DNA from: Silvimonas amylolytica
GTDB taxonomy: Bacteria; Pseudomonadota; Gammaproteobacteria; Burkholderiales; Chitinibacteraceae
Direction of reading: 5' to 3'
Length of the DNA stretch: 64,000 nucleotides
Assembly (NCBI RefSeq): GCF_014645555.1
Contig: NZ_BMLY01000003.1
Coordinates: 304,598-368,597 of the forward strand
Shown here in pieces: positions 1 to 64,000 of the stretch. A program made the translations under genes and the position numbers. The notes beneath the pieces are model-generated. The model was not told the origin of the DNA, ran no database searches, and was given only the letters and a program-made list of their open reading frames with translations. Numbering within the stretch: the first letter of the stretch is position 1; every line of letters starts with the position of its first letter.

Positions 1-2215
1 AACTGATGTATAACTGGCGCCGCGCGGCCAGTAGCGCCTCGAGCATCAGGTAACGGTCATCGTCCCGCCGAGAGCGATCCCCCGGCCGGTACTGGCCGGC
101 CGTGGCCAGCAGGTCAAAATCAGCACGCTGATTCTGGCGTGGGTAGTCGCCATCGTTCATGCCCAGCAGACACACCACCTGGAAGGGGATGGCACGCATG
201 GGCAGCAAGGTACAGAAGGTGACACCACCCGCCAGAAAGCGTTTGTCCAATGTCGGTTCATCCACCTGGCCCAGCCACGCTTCACGCAACACGGGCAGTG
301 ATATCGCATCGACGTAGCCGGCGAGCTCGCAGGCGTGCAGCCAGCGCTGCAACGCGGTATCGATGGCGATCAGCGTTAACCGTTCGCTATCATTGGCAGA
401 TTCAAAAAACGCTGCCAGCAGTGCTCGGCCGGCTTCGCTCCATTCTCCTGGCGTACGCGGTTGTTGCAGCGCTGCGCTCCATTGAATCAGTTGTTCTACC
501 AGTGCGGCCAGAGAACCGGCGACTGCGGCATCAAGGCCGCCTACTTCGCCATACGGTTCGATGCCCGCAAACGGGGCGTCATCCCCGCTGGCAAAGCCCA
601 GCAACATGCGGCGCAGGCCAAACAACCAGGAGTTCTGTTCGCCCACCGCAGCCAGCCCCAGTTGCGCACGTTGTTCGCCAGACAAGCCCCAGCGGACTCC
701 AGCGCCCACGCTCCACTGTGCCAACCGTTCCAGATCGGCCTCGGTAACACCAAACCTGCGTGCCAGCGCGGGGACATCAAACAGATCACGTACTTCAGAG
801 AGGCGGCAGCGCTGTTCAGGCAAGCGCAGCAGCCACTCCAATGCTTTAAGCAAGGGGTTGATGCCACGGTTCTTCTGGTCTGCAATCAGCCACGGAATAA
901 AGCGCGGATCATTGCGCTCGTATTGACCGAAAACAGCCTCAATCGCCGGTGCGAACGTTTCGATATCCGGCACCATGACCACGATATCGCGCGGGGTGAG
1001 CTGTGCTTGCGGATCAACCTGGGCAAACAAGTCCAGTAATTGATCGTGCAGGATTTCCACCTCACGCTGGGCGCTGTGGGCGACATGAAAGATAATGGAT
1101 CGATCAGCGTCGTTCACCGGAGTCTGTTCACCGTCTGGTGCTTGCAAATCACGGATGCGCGCCTGGACCTGCGCCAGCATGGTGGCGCCTGGGTTGTCAT
1201 CAAACAGGTCTATGCGGGTATCGGGAAAGCGTTGTTGTGCGGCGAGGGCGTCATCAAATTCATCCAGCATGCGCACAAAGTCCCGCCCCTGGCGGCCCCA
1301 GGCCGCCAGTAACGGATTGCTTTGGGTGTGCATTTCTGCAAGCTGCAGACGCGACAAATCTACGCCGCCACGCAAACCATGCCGGCGGCGTGCCGCGCGC
1401 AATAATTCGCGGCCGTCAATGATATCGGCCCAATGGAACTGACACGGATTAGGCACGGCCAGAATGACCTGACAGCGTTCGGCCAGTGCCGCTAGCGCGT
1501 GCAGGGTTTGCATGGGCAGGGCAGAGACGCCAAACAGCACGACGCGGCGCGGCAACGGGCTGACCGGCGCATCGCCGCGTTGTACGGCTTCGATAAACCG
1601 CGTGTGGATCGCATCGCGGCTGGTCTGGCGCAGGTTTTCAGGTACATCAGCCAGCAAGGCCCGCCACAGTGCGGCTTGCCAGCGCTGGTCTTCCTGTAGC
1701 GGCGTGAGGCTGCTATCTGCCCGGCGCAATTGATCGCGCCCGGCCGCCCAGTCAGTCAGCCAGTCGGCACGGTACACCTGGTACTGGTCGAACAGGTCTG
1801 CCAGCTTTTGCGCCAGTTGCCACAAGCGACCTGCATCGTTGTCGTGCAGGAACTGCCGCAGCGGCGCGAAATGGGGTTCCGCCAGATGCGTGGGCAAGAT
1901 GCGCATCAAGCGCCAGGCGAGCGGAGATTTATCCAGTGGTGATACGGGCGGCACTGCCACCGGTCCCAGCATTTTGCGATACGTGCGCCATAGAAATTGT
2001 GATGGCAACTGTACCGATGCTGCGGCGCTGATCCCGGTTTCCTGGGCCAAGGACAGCTTGAGCCACTCGGCAATGCTATTGCTCTGGACCAACAGAATTT
2101 CTTCTTCCAGTGGCGCCAGCGGGTGAGCGGTCATCCAGCTGAAAACCGTGGTACGCAAGTCTTCTAGCCGGTTGCCATGCAGCACCAGCAAACCAGGTGT
2201 GAACTGTTCAGTCAT
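1..2215 (-). CDS. recC: RecC, exodeoxyribonuclease V gamma subunit (partial)
   Basis: This is the non-catalytic subunit of the RecBCD helicase-nuclease, which processes double-strand DNA ends and recognises Chi. Reading the minus strand from the ATG at 2215 gives MTEQFTPGLLVLHGNRLEDL, followed by EEEILLVQSNSIAEWLKLSL, the typical RecC opening (HSNR-type motif, then a LVQS-x-x-hydrophobic-x-WL motif). The frame stays open to the window edge, so about 738 of the usual ~1,100 codons are visible and the C-terminus lies outside. RecB and RecD would be expected further downstream on the same strand, beyond position 1. No clear Shine-Dalgarno sequence precedes the ATG. Identity rests on remembered family motifs. 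Confidence 0.88.
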   Translation of the reverse strand, partial: MTEQFTPGLLVLHGNRLEDLRTTVFSWMTAHPLAPLEEEILLVQSNSIAEWLKLSLAQETGISAAASVQLPSQFLWRTYRKMLGPVAVPPVSPLDKSPLAWRLMRILPTHLAEPHFAPLRQFLHDNDAGRLWQLAQKLADLFDQYQVYRADWLTDWAAGRDQLRRADSSLTPLQEDQRWQAALWRALLADVPENLRQTSRDAIHTRFIEAVQRGDAPVSPLPRRVVLFGVSALPMQTLHALAALAERCQVILAVPNPCQFHWADIIDGRELLRAARRRHGLRGGVDLSRLQLAEMHTQSNPLLAAWGRQGRDFVRMLDEFDDALAAQQRFPDTRIDLFDDNPGATMLAQVQARIRDLQAPDGEQTPVNDADRSIIFHVAHSAQREVEILHDQLLDLFAQVDPQAQLTPRDIVVMVPDIETFAPAIEAVFGQYERNDPRFIPWLIADQKNRGINPLLKALEWLLRLPEQRCRLSEVRDLFDVPALARRFGVTEADLERLAQWSVGAGVRWGLSGEQRAQLGLAAVGEQNSWLFGLRRMLLGFASGDDAPFAGIEPYGEVGGLDAAVAGSLAALVEQLIQWSAALQQPRTPGEWSEAGRALLAAFFESANDSERLTLIAIDTALQRWLHACELAGYVDAISLPVLREAWLGQVDEPTLDKRFLAGGVTFCTLLPMRAIPFQVVCLLGMNDGDYPRQNQRADFDLLATAGQYRPGDRSRRDDDRYLMLEALLAARRQLYIS

Positions 2216-2281
2216 GAGTGGGATGCGTGCGCTCTGGGATCGGGGCGGGGATGAGCGTCAGTGTACCAAAGACTGCGATGC

Positions 2282-2617
2282 TTATTGGCCGGCTGCGTCG
2301 CAATCCGTGCGTTTGACGGGGGCACCTGGCCGGCCTTGGCCATCGACCGGGCGAGCCGGGACGCAATCGTAGTGCGTACCACCCACTATCAGTGTGGCGG
2401 TGCTGCACACGCCGGCTTGTTTCACGCCGATCAACTGCCGGGTCGGGCCATCTTCACCCAGGACGAAATGCCGCTGACCGGGGGCCAGAATGGCGGCAAC
2501 CGTCTTGCCAGGTGGCGTTTTGCCGTGGCTGTCATGGCAGGCCCACGTGTAGCGCTGGTCGGCATGGGCGGTGGCACAGAGCAGGGCAAGGCAAAGCGGG
2601 AGCAGAAAGCGCGGCAT
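2282..2617 (-). CDS. small secreted hypothetical protein
   Basis: A 111-residue protein with a clear Sec signal peptide (MPRFLLPLCLALLCATAHA, cleavage probably after AHA at about residue 19). The mature part is ~92 residues with four cysteines (WACHDS, AGVCS, YDCVP, RTDCD), suggesting two disulfides in the periplasm. It lies 66 bp upstream of recC in the same orientation but is functionally unrelated to it. I recognise no family; the Cys spacing and size suggest a small periplasmic or exported protein. Confidence 0.6.
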   Translation of the reverse strand: MPRFLLPLCLALLCATAHADQRYTWACHDSHGKTPPGKTVAAILAPGQRHFVLGEDGPTRQLIGVKQAGVCSTATLIVGGTHYDCVPARPVDGQGRPGAPVKRTDCDAAGQ

Positions 2618-2723
2618 GGTGGTGGGTCCGGATCGTCTCTGACTTAGTCTGGCATGTCGCGATACGGCTGCAATCTGCTTTTTGACAAGACTACGGTGTG
2701 GGCTGCGGGACGGCAGACGTCGT

Positions 2724-3626
2724 TCAGACTGGCGGCGCGGTGCTGCGTTGGCGCTGCAAGGTGAGCGCGCTATGTCCGCAGGTCAGCAGTACCGCGATCC
2801 AGATCGGCACATACGTTCCTAACCCGGCCATGGTGAAGGGTTCACCCAAAAACAGGATAGAGATAAAGAACAGCAGCACGGGTTCCACATACCCCAGAAT
2901 GCCCAGGACGCCCATGGGCAGCAGCTTGCTGGCTGCCAGGTAGAGTGCGAAGGCGGCGGCGGTCATGATGCCCAGTAACGGCAGCATGCCCCAGAGCGCC
3001 GGTTTGGTGATGAGTGCCTGGGTTGAATCGGCGTGGGTCAGCAGATACCACACTACAAACGGCACAATGCAGAGCACTTCCAGCAAAAAGCCGGCAACCG
3101 GATCAAGTTTGATCCAGCGGCGCAGCATCAGGTAGGGCGGGTAGCCCACCGCAGTGATCAGCGTGACCCAGGAAAATGCGCGGGTCAGCCAGAGTTCATG
3201 CATGACGCCGGCGGCGGCGAAGGCGACGGCGAGCCATTGCAGGCGGCCAGGTCGCTCGTGGTAGAACACAAAGCCGACCAGCACCATCACCAGCGGAAGC
3301 AGGAAATAGCCGAGCGAGACCTCCATCAGCCGGCCTGCTTGCGGTGCCCACATGAAGATCCATTGCTGGATGAACATCAAGAATGCAGCCAGCGGTACGA
3401 CCCACCACAAGCGCGGTTCACGCTTGAAGCGGCCCAGTAAGGCCTTGAAGCGCCCGATCTGACCCAGCAGCATCAAGGCCACGAGCATGGCGGGGACTGT
3501 CCAGACGATACGCCAGGCCACAATGGCCATCCCGTCGAGCGGGCGCAACAGTGTGGAATACCAGCCCAACGTGGCAAAAATGATGGAAGCACTGGCAGAA
3601 AAGACGACACCGCGGCCGGAAAGCAT
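2724..3626 (-). CDS. rarD: RarD/EamA-family inner-membrane permease
   Basis: A 300-residue protein with about ten predicted membrane segments and two EamA repeats, the size of the drug/metabolite-transporter superfamily. Recognisable RarD signatures are a WRIVW segment near residue 30, an ASLGYF-type motif (seen as VSLGYFLLPLV), HERPGRLQWLAV mid-protein, and GYVEPVLLFF near the end. RarD relatives export small metabolites or drugs; the substrate is unknown. The start was taken at the internal ATG preceded by AAGAGGTG six bases upstream; the longer open frame is Pro-rich and overlaps the promoter of the divergent metallopeptidase gene. Confidence 0.82.
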   Translation of the reverse strand: MLSGRGVVFSASASIIFATLGWYSTLLRPLDGMAIVAWRIVWTVPAMLVALMLLGQIGRFKALLGRFKREPRLWWVVPLAAFLMFIQQWIFMWAPQAGRLMEVSLGYFLLPLVMVLVGFVFYHERPGRLQWLAVAFAAAGVMHELWLTRAFSWVTLITAVGYPPYLMLRRWIKLDPVAGFLLEVLCIVPFVVWYLLTHADSTQALITKPALWGMLPLLGIMTAAAFALYLAASKLLPMGVLGILGYVEPVLLFFISILFLGEPFTMAGLGTYVPIWIAVLLTCGHSALTLQRQRSTAPPV

Positions 3627-3804
3627 TGAAACACCTCTTGAACGAGCCGGCATGCTAGCAGTTTGGCAGTGCGGGCGGCTATCGAGGCTTTCGAGCATGT
3701 CGGCCGTCCGCCAGTTTTCCGCCGTAGCGCTATCGCCAGGGGGCATGGTGGCGGCTATGCTCCAGCCAATAGAACATCCAACAATCGCACAGGAGTGACA
3801 CATC

Positions 3805-4695
3805 ATGCGCTGGAATGACATGCGCGAGAGCAGCAACGTCGAAGATCGCGAAAGCAGTAGCGGCGGAGGCGGTGGTGGTGGCTTTGGAGGGGGTGGTTTG
3901 CGGCTGGGGATCGGCGGGATTATCGCTGTGGTGGCGGTGGGCATGCTGTTTGGCAAAAGCCCGCTGGAAATGCTGGGTTTGATCTCGCAATTATCGGGCG
4001 GTGGTGCGCCACAGGTTCAACAGCAGCAAGTGCCCGCGCGCCCGGTGAACCCGAATGATCCGGGCAAGGTGTTCGTGGCCAAAGTGCTGGGCGACACCGA
4101 AGATACATGGGGCCGTATTTTCAAGGCATCCGGCCGTACCTATCGGCCACCCACACTGGTGTTGTTTCGTGGATCGGTCAATTCTGGCTGCGGTTACACC
4201 ACGTCGGCAGTGGGTCCGTTCTATTGCCCCATGGACAGCAAGCTTTATCTGGATCGTGACTTCTTTGACGAACTCAATACCCGTTTTGGCGCACCCGGCC
4301 AGTTTGCAGAGGCTTATGTGATCGCGCATGAAGTTGGCCATCATGTGCAAAACCTGTTGGGGATTTCGGCCAAAGTGCAAGAACGCCAAACCAATGTTGG
4401 AAAGGTGGGTGCCAACGCATTGTCGGTCCGGCTGGAACTCCAGGCGGATTGCTTCGCTGGCGTCTGGGGGCATGATGCCGAGCAACGTCAGTTGGTGGAT
4501 GGCAAAGATATGGAACAAGCACTGGTTGCTGCCAATGCCATTGGCGATGACACGCTGCAGCGCAACGCCGGGCGCAGTGTTGCCCCGGACTCCTTCACGC
4601 ACGGGACGTCGGAACAGCGTCAGCGCTGGTTCCGCAAGGGTTTTGATACGGGCAGCGTGGACGAATGCAACACGTTCACGGCCAAGCAACTTTGA
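3805..4695 (+). CDS. ypfJ: YpfJ-type neutral zinc metallopeptidase
   Basis: A 296-residue membrane-anchored protein of the zinc_peptidase family. The N-terminus opens with MRWNDMRESSNVEDR, followed by a long Gly-rich tract (residues ~20-32) and one hydrophobic segment (~33-50). The predicted zinc-binding HEVGHH motif lies near residue 175, with a downstream RLELQADCFAGVW segment supplying the third ligand. All are typical of YpfJ, whose substrate is not established. The gene diverges from the RarD-type permease and shares a ~180 bp upstream region with it. Confidence 0.9.
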   Translation: MRWNDMRESSNVEDRESSSGGGGGGGFGGGGLRLGIGGIIAVVAVGMLFGKSPLEMLGLISQLSGGGAPQVQQQQVPARPVNPNDPGKVFVAKVLGDTEDTWGRIFKASGRTYRPPTLVLFRGSVNSGCGYTTSAVGPFYCPMDSKLYLDRDFFDELNTRFGAPGQFAEAYVIAHEVGHHVQNLLGISAKVQERQTNVGKVGANALSVRLELQADCFAGVWGHDAEQRQLVDGKDMEQALVAANAIGDDTLQRNAGRSVAPDSFTHGTSEQRQRWFRKGFDTGSVDECNTFTAKQL

Positions 4696-4829
4696 TCCGG
4701 CTAACCGCCTTGTGGCACGCCTGCTGCGATGGCCGTTTTGCCAGGCAGCGTCGCACTCGGGTAAGGTAATGATCTGCGCAGGGTGAAGCCACCCTGCCGA
4801 ATCAGTCCCTTGATGACCGGATAACTACC

Positions 4830-5015
4830 ATGTTCAAAACCCTGCTGTTGTGTACTGCTGTCGTTGCGGCGCTGGCCGCCTGCGGCCCTTCACCTGACGC
4901 CCCGAAAATTGCGCCAGAAGCGCGCAAGGATCTGGAGAAAGCCAAGGGGGTTGAAAGTACGGTGCTGCAACAAGACGATGCCGCCCGCAAACAGATCGAC
5001 GACGCCAGCAAGTAA
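4830..5015 (+). CDS. small lipoprotein
   Basis: A 61-residue protein with a lipoprotein signal: [18 protein letters not shown] carries the lipobox LAAC, so Cys18 should be acylated, leaving a mature peptide of ~44 residues. That peptide is charged and Asp/Lys/Gln-rich (for example [13 protein letters not shown]) and probably helical. It ends two bases before the GTG of arfB, which suggests co-transcription or simple compactness. No specific function can be assigned. Confidence 0.65.
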
Positions 5016-5017
5016 CG

Positions 5018-5443
5018 GTGAGCAGCCCGCGTTTACCCATTACTGCCCGGGTGTCGATCGGGCACGATGAATACACCATCACGGCCATCCGTGCGCAAGG
5101 CGCGGGTGGTCAGCATGTCAACAAAACCTCCAGCGCCATTCATCTGCGCTTTGATATCCGCGCCTCCAGCCTGCCGGAGCATTACAAGGCCGTCCTGCTA
5201 GCCATGAGCCATCACCTGATCACCCAGGAAGGTGTGATCGTAATCAAGGCGCAGGAATATCGCAGTCAGGATATGAACCGCGAAGCCGCCATCGCCCGGT
5301 TGGTGACGTTGATTCATGATGCCGGCGTGGTGCCTAAAGCCCGTTATGCCACCAAACCCAGTTACAGCGCCCGCCGTAAACGAACTGACCAGAAAGTGCA
5401 GCGCGGTCAGGTCAAGGCGCTGCGTGGCAAGGTCGATTTCTGA
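5018..5443 (+). CDS. arfB: ArfB (YaeJ) peptidyl-tRNA hydrolase, ribosome rescue
   Basis: A class-I release-factor-like protein of 141 residues that hydrolyses peptidyl-tRNA on stalled ribosomes. The GGQ catalytic motif is in [20 protein letters not shown] near residues 29-48, and the basic tail that enters the empty mRNA channel is visible ([20 protein letters not shown]). Length matches the family (~140). The start is a GTG two bases after the preceding lipoprotein stop; no strong ribosome-binding site is seen, so translational coupling is likely. Confidence 0.92.
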
Positions 5444-5582
5444 ACCTTGACCGTCTGGCGCGGCAATGTTCTGCTGTCCTGACCTGCAAGTACAATCAGC
5501 AATAGCACTCGACCGCACATAATCCAATATTCCTTTTCACAAGCAGTGGTAAATCACGTTCAATGACGATGAGGGCTTGATC

Positions 5583-5774
5583 ATGGGTATTCTGGACACG
5601 ATTGGCGAAATTGCAGGCGCAGTGGCCGCAGTTGAAGCCACTGAAAAAGTTGACCCGGATGCGGGTTTGCTGACCAAGGGCATTGCCGCTGTCGCCGGGT
5701 TCAAAGGTGCAGAAAAGCTGGAAGAAGTGCTGGAAGAAAAGAAGGATGACGCGCAGCCAGATGCGAGCGCCTGA
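5583..5774 (+). CDS. 63-residue hypothetical protein
   Basis: A short acidic protein beginning MGILDTIGEIAGAVAAVEA and ending in an E/K/D-rich tail (EKLEEVLEEKKDD). A GAGGG-type ribosome-binding site (GATGAGGG) lies about eight bases before the ATG, and a strong terminator follows, so it looks like a self-contained single-gene unit. The amphipathic, Ala/Gly-rich N-terminal half could associate with membranes, but I recognise no family. Confidence 0.5.
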   Translation: MGILDTIGEIAGAVAAVEATEKVDPDAGLLTKGIAAVAGFKGAEKLEEVLEEKKDDAQPDASA

Positions 5775-5789
5775 ATTCAGGTCGAGATA

Positions 5790-5826
5790 AAAAAGCCGGT
5801 CGGCAGCAATGCCAGACCGGCTTTTT
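5790..5826. terminator. bidirectional intrinsic terminator
   Basis: Stem AAAAGCCGGTC (5791-5801) pairs with GACCGGCTTTT (5815-5825), with a 13-base loop and A/T runs on both sides. It sits between the convergent 63-residue gene and the chemoreceptor gene and can serve both. Confidence 0.9.
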
Positions 5827-5844
5827 ATTTGTGGGCAACCAGGC

Positions 5845-7920
5845 CTACAACCGGAAGTTGCCGACCAGCCGCTCCAGATTGGCAGCCAGTTCATTCAGCC
5901 GTTTGACCGAGGCGGCCATTTCGTCCACCACATGCCCGTTCCCCTGCGCCATATTGCTGATGCGCTCAACGTTCTGTGCAATGTCCACGCTGGCGGACGA
6001 CTGTTCGCGCGTGGCTGCGGCAATATCGACCATGCGGGTAACCAGATCGCCAGTGTGATTGCTGACCTGCAGCATCGTGCTGTTGGCTTCTTCGGTCACG
6101 CTGACACTGCTGACCACCTGATCGCGGGTACTGTTGACATTGGTGATGGCCTCCTGCGTATCGGTACGGATTGCATTCACGATATTGGTGATCTCGTGCG
6201 TGGCCTCACCTGTACGGGCAGCCAGTTTGCGCACCTCGTCGGCCACCACGGCAAAACCCCGGCCGGCATCACCAGCGCGCGCGGCTTCAATGGCCGCATT
6301 AAGCGCCAGCAGGTTGGTCTGTTCGGCAATATCGGTAATCACTTTGACAATGATGCTGACTTCTTGCGAGCGCTGCCCCAATTGGGCCATGCGTTCGGTC
6401 AGTGCGTTCATGGTCTGCGTCACGCTAACAATATTGCTGGCCACTTGTTGCACGGTTTGCGCGCTGGTTTCAGTCAGCTCGCCCGTCTCACGGGCTAGCG
6501 CTTCAGCCTGATTGGCGGTATCGGCAATGTGCTGAATGCTGACGGTCACTTCTTCCACACCTGCGGCAGTGGCGCTGGATGCTTCAGACTGTTGCTGTGA
6601 TGAACGCTTGACCGTATCGGCAGAACTGGCCAGTTGGGTGGCCGATTGCGATACCGCCTGGCTTTCCTGGCGCACCTGCACAAACATGTCGTGCAGGCTC
6701 TTGATAAAGCGGTTGAACGCGTCTGCGGTCTGGCCGATTTCATCGCGATTGGTGACAGTGATATGCGCGGTCAGGTCGCCCTGGCCAGAGGCGAGTTCTT
6801 CCATGGTGCCAGCAAGGCGGTTCAGCGGTCGGGTCAAGGCGGTGACCACAGCAGAGATCACCAGCAGAATCACCACCAGCGCCACGATGCCGATGATCAC
6901 CGCGATATTACGCAAGCGCACAGCCGGCGCTGTGATGGCGTCGGTGGGCACACTCACGCCCAGGGACCAGAACTGGCCGGTGTTGCCGATCTTGATGGCA
7001 TGGAAGAAATGTGTGTATTCCTTGCCTTCAATCTGGAAGTCTTCACCCGCTTTGACCTTGCCCACTTTGTCGGCCAACGGTGTGCCGGCTTCTACCGGTT
7101 TGCCCAGCACGGCCGGGTCCTTGGCGGCCACATATAAACCGCCTTCAGACAAGAGCGTGACGTAACCTGTCTCGTATGGATGAACTGCCGAGAGTTCTTT
7201 TTGCAGGTCGTCCAGCATCAAGTCAGCCGCGGCGACACCCAGAAACTTGCCGCTTTCGTCTTTGATCACATAGACCAGTGAGCTTTCCAGTGCCTTGATC
7301 GTGCCCACTTCATAGGGGAAGGGCTCGGTAATGGTGTCGCGCTGGCGCTGTTTGGGGACGTAATAAAAGTCGCCCCAACCCGGTTTTTCGTAATCCGGTA
7401 CGTAGGTTTCCGGGTGATCGTGGTACTTGGGAAATTCTTTGACCTTGGCGCTGTCGGTCATGTTGTCCGGCGCAGCCTTGCCGTCTTTGCGGATGATGTA
7501 CGGGATATAACGACCGGTCGGGTCGTTCCGTGGCCAATCCAGACGGTAGGCGTTGTCATCGCCATCAAAGGCGTTGGGTTCCCACACCATCCACAAACCG
7601 GTGACGCCAGGGGCGTCATCCAGCATGTGCATCATGATGTTGTCGGCCATTTTGCGATCGGGTTTGCCGGTCGCTTTCAACCCCATCATGGCGTTCGCCA
7701 GACGCCGTGGCAGCAGCAAAGTGCGGTCTAACTGGTTCTGTACGGTTTGCGCATAGCCGTTGGCTTGTTGTTGCGCCAGTTCAAAACCACTTTGCCGGGC
7801 GCTGTCGTAGCTCATTTTCACCAGCAACCCGACCATGACGGCAAAGCCGATAAAGATGGCGGCCCCGGCCACCACAATGATACGCGTGCGCAAATGCCCC
7901 CACTGTGCGCTCTGGCTCAT
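5845..7920 (-). CDS. methyl-accepting chemotaxis protein with dCACHE sensor
   Basis: A 691-residue transmembrane chemoreceptor. Order: first membrane helix (~13-35), a ~300-residue periplasmic dCACHE-like ligand domain (the segment [18 protein letters not shown] lies in it), second membrane helix (~345-365), HAMP (~366-420, [19 protein letters not shown]), and the cytoplasmic signalling domain with the conserved hairpin tip ([20 protein letters not shown]). It ends in VGNFRL with no visible CheR-binding pentapeptide. An AAGGGGA ribosome-binding site lies seven bases before the ATG. The adjacent polyamine/GABA cluster makes amines or amino acids possible ligands, but that is only a guess. Confidence 0.93.
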
Positions 7921-7986
7921 GCTGATCCCCTTGTGTAGTTCGTACCCTGTTTTCTATGGGTTTAACCGTTTTACTTTAGGCGGCGT

Positions 7987-9534
7987 TTAGCGAAGTTGCA
8001 GGTGATCTTCCATCACGCGTGCCAGTGTGGAGAAATGTCGCGCGATGTCTTCATCCTGTACGCAGGCGTAGCCCAGCAACAAGCCGCGCATCGCGGCATC
8101 CGGGTGGCTGTAGTAGCCCGATAACGGCCGGGTGGCGATGCCTGCTGCCAGTGCGTCATGTGCCAGTTGGCGGTCATTCACCTGGCCCGGCAGGGAGGCC
8201 ACCAGATGCAATCCGGCCTCATCCCCGTAGACCGGGACATCCTGACCAAAGCGGCGAGAGATCTCGTGCAGCAAGGCTTCACGCCGGGCACCATACACAT
8301 TGCGCATGCGGCGGATATGCGCGCCAAAGTGGCCTTCGGCGATAAAGTCTGCCAGCACGGCCTGCTGTAGCAACTGCCCTTCGCGATACAACTCAGCCAG
8401 CGCGACGGCAAAGGGCTCAGCCAGTGCGGGCGGCACGACCAGATAACCAATGCGCAGACCGGGGTAGAGAATCTTGCCAAAGCTGCCGACGTAGATCACG
8501 CGATTGGCGTCATCCATACCTTGCAGCGACATCAGTGGACGATTGGCATAGCGAAACTCGCTGTCGTAATCGTCTTCAATAATCCAGCAATCCCGCTGGC
8601 GGGCGAATTCCAGCAACATGCGCCGCCGTGCCAGGCTCATCACCATACCCAGCGGATACTGGTGGGAAGGCGTCACCAGCATCATGCGCGGCGGCCTGGC
8701 CAGATCGTCGGCGGACGGGCAAATGCCTTCCTGATCGACCGGAATGGGTTTGAGAGACAGGCCGGAGGCCTGCATCACACTGCGCACGCCCCAGTAACAC
8801 GGGTCTTCTGTCCACACTTCATCACCCGGATCACACAGCAACCGCACGGCCAGATCGACCGACTGGTGAATGCCGGTGGTGATGATGATCTGCTCGGGTT
8901 CGCAGCGCACGGAACGCGCATTGCGCAGGTAATCGGCCAGGGCTACCCGCAACGGGGCGTGGCCGCCAGGCGGGGCGTAACTCAAGAGTTCTGGTTGCGG
9001 ATTGCGCATATGTCGCGCTTGCAAACGGCTCCACACGGCGGCCGGGAAACGCGTGACATCTGCCACGCCGGGTACAAATGCACCCCATTGCCGCCGCGAT
9101 ACGCCAGCCGACGCCACCAGCCGCTGTCCGCGCTGCGATAACCGACCTGTTTCGCCATCGGCATCGGTTGCGGCATTGCCCAGGATCTGACTGTCCGGTG
9201 AGCTGTCGGCCACGAATGTGCCGCTGCCGGTACCCGCCAGCAAATAGCCCTCCACCGCCAGTTGTTCATACACCTGAATGACGGTGTTGCGCGCAATACC
9301 CAGTTCCATCGACAACATGCGCGAAGACGGCAGCTTGCGTCCGGCGGGGAGCTCATGCGCCAGGATGGCTTCTCTCAGCAGGCGTTGCAATTGGCGGTAT
9401 GCGGGCTCTGCGCTGGCTTTATCCAGGCGCTGGGCAAGCCAGTCAGAAAGCAGGCTGGTACGCAAAGTGGCTCCATGGTTTGGAAAAAAATGGCTCTTCT
9501 GCTCAGAACCAAAGCTGAATATATTCGGTTTCAA
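7987..9534 (-). CDS. gabR: MocR-family regulator, GabR-like
   Basis: An N-terminal GntR-type winged helix (~residues 35-110, with LPSSRMLSMELGIARNTVIQ) is fused to a fold-type-I PLP aminotransferase-like domain (to residue 515). PLP signatures include EDDYDSEFRY and the Lys-bearing SFGKILYPGLRIGYL. GabR proteins bind PLP and GABA and activate the divergent gabT-gabD genes, which is exactly the arrangement here. The longest frame opens at a TTG at 9534. A second TTG at 9465, preceded by GGAG with five-base spacing, gives MRTSLLSDWLAQRLD, closer to the usual family start, so the true N-terminus is uncertain. Confidence 0.85.
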   Translation of the reverse strand: MKPNIFSFGSEQKSHFFPNHGATLRTSLLSDWLAQRLDKASAEPAYRQLQRLLREAILAHELPAGRKLPSSRMLSMELGIARNTVIQVYEQLAVEGYLLAGTGSGTFVADSSPDSQILGNAATDADGETGRLSQRGQRLVASAGVSRRQWGAFVPGVADVTRFPAAVWSRLQARHMRNPQPELLSYAPPGGHAPLRVALADYLRNARSVRCEPEQIIITTGIHQSVDLAVRLLCDPGDEVWTEDPCYWGVRSVMQASGLSLKPIPVDQEGICPSADDLARPPRMMLVTPSHQYPLGMVMSLARRRMLLEFARQRDCWIIEDDYDSEFRYANRPLMSLQGMDDANRVIYVGSFGKILYPGLRIGYLVVPPALAEPFAVALAELYREGQLLQQAVLADFIAEGHFGAHIRRMRNVYGARREALLHEISRRFGQDVPVYGDEAGLHLVASLPGQVNDRQLAHDALAAGIATRPLSGYYSHPDAAMRGLLLGYACVQDEDIARHFSTLARVMEDHLQLR

Positions 9535-9540
9535 TCCACG

Positions 9541-9563
9541 TAGCTACTGCCGGGTAGCTGCCC
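9541..9563. promoter_or_regulatory. candidate GabR direct-repeat operator
   Basis: The regulator-gabT gap contains an imperfect direct repeat, TAGCTACTGCC followed by GGTAGCTGCC. MocR regulators of the GabR type are known to bind direct repeats in such divergent gaps. Assignment is by position and repeat form only. Confidence 0.3.
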
Positions 9564-9653
9564 AAAATGTTTCGGCATGAGACTGAGACAGGTTTTGGAT
9601 AGCACGCCGGCCCTCATACAACGCAACACACGCAATTCACTGGAAACGCGACC

Positions 9654-10922
9654 ATGTCCAATGCTGATCTGTTTGCCCGCAAGAACGCTGCCACCCCGCG
9701 TGGCGTAGGCGTCATGGCGCAGTTCTTTGTAGAACGCGCCCGCAACTCTGAACTGTGGGATGTCGAAGGCAACCGCTATATCGACTTTGCCGGTGGCATT
9801 GCTGTACTGAACACCGGCCACTGTCACCCCAAGATCACCGCCGCGGTCGGCGAGCAACTGAACGCCTTCACTCATAGCTGTTATCAAGTGGTGCCGTATG
9901 AATCCTATGTGGCACTGGCTGAACGCCTGAACACCCTCACCCCGGGTGGTCACGCCAAGAAAACCGCGTTTTTCTCGACCGGCGCAGAAGCCGTGGAAAA
10001 TGCCATCAAGATCGCCCGCGCCGCCACGGGCCGCGCCGGTGTGATCGCCTTCAATGGTGGTTTTCATGGCCGGACCATGATGGGCATGGCGCTGACCGGC
10101 AAAGTGGTGCCGTACAAGGTCGGCTTTGGGCCGTTCCCGTCAGAAATCCACCACGCGCCGTTCCCGTGTGAACTGCATGGCGTGACGACCAAGATGGCGT
10201 TGAAGGCACTGAATGATCTGTTCAAGGCCGATATTGATCCCAAGCGCGTCGCGGCCATCATTCTGGAACCGGTGCAAGGCGAGGGCGGCTTTTATGTTGC
10301 CCCGGCCGAGTTCATGAGCGCGTTGCGCAAGATCTGTGACGAACACGGCATCTTGCTGATCGCCGACGAAATCCAGACTGGTTTTGGCCGCACCGGCAAG
10401 CTGTTTGCCATGGATCATTATGATGTGCTGCCAGACCTGATGACCATGGCCAAATCCCTGGCTGGCGGCTACCCGCTGTCTGCCGTGACGGGCCGTGCCG
10501 AGATCATGGATGCGCCCAACCCGGGTGGTCTGGGCGGTACTTACGCCGGCAACCCGCTGGCCATTGCCGCCGCGCATGCGGTGATCGACGTGATCGAATC
10601 TGAAAAACTGGTGGAACGCGCCAATCAACTGGGTGACAAACTGAAAGCGACGCTGAATGAGTTGCGCAGCGTGGTGCCACAGATTGCGGATGTGCGTGGC
10701 CCTGGTGCCATGGTCGCCGCCGAGTTCATCAACCCGCAAACGGGTGAGCCGGATGCTGATTTTGCCAAGCGCGTGCAGACGATTGCTTTGCAGGATGGGT
10801 TGATTTTGCTGTCTTGCGGGGTGTATTCGAATGTGTTGCGGTTCTTGTTTCCGCTGACGATTGAGGATGATGTGTTTGCGGAAGGGTTGGCCAAGCTGGC
10901 CAAGGCTTTGCAGAAGGCGTGA
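9654..10922 (+). CDS. gabT: GabT, 4-aminobutyrate aminotransferase
   Basis: A class-III PLP aminotransferase converting GABA plus 2-oxoglutarate to succinate semialdehyde plus glutamate. Length (422) matches GabT (~426). Visible signatures are FFSTGAEAVENAIKIARAATG, the FNGGFHGRT segment, LLIADEIQTGFGRTGKLFA, and TMAKSLAGGYPLS with the PLP lysine at about residue 267. It is divergent from the GabR-like regulator. The partner gabD lies downstream but is separated by 666 bp that hold a repeat element, so the two genes may have partly independent transcription. Confidence 0.95.
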   Translation: MSNADLFARKNAATPRGVGVMAQFFVERARNSELWDVEGNRYIDFAGGIAVLNTGHCHPKITAAVGEQLNAFTHSCYQVVPYESYVALAERLNTLTPGGHAKKTAFFSTGAEAVENAIKIARAATGRAGVIAFNGGFHGRTMMGMALTGKVVPYKVGFGPFPSEIHHAPFPCELHGVTTKMALKALNDLFKADIDPKRVAAIILEPVQGEGGFYVAPAEFMSALRKICDEHGILLIADEIQTGFGRTGKLFAMDHYDVLPDLMTMAKSLAGGYPLSAVTGRAEIMDAPNPGGLGGTYAGNPLAIAAAHAVIDVIESEKLVERANQLGDKLKATLNELRSVVPQIADVRGPGAMVAAEFINPQTGEPDADFAKRVQTIALQDGLILLSCGVYSNVLRFLFPLTIEDDVFAEGLAKLAKALQKA

Positions 10923-10977
10923 TGTTGGGATTGTTGCAGCCTGGGTGGTTTGCCTGGGGCGGTAGAAGGCGTTTTGT

Positions 10978-11486
10978 CAGCGCCTTCGGCGCGGTTGTTT
11001 ACAACCCGGGGGTGCCCGGACCACCTTACTTTCTTTGCTTCGCCAAAGAAAGTAAGCAAAGAAAGGCGACCCCAGCCTGGCGTCCCTCCGGGCTCCCCTC
11101 AGTCGGTCGGGAGTCTAAGGTCTCCCTCCGCTCCTTCGGCGCTTGGCTTTTACGGGGGAGGAAAGGCAAAAGCAACTGCAAGATCAAAGGCAACCCCAAC
11201 AGCAACAGCAAAAACCAGGAGTGCAGGCACACAGTCGGTTTGGCGGTTGTCCCCCTTGACTGCGCCGAGCATCGCAGCGGCACGTGGGGAATTCGGCGAG
11301 GACTGTTTGAGGCCATAGGCCGAGTTCCGCAGCCGCCCACGTGATGCGAGAAGCGCAGGGAACCCACGAAGTGGGCGCTGTCGCAGGGGTCGCCTTTTCT
11401 TTGGTGCCTTTCTTTTGGCGACCCAAAAGAAAGGCACTTGCTGTCGGGCAACCCCCGACATTCAAAACACCGCGCCGCAGGCGCTG
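10978..11486. repeat. long hairpin-rich repeat element (509 bp) between gabT and gabD
   Basis: The ends are inverted copies of each other: left CAGCGCCTTCGGCGCGG..., right (reverse complement) CAGCGCCTGCGGCGCGG.... Each end has three hairpins: a GCGCC/GGCGC stem, a CCGGG or GTCGGG stem, and a T-rich stem (11028-11037 with 11044-11053; 11407-11418 with 11423-11434, a perfect 12-bp stem). Just inside, AAAGAAAGGCGACCCC on the left is inverted as GGGGTCGCC(T)TTTCTTT on the right. The ~330 bp core encodes only low-quality Lys/Arg/Ser-rich frames. A shortened relative lies at about 28.8 kb. No transposase is present, so this resembles a MITE- or REPIN-like non-autonomous element. Confidence 0.75.
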
Positions 11487-11588
11487 AGAAATCGGCGTCA
11501 CCAAGCCAGAAGGCGACATCGAATAAGTATGCTCGGCTGGCCAAAACCAGCCTGGAAAAGAACCAATACCACTAAGGAGAACCAGATA

Positions 11589-13040
11589 ATGAACCTGAAA
11601 GACCCTTCTCTCCTGCGCCAGCAGTGCTATATCAACGGCCAGTGGCAAGACGCAGACAACAAAGAATCCATCCCGGTGACCAACCCGGCCACCGGCGAAA
11701 TCATCGCCACCATCCCCAAGATGGGCGCAGCCGAAACCCGTCGTGCCATTGACGCGGCCAATGCCGCATGGCCGGCCTGGCGCAAGAAAAGCGCCAAAGA
11801 ACGTGCAACCATTCTGCGCCGCTGGAATGACCTGATGCTGGCCAATGTGGATGACCTGGCCACGATCCTGACCGCCGAGCAAGGCAAGCCACTGGCCGAA
11901 GCCAAAGGCGAGATCGCCTACGCCGCCAGCTATCTGGAATGGTTCTCGGAAGAAGCCCGCCGCATTGATGGCGAGATCATCCCTGCGCCTGCCAGTGACC
12001 GGCGTTTCCTCGTCATCAAACAACCCGTTGGCGTAACGGCGGCGATTACGCCGTGGAACTTCCCGTCAGCCATGATTACCCGCAAGGTTGGGCCGGCATT
12101 GGCCGCAGGTTGCCCGATGGTACTCAAGCCCGCGACGCAAACTCCGCTATCGGCATTGGCGCTGGCCGTGCTGGCTGAGCGCGCAGGCGTGCCGGCAGGG
12201 GTGTTCAGCGTGGTGACGGGTTCTGCCAACGCTATCGGGGGCGAGCTGACCGCCAACCCGATCGTGCGCAAGCTCTCGTTCACCGGGTCGACCGAAGTGG
12301 GCCGCAAGCTGATTGCGCAATCGGCCGAGACCGTCAAAAAACTGTCGATGGAACTGGGCGGCAACGCGCCGTTTATCGTGTTCGATGATGCAGATCTGGA
12401 TGCCGCTGTCGAAGGTGCGATCGCCTCCAAGTATCGCAACGCGGGTCAAACGTGCGTGTGTGCCAATCGTTTGCTGGTACAGGCGGGCGTATATGACGCT
12501 TTTGCGGCCAAGCTGGCTGCGGCCGTGGGCAAGCTCAAGGTGGGCAATGGTTTTGAAGCTGGCGTGACACAAGGCCCGCTGATTGATGAAAACGCGGTCG
12601 CCAAGGTGGAAGAACACATCGCCGACGCCGTCGCCAAGGGGGCTGAAGTCATTCTGGGCGGCAGACGTCATCATCTGGGTCAAACTTTCTTTGAGCCAAC
12701 TGTGATCACTGGCGTCACCAAAGACATGAAGGTCGCCAAAGAAGAAACCTTCGGCCCGATGGCTCCGTTGTTCAAGTTCGACACCGAAGAAGAAGCCATT
12801 GCCATGGCCAATGACACGGAGTTTGGTCTGGCCAGCTATTTTTACTCGCGCGATATCGGCCGGATTTTCCGCGTGGGTGAAGCGCTGGAATACGGCATGG
12901 TGGGTATCAACGCCGGCATTATTTCTTCTGAAGTCGCGCCGTTTGGCGGGGTCAAACAGTCTGGTCTGGGTCGTGAGGGTTCGCACCACGGCATTGATGA
13001 TTACGTTGAACTCAAATATCTGTGCCTGGCTGGCCTGTAA
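11589..13040 (+). CDS. gabD: GabD, NADP-dependent succinate-semialdehyde dehydrogenase
   Basis: A 483-residue aldehyde dehydrogenase that oxidises succinate semialdehyde to succinate, completing the GABA shunt. The E. coli enzyme is 482 residues. Catalytic features include [20 protein letters not shown], the general-base region [16 protein letters not shown], and [11 protein letters not shown] with the nucleophilic cysteine at residue 289; the second Cys two residues later is also typical of GabD. The ATG was chosen because AAGGAGAA lies eight bases upstream; the longer open frame runs back into the repeat element. A strong terminator follows. Confidence 0.95.
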
Positions 13041-13070
13041 TGTAAACAGACGGCAGGTGTTTTGATAAAT

Positions 13071-13108
13071 AAAAAAAAGAGCAGCGCTGGCTGCTCTTTT
13101 TTTATTTT
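13071..13108 (+). terminator. intrinsic terminator of gabD
   Basis: AGAGCAGC-GCTG-GCTGCTCT hairpin flanked by an A-run and followed by seven or more T residues, about 40 bp after the gabD stop. Confidence 0.92.
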
Positions 13109-13611
13109 GTTTATCCGGACGTCTGCACAATCCTGGTGCAAAACGTGTACCGGCTGCACCGTTATGCCAAGAGGCTGCGCCTGACCAGACCAATGGCATG
13201 TCCCGCTGTCATATCTGACGTATGGCATGCTTTTTGCAGCTGAAATACCAGCAAGGCTGAATGCCGGTTGGCTGGCTTTGTCAGACTAGTGCGGACGCGT
13301 GGCACTAAAGCATCACCTTTCATGCCGCACTGGTTTTGTCTTGGCGGCTCGCATAAGGTTAGAACACACAAGAATAAAACTACCGATGTATTGATGGCGG
13401 TCACTATGTTGGTAGTTTAAGTGCACTGGATTTGATCAAAGCAGATAGAGCCCGAAGGCCAAGCTTGATCCGGGGTATGGATGGGTACCCGCAAATCTCA
13501 AAACCGCGCGTGTATGCCAGATATTTGGCATGCCAAAGACAACGCAGTGTGGCTACCGAGGCAGGCGACACTGTACGGACGAGAGAAAAGTGATTTCACA
13601 GGAAATACAAC
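13109..13611. promoter_or_regulatory. 500-bp non-coding region upstream of the AraC regulator, with a perfect palindrome
   Basis: No convincing gene is present; the short minus-strand frame here has no family features. The region holds a perfect 14-bp palindrome TTTGGCATGCCAAA (13524-13537), overlapped by TGCCA-GATAT-TTGGCA, about 75 bp before the AraC-type start. A related GGCATGC core occurs near 13224. This is a plausible operator, but the cognate protein cannot be read from the sequence. Confidence 0.4.
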
Positions 13612-14679
13612 ATGAAACGCTCGGGATCATGTGTGCAGTCTTCGGCGGCGCTGGTGCCGTCGACACTTCAAACCATTTCTACCATTGCGCGGTTGACGGC
13701 TCGCCGCGACATTGACCCGGACCGGATTCTGGCCGGGAGCGGCATCACCGCCGCAGGCCTGCAAGACACCACCTTGATGGTCACGCATGCACAAGAGCTG
13801 ATTGTTTCGGCCAATGCGCGAGCACTGACGAGTGACGATTCTTTGGGTTTGCAGATTGGCAACGCCTTGCGTGTATCCAGCTTTGGCTTGTTGGGCTACG
13901 CCATGCTGGTCAGCCCGACGCTGCTTGATGCGCTGCAATGCATCTTTGATTTTCCGGTGCTGTTCGGCTCTTACTTTGATGTATCGCTCAAGGTAGAAGG
14001 GTATGCCGCATCCATCACGCTGGATGACTACCGTTACCGGCCGGATCTGGAAATCTGGAACACCGATATGTGTCTGGCCGCTTTGTGGGCGGTCGTCTGC
14101 GATGTGATGGCTGACAAGATCAGCCCTGACTGTGTCGCTCTGCGACATGGCAAGCCGGAGCACGCCGCAGCATATCGGCAGGTATTTGGCTGTTCCACCT
14201 ATTTTGACCGGCCGGAAAGTGGTTTGTATTTCCCGGCCGAGTTGTTGTCCAGTGCCTTGCCGCTGGCGGACCCGTTCAGCTATCAAGTCATGCGCCAGCA
14301 ATGCGCGCAATTGCAACGCACCTGGCAAAATAACAGCAATCTGGATGTGATCACCAAGGCGCTGCGGCTGATCTCGGCTGATCCGCTCAAGTACAACCAG
14401 TTGAACAACGTGGCCAGTGAACTCTTCATGTCGGAACGCACGTTGCGCCGCCGGCTGGACGAGCGTGGCGTGAAGTTTCAGTCTTTGCTGGATCAGGCAC
14501 TGTGCGACAAAGCGCTGGAATACCTCTCCCGTACGGCTTTGCCGGTGGCCGACATTGCCGAAAAACTGGGCTATAGCGAGACCGCCAGTTTCCGTCACGC
14601 CTTCCGCCGCTGGACTGGCCAATGCCCAAGCGAATACCGCGCGACACCGGTGGAGAAGTCGGTGGTGTTTGCGGCTTGA
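13612..14679 (+). CDS. AraC-family transcriptional regulator
   Basis: A 355-residue regulator. Residues ~25-210 form an Arabinose_bd-type ligand domain (GLQIGNALRVSSFGLLGYAM is characteristic), and residues ~245-350 a two-helix-turn-helix AraC domain (LNNVASELFMSERTLRRRL, then VADIAEKLGYSETASFRHAF and RRWTG). This OruR/ArgR-like architecture often controls amino-acid or polyamine catabolism, which fits its place between gabD and puuD. The effector is unknown. Codon use and GC match the neighbours. Confidence 0.87.
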   Translation: MKRSGSCVQSSAALVPSTLQTISTIARLTARRDIDPDRILAGSGITAAGLQDTTLMVTHAQELIVSANARALTSDDSLGLQIGNALRVSSFGLLGYAMLVSPTLLDALQCIFDFPVLFGSYFDVSLKVEGYAASITLDDYRYRPDLEIWNTDMCLAALWAVVCDVMADKISPDCVALRHGKPEHAAAYRQVFGCSTYFDRPESGLYFPAELLSSALPLADPFSYQVMRQQCAQLQRTWQNNSNLDVITKALRLISADPLKYNQLNNVASELFMSERTLRRRLDERGVKFQSLLDQALCDKALEYLSRTALPVADIAEKLGYSETASFRHAFRRWTGQCPSEYRATPVEKSVVFAA

Positions 14680-14708
14680 GTGTGGCTGGTTTTCTGACTG
14701 GATTGCGT

Positions 14709-14753
14709 AAAACCCTGTGTTGCCTGGTGTCGAGGGCGACGCAGGGTTTTTGC
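14709..14753 (+). terminator. intrinsic terminator after the AraC gene
   Basis: AAAACCCTG (from 14709) pairs with CAGGGTTTTT (ending about 14752) around a ~25-base loop that is itself partly paired; the T-run follows directly. Confidence 0.75.
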
Positions 14754-15410
14754 TTTGTGCAGCAAAGGTCAACTGCCGTGGCCAGACGGGATTCCGGCTC
14801 AAGGTCGCCCGGTGGTGCCAGCCAACACTGCGGCTGGATTTGCGGCGGGGCAAACAGCCTCATCAGGGCTATCCCCAGGCCCAAACCCCGCCCCCGTAAG
14901 GTGGCCACCTGACCCCATTATTTCGGTCACCCGAATCTCTGCAAGTTGGCCGGATTTATCTCCTGCCTGACCGATTTCTCTCTCTTGCCCCATCAAGACA
15001 CCCAGGCAGAATGGCTTCAACGGGATGCAAACAAGACGTCTGACCGGCAGCACAAAAATGCGGGTTCAGTGGTCAGACATCCTGATGCGAGGCCGCTGCC
15101 GGGCCACAAAGGCACAACCGGCGCGATTCTCCAGCAAGCACTTGAACACATGAACATTGCAGGCGTTTGACACCCGTTGGGTGACACGTGGTCAGGAAAG
15201 ATACTGACGCGTCGCAATGTGGGTGGCAGGTGATTTCAGCCGGACAAGACGTTGATTTGTCCAGGCGCAAAACGCGGATTCGTCCGCACAATGCGCCCTG
15301 ATGCAACAGGGCGGCTGTCAAACCCGGATGCGGTAGGCCGGCAACGAAGTCGGCGGGGTTTTGGCAATCGTTCAGAAGCGGCAGGGCGCCGGAACAGACA
15401 TGGTGATCCC
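14754..15410. other. 650-bp gap upstream of puuD without a recognisable gene
   Basis: Both strands carry only short frames of poor composition. Visible structures are a GCCCTG-ATGCAA-CAGGGC hairpin at about 15296-15313 and a terminator-like arrangement at about 15319-15363 (AAACCC ... CCGGC-AACGAA-GTCGG ... GGGGTTTT) some 50 bp before the puuD start. The latter could be a leader attenuator or a REP-like fragment. Confidence 0.4.
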
Positions 15411-16190
15411 ATGAGTAAACCGAACCCTCAATCTGGCAATAAACCTGTGGTTGGCGTCATCGCTGACCTCAAAATGATCGGTCTTCATCCGTTTCATTGT
15501 GCCGGCAACAAGTATGTGGTTGCCGCCGTGGATGGTGCTGATACCTATGCTGTGGTCCTGCCGGCCTTGTCTGGCCAGCAATCCATCGAACAGACTCTGG
15601 CGCTGTGCGATGGCCTGATGTTCACCGGCAGTCCTTCCAACGTTGAACCCCATCATTATTCTGGCCCGGGCAGCGCGCCTGGTACCTTGCATGATCCCGC
15701 CCGCGATGCCACCAGCCTGCCCTTGATCCGGGCTGCCATTGAAGCCGGTGTTCCGGTGTTTGGCATCTGTCGCGGCTTTCAGGAAATCAACGTCGCGCTG
15801 GGCGGTACGCTGCACCAGAAGGTGCATGAAGTGACCGGCATGCTCACTCACCGCGAGCGCGAAGAAGATCCGCTAGACGTGCAGTACGGCCCTGCACATG
15901 AAATCAGCATTGTGCCCGGCGGCAAACTGGCCGGCTGGTACAAGGCGGGTTCTGCCACCGTCAATTCCTTGCATAACCAGGGTGTACAAAAGCTTGCGCC
16001 GTCCGCCCAGGTGGAAGCGATTGCGCCGGATGGCCTTGTTGAAGCCTTCAGCGTGAAAGGTGCCCGCAGTTTTGCCTTTGCAGTGCAATGGCACCCGGAG
16101 TGGTTGTTTGCAAATAGTCCGCTGTCTGTCGCCATGTTCAAAGAGTTTGGCGCGGCCTGCCGGCAAAGGAGGGCAGAAAAAGAGAAGTAG
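15411..16190 (+). CDS. puuD: PuuD, gamma-glutamyl-GABA hydrolase
   Basis: A class-I glutamine-amidotransferase-like hydrolase of 259 residues that releases GABA from gamma-glutamyl-GABA, the last step of the Puu pathway. The nucleophile elbow is FGICRGFQEINVALGG, and the catalytic His-x-Glu is in FAVQWHPEWLF near the C-terminus. GLMFTGSPSNVEPHHY is the family substrate-pocket segment. The ATG at 15411 was chosen because GGTGA lies just upstream and the protein then aligns with the family start; the longer frame has no similarity. It is followed, after 370 bp, by puuA. Confidence 0.93.
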   Translation: MSKPNPQSGNKPVVGVIADLKMIGLHPFHCAGNKYVVAAVDGADTYAVVLPALSGQQSIEQTLALCDGLMFTGSPSNVEPHHYSGPGSAPGTLHDPARDATSLPLIRAAIEAGVPVFGICRGFQEINVALGGTLHQKVHEVTGMLTHREREEDPLDVQYGPAHEISIVPGGKLAGWYKAGSATVNSLHNQGVQKLAPSAQVEAIAPDGLVEAFSVKGARSFAFAVQWHPEWLFANSPLSVAMFKEFGAACRQRRAEKEK

Positions 16191-16563
16191 GGGCCGTTCA
16201 ACGGCAGCTGCATGCGCAGCACAGGTTTGAACAGGCACCCAGGCCGATAGCGCCGGGAAAACAGGGTGTGGCAACCGCCATACCCCAAAGAGTCAATTTC
16301 CGTGGTTGAAAAGCTGGTTTCGACTCACCCCGCAATGATGCGGAGCAAGAAACCGGCGTAGCTGTAGCACAAACAAGGCAAGGCAGTGGAGTGCGACGTA
16401 CAAAAGCGGGCTGACAAGGCGTGCGAACGTGCCCTTGTGGTACCCCGTCTCGGGGCAGACAGTACGCATAGATACGGCAAGTGAGCACAACGCAGTCAGC
16501 ATGCTTTTGTACGGAGCGACCAGCTAACCATCGAAATGGGCCCTGCAACGGGACTGATACATC
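16191..16563. other. 370-bp puuD-puuA intergenic region
   Basis: No gene seen. A perfect 10-bp inverted pair, GTACAAAAGC (16398-16407) and GCTTTTGTAC (16503-16512), lies about 95 bases apart just before puuA, and a CCCCG-TCT-CGGGG hairpin lies at about 16443-16455. Its length suggests puuA has its own promoter, but no clear -35/-10 pair was identified. Confidence 0.35.
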
Positions 16564-17898
16564 GTGGATAAAATTACAGACTTTCTGAAAGAACATCGCA
16601 TTACCGAAGTGGAGTGCGTCGTACCTGACATGACCGGCATTGCGCGCGGCAAGATCATTCCGCGCAGCAAATTTGAAACCGGCGAAAACATGCGTCTGCC
16701 AGCTGCCGTGCTGTTCCAGACCGTCAACGGCGATTACCCGGATGATGAAACCATCTCCGGTCCGACTGACCCTGACATGATTTGCGTGCCCGATCCGGAC
16801 GCTATCCGTCTCGTGCCCTGGGCCGTTGACCCGACAGCACAAGTGATTCACGACTGCGTACATTTTGATGGCTCCCCCGTCGAATATTCCCCACGCCAGG
16901 TGCTCAAGCGCGTTCTCAAATTGTATGAAGCACGTGGCTGGAAGCCGGTCGTTGCGCCAGAACTTGAGTTCTATCTGGTGGATGTGAACAAGAACCCGGA
17001 TATTCCGCTGCAACCACCGGTAGGCCGTTCTGGCCGCGCTGAAGTGGGCCATCAGGCTTATTCGATCGAAGCGGTGAACGAGTTCGATCCGCTGTTCGAA
17101 GACATTTACGACTATTGCGAAGCGCAAGACCTGGAAGTCGATACGCTGATCCATGAAGTTGGCGCCGCGCAGATGGAGATCAACTTCCTGCATGGCAACC
17201 CGCTGGATCTGGCGGACCGCGTATTCCTGTTCAAGCGTACCGTGCGTGAAGTGGCCCTGCGCCACAACATGTACGCCACCTTCATGGCCAAGCCGATGGA
17301 GAACGAACCGGGTTCAGCCATGCATGTGCATCAAAGCGTGGTTGATGCCAAAACCGGCGAGAACATTTTCAGCCGCCCTGATGGCAAAGAATCCGAACTG
17401 TTTTATCACTACATCGCCGGTCTGCAAGCCTACGTGCCGGAACTGATGCCGATCTTCGCGCCGTTTGTGAACAGCTATCGTCGTCTGTCACGGTTCACCG
17501 CTGCGCCGATCAACATTCAGTGGGGTTACGACAACCGTACTGTCGGCCTGCGCGTACCGATGTCCGGCCCGGAAGGTCGCCGTGTAGAGAACCGCATCGC
17601 CGGTGTCGATTGCAACCCGTACCTGGCCATTGCCGCCACTTTGGCCGCCGGTTATCTGGGGATGGTGCAGCGTCTGAACCCGACCGAACCCATCAGCACC
17701 GACGCCTACAACATGCCGTATGAACTGCCGCGCAACCTGGAATCCGCCATTGCCCAGATGCGTGCCAGCACGGCGTTGCCGGAAGTGCTGGGTGCCGCCT
17801 TCATGCAGGCTTATCTGAGTGTGAAAGAGACCGAGTACGAAGCGTTCTTCCGCGTGATCAGTTCCTGGGAACGACGTCATCTGTTGCTGTACGTCTGA
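16564..17898 (+). CDS. puuA: PuuA, gamma-glutamylputrescine synthetase
   Basis: A glutamine-synthetase-fold ligase (444 residues) that joins glutamate to putrescine using ATP, the entry step of the gamma-glutamylated pathway. Typical signatures are VPDMTGIARGKIIPRSKF near the N-terminus, PELEFYLVD, GAAQMEINFLHGNPLDLAD, and FMAKPMENEPGSAMHVHQSV. The start is a GTG without a strong ribosome-binding site; other candidates upstream are out of frame or run into a stop. It is followed after 36 bp by spuC, so the two are probably co-transcribed. Confidence 0.93.
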   Translation: MDKITDFLKEHRITEVECVVPDMTGIARGKIIPRSKFETGENMRLPAAVLFQTVNGDYPDDETISGPTDPDMICVPDPDAIRLVPWAVDPTAQVIHDCVHFDGSPVEYSPRQVLKRVLKLYEARGWKPVVAPELEFYLVDVNKNPDIPLQPPVGRSGRAEVGHQAYSIEAVNEFDPLFEDIYDYCEAQDLEVDTLIHEVGAAQMEINFLHGNPLDLADRVFLFKRTVREVALRHNMYATFMAKPMENEPGSAMHVHQSVVDAKTGENIFSRPDGKESELFYHYIAGLQAYVPELMPIFAPFVNSYRRLSRFTAAPINIQWGYDNRTVGLRVPMSGPEGRRVENRIAGVDCNPYLAIAATLAAGYLGMVQRLNPTEPISTDAYNMPYELPRNLESAIAQMRASTALPEVLGAAFMQAYLSVKETEYEAFFRVISSWERRHLLLYV

Positions 17899-17934
17899 TG
17901 CGCTGACCCCTCATTGAATGCAAGGAACACGATC

Positions 17935-19317
17935 ATGCTGAACCTCAATCAAACGCAACGTACCACGCAAGAATGGCAACAACTGGATGCCGCTCATCAC
18001 CTGCATCCGTTCTCTGACATGGGCTCGCTCAACAAGGCGGGTAGCCGCGTGATTACCCATGCCAAGGGCGTGTATCTGTGGGATAGCGAAGGCAACAAGA
18101 TCATCGACGGCATGGCCGGTCTGTGGTGTGTAAATGTGGGCTATGGCCGTCAGGAACTGGCCGATGCAGCCCAGCGCCAGATGCTGGAACTGCCGTACTA
18201 CAACACCTTTTTCAAGACCACCCACCCGCCGGTAATTGAACTGTCCCAACAACTGTCTGAACTGACGCCGGATGGTTTTAACCACTTCTTTTATTGCAAC
18301 TCTGGCTCGGAAGGCAATGACACCGTACTGCGTATTGTTCACCAGTACTGGGCCGCGCTGGGCAAGCCGCAACGCAAATATGTGATCAGCCGTATTAACG
18401 GTTATCACGGTTCCACCATTGCGGGTGCATCGCTGGGCGGCATGGGCTACATGCACGAACAGATGCCATCCAAAGTGGAAAACATTGTCCACATCCACCA
18501 ACCGTACTGGTACGGCGAAGCGGCAGAGGGCGTGACACCGGAAGCGTTTGGCAAGGCCCGTGCGGCAGAACTGGAAGCAAAGATTCTGGAACTGGGTGCA
18601 GAGAACGTTGCAGCCTTTATTGGCGAACCGTTCCAGGGGGCCGGCGGCGTGATTTTCCCGCCGGAAAGCTACTGGCCAGAGATCCAGCGCATTTGCGACA
18701 AGTACGGCATTTTGCTGATCGCCGATGAAGTGATCGGTGGCTTTGGCCGCACAGGTGAATGGTTTGCCCACCAGCACTTTGGCTTCAAGCCGGACATCAT
18801 GACGCTGGCCAAGGGTCTGACCAGCGGCTACGTGCCGATGGGCGCCGTGGCCATTCATGACAAGGTGGCGCTGCCCATCATTGAAGCCGGCGATTTCAAC
18901 CACGGTATGACGTACTCCGGTCACCCGGTAGCGGCTGCCGTGGCGCTGGCCAACATTGCCATCCTGCGTGATGGCGGGGTGGTGGATCAGGTCAAGAATG
19001 AAACCGGCCCGTACTTCCAGAAGTCGCTGCGTGAGGCGCTCTCAAACAGCCCGATCATTGGCGAAATCCACGGTACCGGTCTGGTGGCCGGCATGCAGTT
19101 GTGTGAAGAAAAGAACCCGCGCAAACGCTTTGCCAATGGCGGCGATGTGGGCCTGATCTGCCGCGATCACTGTTTTGGCAACAACCTGATCATGCGTGCA
19201 ACGGGCGACCGGATGTTGCTGTCGCCGCCGCTGGTGATCAGCCGTACAGAGATCGACGAACTGGTCGACAAAGCTGCGCGGTGTATTGCCCTGACGGCCA
19301 AAGATCTGGGGTATTGA
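17935..19317 (+). CDS. spuC: SpuC-type putrescine:pyruvate aminotransferase
   Basis: A class-III PLP aminotransferase of 460 residues that transaminates putrescine, with pyruvate as acceptor, to 4-aminobutanal. Features include the N-terminal HHLHPFSDM, GMAGLWCVNVGYGR, FYCNSGSEGNDTVLRI, GYHGSTIAGASLGGM, LIADEVIGGFGRTG and the lysine segment TLAKGLTSGYVPMG. AAGGAA lies eight bases before the ATG. Having this and PuuA adjacent gives the cell both known bacterial putrescine routes in one operon. Confidence 0.92.
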   Translation: MLNLNQTQRTTQEWQQLDAAHHLHPFSDMGSLNKAGSRVITHAKGVYLWDSEGNKIIDGMAGLWCVNVGYGRQELADAAQRQMLELPYYNTFFKTTHPPVIELSQQLSELTPDGFNHFFYCNSGSEGNDTVLRIVHQYWAALGKPQRKYVISRINGYHGSTIAGASLGGMGYMHEQMPSKVENIVHIHQPYWYGEAAEGVTPEAFGKARAAELEAKILELGAENVAAFIGEPFQGAGGVIFPPESYWPEIQRICDKYGILLIADEVIGGFGRTGEWFAHQHFGFKPDIMTLAKGLTSGYVPMGAVAIHDKVALPIIEAGDFNHGMTYSGHPVAAAVALANIAILRDGGVVDQVKNETGPYFQKSLREALSNSPIIGEIHGTGLVAGMQLCEEKNPRKRFANGGDVGLICRDHCFGNNLIMRATGDRMLLSPPLVISRTEIDELVDKAARCIALTAKDLGY

Positions 19318-19707
19318 TGTGTGCAGGGTGGTTTGTTCTACGAATTCACCTTGCAGAAAAAATGCAATAAAAGTTTTTAAAATGTAGTAAACGTGCAGTT
19401 AAAAGCAGTAAACGGGCTGGTTTGAAAGAAATTGCAAAAAACAGCGTGGCAGCATTCAACCAAAGTGTCGGTGCCGCGTTAACCAGCCAGCCCGGCAGTA
19501 CATAACAAGAACACACCACCGACCTCAAGGCCGGGCGACTCGACAGATTGGATCCTTGCCTGGCAACGCGGCTGGCCCTGCCAGACGCGTTGCGAAACGG
19601 CACTGGCTCCAGGTTTTATCACTGCAGTAAATATGGCTGTTTGTCGTAGCGACCCGGCCCGCTCTAACGCCGGATATTCGAGCGTCATTTTGATTGGAGA
19701 TGAGAAG
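19318..19707. promoter_or_regulatory. 390-bp AT-rich upstream region of potF
   Basis: No gene. The first ~70 bp are markedly AT-rich (around 19350-19400) and contain the inverted pair TTGCA (19351-19355) / TGCAA (19363-19367) and two AGTAAACG direct repeats (from ~19387 and ~19411). This is the likely promoter/operator of the binding-protein gene. A good -35/-10 pair with ideal spacing was not found. Confidence 0.35.
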
Positions 19708-20808
19708 ATGAAGTGCAAGACATTGAGCCGCCTTGCCCTCGCGGGCTTGTGTGCCGCTGCCGTCAGCCCGGTCTTTGCGGCTGATACAGTGTTGAACGTG
19801 TACAACTGGTCGGACTACATCGCCAAAGACACGATCCCGAACTTTGAAAAAGAAACCGGGATCAAGGTGAAGTACGACGTATATGACGGTGACGACACCC
19901 TGCAAGCCAAGCTGCTGACTGGCAAAGCGGGTTACGACATCGTGGTACCGACCAGCAACTATGCCGCCAAGCAAATCCAGGCCGGCATCTACATGAAGCT
20001 GGATAAATCCAAACTCCCCAACCTGAAATACCTCGATCCAACTCTGATGGCGCAAGTGGCTGGCGCTGATCCGGGTAACCAGTACCTGGTACCGTGGGCT
20101 TACGGTACGGATGGTCTGGGTTTCAATGTGACCAAAGTCAAAGCCATTCTGGGCAAGGACGTAGACCTGGCTAACTGGGACATCCTGATGAAGCCGGAGA
20201 ACGCCGCCAAGCTCAAGAGCTGCGGTATCTCCATGCTGGATCAGGCTAATGACGTGTTCGCCATGGCGCTGCATTACATTGGCAAAGATCCCAACTCCAC
20301 TAACCCGGCTGATTACCAGGCCGCGTTTGACGCCCTCAAGAAAATCCGTCCGTACATTGGCCAGTTCAACTCTTCTGGCTACATCAATGACCTCGCTGGC
20401 GGCGATATCTGTATGGCCTTTGGCTGGTCTGGCGACGTGACGATTGCCAAGGCCCGTGCCAAGGAAGCCGGCAAGTCGTACGAAATCCAGTACTTCATCC
20501 CGAAGGGTGGTGCGCCGGTGTGGTTTGACACCATGGCGATCCCGAAAGATGCACCGCATCCAGAAGCGGCGCTCAAGTGGATCAACTACATCGAAACCCC
20601 GCAGGTTCACGCCGAGATCACCAACCAGGTGTTCTATCCGAACGCCAACATGGAAGCGCGCAAGTTCGTGAAGCCGGATGTGGCGAACGACCCGGTGGTG
20701 TTCCCGCCGCCAGAAGTGGCCAAGACGCTGTTCCTGTTGAAGCCGCTGCCGTCTGAAATCATGCGGCTGGAAAACCGGCTCTGGGCGCAATACAAGTCCG
20801 GCCACTGA
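19708..20808 (+). CDS. potF: PotF/SpuD-type putrescine-binding periplasmic protein
   Basis: Periplasmic polyamine-binding protein of an ABC importer, 366 residues (PotF ~370). A 24-residue signal peptide ends in SPVFA. The mature protein opens ADTVLNVYNWSDYIAKD, the classical PotD/PotF opening with the aromatic residues of the ligand box. Further motifs are YDIVVPTSNYAAKQIQAG, YLVPWAYGTDGLGFN and IPKGGAPVWFDTMAIPKDAP. Start chosen at the ATG preceded by TTGGAGATGAGAAG. It is separated from potG by 252 bp containing a stem-loop, which probably allows higher expression of the binding protein. Confidence 0.93.
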   Translation: MKCKTLSRLALAGLCAAAVSPVFAADTVLNVYNWSDYIAKDTIPNFEKETGIKVKYDVYDGDDTLQAKLLTGKAGYDIVVPTSNYAAKQIQAGIYMKLDKSKLPNLKYLDPTLMAQVAGADPGNQYLVPWAYGTDGLGFNVTKVKAILGKDVDLANWDILMKPENAAKLKSCGISMLDQANDVFAMALHYIGKDPNSTNPADYQAAFDALKKIRPYIGQFNSSGYINDLAGGDICMAFGWSGDVTIAKARAKEAGKSYEIQYFIPKGGAPVWFDTMAIPKDAPHPEAALKWINYIETPQVHAEITNQVFYPNANMEARKFVKPDVANDPVVFPPPEVAKTLFLLKPLPSEIMRLENRLWAQYKSGH

Positions 20809-20823
20809 GCGTGTGATGAACAA

Positions 20824-20844
20824 GGCCGGGTGATCTGCCCGGCC
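20824..20844 (+). other. potF-potG intergenic stem-loop
   Basis: Perfect 7-bp stem GGCCGGG/CCCGGCC with a seven-base loop, 15 bp after the potF stop and without a T-run. Such structures after binding-protein genes commonly protect the upstream message from 3' exonucleases rather than fully terminating transcription. Confidence 0.6.
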
Positions 20845-21060
20845 CATATCAACCAGACAGAAATACCGCAGGCGGCGCCCGTTCAAGGCACCGTTCAGGC
20901 CCTGCCTGCGTCTTGAGAATGGATTTGGGGCCAATAAAGAGGCCGGGTTCATTCTGAAGTTGCCAACAAAAACGCCCTGACCAGCGCCAGTGTGCGCAAG
21001 GACCAGAACGGTTTTGTTGCCGACGTTCAGCCCCTTACTTGCAACAGGTAAACCAGAATC

Positions 21061-22191
21061 ATGAATACCAACGAGAGTGCACAGAAAAAACCCGCAAGCA
21101 CCGACGAGAAATTTGTCCAGGTGATTGATGTGGTGAAAAAGTTTGACGAAACCACGGCAGTGGATGGCGTCAGCCTGTCGGTGGCCAGAAACGAACTGTT
21201 CGCACTACTGGGCAGCTCGGGCTGTGGCAAGTCCACCTTGCTGCGCATGCTGGCCGGGTTTGAGACCATCACCTCCGGCAAGATTTTGATTGATGGCGAA
21301 GATATGTCCCGCCTGCCGCCGTACAAACGGCCGGTCAACATGATGTTCCAGTCCTATGCCTTGTTCCCGCACATGACAGTGGAAAGCAACATTGCATTTG
21401 GTCTGAAACAGGAAGGCGTGGGCAAGGGCGAGATTGCCGAGCGCGTAGCCGATGCACTGAACCTGGTGCAGATGAGCAAATACGCCAAGCGCAAGCCCTT
21501 TCAATTGTCTGGCGGTCAGCAACAACGCGCCGCCCTGGCGCGCAGCCTGGTCAAGCGCCCCAAAGTGCTGCTGCTGGATGAGCCGATGTCTGCGCTGGAT
21601 AAACAAATCCGCCAGCGTACCCAGATTGAACTGGTGAACATCCTCTACAAGGTGGGCGTGACCTGCATCATGGTGACGCACGATCAGGAAGAAGCCATGA
21701 CCATGGCCGACCGCCTGGCAGTGATGTCTGAAGGCCGGATCGTGCAACTGGGCGCCCCGAACGAGGTGTACGAGTACCCGAACAGCAAATTTGCCGCTTC
21801 GTTTATTGGTTCGACCAACCTGTTTGCCGGCGCCATCGTTGAAGACCAACCGGACCACATTTACGTGGAAAGCCCGGACCTTAAACAGCGCATGTTTATC
21901 AGCCACGGCGTAACCGGCCCGCTGGGCATGCCCGTGAGCATTTCGGTTCGTCCGGAGCGTGTGGTGTTGTCCCGTGCCAAGCCGGCGCAAGACACCAATG
22001 TCGCGGTCGGCAAGGTGGTCAACATCGCCTATATGGGCGGCTACACCATTTATCACGTGCAGCTGGAAAGCGGCAAAGTGGTCATGGCCAATGTCTCAAC
22101 CCTGATGTTCGACGAAACCGAACCCCCGGGCTACGACGCCGAAGTGTATGTCTCATGGGGCCCGACTGCGGGCGTTGTGCTGACCAAGTGA
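21061..22191 (+). CDS. potG: PotG-type polyamine ABC transporter ATPase
   Basis: ATP-binding subunit (376 residues) energising putrescine uptake. Walker A LLGSSGCGKSTLL, signature LSGGQQQRAALARS, Walker B VLLLDEPMSALD and the H-loop MVTHDQEEAMTMADRLAVM are all intact. The C-terminal ~120 residues form a TOBE domain (VSISVRPERVVLSRAK). It is separated by only 10 bp from potH and forms one transcript with potH and potI. Confidence 0.95.
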   Translation: MNTNESAQKKPASTDEKFVQVIDVVKKFDETTAVDGVSLSVARNELFALLGSSGCGKSTLLRMLAGFETITSGKILIDGEDMSRLPPYKRPVNMMFQSYALFPHMTVESNIAFGLKQEGVGKGEIAERVADALNLVQMSKYAKRKPFQLSGGQQQRAALARSLVKRPKVLLLDEPMSALDKQIRQRTQIELVNILYKVGVTCIMVTHDQEEAMTMADRLAVMSEGRIVQLGAPNEVYEYPNSKFAASFIGSTNLFAGAIVEDQPDHIYVESPDLKQRMFISHGVTGPLGMPVSISVRPERVVLSRAKPAQDTNVAVGKVVNIAYMGGYTIYHVQLESGKVVMANVSTLMFDETEPPGYDAEVYVSWGPTAGVVLTK

Positions 22192-22201
22192 GGATGTCGC
22201 C

Positions 22202-23107
22202 ATGACGCTCAAAAACAAGCTCAAACGGTGGGTGCCCGCCGGTAAGACGCTGGTGATCAGCGCGCCGTATATCTGGCTCGCCATGTTCTTCCTGGTGCCG
22301 TTCTTGCTGGTGGTAAAGATCAGCTTTGCCGATCAGGTACTGGGTGTGCCGCCGTATACGGAACTGACCAGTATCAAAGACGGCATGCTGCAGATCATGC
22401 TGCAGCTGGGTCACTACAAGTTCCTGCTCAGCGATAGCCTGTACTTCGCCACCTATCTCAGCTCTTTACAGATGGCGGCGGTGTCCACGTTCTTCTGTCT
22501 GATCATTGGCTACCCGATCGCCTATTACATTGCGCGTTCCAATCCGGCCACTCGCAACATCTTGATGATGGCGGTGATGCTGCCGTTCTGGACGTCATTC
22601 CTGATTCGCGTTTACGCCTGGATCGGCATCCTGAAGAACAACGGTTTGCTGAACCAGTTCTTGATGTGGGCGCATCTGGTCCGTGATCCGGTCGAGCTGT
22701 ATCACACCAACGCAGGTGTTTACATCGGCATGGTGTATTCGTACCTGCCGTTCCTGATCATGCCGCTGTACGCCCACCTCGTGAAAATGGACTTGCGCCT
22801 GCTGGAAGCCGCTTACGACCTGGGCGCCCGGCCGTGGAAGGTGTTTGTGCAGATCACACTGCCGCTGTCCAAGAACGGGATCATCGCGGGTTGCTTGCTG
22901 GTGTTTATCCCGGCGGTGGGGGAGTACGTGATTCCAGAACTGTTGGGTGGCTCTGACACCCTCATGATCGGCCGCGTGATGTGGGACGAATTCTTCAATA
23001 ACGCAGACTGGCCGATGGCTTCCGCCGTCACGTGCGCCATGGTGCTGCTGCTGCTGGTACCGATGGCCGTATTCCAGCACTACCAGGCCAAAGAGCTGGA
23101 GGAATAA
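22202..23107 (+). CDS. potH: PotH-type polyamine permease subunit
   Basis: An inner-membrane ABC permease of 301 residues with about six transmembrane helices, starting at ~residue 20. The cytoplasmic EAA loop that docks on the ATPase is visible as EAAYDLGARPWKVFVQITLP, followed by VGEYVIPELLGG, typical of PotB/PotH. A GAGGATG ribosome-binding site overlaps the end of the intergenic gap. Heterodimer partner is the following potI product. Confidence 0.94.
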   Translation: MTLKNKLKRWVPAGKTLVISAPYIWLAMFFLVPFLLVVKISFADQVLGVPPYTELTSIKDGMLQIMLQLGHYKFLLSDSLYFATYLSSLQMAAVSTFFCLIIGYPIAYYIARSNPATRNILMMAVMLPFWTSFLIRVYAWIGILKNNGLLNQFLMWAHLVRDPVELYHTNAGVYIGMVYSYLPFLIMPLYAHLVKMDLRLLEAAYDLGARPWKVFVQITLPLSKNGIIAGCLLVFIPAVGEYVIPELLGGSDTLMIGRVMWDEFFNNADWPMASAVTCAMVLLLLVPMAVFQHYQAKELEE

Positions 23108-23112
23108 CAACC

Positions 23113-23934
23113 ATGATCAAACCCAACAAAAATCTGCAGGTCACGGTGTTGTCGCTGGGGTTCTTCTTCCTCTACGCGCCCATCCTGAGCCTTGTCGTGT
23201 ATTCGTTCAACGATTCGCAACTGGTCACGATCTGGTCGAAGTTCTCGTTCCGCTGGTATGGCGAACTCATGCATGACGATGAGTTGATCAACGCCGCCTG
23301 GTTGTCGCTCAAGATTGGCTTGATGACGGCGTTTGCCTCGGTGTTCATCGGTACCTGGGCCGGTTTCGTGCTGGCCCGCATGGGGCGCTTCAGAGGCTTT
23401 GCGCTGTATTCCGCCATGGTCAATGCGCCGCTGGTGATTCCTGAAGTCATCCAGGGGATCTCGCTCTTGCTGCTGTTCGTTGAAATGGCCAAGTACATTG
23501 GCTGGCCCGCTGAACGCGGCGTACTGACGATCTGGATCGGCCACGTGATGCTGTGTATCTCTTACGTCGCCATCATCGTGCAGTCGCGGATTCGTGAGCT
23601 GGATACCTCGCTGGAAGACGCCGCCATGGATCTGGGCGCCACGCCATTCAAGGTGTTCTTTGTGATCACGCTGCCGCTGATTAGCCAGGCGCTGGTTTCT
23701 GGCTGGCTGCTCTCATTCACCTTGTCGATTGATGATCTGGTGCTGTCGGCGTTCCTCTCTGGCCCTGGTTCGACCACGCTGCCGCTGGTGGTGTTCAGCC
23801 GGGTGCGTTTGGGCTTGAACCCGGAAATGAATGCACTGGCGACGATCTTTATCACGCTGGTGACCATCGGTGTGCTGACCGCCAACTACTTCATGCAAAA
23901 GGCGGAGCGCAAACGCATGGCGATGTCGGCTTAA
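23113..23934 (+). CDS. potI: PotI-type polyamine permease subunit
   Basis: The second inner-membrane permease subunit, 273 residues, six predicted helices. The EAA-type loop is EDAAMDLGATPFKVFFVITL, followed by TLSIDDLVLSAFLSGPG, characteristic of PotC/PotI. Start chosen at the ATG five bases after the potH stop, with GGAGGAA upstream inside the potH end; the longer frame overlaps potH. Confidence 0.94.
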   Translation: MIKPNKNLQVTVLSLGFFFLYAPILSLVVYSFNDSQLVTIWSKFSFRWYGELMHDDELINAAWLSLKIGLMTAFASVFIGTWAGFVLARMGRFRGFALYSAMVNAPLVIPEVIQGISLLLLFVEMAKYIGWPAERGVLTIWIGHVMLCISYVAIIVQSRIRELDTSLEDAAMDLGATPFKVFFVITLPLISQALVSGWLLSFTLSIDDLVLSAFLSGPGSTTLPLVVFSRVRLGLNPEMNALATIFITLVTIGVLTANYFMQKAERKRMAMSA

Positions 23935-24016
23935 GGGCAAAAGAAAAGAAGTTGGGCGCGCTGCGGCTTGGGGTTCGCACGGCGGGCAGCGCGCAAAAGA
24001 AAAGGGCTGAACACAA

Positions 24017-24120
24017 GCAGTAACAACCAAGCCGTAACAACAAAGCGGACGACCTGCAAAAAACGGTTTTGATGTGTATTGCGTAACACGGCAGTAACAG
24101 CAAAAGCAGTGGCAATAACA
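24017..24120. repeat. array of GYRGTAACA-like motifs
   Basis: Five related motifs on the plus strand in the 235-bp gap before the outer-membrane protein gene: GCAGTAACA (24017), GCCGTAACA (24031), GCGTAACAC (24081), GCAGTAACAG (24091), GCAATAACA (24112). Spacings are irregular (14, 50, 10, 21). This may be an operator array or a compositional run. Confidence 0.3.
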
Positions 24121-24169
24121 GCTTCGTGCAGTTGTTGAAGTGCAGATTCAATCACTTGGGATGAGGAAA

Positions 24170-25693
24170 ATGCGCAAGAAGATATTGTGTGTTCTGCTGG
24201 CGGGGTTGAGCACCTCCAGCATGGCGTTCGCAGCGCCAAAGCAAAGCGAGCTCGATGAGCTCAAGTCAGAGATCAAGGCCCTGCAACAAGAAGTCCAGGC
24301 ACTGAAGAATTCGCAAGCGCAACAGGCAGCAGCGCCGGCCCCGGCACCTGCAGCCGTGCCTGCGGCTGCAGCTTCAACCGCCCCGGCGCTGACGCAGGAT
24401 GATGTAGACCAGATGAAGCAGAACATTGCTTCGTTGCAACTCAAGCAAGACAGCCTGGACAAGACGGTGAACGAAGGCGGTACTGCCGGTTTGTCGGTCA
24501 CGGGTTATCTTGATCCGGTTTATATCTACAACGTCGGTCAGCACTCTGGTGGTTTCCAGTTTGCCAACCATAACGGTCAGTACAACTACGACGGCAGCAC
24601 GTTCGGCGATGTCTATCTGGACATCAAGAAGACGTTTGGCCAGGGCTCGCTGGCGCCTAGCGCTGAAATCAGCCTGATGCCGAACCGTGGCAACGGCGCG
24701 ACCCTGCTGGCGACTGAGGATGGCTCCAACAGCTTCCTGAACATCATCAACACCGCCGTCATCACCATGCCGATCGACACCAGCTACACATTTGTGGCCG
24801 GTTTGATGTCCAGCTTCGGTGGGTATGAAGTTCAGCAGTCCAACTTGATGCCGACGTTGACCCACAACCTGTTGTATGACTTCTCTGATCCGGGTAGCTA
24901 CGTCGGCGCAGGCCTCAATTACTCCACCGGTAACTGGTCGTGGAAGTTCATGCTGGCCAACGAGCAATACCGTACCAAGGGCGCCACCGCACAGGTTGAT
25001 ACCAACGGGGATACCGGTCAGCCGAAATTTGCCACCAACAACACGCCGACCTTTACCACGCGTCTGGACTACACCTGGAACAGCAGTATTGATCTGGGCT
25101 GGTCTGGCAACGTGGGTCGTCAGTCCCTGCCGGTGGGTTCGGCATGTGCGTCGGGCTTTGGCTACCAGTGCAACGCGGGTGATCCGTTCAGCACTTACTA
25201 CTTCACCGAAGGCGATCTGACGTACATCTGGGCAGATACCCAGATTAACGCCGAAGTGGACTACGGCAAGCAAACCAGCGCTGCCTGGAACGGTGGCGAC
25301 GCCGTGTGGTGGGGTGTTTCGTTGCTGGGTCTGCAAAAGTGGCATCTGGAGGACGCGCAGATCGCTACCGCCGCACGTGTTGATTACCTGAACAACCAGA
25401 AGAACGGTGGTGGTGGTGGTGGCATCGTACTGGGTGACGGCGGCTTTGATGGTCACAACGGCTTTGGTGTGAGCCAGTCTTGCGTTGCCAATTCCGCCAA
25501 TGGCGGTCTGGATTGCAAGGGTGCCAATCGTTATGACATCGCGCTGGACTTCATCTGGTACGTAACCGATCAAGCCACGATGAAGATTGAATACCGTCAT
25601 GACTGGGCCACAGAAGATGTGTTCCTCAAGAGCGATGGTACCTACAGCAAGAGCAATGACATGATCGGCACGCAGTTCATTTACTCCTTCTAA
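24170..25693 (+). CDS. outer-membrane beta-barrel protein (DUF3138-like)
   Basis: An exported protein of ~507 residues. The signal peptide (RKKILCVLLAGLSTSSMAFA) is followed by a coiled-coil segment (SELDELKSEIKALQQEVQAL), an Ala/Pro linker, and a ~400-residue domain of alternating aromatic strands ending in TQFIYSF; a terminal Phe is typical of outer-membrane barrels. From memory it resembles DUF3138 proteins of betaproteobacteria. The coiled coil could trimerise or span the periplasm. Placement between the putrescine importer and puuB suggests an outer-membrane channel for polyamines (inference). ATG codons at 24161 and 24170 and a GTG at 24140 compete as start. Confidence 0.7.
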   Translation: MRKKILCVLLAGLSTSSMAFAAPKQSELDELKSEIKALQQEVQALKNSQAQQAAAPAPAPAAVPAAAASTAPALTQDDVDQMKQNIASLQLKQDSLDKTVNEGGTAGLSVTGYLDPVYIYNVGQHSGGFQFANHNGQYNYDGSTFGDVYLDIKKTFGQGSLAPSAEISLMPNRGNGATLLATEDGSNSFLNIINTAVITMPIDTSYTFVAGLMSSFGGYEVQQSNLMPTLTHNLLYDFSDPGSYVGAGLNYSTGNWSWKFMLANEQYRTKGATAQVDTNGDTGQPKFATNNTPTFTTRLDYTWNSSIDLGWSGNVGRQSLPVGSACASGFGYQCNAGDPFSTYYFTEGDLTYIWADTQINAEVDYGKQTSAAWNGGDAVWWGVSLLGLQKWHLEDAQIATAARVDYLNNQKNGGGGGGIVLGDGGFDGHNGFGVSQSCVANSANGGLDCKGANRYDIALDFIWYVTDQATMKIEYRHDWATEDVFLKSDGTYSKSNDMIGTQFIYSF

Positions 25694-25909
25694 GGCGTAA
25701 TCAACAGCGGTAATCCGGACCAGGTTGCGGCATCAGACAGATGCCGCAACCTGATCAGAAAAAGACCATCAAAACAACAATTTGAAACGCACGGCGGAAC
25801 AAGCCGGGGGCGCTTATACGCTGCGGTTTTGAGTGGCGGTGGAATTGAAGAACTGTTTTGGTAATTGAAGTTGCAGCAGGCCAGATCGCAAAACCACGGA
25901 ACCTGAAAA

Positions 25910-27202
25910 ATGACTACCCGTATCGCCAACGCTGAACACATCGACTCTTACTACGCCGCCACTGCCAATGACCACACGCGTCATCCGGCCCTGGCTGGTC
26001 GGGTGGATGCAGACGTCGTCGTCGTCGGTGGCGGTCTGACCGGCATCAGCGCAGCGCTGAACCTGGCTGAGCGGGGTTTTTCAGTAGTGGTGCTGGAAGC
26101 AGGCCGCATTGGCTGGGCCGCCAGCGGCCGCAATGGCGGGCAAATGATTGCCGGGTATGCCTGCGGCATCGACACTTTTGCCAGTGATCTGCCGGCTGAA
26201 GATGTCAAACGCGTTTGGGATATGGGGCTGGAATCCGTCGCCATCATCCGCGAACGCGTTGCCAGACACGGTATTGAATGCGACCTGCGCGACGGCTATC
26301 TGACTGCCGCCAACAAGCCGCGTCACGTGGATGAACTCAAAGCCTGGCGTGATGAAGCCGCCAAACGCTTTGATTACCACGCCTTTGAATACATCGAAGC
26401 GGCTGATATGGGCCGGTTTATTGACTCCAGCCGTTACCTGGGTGGGTTGCAAGACAAAGACAGTGGGCATTTGCATCCGCTGAACTACAACCTGGGCCTG
26501 GCGCGTGCCGCCGTGGCAGCAGGTGCCCGGATTTTTGAAGGCAGCTGCGCACAATCGTTGCAGCAAGGCCAGACCAATATCGTTAAAACAGATCAGGGCG
26601 AAGTCCACGCGAAGTTTGTCGTGTTGGCGTGCAATGCGTTTATCCACACGCTGTCCCCGGCGCTGGATCGCAAGATCATGCCAGTGGGTACATATGTGAT
26701 TACCACCGAACAACTTCCCCAGGAACGCTTTGAAAAGCTGATGCCCGCAGGTGCGGCCATTTGCGATAGCCAGTTTGCGCTGGATTACTTCCGGCCTACG
26801 GTCGACAGGCGCATTTTGTGGGGCGGCAAGGTCAGCTATTCCACCATGCAGCCCGCCAACCTGGCTGAAGCCATGCGGGCCGACATGCTCAAGACATTCC
26901 CGCAATTGGCAGATGTGAAGATCAGCCATGCCTGGGGCGGCTTTGTGGATATCACCATGACGCGCGCGCCGCATTTCGGGCGTCTCTCGAACACCGTTTA
27001 CTTTGCTCAGGGTTTCTCCGGGCATGGCGTCAATGTTACTGGTCTGGCAGGCAAATTGATGGCTGAAGCCATTGCCGGTCAAGCCGAACGATTCGATATC
27101 TTCACCCGGCTTAAACACCGGGATTTCCCCGGCGGCGCCATGTTGCGCACGCCGTCGCTGGTCCTCGCCATGGCGTGGTACCGCCTTAAAGATTTGATGT
27201 AA
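25910..27202 (+). CDS. puuB: PuuB-type gamma-glutamylputrescine oxidase
   Basis: A FAD-dependent DAO-family oxidase of 430 residues that oxidises gamma-glutamylputrescine to gamma-glutamyl-aminobutyraldehyde with release of ammonia and hydrogen peroxide. It begins with the PuuB-typical SYYAATAND, then the FAD dinucleotide motif VVVVGGGLTGISAALNLAERG (~residues 32-52) and AASGRNGGQMIAGYACG. The C-terminal GFSGHGVNVTGLAGKLMAEA is the second FAD segment. It lies 41 bp before puuC and is probably co-transcribed with it. A paralogue lies at 32.3 kb. Confidence 0.92.
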   Translation: MTTRIANAEHIDSYYAATANDHTRHPALAGRVDADVVVVGGGLTGISAALNLAERGFSVVVLEAGRIGWAASGRNGGQMIAGYACGIDTFASDLPAEDVKRVWDMGLESVAIIRERVARHGIECDLRDGYLTAANKPRHVDELKAWRDEAAKRFDYHAFEYIEAADMGRFIDSSRYLGGLQDKDSGHLHPLNYNLGLARAAVAAGARIFEGSCAQSLQQGQTNIVKTDQGEVHAKFVVLACNAFIHTLSPALDRKIMPVGTYVITTEQLPQERFEKLMPAGAAICDSQFALDYFRPTVDRRILWGGKVSYSTMQPANLAEAMRADMLKTFPQLADVKISHAWGGFVDITMTRAPHFGRLSNTVYFAQGFSGHGVNVTGLAGKLMAEAIAGQAERFDIFTRLKHRDFPGGAMLRTPSLVLAMAWYRLKDLM

Positions 27203-27243
27203 GGGGCTAACGCCCTGTAACCGACACAGACTGGAGCACCACC

Positions 27244-28740
27244 ATGACTCTGCAAAAAGACCTGGCCTACTGGCAAGAACGTGCCGCAGCACTGAAGATT
27301 GAAGGCCGTGCTTTCATTGACGGCGAGTTCAGTGATGCCGCCAGTGGCAAAACGTTTGACTGTATCAGCCCCATCAACGGCAAGGTGCTGACCCAGGTAG
27401 CCCATTGCGGCGAAGCGGATGTGGACCGTGCCGTTGCCGCTGCCCGTCGCAGCTTTGAAGCCGGCGTGTGGAACGGTCTGGGTCCGCGCAAGCGCAAGGA
27501 AATCATGCTGCGCTGGGCCGCGCTCTTGAACGAGCACATGGAAGAAATCGCCTTGCTCGAAACCCTGGACGCCGGCAAGCCGATTGGCGATACCACCACC
27601 GTGGATGTCCCTGGCGCCGCATATTGCGTGCAGTGGTATGCCGAAGCCATCGACAAGGTAGGCGGGGAGATCTCCCCGGTTGATCCGCACCTGGTGGGTT
27701 TGGTGACGCGTGAAGCCATTGGCGTGGTCGCCGCCGTCGTGCCGTGGAATTTCCCCATCCTGATGGCCGCCTGGAAGTTTGGCCCGGCGCTGGCCGCCGG
27801 CAATAGCGTGATCCTCAAGCCGTCGGAGAAGTCTCCGCTGTCTGCCATCCGCGTGGCACAACTGGCCTATGAGGCAGGTATCCCTGCCGGCGTGTTCAAC
27901 GTGTTGCCCGGCTTTGGTGACGCCGGCAAACAACTGGCGCTGCATATGGATGTGGATTGCCTGGCCTTCACAGGGTCTACCTACGTGGGCAAGCAATTGA
28001 TGGCCCACAGCGGGCAGTCCAACCTCAAGCGGGTATGGCTGGAGCTGGGCGGCAAGTCAGCCAATATCGTCATGCCGGACTGCCCGGACATGGACCGCGC
28101 AGTGAGCGCGGCAGCGGGCGGTATTTTCTACAACATGGGCGAGATGTGCACGGCTGGCTCGCGCCTCTTGGTGCATCGCTCCATCAAGGATGAGTTCATC
28201 GCCAAGCTGGTGGAAAAAGCCAAAAGCTGGCGCCCTGGCAACCCGCTGGACCCGAACACCGCCATGGGTGCGATTGTCGACAACATCCAGCTTGATCGCG
28301 TGCTGTCGTATATCGATACCGGGCGTGGCGAGGCGCGTCTGGTCACCGGGGGCAATCGTGTACTGCAAGAAACCGGGGGCTATTACATTGAACCGACGGT
28401 GTTTGAAGTTGATAGCCAGGAAGCGCGGATTGCCGCCGAGGAAATCTTTGGCCCGGTGTTGTCAGTGGTGACGTTTGACACGCTGGATGAAGCCATTGCC
28501 CTGGCCAATGCCAGCGAATACGGCCTGGCTGCGGCGTTGTGGACCGGCAACCTGACCACCGCCCACGAAGGCGCCCGCCGCCTGCGCGCCGGGACGGTGT
28601 GGGTGAATTGTTATGACGAAGGCGGGGATATGAATTTCCCGTTTGGGGGTTACAAACAGTCTGGCAATGGTCGCGACAAGTCTTTGCATGCGTTGGAGAA
28701 ATATACGGAGTTGAAGTCGACGCTGGTGCGGTTGCGGTAA
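27244..28740 (+). CDS. puuC: PuuC, gamma-glutamyl-gamma-aminobutyraldehyde dehydrogenase
   Basis: A 498-residue aldehyde dehydrogenase (E. coli PuuC 495) that oxidises the PuuB product to gamma-glutamyl-GABA using NAD(P)+. Signatures include AAVVPWNFPILMAAWKFGPA, the glutamate base in RVWLELGGKSANIVM, and the nucleophile in NMGEMCTAGSRL. The C-terminal GGYKQSGNGRDKSLHALEKY is typical of the PuuC/AldH group. A good ribosome-binding region (CTGGAGCACC) precedes the ATG. The gene is followed within 40 bp by a compact repeat element. Confidence 0.94.
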   Translation: MTLQKDLAYWQERAAALKIEGRAFIDGEFSDAASGKTFDCISPINGKVLTQVAHCGEADVDRAVAAARRSFEAGVWNGLGPRKRKEIMLRWAALLNEHMEEIALLETLDAGKPIGDTTTVDVPGAAYCVQWYAEAIDKVGGEISPVDPHLVGLVTREAIGVVAAVVPWNFPILMAAWKFGPALAAGNSVILKPSEKSPLSAIRVAQLAYEAGIPAGVFNVLPGFGDAGKQLALHMDVDCLAFTGSTYVGKQLMAHSGQSNLKRVWLELGGKSANIVMPDCPDMDRAVSAAAGGIFYNMGEMCTAGSRLLVHRSIKDEFIAKLVEKAKSWRPGNPLDPNTAMGAIVDNIQLDRVLSYIDTGRGEARLVTGGNRVLQETGGYYIEPTVFEVDSQEARIAAEEIFGPVLSVVTFDTLDEAIALANASEYGLAAALWTGNLTTAHEGARRLRAGTVWVNCYDEGGDMNFPFGGYKQSGNGRDKSLHALEKYTELKSTLVRLR

Positions 28741-28780
28741 GGAGTGTGCTGGCCGGGGTTGTAAAACGCTAACCGCTGTT

Positions 28781-28910
28781 AGCGCCTGCGCTGCGGATGT
28801 TTTGGGTGTCGGGGGTTGCCCGACAGCAAGTGCCTTTCTTTTGGGTCGCCAAAAGAAAGTGACGAGGTCCGGGCACCCCCGGGATGTAAACACTGCGCCG
28901 CAAGGCGCTA
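28781..28910. repeat. short hairpin-rich repeat element (130 bp) after puuC
   Basis: Three nested hairpin units form a near-palindrome: outer AGCGCC...GGCGCT, then GTCGGG/CCCGAC on the left and CCGGG/CCCGG on the right, and a central 11-bp stem CTTTCTTTTGG (28834-28844) with CCAAAAGAAAG (28849-28859). The left half matches, almost base for base, the reverse complement of the right end of the 10.98-11.49 kb element. The right half matches the reverse complement of its left end. It is therefore the same family with the core missing. Confidence 0.8.
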
Positions 28911-28999
28911 AAAACAGCTTCACAAAACAGCCTGACCAGGAAACAGAAACCCGCCTCAACAGGCGATGCAATCAACGCACCAACCGGATATTCAACACC

Positions 29000-30367
29000 A
29001 TGAACACCATCGCTGCGTCGTCCATTTCAGCCCAGCGCGTCAAACAGGTCTGGCAACGGGAAGTCGCCCGTTTCAATGACCTGCATCCGGAATCGTTGCG
29101 TCAACATCGGCTGGCCAGCCAGCATTTTCTCTATGGCGTGCCACTGCACTGGATGCAAGACTGGCCCAGCCCGTCGCCGCTGTTTCTGAAAGATGCCCAA
29201 GGCGCCCGGCTGACCTGCGTGGATGGCATGGAGTACGACGATTTTTGCCTGGGCGACACCGGCGCAATGTTCGGCCACGCGCCCGCGCCTTTGTCCGCCA
29301 TGCTGGCAGACACCGCCCGTACAGGCCTGACCGCCATGTTGCCGTCGTCCAGAACCGTGGCAGTGGGAGAGCGCCTGGCGCAGATGTTTGGCTTGCCTTT
29401 CTGGCAACTGGCCACGACGGCCAGCGACGCCAACCGCTTTGTCATCCGCTGGGCGCGCGCCATGACCGGGCGCAGCAAGGTGCTGGTGTTTGACGGTTGC
29501 TATCACGGTACGGTGGATGACACCCTGGTTGACCTTGTCGAGGGCAAAACCACGGCGCGCGATAGTTTGCTGGGGCAGGTGTATGACCTCACCGAGCATT
29601 CGGTCAGCGTCCCGTTTAACGATATTGCCGCCGTACGCCAGGCCCTGGCACAAGGCGATGTGGCGCTCGTGCTGACAGAGCCTGCGCTCACCAATTGCGG
29701 CATGGTATTGCCACAGCCGGGTTTTCTGGAAGAACTCTCCACGGCTTGCCGCCAGCATGGCACCTTGCTGGCGCTGGATGAAACGCACACGCTGTCGACG
29801 GCTTGGGGTGGCTATACGCGCGCGTGGGGGCTGTGCCCTGATTTTCTGGTGGCAGGCAAGGCCATTGCGGGTGGCATACCGTGCGCCGTCTACGGTTTTA
29901 GCAGCGAGATCGCCCGGGGGATGCGGGCCGCCAAACAGGCGGCGGCGCCAGGCCATTCCGGCATTGGCACGACGCTTTCCGGCAGCCAGTTAGCCATGCA
30001 GGCCCTGGCGGTGACGCTGGAGCAAGTGATTACCCCGGCGGCGTATGATCATGCTATTGGTGTGGCAAATGGTCTGGCGCAGGGGCTCGAAGAGATGATC
30101 CAGAGCCACCACCTGCCCTGGAGCGTGACACGTCTTGGGGCGCGGCTGGAATTACAGTTCTGTACGTGCGCGCCGGTCACCGCTGCGCAAGCCGCAGCGG
30201 CTGAGAACCCGTCGCTGACCGCAGCGCTGCATCTGGGCTTGTTGAACCGCGGCACGTTGTTGACGCCGTTTCACAACATGATGCTGGCCGGCCCGGCTAC
30301 GGGCCACGGGCAAGTGGCGCGGCTGCTGGCCAACATGGCCGAAATGCTCACCGAATTGGGGGCCTGA
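29000..30367 (+). CDS. class-III aminotransferase, glutamate-1-semialdehyde-aminomutase-like
   Basis: A 455-residue PLP enzyme. It has the fold-type-I landmarks FDGCYHGTVDDTLVD, LLALDETHTLSTAWGGY (Asp binding the pyridine nitrogen) and the lysine in FLVAGKAIAGGIPCAVYG. TTASDANRFVIRWARAMTG replaces the usual NSG-x-EA motif, so the substrate pocket differs from GabT, SpuC and BauA types. It starts an apparent operon with an amidotransferase, agmatinase and a PuuB-like oxidase; the amidotransferase ATG lies one base after this stop. The substrate is probably an amino acid or amine of the polyamine pathway, but it cannot be assigned. The N-terminal frame extension overlaps the repeat and is rejected. 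Confidence 0.82.
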   Translation: MNTIAASSISAQRVKQVWQREVARFNDLHPESLRQHRLASQHFLYGVPLHWMQDWPSPSPLFLKDAQGARLTCVDGMEYDDFCLGDTGAMFGHAPAPLSAMLADTARTGLTAMLPSSRTVAVGERLAQMFGLPFWQLATTASDANRFVIRWARAMTGRSKVLVFDGCYHGTVDDTLVDLVEGKTTARDSLLGQVYDLTEHSVSVPFNDIAAVRQALAQGDVALVLTEPALTNCGMVLPQPGFLEELSTACRQHGTLLALDETHTLSTAWGGYTRAWGLCPDFLVAGKAIAGGIPCAVYGFSSEIARGMRAAKQAAAPGHSGIGTTLSGSQLAMQALAVTLEQVITPAAYDHAIGVANGLAQGLEEMIQSHHLPWSVTRLGARLELQFCTCAPVTAAQAAAAENPSLTAALHLGLLNRGTLLTPFHNMMLAGPATGHGQVARLLANMAEMLTELGA

Positions 30368-30368
30368 G

Positions 30369-31106
30369 ATGCCGCATGTCGCGCCTCGCATGCCTGCGTT
30401 GGTTGTCCAGTTTGCACCGGATGATCAACCCGCCTACCTGGGGACCTGGCTGGATCGCGTTGGTCAGGCGTGGCAACTGGCCAAAACCAATGAAGGCATC
30501 CAGTTACCTGACAGCATGGCCGGTTTTGGTGGTCTGGCGCTGCTGGGCGGCGTGATGGGCGCCAATGATGATCTGCCCGCCCTGCGCCAGGCCGAAGTCC
30601 TGATCCGTGATGCCTTTGCGCGAGGAATTCCGGTGATCGGCCATTGCCTGGGCGGACAATTGATGGCCCGTGCACTGGGTGCGCCGGTCACACGTGGTGC
30701 GCAGCCGGAAATAGGCTGGACGCAGATCACGATCAATGATCACCCGCTGGCCCGTTACTGGTTTGGCGATCACACCGGAGCCAGCGTGATGCAATGGCAT
30801 TACGATACTTTCGCCACGCCAGAGGCGGCCAGCCGCCTTGCGTTGAGCGATGGCTGTGCCAACCAGGCCTTTGCCCTGGGCGAGTTGCACCTGGGCATGC
30901 AGTTTCACATTGAAGTTGATACGCCAAAAATTGGCGGTTGGTTGCACACCAGCGCGCACGAGGTTGAGGAGGCTGCAGGTGGACCGTGGGTGCAGCCCGT
31001 GGGGCTGATAGAAATTTCAACGCGACAACAGATTCAGGCCAGCCAGAAACTGGCCGATCATATTTACCACCGCTGGTTGAGCCGCTTCGCTAGACCGGGC
31101 GCATGA
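30369..31106 (+). CDS. GuaA-type class-I glutamine amidotransferase
   Basis: A stand-alone 245-residue amidotransferase domain. The nucleophile elbow is PVIGHCLGGQLMARALG, and the catalytic dyad partner is GMQFHIEVDTPKI (His-x-Glu). GFGGLALLGGVMGANDD is the oxyanion-loop region. It is unrelated in detail to PuuD, but free-standing domains of this type act as gamma-glutamyl hydrolases in Pseudomonas polyamine (Pau) clusters, as I recall. A role in releasing glutamate from a gamma-glutamylated intermediate is an inference from context. The start lies one base after the preceding stop, implying translational coupling. Confidence 0.8.
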   Translation: MPHVAPRMPALVVQFAPDDQPAYLGTWLDRVGQAWQLAKTNEGIQLPDSMAGFGGLALLGGVMGANDDLPALRQAEVLIRDAFARGIPVIGHCLGGQLMARALGAPVTRGAQPEIGWTQITINDHPLARYWFGDHTGASVMQWHYDTFATPEAASRLALSDGCANQAFALGELHLGMQFHIEVDTPKIGGWLHTSAHEVEEAAGGPWVQPVGLIEISTRQQIQASQKLADHIYHRWLSRFARPGA

Positions 31107-31231
31107 ATTTTCCGGGCGCAATCTGCGGGATCAGGCACCGTGCCTGGTCTCACAGATGGCGCCCCTGGAGGATTTATACGACCGATCACCGGGCTTGAAT
31201 GCGCTTGTCCCGCTTTTCCAAGGACCAGGCA

Positions 31232-32173
31232 ATGTCTGATTACGGTTTTGCATATCTTTCTTCTACCACTTTTATGGGCGCACCGCGTCTGGCGGAGGCC
31301 CCGGAGCGTCCGCTGGGCATTGCTGGCGTCGCCTATGACGGGGCGGTGACCAACCGTCCCGGCGCACGATTCGGGCCAGAGGCCATCCGGCGTGCCAGCC
31401 TGATGCTGTGCGATGGTATTCACCCGCATTTTGATATCAGCCCGCTGGATTTGCTGGCAGACGCCGGTGATCTGCGCACGCCCAATACCAGTATTGAAAC
31501 CATGCGCGCCGCGCTGCAACCGCAAGTGGAAAACCTGATCGCACAGCGCCGTATGTGCTGGCTGGGGGGCGATCACTCCATCACGTTGCCGCTGTTGCGC
31601 GCCTACCGCAAACACTACGGCCGCCCGTTGGCGCTGCTGCATTTCGATGCCCATTGCGATACGTGGGTTGATCACTTTGGTGAGCCGTCCGGCCATGGGA
31701 CCTGGGTCTATGAGGCGATTACCGAAGGCCTGATCGACCCCAAGGCAACCGTGCAGGTTGGCATCCGCTCCGCCGGTGTGCGTGAAGCGCGTGAATATGT
31801 GAACGACATGGGCGGCAAGGTCTGGACGGCTCGTATGTTGCGGGGCCTTGAAAAGCCGGATGAACTGCAACCAGTCATTGCAGATATCCGCCGTCGCGTC
31901 GCAGCGCAGGGCAATCTGCCGATCTATCTGTCCTGTGATATCGACTGCCTGGATCCGGCGTTTGCGCCTGGCACCGGTACGCCGGAACCGGGTGGTCTGA
32001 CGTCTAACCAGGTGCTCACGCTGATCGAAGAATTGGCTGATCTGGACTGGGCGGGTATGGATTGCGTGGAGGTTGCCCCAGCCTATGATCACGCTGAATT
32101 GACGGTGAACATGGCCGCCAATATCACCTGGGCCTGGTTGTGCGGGCAAAGCGCTCGCCTGTTGCGCGGTTAA
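31232..32173 (+). CDS. speB: agmatinase/guanidino-acid ureohydrolase (SpeB-type)
   Basis: A manganese-dependent ureohydrolase of 313 residues (SpeB 306) that cleaves agmatine to putrescine and urea. All metal-ligand motifs are intact: WLGGDHSIT, LLHFDAHCDTW, and SCDIDCLDPAFAPGTGTPEP. The segment around HGTW is typical of agmatinases, although guanidinobutyrase or guanidinopropionase activity cannot be excluded from sequence alone. AAGGACC precedes the chosen ATG. In this context it would feed putrescine into the SpuC and PuuA routes. Confidence 0.9.
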   Translation: MSDYGFAYLSSTTFMGAPRLAEAPERPLGIAGVAYDGAVTNRPGARFGPEAIRRASLMLCDGIHPHFDISPLDLLADAGDLRTPNTSIETMRAALQPQVENLIAQRRMCWLGGDHSITLPLLRAYRKHYGRPLALLHFDAHCDTWVDHFGEPSGHGTWVYEAITEGLIDPKATVQVGIRSAGVREAREYVNDMGGKVWTARMLRGLEKPDELQPVIADIRRRVAAQGNLPIYLSCDIDCLDPAFAPGTGTPEPGGLTSNQVLTLIEELADLDWAGMDCVEVAPAYDHAELTVNMAANITWAWLCGQSARLLRG

Positions 32174-32260
32174 TTTTGCAAAGTGTCCCTTGCCCGGTCA
32201 GGCGTATTCGGCTGGTCGGGTAAGCGGTCCCCACGTTGTACTTCATGTCAAAGGCCCCCG

Positions 32261-33547
32261 ATGGACCCACGCGAAGCCGCCATGGTACGGCACTCCTGGT
32301 ACGAAGCCAGCGTTGCGCGAGAACCCGATGACCCGCCGTTGCAAGGCAGTATCGAGGCGGATGTCTGCGTCATCGGGGCGGGCTATTCCGGCCTTTCTAC
32401 CGCGCTGGAGTTACGGCAGCGCGGGCTCTCGGTCGTGGTTCTGGAGGCAGAACGCGTGGGGTGGGGGGCCTCGGGTCGCAATGGCGGGCAGGTCCTGGTC
32501 GGGTTTGCCAAAGACGAACCCGTGGTACGCCAACTGGGCGCGGCCGATGCCCGACGGGCATGGGATATCTCGGTGGTCGGCGTTCACCTTCTGCATCAGC
32601 GCGTGGCGCAATATGACATCCCGTGTGACTTGGTGAAAGGGTATTTGCACGTGGCAACCAGCGAACGCAAAGGCGACGAGCTGGATGCCTGGGCGGCCGC
32701 TTTGCCGAAGGATTTCGGGTACGAGCACATTCGCGCGATTCCCCGCGCCGACGTGCCTGCCTGGATATCCAGCCCACGCTACGTGGCGGCCGCGCATGAT
32801 GCGCTATCCGGGCATGTTCATCCGCTCAAGTATTGCCTCGGTCTGGCCCGTGCTGCACGCACCGCGGGGGCCCGGATATACGCGCATAGCCGTGTAACCC
32901 GTATCCAGCGTGGCGCAAACCCGGTTGTGCATACCGCGCACGGCCAGGTGAAATGCCGCTTTGTGGTTGCCGCCGGCAATGCCTGGTTGGGAGATCTGCT
33001 GCCCAAAGTCACGGCTCGCATCATGCCTGTGCGGTCATTTATCGTGGCTACCGAGCCGCTGCCTGAGTCCGTGGTGGCGCGATTGATCCGCAATCGTTGT
33101 GCGGTGTGCGACACCAATTTCATGATCGATTATTTTCGTTTTTCTGCTGACAACCGCATGCTGTTTGGTGGTCGTATCAGCAACGGCAAGGCTGATCCGC
33201 AGGCTTTGATCCCACAAATGCAGCAGCGCCTGGGTGAGGTGTTCGCACCGCTGGCGCGCGCAAAAATCGAGTACGCCTGGGGCGGGTTTGTCGACGTCAG
33301 CATGAACCGCGCACCAGACTTTGGCCGGGTGGACGACAATTTCTATTACCTGCAGGGCTTTTCTGGTCACGGTGTGGCATTGACCGGGATTGCCGGGCAG
33401 ATGGTGGCGGAGGCCATTGCCGGACAGGCTTCAAGGTTTGACCTGTTTACGCGACTCAAGCACTTTCCGTATCCGGGTGGGGCGCTGATGCATGGGACCT
33501 GGTTACGTTTGGGGGTTTGGTATCACCAACTGAAGGAAATGGTATAG
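32261..33547 (+). CDS. second PuuB-like FAD-dependent oxidase
   Basis: A 428-residue DAO-family oxidase clearly paralogous to the puuB product in the same window: same VCVIGAGYSGLSTALELRQRG FAD motif, GASGRNGGQVLVGFAKDE, and GFSGHGVALTGIAGQMVAEA near the end. It opens with HSWYEASVARE instead of SYYAATAND and diverges in the middle, so the amine substrate may differ (for example a diaminopropane- or spermidine-derived gamma-glutamyl amine; inference). The ATG at 32261 has AAAGG upstream; one at 32282 is also possible. It ends the block started by the aminotransferase at 29 kb. Confidence 0.87.
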   Translation: MDPREAAMVRHSWYEASVAREPDDPPLQGSIEADVCVIGAGYSGLSTALELRQRGLSVVVLEAERVGWGASGRNGGQVLVGFAKDEPVVRQLGAADARRAWDISVVGVHLLHQRVAQYDIPCDLVKGYLHVATSERKGDELDAWAAALPKDFGYEHIRAIPRADVPAWISSPRYVAAAHDALSGHVHPLKYCLGLARAARTAGARIYAHSRVTRIQRGANPVVHTAHGQVKCRFVVAAGNAWLGDLLPKVTARIMPVRSFIVATEPLPESVVARLIRNRCAVCDTNFMIDYFRFSADNRMLFGGRISNGKADPQALIPQMQQRLGEVFAPLARAKIEYAWGGFVDVSMNRAPDFGRVDDNFYYLQGFSGHGVALTGIAGQMVAEAIAGQASRFDLFTRLKHFPYPGGALMHGTWLRLGVWYHQLKEMV

Positions 33548-33599
33548 CCGGGTGCGGACAAGGGGGGTGAGGCTTCAGCCAGGCGCACAGGCCAGCCAC

Positions 33600-34778
33600 T
33601 CATGCCTCTCTTAAACCCAGTGCAGCATCCCCCTGATACACCGCAAATCCGCTCTTGCCATGGTGCTTGATGTGGTACATCGCCTTGTCCGCACACTGGA
33701 CTAACTCAGTCAGGCTATGCCCATGTTCCGGATACAGGCTGATTCCGATACTGGCGCCAAGTTGAAAGGTGTAGCCACCGGCTTCTATGGGTAGCAACAC
33801 ATGCTCGAGTAGTTTTCTGGCCATTTCGTCGACTTGAAATTCTTGCGTAAATTGCGTGCCGATCACTACAAATTCATCGCCGCCCACGCGGGCACAGATG
33901 TCGGTGCTGCGGGTGCAGTCTTTCAGCCGTTGCGCCATGGCTTTCAGAACTTCATCGCCGATCGCGTGGCCGGCCTGGTCGTTGACGGGTTTGAAGTTAT
34001 CCAGATCAATATAAAAAATGGCGACGATGTGGTGCGGCCGCGTAGCCAGCAACAAAGCCTGATCAAATAATGTGGTCATGTAGCGCTGGTTGTTCAGCCC
34101 GGTCAGCGGGTCCAGAAACGCCATATCCAGCGCGCGCGCTTCGGACTCCAGCAAGCGCTTCTGAAAGAGTGACAACACGGCAGTCAGCAGCGACAGATAC
34201 TGTGCCAGTGTCAGCATGGCGCCCAGCGCAAAGCCGGTGGTCGCCCAGGTTGGATAAAGCTGGATAAACACCGGCGCAGTCAGCCAGTGCACGGCAAGCG
34301 CCAGGCAGGCGAGCGTGGCGACCCGCAGTGACACGCCCGGCACCACGTTGTGATGCTTGAAAATCAGCCACGCGGCGCAAGCCAGCAGGCTGGTGTTGAC
34401 GAGTGAATACCCGGCAATCCGGGCGAAACCACCCACATTGGCCACCCAGGCGATCGCGAGCCAGAGTTCTGCCATACCGGCGATCAGCCAGAACCAGCGG
34501 GTGGTGATTTGCAGATTCAGAAACCGCACGATGCCCGTCAGCATCAAGGGTTTTTCCAGCACGATGAAGATCGCGTAGGCCGTGATGATCAGCCGGGTGT
34601 CACCCGTAGACAGCAGTGCAAAATACAAAAGCCGCGCGAAGAAGGCGCTGGAGATCGACAACGCCCACCAACCTGCGCCCGGGTTGGTCCGCTGGATATG
34701 GCTGGCCCAGGTGAACATCAGGGCAAAGACGAAATAGATCGTAAAGCCGAAGGTATGCACAACCTCGTCAGACATCAT
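33600..34778 (-). CDS. membrane-bound diguanylate cyclase (GGDEF)
   Basis: About seven transmembrane segments (residues ~10-210 of the 392-residue form) precede a catalytic GGDEF domain. The active site is RVGGDEFVV, intact, and an inhibitory I-site RSTD sits exactly five residues ahead (RSTD-x5-GGDEF), so product feedback by c-di-GMP is expected. DPLTGLNNQRYM marks the domain start. ATG at 34778 is preferred because GGGGG lies just upstream; a start at 34814 would add 12 residues. It converges with the PuuB-like gene, with no obvious terminator between. The N-terminal membrane region may be a sensor of unknown ligand. Confidence 0.9.
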   Translation of the reverse strand: MMSDEVVHTFGFTIYFVFALMFTWASHIQRTNPGAGWWALSISSAFFARLLYFALLSTGDTRLIITAYAIFIVLEKPLMLTGIVRFLNLQITTRWFWLIAGMAELWLAIAWVANVGGFARIAGYSLVNTSLLACAAWLIFKHHNVVPGVSLRVATLACLALAVHWLTAPVFIQLYPTWATTGFALGAMLTLAQYLSLLTAVLSLFQKRLLESEARALDMAFLDPLTGLNNQRYMTTLFDQALLLATRPHHIVAIFYIDLDNFKPVNDQAGHAIGDEVLKAMAQRLKDCTRSTDICARVGGDEFVVIGTQFTQEFQVDEMARKLLEHVLLPIEAGGYTFQLGASIGISLYPEHGHSLTELVQCADKAMYHIKHHGKSGFAVYQGDAALGLREA

Positions 34779-34852
34779 CGCCCCCAACTGCATCCGCCGG
34801 GCTTTTTGTCCCATCGTTGGGCAGCCCTGAGTGCCAGTATAGTGAAGCGTGG

Positions 34853-36280
34853 CTAAGACGTTGAACTCAGACAGGTTTTTTGCAAGAAACGATACAACTC
34901 ATCTGATTGCGCATGGGCCACATTGAAGCGCATCCATGGCGTGGCGGACTGATCCGGCGTGAACAGATACCCGGGCGCCAGCAGCATGCCCTGACGGGCG
35001 GCCTCCGCAGCCAGCGCTTGCATATCGGTCTCTGCGGGGAGGCCAGCCCAGACGAACATGCCACCGGTGGGCCGATGGAACAACTGCAGGCCGCAAGCGG
35101 TCAGCGCATCGCCCACCTGCTGTTGTGCTTCTGAGAGCCGCGCACGTAAACGGGTGAGGTGAGAGCGGTGGTTGCCTTCTACCAGGATGGTATGCACCAG
35201 TTGTTCATTGATCTCAGACGTGGTCAGACCCTGCGCCATTTTGGCAAAGACCAGTTTCTCTGCCAGCGCGCTGCCGCAGGCAATAAATCCCACTCGCAGA
35301 CTGGGAGAGATGGTCTTGGAAAAACTACTGATATGCAGTACTCGGTGGAGTTGATCCAGCGCGGCCAGACTGTGTGCAGTGGCCGGGTGCAGATCGGCAA
35401 AGATATCGTCTTCCACCACATAAAAGTCATGCAGGCCAGCCAATTGCAGAATCCGGAACGCAGTGGCGGGAGAGCAACTCGCCCCGGTCGGGTTCTGCAG
35501 GTTGGTGTTGGTGAAAAAGGCCTTTGGCTTGTATTGCTCTGCGGCCCGTTGCAAGGCTTGGGTATTGGGGCCCTGCGGCGTGAATTCGATGCCGACGATA
35601 TTGACGCCCATATGGCGCAAGGTCGGTAAGAGGTTGCAATAACCAGGGTCATCGACCAGCACGGTATCGCCCGGTTGCAAGAGTGTGCGGGCGATCAAGT
35701 CGAGCGCGTGGCTGGCGCCGTGAGTGAGGATGATCTGCTCTGGTGCTGTGTCGATATTGCGTGCGGCCAGTTGGGTCTGGATTTGCTGGCGCAAGGGTGC
35801 GTAGCCATAGGCATGGCCATAGCGGGCGAAGGCATTGGGCTGCCGCCGTGAGAGCGTCGCCAGTCCGTGTTTGATGCCGTCGGTAAACAAGAGGTGATCG
35901 GGTAACCAGCCGCTACCGGGTTTGATGCTGAGTGAGTCATCGCCGTACACGCGTTGCAACAACAGCAAAGAGTCGATCGAGAGCGGGGGCTCCGCAACTC
36001 GGCTGCGTGGTTTTTCCGGCAGGCGTGCCTGCACAAAGTAACCGCTGGCGCGTCGTGCCTCGACATACCCTTCAGCCACGAGTCGGTTGTAGGCGTTGGT
36101 GACCGTCAATGTGCTGATCGCGCAGGCTTTGGCCAGAATGCGTACAGAGGGCAAGCGCATGCCTGGCTGCCATAGGCCACGGCTGATCTGATCAGCAATG
36201 GCATCGTGGAGTTGTGTCACCAACGGCGTGGTGCTGGCGGGATCCAGGGTAAGTACAGGCAGAGTGGGGCGCTGGTTCAT
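34853..36280 (-). CDS. MocR-family regulator divergent from the omega-aminotransferase gene
   Basis: A 475-residue GntR-type winged helix (~20-90; MRLPSVRILAKACAISTLTV) fused to an aminotransferase-like domain. PLP features are LTHGASHALDLIARTLL, VEDDIFADLHP and the Lys-bearing HISSFSKTISPSLRVGF. Unlike the GabR-like regulator at 8-9.5 kb it starts without the SDWLAQRLD-type segment and is closer to the general MocR group. Divergent placement suggests it controls the bauA-like/mmsA operon in response to beta-alanine or a related amine (inference). ATG at 36280 is chosen; in-frame ATGs up to 36319 exist and no start has a clear ribosome-binding site. Confidence 0.85.
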   Translation of the reverse strand: MNQRPTLPVLTLDPASTTPLVTQLHDAIADQISRGLWQPGMRLPSVRILAKACAISTLTVTNAYNRLVAEGYVEARRASGYFVQARLPEKPRSRVAEPPLSIDSLLLLQRVYGDDSLSIKPGSGWLPDHLLFTDGIKHGLATLSRRQPNAFARYGHAYGYAPLRQQIQTQLAARNIDTAPEQIILTHGASHALDLIARTLLQPGDTVLVDDPGYCNLLPTLRHMGVNIVGIEFTPQGPNTQALQRAAEQYKPKAFFTNTNLQNPTGASCSPATAFRILQLAGLHDFYVVEDDIFADLHPATAHSLAALDQLHRVLHISSFSKTISPSLRVGFIACGSALAEKLVFAKMAQGLTTSEINEQLVHTILVEGNHRSHLTRLRARLSEAQQQVGDALTACGLQLFHRPTGGMFVWAGLPAETDMQALAAEAARQGMLLAPGYLFTPDQSATPWMRFNVAHAQSDELYRFLQKTCLSSTS

Positions 36281-36318
36281 GGTGAGTATCGGGCCAGATA
36301 ACGTCTTCATCATACACA

Positions 36319-36466
36319 CTGTATATGTACAGGATGCAAGTCTGGTTATCGCGCACCAATGCGACGCTACAACGCAGGGAAACGTCCATTTTTGGGCAGT
36401 TCAGCAAACTGTGCTGGTGCTGCCATATAGACAGTTATGCTGCTGACTTGCAGAACTGTATATATG
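36319..36466. promoter_or_regulatory. CTGTATATATG-type repeats in the divergent MocR/aminotransferase gap
   Basis: Three copies of a CTGTnTATATG-like motif: CTGTATATGTACAG (36319-36332, itself an inverted repeat), CTGTCTATATG on the minus strand (36424-36434), and CTGTATATATG (36456-36466). The last two form an inverted pair about 50 bp before the aminotransferase ribosome-binding site. Placement and repetition suggest the operator of the adjacent MocR regulator. Confidence 0.5.
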
Positions 36467-36531
36467 CGTCTCTGACCTGGCTGCGTACATTGCAAGCATC
36501 CCTGTTCCGGTACCCCTCGTGGAGCTTCGCA

Positions 36532-37884
36532 ATGAACGCCAAACACCCTACCGCGCTGGACAATGCCCAGCTCAACGCAGAACCCTACTGGATGCCGTTT
36601 ACCGGCAATCGCGCGTTCAAGGCTAACCCGGCCATGCGCACGCTGGTGTCTGCCAAGGGCGCTTATTACCAGACCGCAGAAGGCCAGACGTTGTTCGATT
36701 GTTTGTCCGGGCTGTGGTGTAGCGCCTTGGGGCATGGCGATCCGCGGATTGCGCAAGCTTTGAAAGAACAAGCTGAAACCCTGGACTACAGCACCGCTTT
36801 CCAGTTGGCCAACCCGCAAACGCTGCGGCTGGCGGAGCGCATTGCAGGTCTGGCACCGCAAGGGCTGGATCATGTGTTCTTCTGTAATTCTGGATCGGAG
36901 TCCGTCGATACCGCTTTGAAGATGGCGATCGGCTACCACCGCTTGCGTGGTGAGGCGACGCGCACCCGCCTGATTGGCCGCGAGCGCGGTTATCACGGCG
37001 TGGGCATGGGTGGGATCTCGGTCGGTGGCATGGTGGCTAACCGCAAGATGTTTGCACCGCTGATGCTGAACGGTGTTGATCACCTGCCACATACCTACAA
37101 CCTCTCGCAAATGGCATTCAGCCGTGGCCAGCCCAAGTGGGGCGCGCATCTGGCCGACGAACTCGAACGCCTTGTTGCCTTGCATGACGCATCGACCATC
37201 GCTGCCGTCATCGTCGAACCCATGGCAGGTTCCACCGGTGTGCTGGTGCCGCCGGAAGGCTATCTGCAACGCCTGCGTGAACTGTGTACCAAACATGGCA
37301 TCTTGCTGATTTTTGATGAAGTCATCTGCGGCTTTGGCCGTGTGGGCGAATGGTTTGGTGCGCAGCGCTTTGGCGTCACGCCAGACATGATCACCTTTGC
37401 CAAATGCATTACCAATGGCGTGGTGCCCATGGGTGGCGTCATCGTGCGGGACGAGATCTACAACACATTCATGACCGGTCCGGCGCATGCCGTAGAGTTC
37501 ATGCATGGCTATACGTATTCTGGCCACCCGCTGGCGGCGGCTGTCGGTAACGTGGTGCTGGATATCATTGAACAAGATGGCCTGCTGCAACGTGCCCGCG
37601 CTCTGGAACCGGTGCTTGAAGATGCAATTCACAGTCTGAAAGGCGAATCCGGCGTGATCGACATCCGCAACATTGGGCTGGCCGCGGCGATTGATCTGGC
37701 CCCGATCGAGGGCTCACCCGGGCTACGGGCATACAAGCTGTTTGAAGCCGGGATCGAAGAAGGCTTCTTGTTCCGCGTGACTGGCGATACGGTCGCCATG
37801 GGCCCACCGTTTATTGCGACTGAGAGTGAGATCGGGGCGATGGTGGATGGCTTGCGCCGTTGCGTGAAAAAGGTCATGGCTTGA
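36532..37884 (+). CDS. omega-amino acid (beta-alanine):pyruvate aminotransferase
   Basis: A class-III PLP aminotransferase of 450 residues, matching the BauA/omega-amino acid:pyruvate group (~448). Landmarks: EPYWMPFTGNRAFK at the N-terminus, GLWCSALGHGDPRI, FFCNSGSESVDTALKMA, GYHGVGMGGISVGGM, LIFDEVICGFGRVG, and the lysine in ITFAKCITNGVVPMG. It would convert beta-alanine plus pyruvate to malonate semialdehyde plus alanine. GGAG lies eight bases before the ATG. mmsA follows after 88 bp, the arrangement known for beta-alanine catabolism (bauA-bauC). Confidence 0.91.
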   Translation: MNAKHPTALDNAQLNAEPYWMPFTGNRAFKANPAMRTLVSAKGAYYQTAEGQTLFDCLSGLWCSALGHGDPRIAQALKEQAETLDYSTAFQLANPQTLRLAERIAGLAPQGLDHVFFCNSGSESVDTALKMAIGYHRLRGEATRTRLIGRERGYHGVGMGGISVGGMVANRKMFAPLMLNGVDHLPHTYNLSQMAFSRGQPKWGAHLADELERLVALHDASTIAAVIVEPMAGSTGVLVPPEGYLQRLRELCTKHGILLIFDEVICGFGRVGEWFGAQRFGVTPDMITFAKCITNGVVPMGGVIVRDEIYNTFMTGPAHAVEFMHGYTYSGHPLAAAVGNVVLDIIEQDGLLQRARALEPVLEDAIHSLKGESGVIDIRNIGLAAAIDLAPIEGSPGLRAYKLFEAGIEEGFLFRVTGDTVAMGPPFIATESEIGAMVDGLRRCVKKVMA

Positions 37885-37972
37885 CGCCTCGCTTGACCAC
37901 ATTGAATTTCAAAGTTTCAGATTTCCTGATTTCCTGATTTCCAGTTTTAGATAAAGACAAAAGAGATACGCC

Positions 37973-39496
37973 ATGACTTCCAATCAAGACATCAAACAAC
38001 TTGCCGCCGCGCTGCACTGGATCGGTGGTCAGCAGGTTCCAGGCACGGCCGAGCGCTTTGGCGAGGTCTACAACCCCAGCAAAGGCGAAGTGAACGGGCG
38101 AGTGGTGCTGGCGACGACAGAAGACGTGAACACTGCGGTCGCTGCAGCAAAGAAGGCGTTTCCGGCTTGGGCTGCCACCCCGCCGCTGCGCCGGGCGCGC
38201 GTACTGTTCAAGTTTCTGCGGCTGATGGAAGAAAACCTGGAAGCACTGGCGACGCTGATCAGTCAGGAACACGGCAAAGTCCATGCCGATGCCCTTGGTG
38301 AACTGCAGCGCGGCCTGGAAGTGGTGGAGTTTGCCACGGGTATTCCCCAGTTACTGAAAAGCGAGATGACCGAGAACGTCGGTACGGAAGTCGATAGCTT
38401 CTCTTTGCGCCAGCCACTGGGCGTGGTGGCAGGCATCACGCCGTTCAATTTCCCGGCCATGGTGCCGATGTGGATGTTCCCGGTGGCGATCGCTTGCGGT
38501 AACTGTTTTGTACTCAAGCCCTCCGAACGTGTGCCCGGTGCGTCGCTGGAAATTGCACGACTGCTGAAAGAGGCCGGCTTGCCGGATGGCGTATTCAGCG
38601 TGGTTCAGGGTGACAAAGTCGCCGTTGATGCGCTGCTGGATCACCCGGATGTACAAGCTGTCAGCTTTGTCGGCTCGACACCCATTGCACGTTATATCTA
38701 TGAACGTGGCACTGCGAACGGCAAGCGTGTTCAGGCATTGGGTGGTGCAAAAAATCATATGGTGGTGATGCCTGATGCGGATATGGATCAAGCTGCCGAT
38801 GCATTGATGGGGGCCGCCTACGGCGCAGCAGGAGAGCGCTGTATGGCGATCTCTGTGGTGGTGCCGGTGGGGGAGACCACTGCCAACACCTTGCGGGCCA
38901 AGCTGGTTGAACGTCTGGCCAGACTCAAGGTCTCGCACTCCCTGGATCACAATGCAGAAATGGGGCCCCTCGTGACGGCCATGCACCGCGACAAGGTGAA
39001 GGGTTATATCGACACCGGCGTGGCTGAGGGCGCAGAACTGGTGGTGGATGGCCGCGATTTCAAACTGGCCGGATATGAAAATGGTTTCTTCCTCGGTGGT
39101 TCGCTGTTTGATCACGTCACACCCACCATGAAAATCTACCGCGAAGAAATTTTTGGCCCGGTACTGGCCATGAGCCGCGTGGCGGACTACGCCGCTGCGG
39201 TCAAACTGGTGAACGAACACGAGTTTGGCAATGGCGCTGCGATCTTCACCCGCGATGGTGGTACCGCCAGACACTTCACAGCGTCGGTACAGATTGGCAT
39301 GGTGGGCGTCAATGTGCCGATTCCGGTACCGATGGCATTCCATAGCTTTGGGGGCTGGAAGGCTTCTTTGTTTGGCGATCACCACATGCATGGGCCGGAA
39401 GGCGTGCGCTTTTACACACGGCTGAAAACGGTGACACAACGCTGGCCAGGCAACAGCCAGGCAGGCCCCGAGTTTGTCATGCCCAACATGAAGTAA
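37973..39496 (+). CDS. mmsA: MmsA/BauC, CoA-acylating (methyl)malonate-semialdehyde dehydrogenase
   Basis: A 507-residue aldehyde dehydrogenase of the CoA-acylating group, giving acetyl-CoA from malonate semialdehyde (or propionyl-CoA from the methyl form). Features are [36 protein letters not shown] (in this group Asn-rich rather than the usual LGGK), and the nucleophile in [11 protein letters not shown]. The C-terminal [20 protein letters not shown] is diagnostic for MmsA. The leader has a short tandem GATTTCCT repeat of unknown meaning. A terminator follows. Confidence 0.94.
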
Positions 39497-39559
39497 TTAT
39501 TTGCTTACGGTGGTCTCCCAACATCTATACAACACCTATAGATAAGTAACGGCCTCCAA

Positions 39560-39599
39560 AAAACAAAACCCCGGCGCTGGTCGGGGTTTTGTTTTTTTG
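39560..39599 (+). terminator. intrinsic terminator after mmsA
   Basis: AAAACCCCGGCGCTGGTCGGGGTTTTG-type hairpin: AAAACCCC/GGGGTTTT stem followed by a seven-T run, about 65 bp after the mmsA stop. Confidence 0.92.
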
Positions 39600-39790
39600 G
39601 GCACCAGGGCGGTTTTTTTGTAAGGGAAAAAGGCAGAAAGAGGGCGATCCCTAAATGTAGTTGTTTTTCAGATACTACAAGGCTCTCCTTCTTGCCGTTG
39701 GTCTGAAACGCTTCGTCACGCCAGCTTGCTGAAAGACTTAAAATTACTGCAAAATCGCAGTTACTTTCTGTTTGAGAAAACTTTTCGTTG

Positions 39791-39819
39791 TTGAAACTGA
39801 AACAATAGAAAGTTATCGT
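39791..39819 (+). promoter_or_regulatory. candidate sigma-70 promoter of the membrane glycolipid operon
   Basis: TTGAAA (39791-39796), exactly 17 bases, then TATCGT (39814-39819). A start near 39827 would leave a ~40-base leader containing the GGAGG ribosome-binding site at 39855. An ACTGC-AAAATC-GCAGT inverted repeat lies just upstream at 39746-39761. The rest of the ~370-bp gap after mmsA shows only the terminator. Confidence 0.45.
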
Positions 39820-39866
39820 AATTGTGCGGCGCAACGAAACGTAAGCCCCTTACCTGGAGGGAAGGC

Positions 39867-40241
39867 ATGTCCCGGCTCATTTTTACGCTGATCCTGATTA
39901 GTGTCAGTTGCTCAGCCTGTGCGCAGATGCTGCTCAAACGCGGCATGGTGGATGAAGGCATTCAGCGCGCATTGCATTCCATGAATCTGCCCGCGCTGGC
40001 TACCGGCGTTGCGCTGAATCCTTGGGTGCTGGGCGGCTTGATGCTGTATTTCGGCGGCGCAGTGGTGTGGCTGGGTGTCCTGGCGCGTGTGGATGTCAGC
40101 ACAGCGTATCCGTTTGTGGCCTTGGGTCTGATCGTGACGGTCGTGCTGGGTGGCCTGGTTTTCCATGAACAGGTCTCTGCATGGAAGATTATTGGCAGCT
40201 GTATCGTGGCGCTGGGTGTTTACATCGTGGGGACCAAATGA
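39867..40241 (+). CDS. SMR/ArnE-like small membrane flippase
   Basis: A 124-residue protein with four predicted transmembrane helices. It resembles the ArnE/ArnF branch of the EmrE superfamily: SCSACAQMLLKRGM in helix 1, WVLGGLMLYFGGAVVWLGVL, and the C-terminal WKIIGSCIVALGVYIVG. ArnE/F-type proteins flip undecaprenyl-phosphate-linked aminoarabinose across the inner membrane. GGAGGGAAGGC precedes the ATG. Its TGA overlaps the ATG of the HAD-UbiA gene (ATGA), which indicates tight translational coupling. Proposed role: flipping the polyprenyl-phosphate sugar made by the next enzyme (inference). Confidence 0.82.
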   Translation: MSRLIFTLILISVSCSACAQMLLKRGMVDEGIQRALHSMNLPALATGVALNPWVLGGLMLYFGGAVVWLGVLARVDVSTAYPFVALGLIVTVVLGGLVFHEQVSAWKIIGSCIVALGVYIVGTK

Positions 40242-41728
40242 GCACGACTGATTTTGCAGCCCAACCGGCACAGCCGGTTCAGCCGGCGCAAACACCGCGC
40301 CCACGTTATCTGTTTGTGGATCTGGACGGCACGCTGGTGCATACCGACATGCTGGTCGAGTCTTTGCTGTTCCAGATCAAACGCTCTGTGTGGACTTTCT
40401 TCAGGGTTATTTTCTGGTTGTTTGGTGGCAAGGCTGACCTGAAAAAGAAACTGGCGACGGACTTCGAGTTCGACCCTTCATTGCTGCCCTATAACCCCGC
40501 AGTGCTTAAATATGTGGATGAATCACGCAAGGCGGGCATCGAAGTCTGGTTGGCGACAGCCTCGGACGAACGCATTGCAGATGCGGTCGCCAGACACCTG
40601 AAGGTGTTTGACGGGGTGCTGGCTTCGGGTAACGGCGTGAATGTTTCCAGTACCCGCAAGCTTGATGCCATCAAACAAGTGGTTGGGCAGCGCAGCTTTG
40701 AATACATCGGCAATAGCGCAGACGACGTGGCGATCTGGCAGGAAGCGGGTGTGGCGCGTTGTGTGCGGCCAGACAGTGCCGCACGTGCCTGGTTTATGCG
40801 CACGCAAGGTCAGGTTGCAGAATTGACCGAAGAGACGCCGGTGCGTGGTCTGTGGAAGTCGTTTGTCCGCGCCGCCCGTGTCCATCAATGGCTGAAAAAC
40901 ATTCTGGTATTCATTCCACTGCTGGTGTCGCACAAGCTGGGCAATTTTGCTTCTGCGGGTGCTGGCGTGGCGACTTTCATCGCGTTTGGGCTGTGCGCGT
41001 CGTCTATCTACCTGGTCAATGATTTGCTGGATCTGGAGTCTGACCGACTGCATCCGCGCAAGCGCAAGCGTCCATTTGCTTCGGGCGAATTGCCGCTCGG
41101 CGTAGGCTTTGTTGCGGTGCCGGTGCTCCTGCTGGTCGGCCTGCTGCTGGCGGCGGTGATCTCTCCACAGTTGCTGGCCGTATTGCTGGTGTACCTGTTA
41201 CTGACCAGTGCTTATTCATTCAGCTTTAAACGCAAGATGGCCGTGGATGTGGTGCTGCTGGCCGCGCTTTATACCATTCGCATCATTGCCGGTGCGGCTG
41301 CGATCAGTGTCGTGCCCTCGTTCTGGCTCCTGGCGTTCTCCATGTTTATCTTCCTGGGGCTAGCGCTGGTCAAGCGCTATACCGAACTCCTGGCGCTGGA
41401 AGAAGCAGGGCGGGAGAAAGTCTCTGGCCGCAATTATCTGGTGGCTGACCAGTATGTGGTGATGGCCATGGGCGTATCCAGCTGCTTGCTCAGCGTGCTG
41501 GTGCTGGCGTTGTACATCAACAGCCCGGATGTCGGTTCGTTATACAAGACGCCACAGGTGCTATGGGGTTTGTGTCCGCTCTTGATGTTCTGGGTGTGCC
41601 GCCTGTGGCTGATGGCGAACCGGGGTCTGGTTCAGGATGATCCGGTGGTGTTTGCAGTGCGTGACCGCGTGAGTCAGCAAACCGTGCTGGTCGGCGTGAC
41701 GATCATCGCACTCGGTGCATTCCTGTGA
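40238..41728 (+). CDS. HAD-UbiA fusion, polyprenyl-phosphate phosphoribosyltransferase-like
   Basis: A 496-residue bifunctional protein. Residues ~20-200 are a HAD phosphatase (motif I FVDLDGTLVHTD, motif II VWLATASDER, motif IV YIGNSADDVAIW). Residues ~215-496 form a UbiA prenyltransferase with about eight helices. The UbiA motif NDLLDLESDRLHPRKRKRPF, and KRYTELLALEEAG with LYTIRIIAGAAA, match the Rv3806c-type subfamily. That subfamily transfers 5-phosphoribose from PRPP to decaprenyl phosphate rather than making quinones (recalled). The fused HAD could remove the 5-phosphate. It lies between a flippase-like gene and a GT-C-like gene. DprE1/DprE2 epimerase genes are not in the window. Confidence 0.85.
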   Translation: MSTTDFAAQPAQPVQPAQTPRPRYLFVDLDGTLVHTDMLVESLLFQIKRSVWTFFRVIFWLFGGKADLKKKLATDFEFDPSLLPYNPAVLKYVDESRKAGIEVWLATASDERIADAVARHLKVFDGVLASGNGVNVSSTRKLDAIKQVVGQRSFEYIGNSADDVAIWQEAGVARCVRPDSAARAWFMRTQGQVAELTEETPVRGLWKSFVRAARVHQWLKNILVFIPLLVSHKLGNFASAGAGVATFIAFGLCASSIYLVNDLLDLESDRLHPRKRKRPFASGELPLGVGFVAVPVLLLVGLLLAAVISPQLLAVLLVYLLLTSAYSFSFKRKMAVDVVLLAALYTIRIIAGAAAISVVPSFWLLAFSMFIFLGLALVKRYTELLALEEAGREKVSGRNYLVADQYVVMAMGVSSCLLSVLVLALYINSPDVGSLYKTPQVLWGLCPLLMFWVCRLWLMANRGLVQDDPVVFAVRDRVSQQTVLVGVTIIALGAFL

Positions 41729-41777
41729 GGCGGTTGAGTGGCGTCATGCCTTTCACGATGCCGGCCGGGAGCTCCCG

Positions 41778-42956
41778 ATGATTGATAATGTGGCTGTGTT
41801 GACGCCCCAGACCTCTGACCGGGTCGGCAGGTCCTGGCGTAGCCTTGTCACCGCGACGCTGCAGGTCGTGCCGTTTCTGGCGCTGTTCTTTGTCAGCTGT
41901 GCCGCAGCCTATGGCAGTTTCTTTGCCAAATGGGGGTTTTGCAGCACCGGCGTTGACCCGGATGCACCGTGTTTATTGCAGGAAATGCTGGATGGCACGG
42001 CCAAAAGGCCATGGATTTACCGCCGTCTGGTGCCGGAGTTGGCCCAGTGGCTGCAGGTGCATACGCCAGCCGGTTTGCAAGCCAGGCTGGAGAGCATGTT
42101 GCAGGCCGACAATATGGCGCAGCATTATTCTGCGGTGATCGCCGCGGTGAATCAGCCAGCTGCCTTGCAGATCACGTTTTACTATGTCTATCTGCTGGGT
42201 TTTGTCGCCTTTGTTGGCGCGGCAGTCGTGATGTGGCGCATCGGCATGCAGTTGACTGCAGACCGTTTTGCGTCTGCCCTTGCCGCCACCGTGTTTGTGC
42301 TGGTCTTCCCCATGTTCCTCACGGTGGGCGGCAATTTCTACGACTTTTCCGAACTCTTTTTCTACGCCATGGCGTTCTGGCTGGCGCTGTGTTTTTCTCC
42401 TGGCTGGCTGGTGTTGCTGGCACCACTGGCGACGTATAACAAAGAAGCGTTTTTCTTTTTCTCGGTCACTTTGTTTCCATTGCTGGCCAATCGCTTTGGC
42501 TGGCGCAAAGGTGGCCTCTGGACGTTACTGGTCTTGCTGGTCAGCGGCATCACATATTCGGTGGTCAAAACGCACTACGCGGGAAACCCGGGCGGGGTGG
42601 TGCAGTTTCATTTGTGGGACCAACTGCATTATTTTCGTTACCCTGGGCACCTGAAAGGGTTCGAGTTCCAGTATGGCCTGGTGACGCCCAAGAGCTTCAA
42701 CCTGATCAATATTTTGCTGGTGGTCATGCTGGTGCGCACGGGTTGGCTGCCTTTGCCCAGGCAGGTCAAGCAGTATCTCTGGTTGGCGCTGGCGGTGAAT
42801 GTGCCGCTGTTTTTGCTGTTCTGCTATCCGGGCGAAATACGCAATCTGAGCATGTTGTACATGGGTCTTGTGAGCATGCTGGCTTGCGGGTTGTCGTACA
42901 CCATGACCCGTTTTTATCAGGGCCGGGTGACCGATGACGCTGGCACGCCGCGCTGA
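41778..42956 (+). CDS. polytopic membrane protein, GT-C-like
   Basis: A 392-residue inner-membrane protein with about nine to ten hydrophobic segments. After the first helix there is a periplasmic loop with CSTGVDPDAPC and KRPWIYRRLVPELAQWLQ. The RPWIYRRLVP pattern is typical of a group of uncharacterised bacterial membrane proteins with GT-C glycosyltransferase-like topology. GGGAG lies seven bases before the ATG. Following a predicted lipid-sugar synthase and a flippase, it is a candidate for the transferase that uses the flipped lipid-linked sugar. Function is inferred from context only. Confidence 0.65.
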   Translation: MIDNVAVLTPQTSDRVGRSWRSLVTATLQVVPFLALFFVSCAAAYGSFFAKWGFCSTGVDPDAPCLLQEMLDGTAKRPWIYRRLVPELAQWLQVHTPAGLQARLESMLQADNMAQHYSAVIAAVNQPAALQITFYYVYLLGFVAFVGAAVVMWRIGMQLTADRFASALAATVFVLVFPMFLTVGGNFYDFSELFFYAMAFWLALCFSPGWLVLLAPLATYNKEAFFFFSVTLFPLLANRFGWRKGGLWTLLVLLVSGITYSVVKTHYAGNPGGVVQFHLWDQLHYFRYPGHLKGFEFQYGLVTPKSFNLINILLVVMLVRTGWLPLPRQVKQYLWLALAVNVPLFLLFCYPGEIRNLSMLYMGLVSMLACGLSYTMTRFYQGRVTDDAGTPR

Positions 42957-43006
42957 GCAGCCTCTGGTAGACTGGCAGGCCCGTAGACGTCCAGGCTGGT
43001 CTTTAC

Positions 43007-43468
43007 ATGAAAGTTGCTGCCAGGGGCAAAACGCCCGTTTCCTCTCACGCTGCGCAAGGTCGTCCCGGCTCGTTGCGCATCACCTTGCTGGTGGCCCTGC
43101 TGTCCGCGTTGACCTTGTCACTGGCGGGCATCATTCTGGCTTCGCGCGCTTATGATCGGCGAGATGGCACGGTGTCCGCTCCGGGCAAGGTCGTGAACAT
43201 GATTGGGCCTCAGGGCAGTAGCGATGCCAAACCCCTGGTGCGTTTCAGCACGCCGGATGGCCAGATTGTCGATTTTGTCCCCCTGCAGACGGGTAAATGG
43301 CCGGCCCTTCGTCAGGGTGATCAGGTGACCGTCATGTACCCGCCGGATCACCCCGGTGCGGCCCAGGTCAACCAGTTTACCGAGCAATGGCTGCCTGCCA
43401 TCGTATGTGGTGCAGGGGCAGTGCTGGCCTGGCTGGTGGCACTTGTACTACGCCGCAAAGCCGGCTGA
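43007..43468 (+). CDS. DUF3592-type membrane protein
   Basis: A 153-residue protein with an N-terminal membrane helix (~25-47), a ~75-residue soluble beta-rich domain, and a C-terminal helix (~128-148). PLVRFSTPDGQIVDF and GDQVTVMYPPDHP are typical of DUF3592, whose function is unknown. It follows the GT-C-like gene by 50 bp and may belong to the same transcript. Confidence 0.7.
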   Translation: MKVAARGKTPVSSHAAQGRPGSLRITLLVALLSALTLSLAGIILASRAYDRRDGTVSAPGKVVNMIGPQGSSDAKPLVRFSTPDGQIVDFVPLQTGKWPALRQGDQVTVMYPPDHPGAAQVNQFTEQWLPAIVCGAGAVLAWLVALVLRRKAG

Positions 43469-43555
43469 ACCTGCCAATCGTGCCTTTGTATTGCGCGGCC
43501 TGCTGCCTTGTTTAGCATGAAAGGACAGGCCGTCATCTCTCCTCTGGAACCCGCC

Positions 43556-44719
43556 ATGTTTGATACCTTGCGCAGCTTTGAGCCGGAGCTTGTTGAAATC
43601 CGCCGCAGCATTCACCGTCATCCGGAACTGGGTTTTGAGGAAAGCCGCACCAGCGATCTCGTGGCTGAAAAATTGGCGAGCTGGGGCTATGAGGTTCATC
43701 GGGGTATCGCCAGAACCGGTGTGGTGGGCGTGCTCAAGGCCGGTCATGGCAACAAGTCTCTGGGTTTGCGGGCAGACATGGATGCTTTGCCAATCCATGA
43801 GGCCACTGCCAAGCCATGGGCCAGCCAGATTCCCAATCGCATGCATGCCTGCGGCCATGACGGGCATACCACCATGTTGCTGGGTGCAGCGCGTTACCTT
43901 GCGCAAACCCGCAACTTTGATGGCACGCTCAACCTGATTTTCCAGCCCGCGGAAGAAGCCTTGGGTGGCGCGCAGGCCATGGTTGATGCCGGATTGTTCC
44001 GGCGCTTTCCGTGTGATGCTCTCTTTGGCATGCATAACATGCCAGGCTTGCCGGTCGGGCAGTTCTATTTCCGCACGGGTGCTTTCATGGCCTCTGCCGA
44101 TAGTCTGGATATCACCATTCATGGCAAGGGTGGGCACGGTGCTTTGCCGCATACCACGGTTGATCCGATCGTGGTGGCAGCCAGTATCACCCTGGCTTTG
44201 CAAACCATCGTTTCGCGCAATGTCGATACTCAGCATGCCGCCGTGATTACCGTGGGGTCGATCCAGGCGGGCGACGTCGCCAATGTGGTGCCTGCTACCG
44301 CACTGATGAAGCTCAGCGTGCGTGCGCTGGACCGACAGATCCGCAAGTTGTTGCTGTCGCGCATTGAAGACGTGGTGCGCTTGCAGGCGCAAAGCTTTGG
44401 GGCCACCGCCACCATTGAAACCCGCCACGGCACGCCGGTACTCGTGAACGATGAAACCCAGACCCGTTTTGCGCACGGTGTAGCCGCAAAGTTGTTTGGT
44501 GAGGCCAAAGCCCATTACGGTGCCCGACCATTAATGGGAAGCGAAGATTTTGCCTATATGCTCGATGCCAATCCAAACGGTTGTTACTTTTTTATTGGTA
44601 ATGGCGACGGGGAAGGGTCTTGCATGATTCACAACCCGGGTTATGACTTTAATGATGGGTGTTTGACGCCGGGCGCGGCCATGTGGGTGGGTCTGGCCGA
44701 AGACTATTTGAAGGCTTGA
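43556..44719 (+). CDS. M20-family amidohydrolase (hippurate hydrolase-like)
   Basis: A zinc/manganese-dependent amidohydrolase of 387 residues, the usual family length. Metal ligands are seen in HACGHDGHTT, the EEALGG segment, GMHNMPGLP and near the end IHNPGYDFND; the dimerisation domain lies mid-protein (DITIHGKGGHGALPH). Substrates of this group are N-acyl amino acids or amino-acid conjugates. The ATG at 43556 was preferred over one 39 bases upstream because of the CTGGAA ribosome-binding site and the family start RRSIHRHPELGFEE close by. Substrate cannot be assigned. Confidence 0.88.
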   Translation: MFDTLRSFEPELVEIRRSIHRHPELGFEESRTSDLVAEKLASWGYEVHRGIARTGVVGVLKAGHGNKSLGLRADMDALPIHEATAKPWASQIPNRMHACGHDGHTTMLLGAARYLAQTRNFDGTLNLIFQPAEEALGGAQAMVDAGLFRRFPCDALFGMHNMPGLPVGQFYFRTGAFMASADSLDITIHGKGGHGALPHTTVDPIVVAASITLALQTIVSRNVDTQHAAVITVGSIQAGDVANVVPATALMKLSVRALDRQIRKLLLSRIEDVVRLQAQSFGATATIETRHGTPVLVNDETQTRFAHGVAAKLFGEAKAHYGARPLMGSEDFAYMLDANPNGCYFFIGNGDGEGSCMIHNPGYDFNDGCLTPGAAMWVGLAEDYLKA

Positions 44720-45049
44720 TGCCATCTCTGTTGCGGCGTGTTCCTGACCTTGCCGGAGTGCGACTGGCCACTTGCTAGCACATCAAAACCGGACACCACT
44801 CACACAGTGTGCCCCTCAGTATGTACGGTTGCCGCATGCCGTATGACCAGAATGGAGAGGGCAAGCACCACGCCCTCTACCCCGTGACGCCGCTCACACC
44901 AGTTTGTACCACGCGGTATCAATCGAGCACCGCGACACCCGCCCGTACACGCCACCCCCGTCCCGCCACTTTACGCATACAACTGCACGCAATTGCCGGC
45001 TAGTTGCCGTGTTAACCTGGTATCCGTGTTCAGTCATGCAGGAATGCGC
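44720..45049. other. 330-bp gap with a GC hairpin
   Basis: No gene seen. A 7-bp stem AGAGGGC (44856-44862) with GCCCTCT (44872-44878) may terminate or stabilise the M20 transcript, but it lacks a T-run. Confidence 0.35.
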
Positions 45050-45379
45050 ATGAAAGTAGTCAGTCTGCTCGTCACCGGCCTCGTGCTGGTTGGCGCGAGT
45101 TATGTTGCGGGGGCCGTGGAAGGTGTGCCGCCGCCGTCGATGTCGGATAACGACTGGAGCGCGTCTGCGCCGCAAGGTCGTTGCGGGCCGCCCGCTGAGA
45201 TGAAGAACGATGGCGATAGCAAGGACCAGTCTGCCCATCATGGGCATCGCGGGCCACCGCCAGATGGCCCGCCACCTGACGGTGGTCCGAATGGTTCTGG
45301 TGGCGATGGCAAACACCGGCCGCCGCCCAAGGATGCGTCCGGCATGCCGCCGGCGCCGCAAGGATGCGGTATGCAGTGA
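45050..45379 (+). CDS. secreted Pro/Gly-rich hypothetical protein
   Basis: A 109-residue protein with a Sec signal peptide (MKVVSLLVTGLVLVGASYVAGA, cleavage near residue 22). The mature region is disordered and rich in Pro, Gly, Asp and Lys (for example HGHRGPPPDGPPPDGG), with single cysteines at each end (GRCGPP and QGCGMQ) that could form a disulfide. AGGA lies six bases before the chosen ATG and a strong terminator follows the gene, supporting it as real. I recognise no family. Confidence 0.5.
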   Translation: MKVVSLLVTGLVLVGASYVAGAVEGVPPPSMSDNDWSASAPQGRCGPPAEMKNDGDSKDQSAHHGHRGPPPDGPPPDGGPNGSGGDGKHRPPPKDASGMPPAPQGCGMQ

Positions 45380-45445
45380 GAGTTGCATACCTCATGTCAG
45401 GAGTAGTCTTTCCTGGGGATTGGTGTCACAGCCCGACACCCTTGG

Positions 45446-45477
45446 GGCCGTCAGCCGTAAAGCTGACGGCCTTTTTT
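45446..45477. terminator. intrinsic terminator, probably bidirectional
   Basis: Perfect 10-bp stem GGCCGTCAGC/GCTGACGGCC (45446-45455 with 45462-45471), six-base loop, followed by TTTTTT. It is located between the convergent secreted-protein and ChbG-like genes. Confidence 0.92.
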
Positions 45478-45484
45478 ATGTGCG

Positions 45485-46387
45485 TCAGGCTGCCATGGCT
45501 TCGCGGATTTCGCGCATGCCAATCAGTTTGAAACCACGCGCTTCAATCGCCCGGCCAAATTCATCGCTACCCATCAAAACACGGTCCGCCACGCGTGTTT
45601 CGACATCGGGTGCCAGCGTGCGTAGTTCCGGCGTGTCGTCAGCCGGATGACCGACCAGAACGTGGACACCAGGGCCGCGCGTATCAAGCCAGTCACAGGC
45701 AAAGGCCAGCCGTTCTTTCTGTTCCAGCTGACGGTTAAAGGGCAAGCCGACCATGCTGGCCAGTAACACGGCTTTGCCGCTCGCCGCGGCTTGCTGGAAC
45801 TGGTTGGCGACAATCTCGCCTTCTTCGAGCGGGATCACGCACATCTGCGCAACGGTCGAGCCATCTACATCCGGGATCAGCGTTGGCACGCCAGTCTGCG
45901 CGGCCAGATCCAGATAGACAGGCATCAGCGCCGGGTGGTACAGCGTAAGCATATGGCTATCCACGTGGGTGATATCCACCCCGAACTGGCTGGCACGGGC
46001 AATCTGCGCAGCGAGTTCTTTGTGTACTGCCGTGGGGTCTCCCTGCAAGTGCGTGGGGCGGGCGAGATTGTGGAAATACCCTTGTTCATCCACCAGGCCA
46101 CTGGCTGGATCATGCGTTGTCAGCGGCCCCCAGCGATAACGCTGACGTTCTGAATTCAGTGTCAGATGCACCCCCAGATCTGCTTTGCCGCCCAGTTTGC
46201 GGGCGACCTCGGCGGCATATGGAAACCAGCTGCACGGCACCATGGTCGAGGCCGAACTCAGCAGGCCCGTGTTCACCAGTGACTCCCATGCTGAGATCGT
46301 GGCCTGGCACATGCCCACATCATCGGCATGGGTGATCAGAAGGCGATCGCTGGCGCTGAAACCCAGTCTTTCCTGCAAGGTGCTCAT
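45485..46387 (-). CDS. ChbG/HpnK-family (YdjC) carbohydrate deacetylase
   Basis: A 300-residue TIM-barrel-like deacetylase. The metal-binding motif is LLITHADDVGM near the N-terminus, with GVHLTLNSE and the histidine pair in HVDSHMLTLYHPAL. ChbG removes an acetyl group from chitooligosaccharides or their phosphates, and HpnK relatives act in hopanoid synthesis. With a secreted chitinase in the same window, a role in chitin-oligomer use is attractive but unproven. TGGAG with six-base spacing supports the ATG at 46387; the longer frame has no family similarity. It has its own terminator. Confidence 0.85.
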   Translation of the reverse strand: MSTLQERLGFSASDRLLITHADDVGMCQATISAWESLVNTGLLSSASTMVPCSWFPYAAEVARKLGGKADLGVHLTLNSERQRYRWGPLTTHDPASGLVDEQGYFHNLARPTHLQGDPTAVHKELAAQIARASQFGVDITHVDSHMLTLYHPALMPVYLDLAAQTGVPTLIPDVDGSTVAQMCVIPLEEGEIVANQFQQAAASGKAVLLASMVGLPFNRQLEQKERLAFACDWLDTRGPGVHVLVGHPADDTPELRTLAPDVETRVADRVLMGSDEFGRAIEARGFKLIGMREIREAMAA

Positions 46388-46566
46388 GGGGACTCCACGT
46401 GGTTGAACATGATGAAAGCCAGTATAGGGCGGGGTGCTGACGGGGCGATCAAAGCCCGCAATATCGGCAAACCGGCTTTGATAGCGTGAATGGTTACGTT
46501 TCACTGTGTTGTCAATGTCATATCATTGAGTCATTGATTAACGGCAAAATCTATGTGGTACCTATC

Positions 46567-46698
46567 ATGAAAACACTGCGCAATATCATCGCTATTGTTT
46601 TGATTGCTTCCTCATTAGGTGGTTGTGTGACCACTGCTGTGCTGACTGGGGGTGGCGACAACCGTGGTGAACAGATCAGCCAGCAAATTGGCATCTAA
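46567..46698 (+). CDS. very small lipoprotein
   Basis: A 43-residue peptide. MKTLRNIIAIVLIASSLGGC contains a lipobox (LGGC), so a mature lipopeptide of ~24 residues is predicted (CVTTAVLTGGGDNRGEQ...). It precedes the glycine riboswitch by about 65 bp but is probably not under its control. Similar tiny lipoproteins are common, and no function can be named. Confidence 0.45.
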   Translation: MKTLRNIIAIVLIASSLGGCVTTAVLTGGGDNRGEQISQQIGI

Positions 46699-46762
46699 AA
46701 CGGCTAAAACTCCGCATTGACATGGCATATGTGGCTGTCTAGATTGCCATCAGCCAATTAAT

Positions 46763-46930
46763 GCCGGGCAGGAGAGACCACCCACGTGGCGCCGAAGGGG
46801 TATCGCCCTGAAAACTCTCAGGCAAAAGAACTGCGCGGCAATCTGGCACTCTGGAGAGCGAGTCTGCTGACTCCGCCGAAGAAGCAAGGCCGCGCGCGGC
46901 CGTAATCTCTCAGGCACCAAGGACAGAGGG
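46763..46930 (+). ncRNA. tandem glycine riboswitch
   Basis: Two consecutive aptamers with the glycine-riboswitch core: aptamer 1 has GGAGAG (46771), GCCGAAGGGG and CTCTCAGGCAAAAGAAC; aptamer 2 has CTCTGGAGAGCG (46849), GCCGAAGAAGC and CTCTCAGGCACCAAGGACAG. P1 of aptamer 2 pairs CTCTG (46849-46853) with CAGAG (46924-46928). The linker is short, as in cooperative tandem forms. It lies in the leader of sdaA. Glycine-to-serine-to-pyruvate breakdown makes glycine a sensible inducer. Confidence 0.93.
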
Positions 46931-46968
46931 GGCAACACACGGCTAGCGTCGGGTGGCCTCTTTTTTTT
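46925..46968 (+). terminator. riboswitch-controlled terminator in the sdaA leader
   Basis: AGAGG (46925-46929), part of the aptamer 2 P1, can instead pair with CCTCT (46957-46961), which runs straight into eight T residues (46961-46968). The two pairings exclude each other, so glycine binding should favour readthrough. The rest of the stem pairs only weakly, so this structure is tentative. Confidence 0.55.
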
Positions 46969-47042
46969 GCACACAGTGCCATCTTCACGCCAGCCCTCCA
47001 TACTCGTCCGGTGTCACCCACCGGCCATGCAGGGCAAGACTC

Positions 47043-48443
47043 ATGGCAATCAGCGTTTTTGATCTCTTCAAGGTGGGTATTGGCCCATCCAGCTCCCACA
47101 CCGTTGGCCCCATGCGCGCTGCGCGACAGTTTGTGCAACGACTGGCGCGCGATGGCATCTTGCCGGAGGTGACCGAGATCCGGGCAGAGTTGTATGGATC
47201 GCTGGGCGCCACTGGCAAAGGCCACGGTTCTGACGTCGCCGTCATGTTGGGCTTGTGTGGAGAGGAGCCCGACACGGTGGATGTAGATCAGGTACCGGCG
47301 CGGATTGCCACTATCCGGCATGCCCGGCAACTCAGTCTGCTGGGTGAGCAAATTGTAGACTTCAGCGAGTCAGAACACCTCATACTCCACAAGCGCAAAG
47401 CCTTGCCGTATCACCCCAATGGCATGATCTTTGAAGCCTTCGATGCGTTGGGCCACAGCCTTTCCCGCCGTGCTTATTATTCGGTCGGCGGCGGGTTTAT
47501 TGTCGATGAGGCCGCCATTGAAGCCGGTTTTACCCCGCCGGATGTCACCCAGCTACGGCACCCGTTTGCGACCGCCGCGCAACTGTTGGCTTTGTGCAAA
47601 CAAGAAAGCAAAACCATCAGCCAGATCATGCTGGAGAACGAACTGGCCTGGCGTGACGAAACCGCCATTCGCCAAGGCTTGCTGGAGATCTGGCACGTGA
47701 TGCAAGCCTGTGTAAAACGCGGTTGCGAGCGGGAGGGTGTGCTGCCGGGCGGTATGAAAGTCAAACGCCGCGCGGCGCAGCTTTACCGCAAGCTGACCAG
47801 TACGCCAGAGGCGGGCCTGGCTGATCCGTTGACGGTGATGGACTGGGTTAACCTCTACGCGTTGGCGGTGAATGAAGAAAACGCCGCCGGTGGCCGGGTG
47901 GTGACGGCGCCGACCAATGGCGCGGCCGGCATTGTCCCCGCTGTATTGCATTACTACGCACGTTTCGTACCGGGCGCGACCGAAGAGGGTATTGTCCGCT
48001 TCATGCTCACGGCCGGGGCGATTGGCATTCTGTTCAAGCTCAACGCGTCTATTTCTGGTGCGGAAGTGGGCTGCCAGGGGGAGGTGGGTTCGGCGTGTTC
48101 CATGGCAGCCGGTGCCTTGGCCGAAGTGTTGGGTGGCACACCCCAACAGGTGGAAAACGCTGCCGAGATTGGCATGGAGCATAACCTTGGGCTGACCTGT
48201 GACCCGGTGGGTGGTCTGGTGCAGGTACCCTGTATAGAGCGCAATGCCATGGCAGCGGTAAAGGCCATCAACGCTGCACGCATGGCTCTGCGTGGCGACG
48301 GCAGTCACTTTATCTCGCTGGATCGGGTGATCCGTACCATGCGGGAGACCGGGCGGGATATGCACACCAAGTACAAGGAAACTGCCCGGGGTGGGTTGGC
48401 GATCGAGATTGTTGAGGTGCCGGTGAATATTGTGGAGTGTTGA
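47043..48443 (+). CDS. sdaA: SdaA, L-serine ammonia-lyase (single-chain, iron-sulfur)
   Basis: L-serine dehydratase converting serine to pyruvate and ammonia, 466 residues (family ~455). It starts [19 protein letters not shown] with the SSSHT motif. The Fe-S cysteines are in [15 protein letters not shown] and [14 protein letters not shown]; the catalytic [4Fe-4S] cluster sits in the cytosol. Its leader carries the tandem glycine riboswitch, so expression should rise with glycine, consistent with glycine conversion to serine and then pyruvate. The ATG has no strong ribosome-binding site, which may itself be affected by leader structure. Confidence 0.95.
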
Positions 48444-48488
48444 GCGCATCCGGGGCGGCCTTTTCCGGCATGCCGTACGCCCAAACCA

Positions 48489-49142
48489 TCACAACAGCGT
48501 CCGATACCCCTCAACAATCACCGTCACCGCAAAATACGCAAACAACACTGCGGAAAATGCATTGCAGTACAAGGCCAGCTTGTGCCCGATCAAATGCCGG
48601 CCTTTACCTGCCAACACGGCCAGAAACGCTGACCATGCCAGGCCACCGGCAAAAAAACCACCGAGAAACAGCGCGTTCATGAGCGCAGAGCCATCCGTGG
48701 CCTGGGCGATAATTGCGCCACCGACGGCTGCGTACCAGAGCAAGGCTGTGGGGGAGGCCAATGCCATACCCAGACCGCGTAAAAACTCCACTTTCGGCGA
48801 CCAGGCCTGCGCTTCGGCTGCGGCGTCGTAATCAGGTGCCTCTTGCTGCCGACGGGATTCGACCCAAGCAGCTTTGGCCATTTTCCAGGTGAGCCATAAC
48901 AGCAACGCACCGCCGCCCAGCCACAGTACCCAGCGTATGGCAGTGAACTGAAACAGCACGGCCAGGCCAAAGAGGGAGAGCGCGGCATAGGTGATATCGC
49001 CAAAACAAGAACCCAGACCCAGCATGAAGGCAGGACGCACGCCGGCGCGGATACCGGTATTGATCAGCGCCGTGTTGACGATGCCAATATCCAGGCACAG
49101 CGAGAGAGACAGCAGAAAACCTTTAAGCAGCACGGCCAGCAT
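48489..49142 (-). CDS. LysE-family amino-acid exporter
   Basis: An inner-membrane protein of 217 residues with about six helices. GFLLSLSLCLDIGIVNTALI and GLGSCFGDITYAALSLFGLA are typical of the LysE/RhtB group, with the second half ending in a conserved membrane pair. LysE proteins export amino acids; the substrate is not assignable. The ATG at 49142 is preferred to an upstream TTG. It converges with sdaA, with no terminator visible in the 45-bp gap. Confidence 0.86.
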   Translation of the reverse strand: MLAVLLKGFLLSLSLCLDIGIVNTALINTGIRAGVRPAFMLGLGSCFGDITYAALSLFGLAVLFQFTAIRWVLWLGGGALLLWLTWKMAKAAWVESRRQQEAPDYDAAAEAQAWSPKVEFLRGLGMALASPTALLWYAAVGGAIIAQATDGSALMNALFLGGFFAGGLAWSAFLAVLAGKGRHLIGHKLALYCNAFSAVLFAYFAVTVIVEGYRTLL

Positions 49143-49371
49143 GGTGGGATACAAACTTTGGTAGGGCGGGGAAGGCGGTCACTATACGCTGCGGCTTCGC
49201 ACCGCCCAAGTCACGCTGCCGGGCAATGTTTATCCGCAACAGGCGCTTGCCACAAACAAAGGACATGGTCACCAAATATCGCAGCCCCGGTCAGCAGATT
49301 AATGAATACCTTTTTCGCGGGCGGGCTTCTACACTGCTCGCCAATGTCATGAGCACACCTTGGAGAGCACC

Positions 49372-50352
49372 GTGCAACAACGTCAGTTTGGTAATACCGG
49401 CAGAAGCGTATCTGAAATCGGCTTTGGCGCCTGGGCTATTGGTGGCAGTTGGGGCGATGTGTCTGACAAAGACGCTGAAGCTGCGCTGCATGCTGCGCTG
49501 GATGCGGGTGTCAATTTTCTGGATACGGCCGATGTGTATGGCGATGGCCGTTCAGAGCGCCTGATTGCGCGTGTGCTCAAACAGCGTGGCCGCGATGGCA
49601 TCATGGTGGCCACCAAGGCCGGGCGCAAGATCAACCCGCATATCTCCGCCGGTTATACACCGCAAGCGCTGGAACATTACATTGATGATTCGCTGCGCAA
49701 TCTCGAAGTCGATGCGCTTGACCTGGTGCAATTGCATTGTCCACCGACTGAAGTCTTCTATCGCCCGGAAATCTTCGAGGCACTGGATAAGCTCGTCACC
49801 AAAGGCAAACTGAAAGCCTACGGCGTGTCGGTAGAGAAAGTAGAGGAGGCCATCAAAGCGCTGGAGTTTCCGATCAGCAGCGTGCAGATCATTTTCAATA
49901 TGTTCCGCCAGCGCCCGGCCGAGCATTTCTTTGCCCGCGCCAAAGCACAGCATGTGGCGATCATCGCCCGGGTGCCGCTGGCCAGCGGTTTGCTGACTGG
50001 CAAGCTCAATGCCAGCAGTCAGTTTGCAGCAGAAGATCACCGCAATTTCAACCGCCATGGTGAGGCATTCGACGTTGGCGAGACGTTCTCTGGCGTGCCA
50101 TACGAAACCGGCCTGAAAGCTGTGGAAGCGTTGCGTGGTGTGATTGGTGATGTACCCATGGCGCAAATGGCGCTGCGCTGGATCCTGATGTTCGACGCGA
50201 TCACGGTCGCTATTCCTGGTGCGAAAAATCCGGCCCAGGCTGCCAATAACGCGGCCGCAGCCAACCTGCCCGCACTGACTGAGGCACAGATGAAAGCGGT
50301 GGCCGATATCTACGCGCAGTACATCAAGCCGCACGTGCACCAGCGCTGGTAA
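49372..50352 (+). CDS. aldo/keto reductase
   Basis: A 326-residue NAD(P)H-dependent TIM-barrel oxidoreductase. The catalytic tetrad is visible: Asp and Tyr in NFLDTADVYGDGRSE, Lys in MVATKAGRK, His in LVQLHCPP. Cofactor-binding residues are in the C-terminal IPGAKNPAQAANN segment. The start is a GTG preceded by GGAGAG with good spacing. Physiological substrate unknown; there is no functional link to neighbours. Confidence 0.9.
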   Translation: MQQRQFGNTGRSVSEIGFGAWAIGGSWGDVSDKDAEAALHAALDAGVNFLDTADVYGDGRSERLIARVLKQRGRDGIMVATKAGRKINPHISAGYTPQALEHYIDDSLRNLEVDALDLVQLHCPPTEVFYRPEIFEALDKLVTKGKLKAYGVSVEKVEEAIKALEFPISSVQIIFNMFRQRPAEHFFARAKAQHVAIIARVPLASGLLTGKLNASSQFAAEDHRNFNRHGEAFDVGETFSGVPYETGLKAVEALRGVIGDVPMAQMALRWILMFDAITVAIPGAKNPAQAANNAAAANLPALTEAQMKAVADIYAQYIKPHVHQRW

Positions 50353-50368
50353 GCGTGGCATGACCAAA

Positions 50369-50408
50369 CAAAAGGGCGGGGCCACATGGCTACCCGCCCT
50401 TTTGTTTT
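50369..50408. terminator. bidirectional intrinsic terminator
   Basis: AAAAGGGCGGG pairs with CCCGCCCTTTT around a ~12-base loop, with A and T runs on either side, between the convergent aldo/keto reductase and MFS genes. Confidence 0.9.
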
Positions 50409-50419
50409 GGCGTGATGGT

Positions 50420-51655
50420 TTAATGCGCGACGGCCAATGGCTTGGCCTGCAAGCTGCGCAAACGTAGCGCTACGCCCAGTGCAATCAATACGATGAACAC
50501 CAATGCGCCGCATACACCGGTCCACTGATTCGCAGCCCAGAACAAACCCGTCAGTGAACCCACGAGGCTGGACCCCAGATAATATGCGCTCAGGTACAGC
50601 GAAGCTCCCAAGGCCTTGGCCGGCCCGGCGCGGCGGCCAACCCAGCTGCTCGCCACGGTGTGGCCGCCAAAGAAGGCAAAGGTGAACATGGCAATGCCGA
50701 CAATCACCAGGGGAAGCCAGTCGGACAAGGTCAGCAACAGGCCGGCCAGCATCAACACTTTCATGCCCCACAACACATGGCGACGGCCGATTTTGTCAGC
50801 CATCTTGCCCGACCAGGCCGAAGCAAATGTGCCGACCAGATACAGCGCGAAGATCATGCCGATGGTTGAGTCAGACAAGTTGAACGGTGCGCGTTCCAGC
50901 CGGAAACCCATGTAGTTGTACAGGCTCACAAAACAGCCCATCAGTGCGAAACCGGTAAAGAACAACCAGGGCAGGCCAGCATCAGCAAACAAGACACGCA
51001 CGGCTTGCCACAAGGCTTTGCGGCCTTGGGCGCTGAGGGGCAACGCACGCGATGTAAAGTGCCGGGATGCGGGCAAGAAGCGCCAGAACACAAAGGCGGC
51101 GATCAAACCCAAACCACCGACAAAACCCGCTGCTGCACGCCAGGTGAAAAAGTCTGCCACCCATGCGCTGGTCAAACGCCCGCTCATGCCACCCAATGCA
51201 GTCCCGGCGATATACAAACCCATGGATGAACCCAGCGACAGTGGGTCGATTTCTTCCGCCAGATAAGCCATGGCGACAGCGGGCAAGCCAGCCAGCACCA
51301 CGCCACACAAAATGCGGAACACAAGCAAGCTAGCAAAACCGGGCGCAAAGGCGCTCAATAGCGTCAGAACCGCGGCGGCAAACATGGCTGTACACATCAC
51401 CGGTTTGCGGCCAAAGCGGTCAGAAATAAAACTGGCCGGGATCAGCGCCACCGCAAGGCCGCCCGTAGAGATGGAGAGCGCTACGCTGCTGGCTGCCGGG
51501 CTCAAACCAAATACGCGGGAAAACATGGGCAGTAGCGGCTGCACCCAGTACAACAACCAGAAGGTGGAAAAACCGCCCAGGAACAAGGCGATATTGGTGC
51601 GGCGATAAGCCGGGGTGCCGGCTTTGATAAGAGCTTGTTGCGCGGGGTCTTGCAT
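50420..51655 (-). CDS. MFS transporter (YnfM-like)
   Basis: A 411-residue transporter with twelve predicted helices. The MFS loop motif is visible as SDRFGRKPVMC between helices 2 and 3 and again as ADKIGRRHVLWG between helices 8 and 9. FSTFWLLYWVQPLLPMFSRVFGLSPA is typical of the YnfM subgroup. The ATG (MQDPAQQ) follows a Met-poor segment; a longer frame overlaps the divergent LysR start and is unlikely. The divergent LysR regulator probably controls it. Confidence 0.9.
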   Translation of the reverse strand: MQDPAQQALIKAGTPAYRRTNIALFLGGFSTFWLLYWVQPLLPMFSRVFGLSPAASSVALSISTGGLAVALIPASFISDRFGRKPVMCTAMFAAAVLTLLSAFAPGFASLLVFRILCGVVLAGLPAVAMAYLAEEIDPLSLGSSMGLYIAGTALGGMSGRLTSAWVADFFTWRAAAGFVGGLGLIAAFVFWRFLPASRHFTSRALPLSAQGRKALWQAVRVLFADAGLPWLFFTGFALMGCFVSLYNYMGFRLERAPFNLSDSTIGMIFALYLVGTFASAWSGKMADKIGRRHVLWGMKVLMLAGLLLTLSDWLPLVIVGIAMFTFAFFGGHTVASSWVGRRAGPAKALGASLYLSAYYLGSSLVGSLTGLFWAANQWTGVCGALVFIVLIALGVALRLRSLQAKPLAVAH

Positions 51656-51757
51656 GATGTTGCCTGACAATGCTGCATGTGACAGCAAAAGCTTATGCTC
51701 GCACTGACTGCCAGTCCAATATATATTTATGCATGTTCTGATATGTTTGAGATATGA

Positions 51758-52645
51758 ATGGAACTGCGACATCTGCGTTATTTTGTGACCGTGGCAGAGG
51801 AACTGCACTTCACGCGTGCCGCCGAAAAACTGCATATTGGCCAGCCCCCGTTGAGCCAGCAAATCCAGGCGCTGGAGGCTGAACTGGGCGTAGAACTCTT
51901 TGCTCGCAGCCGCCGCAAAGTGGCTCTCACCCCGGCAGGAGAACGCTTTCTGGTTCGTGCTCGCAGCATCTTGCAACAAACCGCTGATGCCGCCGAAGAC
52001 GCACGTCGCGCCGCCAAAGGCGAGGTCGGCGAATTGATCATCGGTTTCACGCCTTCACTGCCTTTTACCAGTTTTCTGCCGCGATTGATTTACCGCTTCC
52101 GCCAGCGTTATCCGCATGTTCATTTAACTCTGCGGGAAATGATGACCGTGCAACAAATGGCCGCAGTCGCAGATGGTACGGTCGACATCGGTATGGTGCG
52201 CACATCAGATGTACAGGTACCGGAAAACGTAGTCCTGCGGCATTTGGCTGAAGACCCGCTGGTGCTGGCGCTGCGAGATGATCATCCGCTGGCCGGACAG
52301 GACACGGTGCGGCTGCAGCAACTGGCGAATGAACCGTTTGTGATGTACTCAGAGTCTGCCGGGACCAGTATTTATCGCCATATTCAGCGCCTTTGCCACG
52401 ATGCAGGTTTTGCGCCGAACGTGGTTCAGGAGGCACGTGAAGGCACCACGCTGATTGGGCTGGTTGCGGCAGGGTTGGGGGTCAGCATTCTGCCGGCTCC
52501 GCTATCTTGCGTGCGGGTGGAGGGGGTGCGTTATCTCCCGTTGGCCGATGCGGGTGCAATGGCCAGTGCGTCACTGGCCACCCGCGTACCAAACACATCA
52601 CCGTTGGTGGCTAATTTTGTGGCTTTGCTGGAACAGGCCGACTGA
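51758..52645 (+). CDS. LysR-family transcriptional regulator
   Basis: A 295-residue LysR regulator. Its N-terminus is MELRHLRYFVTVAEELHFTRAAEKLHIGQPPLSQQIQALE, and the effector-binding domain runs ~90-295 (GFTPSLPFTSFLPRLIYRFR). The opening resembles the CatR/BenM-like subgroup. It is divergent from the MFS gene with a 102-bp AT-rich gap that contains ATATG-rich repeats, the likely binding region. The effector may be the transported substrate. (The opening is quoted here in two overlapping parts for family comparison only: MELRHLRYFVTVAEELHFTR and AAEKLHIGQPPLSQQIQALE.). Confidence 0.93.
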   Translation: MELRHLRYFVTVAEELHFTRAAEKLHIGQPPLSQQIQALEAELGVELFARSRRKVALTPAGERFLVRARSILQQTADAAEDARRAAKGEVGELIIGFTPSLPFTSFLPRLIYRFRQRYPHVHLTLREMMTVQQMAAVADGTVDIGMVRTSDVQVPENVVLRHLAEDPLVLALRDDHPLAGQDTVRLQQLANEPFVMYSESAGTSIYRHIQRLCHDAGFAPNVVQEAREGTTLIGLVAAGLGVSILPAPLSCVRVEGVRYLPLADAGAMASASLATRVPNTSPLVANFVALLEQAD

Positions 52646-52651
52646 GCCGGT

Positions 52652-53833
52652 TTACTGACCCGTGCCCGTGCCGGGGTCGCCGCCGACATTGCCGATGGCC
52701 ACGCTGATGGTAGCCGATCCGGTAGCAGCGCCCGCGGCTGCTTTTACAGCGTCCTTGATAGATGATTCTGCGCTCTGAATATCCTTGTTTTTGCCGTGCA
52801 GGTGCATCTTCACCAGCGCAACCAGTTGTTGCAGGCTGCGTGCAACGGCCTCGACCAGCGCTTTGTCGCTGGCGCTCATGCCGCCGCCGCTGCTGCCCGA
52901 ACCAGGAATCTTGAAATTAGCGCTGCTGCCTGGTTTGCCGGCAGTGCTGGCCGCTTGTGTCGCGGTCTGCGCCAGTTGGGCTGCGTCCTGGGCGACGGCT
53001 TTGTCATCCTGGCTTGATGGGCTCGAAGCCGTGGTTGTGCTCTGAGTGGGCGTAGTGGTGTCACCGCTATCGGAATCACCAGTGCTTGTCGCCGTGGCGC
53101 TTGTTTGTTGATCTGATGCGCTGGCTTCTGTCGCAGCTTGTGCCTGAGCCTGAGCGGCGGCGGTGGCATCTGCACCCCCTGATGCATCATCACTCGCACT
53201 TTGATCACTACTCGTGCCATCTGATGCACCATCGGCGTTATTCGCTTGACTCACAGCAGCGGCGTTTGCGCTGGATGCCGCGTCACTGGAGCCCGTCGGT
53301 GCGGCTGTTGATGTGCCAGACGCATTATTGACCTGAATACTCATGTTGCTGCCGGCTGACGTGCCACCACCGTCACTTCCCGCCAGATCTGCTGCTGCGG
53401 ATTTCAACTGTGCCGCCAGCATTTTCAGCACTGCCGCCATCGCCTTGGCAGCACGTGGGTTAAGCGCAATGGCCGCTTTCTTCATGGCTTCAATCTGACT
53501 CTTGAGCCGGTTCAATCGTGCGCGTGCTGCATTTTTGCGTTGTGAACTGGCGCTGGGCACATTACCCAGCTTTTGCAGGATGGACGCCATGGGAGAGGTC
53601 GAGGGCGCTGCCACGCTGGTCGGGCGGTAGGTCAGTGATTGGCGCAGCGCGCTCAAGTCAATGGTGACAAGGCTGGAGGACGATTTTGTATCGTCCTGTT
53701 TCTCATCCTGGGCAGCCTGTTGTGCATCGACAATTTGCCGTGCCTTAAGCAGGTCTGACTGGCTAACGCCGTTGCCAGCCGGCCCGCTCAGCGCCATGCG
53801 GGTGGTCGCCGCGAGGTTGGAGAGGAGGGTCAT
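52652..53833 (-). CDS. low-complexity Ala/Ser/Thr-rich hypothetical protein
   Basis: A 393-residue protein. An N-terminal ~160 residues include a Lys/Arg-rich helical segment (RLNRLKSQIEAMKKAAIALN) and LLKARQIVDAQQAAQDEKQ. Residues ~165-300 are almost only Ser, Ala, Thr, Asp, Gly and Gln. A C-terminal helical part (DKALVEAVARSLQQLVALVK) and a short hydrophobic tail follow. No signal peptide, membrane helix or known family is visible. It is followed on the same strand by nothing with a shared theme. The start MTLLSNLAATTRMALSGPAG is the most plausible. Confidence 0.55.
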   Translation of the reverse strand: MTLLSNLAATTRMALSGPAGNGVSQSDLLKARQIVDAQQAAQDEKQDDTKSSSSLVTIDLSALRQSLTYRPTSVAAPSTSPMASILQKLGNVPSASSQRKNAARARLNRLKSQIEAMKKAAIALNPRAAKAMAAVLKMLAAQLKSAAADLAGSDGGGTSAGSNMSIQVNNASGTSTAAPTGSSDAASSANAAAVSQANNADGASDGTSSDQSASDDASGGADATAAAQAQAQAATEASASDQQTSATATSTGDSDSGDTTTPTQSTTTASSPSSQDDKAVAQDAAQLAQTATQAASTAGKPGSSANFKIPGSGSSGGGMSASDKALVEAVARSLQQLVALVKMHLHGKNKDIQSAESSIKDAVKAAAGAATGSATISVAIGNVGGDPGTGTGQ

Positions 53834-53932
53834 GATCGTGTGCGATTTGATTTTTGTATGATCTATGTATCGGCATGTATCGAACAAACTTAAGCATTTT
53901 GAAAGGGTGAGGATCAGTCTGGCGCAGCCATA

Positions 53933-53959
53933 AAAAACGCCCCGTTTCCGGGGCGTTTC
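53933..53959 (-). terminator. intrinsic terminator of the chitinase gene
   Basis: On the minus strand AACGCCCCG-GAAA-CGGGGCGTT is followed by a T-run (TTTTTTA), about 25 bp after the chitinase stop. Confidence 0.9.
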
Positions 53960-53983
53960 TGGTTCTGCGAGTTCAGAAGGCGA

Positions 53984-55582
53984 TCAGGGCAGTGTTTTCA
54001 GGTGTGCCGCAACGCTGTTGCTGAAGTTGTTGTTGTTGCTGGCGTCCCAGTTGGTCGACCAGTCCATCACGGCGCGCAGCCCCGGGTACTTGGCAACCGG
54101 GATGTAGCTACCGCAATGCGTGCCTTGTGTCAGGCAGTCCACCGCATTGTTGACCACGGACGGATCAACATAACCGCTGCTGGCACCAGAGGCAGAGGCT
54201 GGCAAGCCCAGACCCACCTGGCCCGGTTGCAGATAGGCCAGTACGGCATCGGCCTGGGCGGTAATGAAGTCCACCGTACCCTGGTTGTAGTTCTTGCCAT
54301 CCCGGCCTGGCATGGAACCGGAGTTGTAGTACTGGGTGTTGACCATGGTGATGATGCTGCCCAGATCTCGCGCCACTTGCAGGTAAGCGCCAGCGCCCGG
54401 AATACCCGGCAGCATGTCGATGGTCTGCGGGGCCATGGTGATGATCAGGTTGTTACCGACCTTGGTATGCAGTTGCGTCAGCGCGCTTTCCAGGTTGGCG
54501 ACATTGATGCCGTTTTCCAGATCGATGTCGATACCGTCAAAGCCATACTGCTGGATCAGCGAATACGCACTGTTCACAAAGTTGGTTACTGCCGTGCTGT
54601 TACCCAGCGTGATGCTGCCGTTCTGACCACCAATCGACAACACCACAAAGCGGCCCTGGCTGTGCAGGGTCTTGATGTCGTTGGCGAACTGGGCGTTGGT
54701 GTAACCACCGCTGACCGCTTTGGACAAACCAGCGTCGATATTGAAGGTGATACCGCCGTCGTTGGCTGTGTCAGAGTCTGCAAACGCCACTTCCACTACG
54801 TTGTAGGTGGTCGGTACTTGCGCCAGGGTCTGCACGGCGGCCCCGTTATCAAAGTTCTGCCAGTAACCGACCAGCACATGGTTCGGCAGGCTGCCGGACG
54901 GTGTGGGTGCCGGCGTCGGAGCAGGTGTCGGTGCCGGAGTAGGGGCAGGCGTCGGCGCCGGTGTGGGTGCAGGGGTAGGCGCAGGTGTCGGCGTCGGCGC
55001 TGGGGTTGGTGTCGGGGTGGGCGCCGGTGTGCCGCCCGTGCAGTTGCCGGTGGCGGTCCACGGTTGGCCAGAGCCGGCTGCGCCGCTGCTGGTGCTCGGG
55101 TTGTTGCCTTGCGTCCAGAAATTGGCGGTGTAGTTCACGTTGTTGTAGCTGACCGTCGCGCCACCGTTGTACGCGGTGCTGGAACTCCAGACCGCATTAC
55201 AGTTGCCCGAAGGGGTCGGCGCTGGCGTCGGGGCCGGGGTAGGTGCCGGTGTGGGCGCAGGCGTCGGCGCGGGGGTCGGTGCTGGTGTAGGTGCAGGGGT
55301 CGGCGCCGGTGTGGGCGTGGGTGTAGCCCCGCTGGTATCTGCGCCCAGGTCTTTCCACAGGCTTGGTGTGGCGGCCGGGTTCCAGTTGGCGCCCACGTAA
55401 TCGGTCTGAGTCACGAGGGCCTGATAGTCGTGGCCGTTGTAATAAACAATGGTGCCGGCACTGTAGGTGCCACCGTCTTGCCAGGCAGGGTAAGCAGCAA
55501 AGGCAGAAACAGCTGCAATAGCGGCGGGGATTGCGGCGAGCGCAAGCATCCCGCGCTTGTGTGTGAACAAGCGTGATTTCAT
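53984..55582 (-). CDS. secreted GH18 chitinase with two CBM5/12 modules
   Basis: A 532-residue exported chitinase. Order: signal peptide (~1-30, ends SAFA), CBM5/12 (~31-80, [20 protein letters not shown]), Pro-Thr linker (~86-124), second CBM5/12 (~130-183, [15 protein letters not shown]), second Pro-Thr linker (~184-226), and a GH18 catalytic domain (~229-532). The active-site DxxDxDxE motif is [13 protein letters not shown], with the proton-donor Glu at residue 356. It hydrolyses chitin outside the cell. GAGGA upstream supports the ATG at 55582. Linkers consist of repeated APTP units, and the DNA there is repetitive. Confidence 0.96.
54903..55030 (-). repeat. Pro-Thr linker repeat 2 of the chitinase
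   Basis: About ten copies of a 12-base unit encoding Ala-Pro-Thr-Pro (minus strand CCGACACCTGCT-like). Third-position differences show it is not a recent perfect expansion. Sister tract at 55209-55325. Confidence 0.8.
55209..55325 (-). repeat. Pro-Thr linker repeat 1 of the chitinase
   Basis: A second run of 12-base Ala-Pro-Thr-Pro-coding units, very similar to the 54.9 kb tract, so recombination between the two could delete one CBM module. Confidence 0.8.
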
Positions 55583-55847
55583 TTCGATCATCCTCATCTT
55601 TAGTGTTGGTCTTGCTTTTCTGAACCGCTTCTTGTGTACGGCTGATTTTGTGTTTTTATACGGCCACCTCAAGGTGGTCCGCTGCAGGCGATCATAGATC
55701 AACCCCCGGACCGCAGCTATCCGGTCCATAAAGCTGTAACAATCAGGTAAAGCCAGTATTAGCGCGGGTCTGCGGCAGACCCGCCAAACGTCCACGGCGA
55801 CAACCGGTGGCTTTTGGCGGATCAGCGTGAGGCGGGTGTGGCGCGGC

Positions 55848-56903
55848 TCAGACGGCCTGGACGCCACGCTCGGTGGCGAGGTGTTCGTAATGGCGATCCA
55901 GCCGCGGATGCATCACGCGGTACCACAGTGGCGGGCACAGGGCGAGCAGGATCATGGTGGGATAACTGGCTGGCAACATGGGAGATTCCGCCTGGTCGCC
56001 CAGTGCTGAAAACGGCAGCAGCGGACGCACATGGTGGTCGGCATGGCGTTGCAGTTCAAACAGCAGCCAGTTGCTGACTGTGTGATTGGCGCTCCAGCTA
56101 TGCGCTGCGGTCATGCGCTCAAACCGGCCATCCGCATGGCGGTGCCGCATCAGACCATAGTGCTCGATATAGTCAACCGCTTCGAGCAAAGAGAATCCGA
56201 TCACCGCCTGTGCGGCGTAGAGCCCCAGTCCGGCCCAGCGGCCCAGCAGCCACGCAAATACCGCCAGCAACAGGGTGGCGGCCAGGTTCTGCCAGACTTC
56301 ATTGCGCCAGTGCCAGCCCGGCAGTTGCCGTTTCATCAAACGGGCTGCTTCCTGGGCCCAGGCGCCACGCAGTGTGCCGCTGACGGCTTGCCACCAGAAG
56401 GCGTAGTAGGGTTGGTTGCGGCGTGCTGTGGCGGGATCATACGGCGTGGCCACCCACACATGATGACCACGATTGTGTTCTACCCGGTAATGGCCGTACG
56501 CCGCAGTCCAGAGCATCAGCCGTGACAACAAGCGCAGCACGGTTGAACGACGATGTCCCAACTCGTGGGCGACCACAATGCCTACACCCGCAGTCACGCC
56601 CAGCGACAAGGTATTGCCGACCCATTCCAGCATCGTCCAGCGGGATGCCCCGCTCACACCGGTGGCGAGGGCCAGCAGTGCCAGCGGCACATAGGCGTAC
56701 ATGATCCAGTCGGCCAGGGCGACACCATCCCGGTTGGGCAGACGTGGTGAACGGCCGGCGAACAAATCAGCCACCGGCACCAGCACAAAGGCAAATACCG
56801 GCAAGGCGAAGGTCGCCGCACCACCGGTTTCGATGCCCCACATGCTCAAAAGAGGGAAGAGCCACGCCAGCATATAGACGCAGGCGCGGGGTTGGACTTG
56901 CAT
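55848..56903 (-). CDS. AlkB-type membrane non-heme di-iron hydroxylase
   Basis: A 351-residue membrane hydroxylase with about six membrane helices and the eight-histidine di-iron signature: HELGHRR (residues ~140), EHNRGHH, and LQRHADHH near the C-terminus, as in alkane 1-monooxygenase and xylene monooxygenase. It would insert oxygen into a terminal methyl or alkyl group, using electrons from rubredoxin or a reductase not present nearby. GGGAGA precedes the ATG with five-base spacing. Substrate range cannot be read from the sequence. Confidence 0.9.
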   Translation of the reverse strand: MQVQPRACVYMLAWLFPLLSMWGIETGGAATFALPVFAFVLVPVADLFAGRSPRLPNRDGVALADWIMYAYVPLALLALATGVSGASRWTMLEWVGNTLSLGVTAGVGIVVAHELGHRRSTVLRLLSRLMLWTAAYGHYRVEHNRGHHVWVATPYDPATARRNQPYYAFWWQAVSGTLRGAWAQEAARLMKRQLPGWHWRNEVWQNLAATLLLAVFAWLLGRWAGLGLYAAQAVIGFSLLEAVDYIEHYGLMRHRHADGRFERMTAAHSWSANHTVSNWLLFELQRHADHHVRPLLPFSALGDQAESPMLPASYPTMILLALCPPLWYRVMHPRLDRHYEHLATERGVQAV

Positions 56904-57083
56904 GAATTCTCCCGCGATACAATTCATCGTTTGCCGAAACGATAACGGCTCTCGCGGTGGTTTACGGTGTAAGACAGCCAGACGGCAAAATCGGGCGATA
57001 TCCGGCAAAGTTGCGGTTTTTTAAGGCAAATCCGCAAACGTTTGTCATATCAAAATATGCTTTTGGGATAAAAATCCAGTCGC

Positions 57084-57974
57084 TTAAACCGCGCCCAGCC
57101 AGCGGTTTTCCGGCAAGCCGCGAATGCCTTCCAGGCGCACTTCAAACACTGCGCCAGCCAGCGGCTGCCGGGCCAGTGCTTCCACACTCAAACCGTTGCG
57201 TGCGCTGGTCACATAGAGCGTATCCAGATCGGCACCACCAAAGGTCACGCAGGTCGGCTGGGCCACTGGCATATCGATGACGCGATCGACCGATCCATCC
57301 GGCGCATAACGCACCACGCAGTTACCTGCCCACTGGGCGTTCCACAGATAACCGTCGGCATCAACGGTTGAGCCATCGGGCTCGATGATGGTCTCGCCCA
57401 GATCGACAAACACGCGGTGATTGCCCACCGCGCCGGTGACGGCGTCGTAATCGCTTTGCATGATCTTGTGCTGCAGCGAATCGCACCAGTACATGATGCT
57501 GCCATCCGGGCTGAAGCAAATGCTGTTGGAAATAGCGACTTTGGGCAGATCCAGCCGGGTGAGCTTGCCTTCGGTATCGAAGCGATAAATGGATGCAACG
57601 GGCTCCGGGCTGCCCTCGTGCATGGTGCCAAAAATGAAGTTACCCGCCCGGTCACAACGGCCATCATTGGTACGGGTCTTGGGGAGATCAGTCTCTACAC
57701 TGACGAGGCGCGTGAACTCGTCCCGCGCGTGGTTGAACAGAGCCAGGCCGGTTTCCAGTGCCACCAACAGTACGTCCTGGTTTTGCGTTAATGCAAAGCA
57801 CCCCAGCCGTTGTGGCAGATGCCAGCACTTGTGTGCGCCGGTACCCGGCTTCATGCGCCACAGTTCTTTGGCGTGGATATTGGTCCACCACAAAAAACCG
57901 GTGTGCTCGTCACGGATGATGCCTTCGGCAAGGTTGTACTGACCATCTGAGAGGCAACGGACTACGGCGCTCAT
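57084..57974 (-). CDS. SMP-30/gluconolactonase-family lactonase
   Basis: A six-bladed beta-propeller lactonase of 296 residues. Metal/catalytic positions appear in LAEGIIRDEHTGFLWW (Glu), KTRTNDGRCDRAGNFIFGTM (Asn), AISNSICFSPDGSIMYWCDS (Asn, Asp) and IIEPDGSTVDADGYLWNAQW. The last is characteristic of sugar-lactone hydrolases such as L-arabinonolactonase. AGGA lies seven bases before the ATG, and a LacI-type palindrome sits just upstream. No sugar dehydrogenase is nearby, so the substrate is unknown. Confidence 0.88.
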   Translation of the reverse strand: MSAVVRCLSDGQYNLAEGIIRDEHTGFLWWTNIHAKELWRMKPGTGAHKCWHLPQRLGCFALTQNQDVLLVALETGLALFNHARDEFTRLVSVETDLPKTRTNDGRCDRAGNFIFGTMHEGSPEPVASIYRFDTEGKLTRLDLPKVAISNSICFSPDGSIMYWCDSLQHKIMQSDYDAVTGAVGNHRVFVDLGETIIEPDGSTVDADGYLWNAQWAGNCVVRYAPDGSVDRVIDMPVAQPTCVTFGGADLDTLYVTSARNGLSVEALARQPLAGAVFEVRLEGIRGLPENRWLGAV

Positions 57975-58003
57975 GTTGATTTCCTGGGCGATTGGGGTGG
58001 ACT

Positions 58004-58015
58004 GAAAACGTTTTC
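58004..58015. promoter_or_regulatory. LacI-type operator palindrome upstream of the lactonase
   Basis: Perfect 12-bp palindrome GAAAACGTTTTC about 30 bp before the lactonase start, with the central CG and flanking A/T typical of LacI/GalR-family operators. No LacI-family gene is in the window. Confidence 0.55.
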
Positions 58016-58191
58016 GGTGGGTGGCTAATTTACCGGGTTCCGGCGAGGAGAGGGGATTGGGTGAATACCCGAGGGTCGGATTTTCTGGCGCAGTGTGGAT
58101 GCCCCGTATCTACAAAACATCATCCGCTGTCAGGCGCTAGCCATGTTTCTGGTGTCTCATGGCACAGGCATGTCACCACCGTTTCCGGTGC

Positions 58192-58222
58192 CCAAAAAAC
58201 AAAACCCCGCCAACGGCGGGGC
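58192..58222 (-). terminator. intrinsic terminator of ygiQ
   Basis: On the minus strand CCCCGCC-GTT-GGCGGGG followed by TTTTGTTTTTT, about 22 bp after the ygiQ stop. Confidence 0.92.
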
Positions 58223-58244
58223 TCCATCTCACGCAAACATCAGA

Positions 58245-60461
58245 TCACCGTGCGCGGGTCTTGCCAGCAAAGGTCTTCTTCCCTTTGCCCTGACCCGGCC
58301 CGACAATCTTCTTGCGCGTCGCCGGCGCAGCCCCTGCCGCACCCGGCTTGCGCGCACCACCGGCAGCTGCGTTCGCAGCAGGACGAGGATTACGTGGCGG
58401 GGCAACCGGGCGCTCACCCGGTTGTTGTGGCGGGATCAGGTGCTTGGGGCTGTTGCCAATCAAGTCCGCCCGGCCCATTTCCAGCAAGGCTTCACGCAGG
58501 ATCGGCCAGTTAGCCGGGTCGTGATAACGCAGGAACGCCTTGTGTACCTTGCGTTGATGCGCATCGCGAATGATTTCGACTTTCTCCGAACTACGCGCCA
58601 GTTTGCGCAACGGGTTACGACGGGTGTGCCACATGGTGGTGGCCATGGCCATCGGCGTCGGGGTGAAGGCTTGCACCTGATCGGGCTTGAAGTTGTTTTC
58701 CTTCAGCCAAAGCGCCAGGTTCAGCATGTCTTCATTGGTCGTGCCCGGGTGGGCGGCAATGAAGTAAGGGATCAAGTACTGTTTTTTGCCAGCTTGAGCG
58801 CTGAACTTGTCGAACAAGGCTTTGAAGCGCTCGAACGTGCCAATGCCCGGCTTCATCATCTTGGAGAGCGGGCCTTCTTCTGTATGCTCCGGCGCAATTT
58901 TCAGGTAACCACTCACATGGTGGGTGACCAGTTCCTTGATGTATTCCGGGTTTTCCACGGCCAGGTCATAACGCAGACCAGAGCCGATGGTGATCTTCTT
59001 GACGCCGGGAATCGCCCGCGCCTTGCGATACAGCTGAATCAGTGGCGCGTGATCGGTGTTCAGGTTTTCGCAAATGCCCGGATACACACAGGACAAGCGG
59101 CGACAGGATTGTTCGATCTTCGGGTCTTTACAGGCCAGGCGATACATATTGGCGGTCGGGCCGCCCAGATCGCTGATATGGCCGGTAAAGCCGTGCGTCT
59201 TGTCGCGGATTTCCACGATCTCGTTGAGGATCGATTCTTCCGATCGGCTCTGGATAATTCGGCCTTCGTGCTCGGTGATCGAGCAGAAGGTACAGCCGCC
59301 AAAACAGCCGCGCATGATGTTGATAGAGAACCGGATCATCTCCCACGCCGGGATGCGCGCATTACCGTAAGACGGGTGCGGATTGCGGGCGTAGAAGAGG
59401 TCGTAGACGTAGTCCATCTCCGGCGTGGTCAGCGGGATAGGCGGCGGGTTGATCCACACGTCACGCTCGCCGTGGGCCTGTACCAGCGCGCGGGCGTTGC
59501 CGGGGTTGGATTCCAGATGCAGCGTGCGGCTGGCATGCGCGTACAAAACCGGATCATGCGCCACGGCTTCAAACGCCGGGATGCGCACCACGGTTTTCTG
59601 GCGCTGTGCCTGCTTGGCGGCCAGGCGTTCTGCCTTGCTGACCAGCTTGATGGGTTGGGCTGTGTCCGGCGGGGTCGGGGCGCTTTGTTTTTCCGACTCC
59701 ATGGCGTAGGGGTCCGGATGCGCATCAACCCGGCCCGGGGTATCGACGGTGGTCGAATCCATTTCCGACCAGTCTTCTGCGGGCATCCAGCCCTGGCGGG
59801 TCATGAAGGCCGTGCCACGCACATCGCGGATTTGCGCCAGACGCTCGCCGGCATGGGCACGCTGGGCGACTTCTACCAGCGCGCGTTCAGCATTGCCAAA
59901 CAGCAGGATGTCGGCCTTGGCGTAGACCAGGGCGGACTGGCGGACCTTGTCGCTCCAGTAGTCGTACTGGGCAATACGGCGCAAGCTGGCTTCAATGCCG
60001 CCGGCCATGATGTCCACGCCCGGATACGCCTCGCGGCAGCGCTGACAGTACACGGTCAGCGCGCGGTCTGGCCGCTTGCCACCTTCACCGCCTGCCGTAT
60101 AGGCGTCGTCGGAACGGGGTTTTTTGTCAGCCGTATAGCGGTTGATCATCGAATCCATATTGCCGGCCGTGACGCCAAAGAACAGACGCGGCTTGCCCAG
60201 CGCCTTGAATGGCTCTGCCGATTGCCAGTCTGGCTGGCTGATGATGCCCACACGGAAACCCTGTGCTTCCAGCAGACGGCCAATCAGTGCCATGCCAAAG
60301 CTGGGGTGGTCGATATAGGCGTCGCCTGTCACCAGGACGATGTCGCACTCATCCCAGCCCAGTTTGTTCATTTCTGCACGGCTCATCGGCAGGAATGGGG
60401 CGGGTTGGCGCGGCTTCATGCCGGCAGGCAGATCAAAAATCGGGGAGGGAGACTGGCTCAT
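58245..60461 (-). CDS. ygiQ: YgiQ-family radical SAM protein
   Basis: A 738-residue UPF0313 radical-SAM protein. The cluster-binding CxxxCxxC is [16 protein letters not shown] at about residue 384-391. The N-terminal domain contains [20 protein letters not shown], typical of the family, and the C-terminal ~70 residues are a basic, Pro/Ala/Lys-rich disordered tail that may bind nucleic acid. The biochemical role is still unsettled for the family. Length matches E. coli YgiQ (739). A long plus-strand frame (855 codons) overlaps this gene antisense and is treated as a shadow. Confidence 0.94.
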
Positions 60462-60587
60462 GCGGATCACGGCTTCGGGCAATCGGCTATTTTCGCAGAA
60501 ATATGCCGGTTGAGTCCCGGAAAAATGAAATTTTTCATCAGGATAGTCGCCAGGCGGCGCTTGTCTCGCCGCCTGGGCATCGCACCC

Positions 60588-61820
60588 TCATGCTTGCGCG
60601 AGCACTTTGTCATGATCTTGCGCATGACAGGCAGCCGCTGTGAACAACACGTCTGTCGATGAGTTGAGCGCTGTCTCGAATGAATCCTGCAAGACGCTGA
60701 TGATGAAGCCCACGCCCACGACCTGCATGGCCAGGTCGTTGCTAATCCCGAACAAGCCACATGCCAGCGGGATCAATAACAGCGAACCACCCGCCACGCC
60801 CGACGCGCCGCAAGCGCACAAAGCAGCAACCACAGAGAGCAACAACGCCGTGGGCCAGTCGACCGCAATGCCCAGCGTATTGACTGCGGCCAGCGTCAGC
60901 ACCGTGATGGTGATCGCGGCGCCAGCCATATTGATGGTAGCGCCCAGCGGGATCGAAACCGAATAGGTGTCCTCATGCAGGTCAAGCTTGCGGCAGAGCG
61001 CCAGATTCACCGGAATATTGGCGGCCGAGCTTCGGGTGAAGAAAGCGGTCAGTGCGCTTTCCCGCAAGCAGGTAAATACCAGCGGGTAGGGATTGCGTCG
61101 TGTTTTGCAAAATACGATGAGCGGATTGACGACGAGTGCAACAAACAACATCGAGCCAATCAGTACTTCAAGCAATCTGCCGTAGTGGGCAAGGGCACCG
61201 AAGCCGTTGGTACCCAGCGTTGCGGCAACCAGACCGAAAATGCCGATGGGCGAACACTGGATGATCAAACGGACGATATGGGCGATCCCGCTGGAGAGGT
61301 CAGCGATGACTGTACGCGTCGTTGCACTGGCATGGCGCAAGGCAAGGCCCAGCCCGGCGGACCACGCCAGAATGCCAATGTAATTACCGTCCGCCAGGGC
61401 GCGCACCGGATTGTCCACCACGTTCAGTGCCAGCGTGCGCAACACAGCGCCAATGCCCTCCGGGGTGGCCGTGGTTGCCGTGGGGACGACCAGAGTCAGT
61501 GTGGCCGGAAAACTGAAGCTGGCGACCACCGCCACCAGCGCGGCAGCCAGCGTGCCCGTGACGTACAAGGCAAGTATCGGGCCGATATTGGTTCGCTGGC
61601 CTGCTTTATGGCTGGCAATGGCGCTGGTGACCAAGGCAAAGACCAGAATCGGTGCAACAGACTTCAGTGCAGTGACAAAGAGCGTACCGAGCACGCCGAC
61701 CGAGGCGGCGGCGCTGGCCGAACAGGCTGCCAGCGTCATGCCCGCGATCAGGCCGATCAGGATGCGGACGACCAGATTGCCATGCAACACGAACTGCATC
61801 AGTTTGGATTTTTTTGTCAT
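60588..61820 (-). CDS. sstT: SstT, serine/threonine:Na+ symporter
   Basis: A DAACS-family secondary transporter of 410 residues (E. coli SstT 414). Recognisable: [35 protein letters not shown] (a tip-loop Ser-rich motif), [20 protein letters not shown] and [15 protein letters not shown] at the end. It imports serine and threonine with sodium and could feed the SdaA reaction in the same window. The ATG at 61820 is chosen; an upstream extension is not family-like. The nearest neighbour, the phosphonate operon, is divergent. Confidence 0.93.
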
Positions 61821-62155
61821 GAAATGAATACCCTGGCGGTGCTGTCGCACCTTGCGCCTGTTTGAAGACAAGCCGGCCATGGTATGCCGGGAGCAAAGCC
61901 CGGCGCTGCGCACAATTGCGCAACTGTTAAATCCTCACATCAATATCAGGCGTTTCCTGGCGGGTAGTTCTGATTGGCCAACGGAACCGGTGGTCATCGC
62001 AAATTCGTCTAGACGTCACAACGTTGTAACACTCTCCTCGCACAATCCGCCTCGTCTGATCGACAGACCTTTATTGACCAGGATGACCGCTGTTGCAAAA
62101 CACGGTGATCACTCGCAACACAGAACCCGACAGAACCAAGACAAGGATTGCCCAA
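61821..62155. promoter_or_regulatory. 335-bp divergent region with palindromes before the phosphonate operon
   Basis: Two perfect 10-bp palindromes lie side by side: CGTCTAGACG (62006-62015) and ACAACGTTGT (62018-62027). The GTCTAGAC core matches the operator core of HutC/DasR-type GntR regulators, to which PhnR-type phosphonate regulators belong (recalled). They sit ~130-150 bp before the binding-protein gene. No gene is seen in the region. Confidence 0.55.
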
Positions 62156-63169
62156 ATGAAAACCCTGCCTCGCGTGCTCGCCGGCCTGATCGCCCTCTGG
62201 GGTGCCGCCGCTTATGCCGACACCACACTGACTGTCTACACCGCGCTTGAAGCCGACCAGGTCAAGGCTTATCAGGACAAATTCGAACAAGAAAACCCCG
62301 GTATCCACATCAAGTGGGTGCGTGATTCCACCGGTGTGATCACCGCCAAACTGCTGGCTGAAAAGAACAACCCGCAAGCGGATGTGGTGATGGGTGTTGC
62401 CGCTTCTTCGTTGCTGATCCTGGACAAGGAAGGCATGTTGTCGCCGTACTCCCCCAAGGGTGTGGACAAGCTGACCAAGTCCTATGTAGACAGCAAAAAC
62501 CCGCCGGCATGGGCTGGTATGGATGTCTGGGGTGCGACCATCTGTTTCAACACGGTTGAGGCCGCCAAGCAAGGTCTGAAGAAGCCGGAATCCTGGAAGG
62601 ACCTTCTGAAGCCCGAGTACAAAGGCAAGATCGTGATGCCGAACCCGGCATCGTCTGGCACGGGTTACTTTGATGTTTCTGCCTGGCTGAAGATCTTCGG
62701 CGAGAAGGGTGGCTGGGAATACATGGACGCGCTGCATCAGAACATTGCCCAGTACGAACACTCTGGCTCCAAGCCGTGCAAGCAAGCGGCCACGGGCGAA
62801 TACCCGATCGGTATCTCGTTTGAATACCGCGCTGCCAGCCTGAAGAAGGGCGGTGCGCCGATTGATCTGGTGTTCCCGAAGGAAGGCCTGGGCTGGGACC
62901 TGGAAGCCACCGGCATCATGAAGGGCACCAAGAATCTGGATGCCGCCAAGAAGCTGGCCGACTGGTCTGCCTCGCACTCGGCCAACGAGTTGTATGAAAA
63001 GAACTTTGCCGTGGTCGCCATGCCTGGTGTGGCCAAGCCGATCGAGTTTATTCCTGCCAACTACGAGCAAATGCTGATCAAGCAGGATCTGACCTGGTCT
63101 GCATCCAACCGCGATCGCATTCTGGCCGAATGGACCAAGCGTTACGACAGCAAGTCTGAACCGAAGTAA
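62156..63169 (+). CDS. 2-aminoethylphosphonate-type ABC substrate-binding protein
   Basis: A 337-residue periplasmic binding protein. The signal peptide is MKTLPRVLAGLIALWGAAAYA (~21 residues). The mature part opens DTTLTVYTALEADQVKAYQD, characteristic of the Fbp/PhnS type; VRDSTGVITAKLLAEKNNPQ and YPIGISFEYRAASLKKGG continue it. Similar proteins occur with HD-oxygenase and ABC genes in phosphonate clusters (TIGR phnS2-like group), exactly the order seen here. AAGGA precedes the ATG. Iron-binding proteins of the same fold are the alternative, but context favours phosphonate. Confidence 0.85.
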   Translation: MKTLPRVLAGLIALWGAAAYADTTLTVYTALEADQVKAYQDKFEQENPGIHIKWVRDSTGVITAKLLAEKNNPQADVVMGVAASSLLILDKEGMLSPYSPKGVDKLTKSYVDSKNPPAWAGMDVWGATICFNTVEAAKQGLKKPESWKDLLKPEYKGKIVMPNPASSGTGYFDVSAWLKIFGEKGGWEYMDALHQNIAQYEHSGSKPCKQAATGEYPIGISFEYRAASLKKGGAPIDLVFPKEGLGWDLEATGIMKGTKNLDAAKKLADWSASHSANELYEKNFAVVAMPGVAKPIEFIPANYEQMLIKQDLTWSASNRDRILAEWTKRYDSKSEPK

Positions 63170-63236
63170 TTGAGTGTCAGGTGCGGGGAGCGCGAGGCGC
63201 TCTCCGCATTGTGTTCTCTGCCTTACCTGGTAACAC

Positions 63237-63806
63237 ATGCAAATCACGATTGAAGACCTGCAGCGCCTGTATACGGCGCAAGGTGCCGCGCAGTACGGCG
63301 GTGAAGACGTTTCCCAACTGCAGCATGCGCTGCAGAGCGCCCATTTTGCGGATGAGGACGGCGCACCAGAGGCCCTGGTGATCGCCGCGTTGCTGCATGA
63401 CTTTGGTCACATCGTCAGTGGTCAGGCCGATGAAGACCTGGCCAACGGCATTGATGACCGCCACGAGGCACTGGGCGTGGCCGCGTTGAAAAACCTGTTT
63501 GCGGATGACGTCCTGGCGCCCATTGCCCTGCACGTCACTGCCAAGCGTTATCTGTGTGCTGTTTCTCCCCAATACCTGCTGACCTTGTCGCAAGCATCGC
63601 GCCAGTCCCTGCTGTTGCAAGGCGGCGTAATGAGCGATGAGGAAGTCACCCGGTTTGAGCGCAACCCCCACCTGGAAAGCGCCATTGCGTTGCGGCGTTA
63701 CGACGATCTGGCCAAGGTGCCGGACCTCGTGACCGCATCGCTCGACCACTATCTGGAGCGCGCCCGCAAGCTGGTGTGCACGGCCCCGCAACAGGAGGCG
63801 CCATGA
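63237..63806 (+). CDS. PhnZ-like HD-domain phosphonate oxygenase
   Basis: A 189-residue HD-domain protein of the phosphonate-degradation type. The metal centre is visible in [30 protein letters not shown], and [10 protein letters not shown]. In PhnZ the mixed-valent di-iron centre cleaves 2-amino-1-hydroxyethylphosphonate to glycine and phosphate (known family chemistry). The partner PhnY hydroxylase is not visible before the window edge. Its stop overlaps the ATG of the downstream ABC ATPase gene (ATGA), indicating co-translation. Confidence 0.85.
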
Positions 63807-64000
63807 ACCGCATTCTTGAACAGGCTCTCAATGAAGGCCAGACCGTGAACCAGCCGGGCGTTGGCGTGCCCGACGCGCTTTCCCTGAACCAGATCAACAA
63901 ATCGTTTGGCAGTTTTAATGCGCTGAACGATATCAACCTGAACGTGAAGAAAGGCGAGTTTGTCTGCCTGCTGGGTCCCTCCGGTTGTGGCAAGACGACG
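63803..64000 (+). CDS. ABC transporter ATPase, phosphonate-type (partial)
   Basis: The first ~66 codons of an ABC ATP-binding subunit. After a ~28-residue N-terminal extension comes [19 protein letters not shown] and the Walker [12 protein letters not shown], at which the window ends. AGGAGGCGCC gives an ideal ribosome-binding site, and the ATG overlaps the HD-oxygenase stop. It is the energy subunit of the 2-aminoethylphosphonate importer; permease genes should follow. Confidence 0.85.

Follow-up and report, generated by a model that had tools for sequence, protein, structure and literature searches.

A candidate three-gene ribofuranosylation cassette outside O-antigen loci in Silvimonas amylolytica

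Introduction

The closest described system is the ribosylation route of Citrobacter youngae O1, proved by Kelly et al. (PNAS 2024, PMC11127046), in which a fused phosphatase, an ArnE-like flippase and a GT-C enzyme operate without an epimerase, an architecture that those authors termed widespread. Its parts are ORF15, the PRP-PPPRS; ORF14, the flippase; and ORF12, a GT-C protein of about 652 aa classified as GT136, whose CBM (residues 503 to 652) is reported to be dispensable (PMC11127046). A single SDR accounts for the switch from ribose to xylose in C. youngae O2, and either sugar is accepted by ORF12 (PMC11127046).

Two other systems share part of this plan: the mycobacterial decaprenyl-phosphate-arabinose pathway (Rv3806c, Rv3807c, DprE1/DprE2, Rv3789 and Emb/Aft) and the Gtr O-antigen glucosylation cassettes of Salmonella and Shigella (GtrA, GtrB and a type-specific GT-C). 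Here we describe a locus in a 64-kb window, meaning the whole stretch of DNA analyzed, from the soil bacterium Silvimonas amylolytica. Like C. youngae O1, it encodes an HAD phosphatase N-terminal to a UbiA-type PPPRS, an ArnE-like four-TM flippase and a GT-C protein, with no epimerase; an initial annotation that took the pathway to be undescribed was mistaken. Unlike in C. youngae O1, the cassette does not lie in an O-antigen locus, and its GT-C protein has 392 aa and lacks the C-terminal CBM of ORF12. The cassette resembles the mycobacterial pathway in having a first enzyme of the Rv3806c family and a putative GT-C transferase of the same fold as AftA, AftB and AftD, but it has an HAD phosphatase where mycobacteria have the Rv3807c type, an ArnE-like SMR flippase, and no DprE1. 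As in Gtr cassettes, fixed donor and flippase genes accompany an apparently exchangeable GT-C gene; however, the donor would be made from PRPP by a UbiA phosphoribosyltransferase rather than from UDP-glucose by GtrB, and the flippase is of SMR rather than GtrA type.

Results

The SMR, HAD-UbiA and GT-C genes form a tightly coupled set at 39867-42956. Their positions, the ATGA overlap at the SMR/HAD-UbiA junction and the 49-bp gap between the HAD-UbiA and GT-C genes all agreed with the initial annotation.

39867..40241, + strand: SMR/EamA-type gene (ArnE/ArnF-like), 124 aa, four TM; putative polyprenyl-phosphate-ribose flippase
40238..41728, + strand: HAD-UbiA fusion gene, 496 aa; predicted N-terminal 5'-phosphate phosphatase and C-terminal polyprenyl-phosphate phosphoribosyltransferase
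40304..40820, + strand: HAD phosphatase half (approximate limits), from the Pfam HAD match and residue positions
40850..41710, + strand: UbiA/PPPRS half (approximate limits), with the catalytic residue spacing of C. youngae ORF15
41778..42956, + strand: GT-C gene, 392 aa, predicted GT-C fold; putative pentofuranosyltransferase
43007..43468, + strand: DUF3592-like gene, a small membrane protein, 50 bp 3' of the GT-C gene

The order SMR, HAD-UbiA, GT-C, DUF3592 is identical in all four Silvimonas genomes, which shows that these genes are coding and conserved rather than chance reading frames. The proposal that the operon has its own promoter (39791-39819, 9/12 matches) fared less well: the scan found 3 sites where 2.0 +/- 1.4 were expected, so the candidate does not rise above chance.

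The fusion protein is a full-length match to NCBIfam NF006088 (619.9 bits, cut-off 351). Next come decaprenyl-phosphate phosphoribosyltransferase models at 158, 143 and 118 bits, below those equivalog cut-offs, whereas quinone, heme and chlorophyll UbiA families score at most 42 bits; the best PDB match is 8j8j (E 4e-29). An unfused equivalent in genome G542 exceeds the decaprenyl-phosphate phosphoribosyltransferase cut-off (263.7 versus 234). By these profiles, the UbiA half is a member of the Rv3806c/PPPRS phosphoribosyltransferases, as had been proposed. Both the ND..D...DR.HP.KR.RP motif and KRYTELLALEEAG noted earlier are found in it, and residues N261, D262, D265, D269, R380 and E383 (offsets 0, +1, +4, +8, +119 and +122) have the same spacing as the mutation-tested N247, D248, D251, D255, R366 and E369 of C. 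youngae ORF15. The claim of a fused phosphatase also stood, with the N-terminal half above the Pfam HAD cut-off (33.9 bits) and carrying the DLDGT nucleophile (D28/D30), T107, K141 and GNSADD at 158-163; its active-site residues, too, keep the spacing probed by mutation in ORF15. The GNSADD element replaces the GD..D form of motif IV and counts against the cassette model, tempered by the presence of the same variant in other family members (e.g., the one at locus L046).

The SMR protein passes the Pfam EamA cut-off (28.5 bits), and its best NCBIfam scores, ArnF at 35.4 (cut-off 99) and ArnE at 27.1 (cut-off 92), fall below the equivalog thresholds; judged by these scores, it is a related SMR/EamA protein and not ArnE itself. 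It is 85-98% identical and adjacent to the fusion gene in 4/4 Silvimonas genomes.

Neither the GT-C protein nor a first four-member profile of its family matched anything in Pfam, NCBIfam, PHROGs or PDB sequence searches, and sequence similarity to Emb/Aft was not detectable. An AlphaFold model built from four sequences (pLDDT 48) was set aside; the model used reached pLDDT 83 and pTM 0.86. Its 36 best structural matches were exclusively GT-C-type membrane enzymes or close fold relatives (Z 7.9-17.5), including ArnT (15.0), AftD (13.5), AftA (13.3) and AftB (12.9), and beyond them Z fell to 6.3 in unrelated rows; no structure in a viral library matched at E<=0.001. The GT-C assignment made at the outset is thus borne out by prediction and structural comparison, and we are confident that the protein has a GT-C fold in a family without a curated Pfam, NCBIfam or PHROGs model. 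Invariant W52, P78, Y81 and R82 lie in the loop after TM1, the first extracytoplasmic loop, and D189/E192, N221-K222-E223, E353, R355 and N356 are likewise invariant. The model is helical up to residue 387, without a C-terminal beta domain and hence without an ORF12-like CBM.

The absence of an epimerase was supported in part. Within the window, no epimerase gene lies in or adjoins the cassette. Genome-wide, a DprE1-like query recovered only a GlcE-like protein (23 bits), and NF053785 gave only partial FAD-domain matches of at most 55 bits, versus 317 in a true DprE operon. These two markers were used because the ALO Pfam domain, which had no match in the S. amylolytica genome, marks DprE1 poorly: even a DprE1-like protein reaches just 15 bits against it. 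DprE1 was likewise not found in the other three Silvimonas genomes or in the 14 tested genomes of a second genus; the claim is less firm for DprE2 or SDR types, which may be encoded elsewhere. Among 80 HAD-UbiA loci, an SMR flippase occurs in 18 of the 21 that lack DprE1 and in 2 of the 59 that bear it, and GtrA flippases accompany DprE1.

The GT-C family adjoins PPPRS genes in 4/4 Silvimonas genomes, in 16 species of another genus (order HAD, UbiA, SMR, GT-C), in two Burkholderia records and on one Sphingomonadaceae plasmid. The PPPRS-linked arrangements are SMR-fusion-GT-C, HAD-UbiA-SMR-GT-C(-GT-C), GT-C-fusion and fusion-GT-C, and the initially suggested survey found the gene set recurring without dprE1. 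Relatives on Caballeronia plasmids and in genome G775 have no adjacent PPPRS gene and weigh against the cassette model; G775 has two HAD-UbiA genes elsewhere in its genome. Within Silvimonas, two species have GT-C proteins that are 45% identical amid flanks that are 93-97% identical. This pattern indicates that the GT-C allele has been exchanged, as in serotype-converting cassettes, which would make the GT-C gene the exchangeable, specificity-setting part. None of the outcomes named beforehand as contradicting the proposal (a UbiA half clustering with 4-hydroxybenzoate or geranylgeranyl transferases, dprE1/dprE2 homologues elsewhere under the same control, or an unconserved gene order) was found, although DprE2/SDR-type epimerases may exist elsewhere in the genome.

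Discussion

These data support a model, which we consider probable, of a cassette whose three components add ribofuranose outside the cytoplasm. The UbiA half would transfer 5-phosphoribose from PRPP to a polyprenyl (probably undecaprenyl) phosphate on the cytoplasmic side of the membrane, and the fused HAD half would strip the 5'-phosphate. The SMR protein would then flip polyprenyl-phosphate-ribofuranose to the periplasm, where the GT-C protein may attach the ribofuranose, probably in alpha linkage through inversion, to a glycan or glycoprotein of the cell surface. For phosphoribosyl transfer and dephosphorylation we rely on conserved residues and on their demonstration in a homologue of the same architecture; flipping, transfer, linkage and the identity of the sugar as ribose are inferred steps. 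The chemistry and three roles originally proposed, although predicted for this organism, are well supported by profiles, residues, DprE1 absence, GT-C fold and recurrence. The acceptor may be O-antigen, since ligase or Wzy-type genes occur elsewhere in 4/4 Silvimonas genomes.

One alternative is that the same cassette works with an unlinked epimerase, an ORF13- or DprE2-type SDR, to yield xylofuranose or arabinofuranose. The single SDR of C. youngae O2 and the dual acceptance by ORF12 offer a precedent (PMC11127046), but with no such gene in or beside the cassette, no DprE1 in 4 Silvimonas or 14 second-genus genomes, and SMR flippases borne by DprE1-less loci as a class, we regard it as unlikely. 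It is less likely still that the GT-C protein uses another donor and owes its operon position to coincidence: the Caballeronia relatives, which adjoin a polysaccharide deacetylase and a glycosyltransferase and no PPPRS gene, point that way, whereas PPPRS adjacency in several independent arrangements argues against it. A third possibility, that the UbiA half acts as a prenyltransferase for quinones, heme or archaeal lipids in a cassette unrelated to pentoses, would fit the generic Pfam UbiA membership, yet the gap between phosphoribosyltransferase models (118-158 bits) and those families (<=42), together with the G542 equivalent, leaves this reading hardly any credence.

What is new beside the Citrobacter route is a GT-C protein of a family without a curated model, recurring beside PPPRS genes and exchanged in Silvimonas, and a flippase class that tracks DprE1. 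Extending the ribofuranosylation model, we tentatively propose, at somewhat less than even confidence, that this protein founds a compact, CBM-less family of polyprenyl-phosphate-ribose-dependent ribofuranosyltransferases, distinct from GT136, spread over Beta- and Alphaproteobacteria, tandem-duplicated in one genus and exchanged in Silvimonas to alter the glycan or position that receives ribose, with flippase class (SMR versus GtrA) matched to donor epimerization. A recently proven ribosylation route emerges as modular and not confined to O-antigen loci: one donor module works with GT-C enzymes that are unrelated to each other, with phosphatases that are fused or separate, and with two classes of flippase split by DprE1. 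The GT-C protein defines a candidate new family of glycosyltransferases, and the flippase rule offers a testable way to predict addition of ribose or its epimer at a locus.

A phage origin of the cassette was considered and is unsupported: viral contigs gave no relative of the GT-C or HAD-UbiA protein, and a phage collection yielded only a UbiA fragment at 41% coverage. As for the downstream gene, it is present as annotated, but its DUF3592 label falls narrowly short (Pfam 24.9, cut-off 25.3). With identities of 86, 73 and 39% in the three other Silvimonas genomes, its product is probably a neighbor retained in Silvimonas rather than a core part of the cassette.

A Probable New Case of a Published Ribosylation Pathway in Silvimonas

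The three genes of the cassette lie in this 4.56-Mb genome of the genus Silvimonas exactly where the initial annotation had placed them, with a fourth gene following:

39867-40241, SMR protein
40238-41728, HAD-UbiA fusion protein
41778-42956, GT-C protein (P0003)
43007-43468, DUF3592-like protein

Upstream are ORFs that we take, from their translations, to be aminotransferase-like and aldehyde-dehydrogenase-like, and downstream are presumably M20-peptidase-like and YdjC-like ORFs; the setting is one of metabolic genes, with no obvious O-antigen locus. From one Silvimonas species to another the DUF3592-like gene changes quickly (86, 73, and 39% identity), between flanks that are well conserved.

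Against the NCBIfam HAD-UbiA model the 496-aa fusion scores 619.9 bits (cut-off, 351), in a match that spans the entire protein. Three decaprenyl-phosphate phosphoribosyltransferase models come next (158, 143, and 118 bits), and the quinone, heme, chlorophyll, and archaeal-lipid UbiA models all score 42 bits or less. In the PDB, its sole strong matches are structures of the mycobacterial enzyme, 8j8j and 8j8k (best E, 4e-29). The fusion has K141 and, as the nucleophile pair of its HAD half, D28/D30; its N261, D262, D265, D269, R380, and E383 have spacing identical to that of N247, D248, D251, D255, R366, and E369 in ORF15 of Citrobacter youngae O1, the residues mutated there by Kelly et al. 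2024 (PMC11127046). On account of profile scores, PDB matches, and residue spacing, the UbiA half sides with the mycobacterial phosphoribosyltransferase Rv3806c and not with quinone or heme families.

A minimal ribosylation pathway had been proposed as one not known to be described. The pathway is real, but its novelty did not survive, because the C. youngae O1 system has already been characterized. As set out in that paper (Kelly et al. 2024, PMC11127046), a HAD-UbiA type fusion makes lipid-linked ribose from PRPP, and its D18A variant accumulates the 5-phosphate form; the probable flippase is an ArnE-like 4-TM protein, and a GT-C enzyme, founder of GT136, transfers the ribose. C. youngae O1 has no epimerase and carries alpha-ribofuranose, and the authors term the system widespread and three-component. 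The Silvimonas route is a new occurrence of this system, and its new parts are the transferase family, the swapping of that family, and the flippase rule. All catalytic roles proposed for Silvimonas are inferred from homologues.

The expectation that the cassette operates without DprE genes held for DprE1, of which none was found genome-wide. A DprE1-like query retrieved only a GlcE-like protein (23 bits), and the DprE1 profile NF053785 found FAD-domain fragments only, at 55 bits or less, in contrast to a full-length 317-bit match in another searched genome, G455. SDR epimerases are common enough by sequence that one may be encoded here.

Fold of the Putative Transferase

Searches of Pfam, NCBIfam, PHROGs, and the PDB with the P0003 sequence gave no match. 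An AlphaFold model built with 28 homologues (pLDDT, 83; pTM, 0.86) bore out the description of the protein as GT-C-like. Its best 36 structural matches by VIA-align (Z, 7.9 to 17.5) are all GT-C enzymes or complexes with a GT-C fold: oligosaccharyltransferases, PglB, Pmt4, DPY19, the GPI transamidase PIG-U, PimE, ALG3/6/9, and EmbA. ArnT scores 15.0, AftD 13.5, AftA 13.3, and AftB 12.9, and the rows that follow the 36 are unrelated proteins at Z 6.3 and lower. Foldseek alone returned nothing at E<=0.001, so the assignment rests on the VIA-align ranking; chance is unlikely, given that Z exceeds 13 across 270-300 residues and that the matches are so uniform in identity. Invariant W52, P78, Y81, and R82 fall in the loop after TM1, and invariant D189/E192, N221-K222-E223, E353, R355, and N356 are at helix ends farther along. 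Position 72, acidic in 11 of 12 diverse family members, is a candidate catalytic base.

Spread and Exchange of the GT-C Gene

Within the host family, the P0003 family is confined to Silvimonas (4 of 43 genomes). Distant relatives (22-41%) occur in 16 species of a single genus, g362, among 268 genomes of its family searched. All 16 g362 genomes have a UbiA phosphoribosyltransferase gene upstream of GT-C; in 15 an SMR gene separates the two, and in eight of the genomes the GT-C gene is present twice. Every g362 locus except L153 (G1162:C65) shows the end of an unfused HAD gene ahead of UbiA; L153 is also the sole case of the 16 in which no SMR gene was found between UbiA and GT-C. In genome G542 the order is HAD, UbiA, SMR, GT-C, GT-C, with gene ends that overlap or nearly touch, and its UbiA protein passes the NCBIfam phosphoribosyltransferase cut-off (263.7 bits against 234).

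GT-C family genes also adjoin HAD-UbiA genes in Burkholderia multivorans, in B. arboris, and, with a 4-bp overlap, on a Sphingomonadaceae plasmid; Caballeronia plasmids and genome G775 are exceptions. That plasmid, from a leaf isolate (CP099616.1; L119:6352-10564), has a tandem of genes for a hypothetical protein of 518 aa, the GT-C relative, and HAD-UbiA; an integrase and an acyltransferase gene are close by, and this may be a mobile form of the cassette. A weak P0003 relative in G455 matches with 29 bits across 131 positions, and its motifs (DGTA, NRE, EPR) come in a similar order. It lies inside a true DprE1/DprE2 operon, clustered with UbiA phosphoribosyltransferase, DUF212-like, and GtrA-like genes (L129:1836-6698, G455:C22).

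Between the window and a second Silvimonas genome, G001, the proteins encoded around the GT-C gene are 93-97% identical (aldehyde dehydrogenase, 96.5; SMR, 96.8; HAD, 96.8; UbiA, 93.5; M20, 92.8), and the GT-C proteins are 45% identical. At the nucleotide level, identity drops at 41700, from about 85% to about 55%, and is regained after about 43050. The GT-C proteins of the other two genomes, G002 and G003, are 78% and 56% identical to that of the window. Since G001 is among the window's nearest by flanks yet the farthest by GT-C, the gene has been replaced and has not just drifted. Serotype-converting Gtr cassettes follow the same pattern as this exchanged gene amid conserved flanks, which suggests that the GT-C gene may fix the acceptor or linkage.

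G001 also encodes a second, unfused phosphoribosyltransferase beside a small DUF212-like membrane protein (L132:6480-7781, G001:C7), in surroundings that resemble an O-antigen locus, with an ABC transporter and with rml-like and manB/manC-like genes; no counterpart of this enzyme was found in the window's genome.

Flippase Class across HAD-UbiA Loci

Among the best 80 HAD-UbiA loci of named genomes (L031-L110), a DprE1-like gene was found within about 8 kb of 59 and near none of the other 21. SMR genes accompany 18 of the 21 DprE1-less loci versus 2 of the 59 with DprE1 (Fisher, 6e-13), and GtrA-like genes 0 of 21 versus 43 of 59 (1e-9), in a sample whose loci are not independent, nine being Azospirillum. 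The type with SMR and no DprE1 spans about eleven lineages, among them Silvimonas, Stenotrophomonas, Xanthomonas, Novosphingobium, Serpens, Rhodoferax, and Polynucleobacter. Flippase class, SMR or GtrA, may thus track the sugar.

The HAD-UbiA protein of Azospirillum has a length of about 950-1005 aa, with a GT87-family GT-C domain (PF09594, 63-69 bits) fused N-terminally to HAD and UbiA within a single reading frame. The accessible part of Kelly et al. (PMC11127046) contains no mention of such a transferase-donor synthase fusion. It was recognized at these loci:

L099:6564-9407, L034, and L101, by Pfam
L048, L063, L071, and L080, by ORF length

An SMR gene comes next after the fusion.
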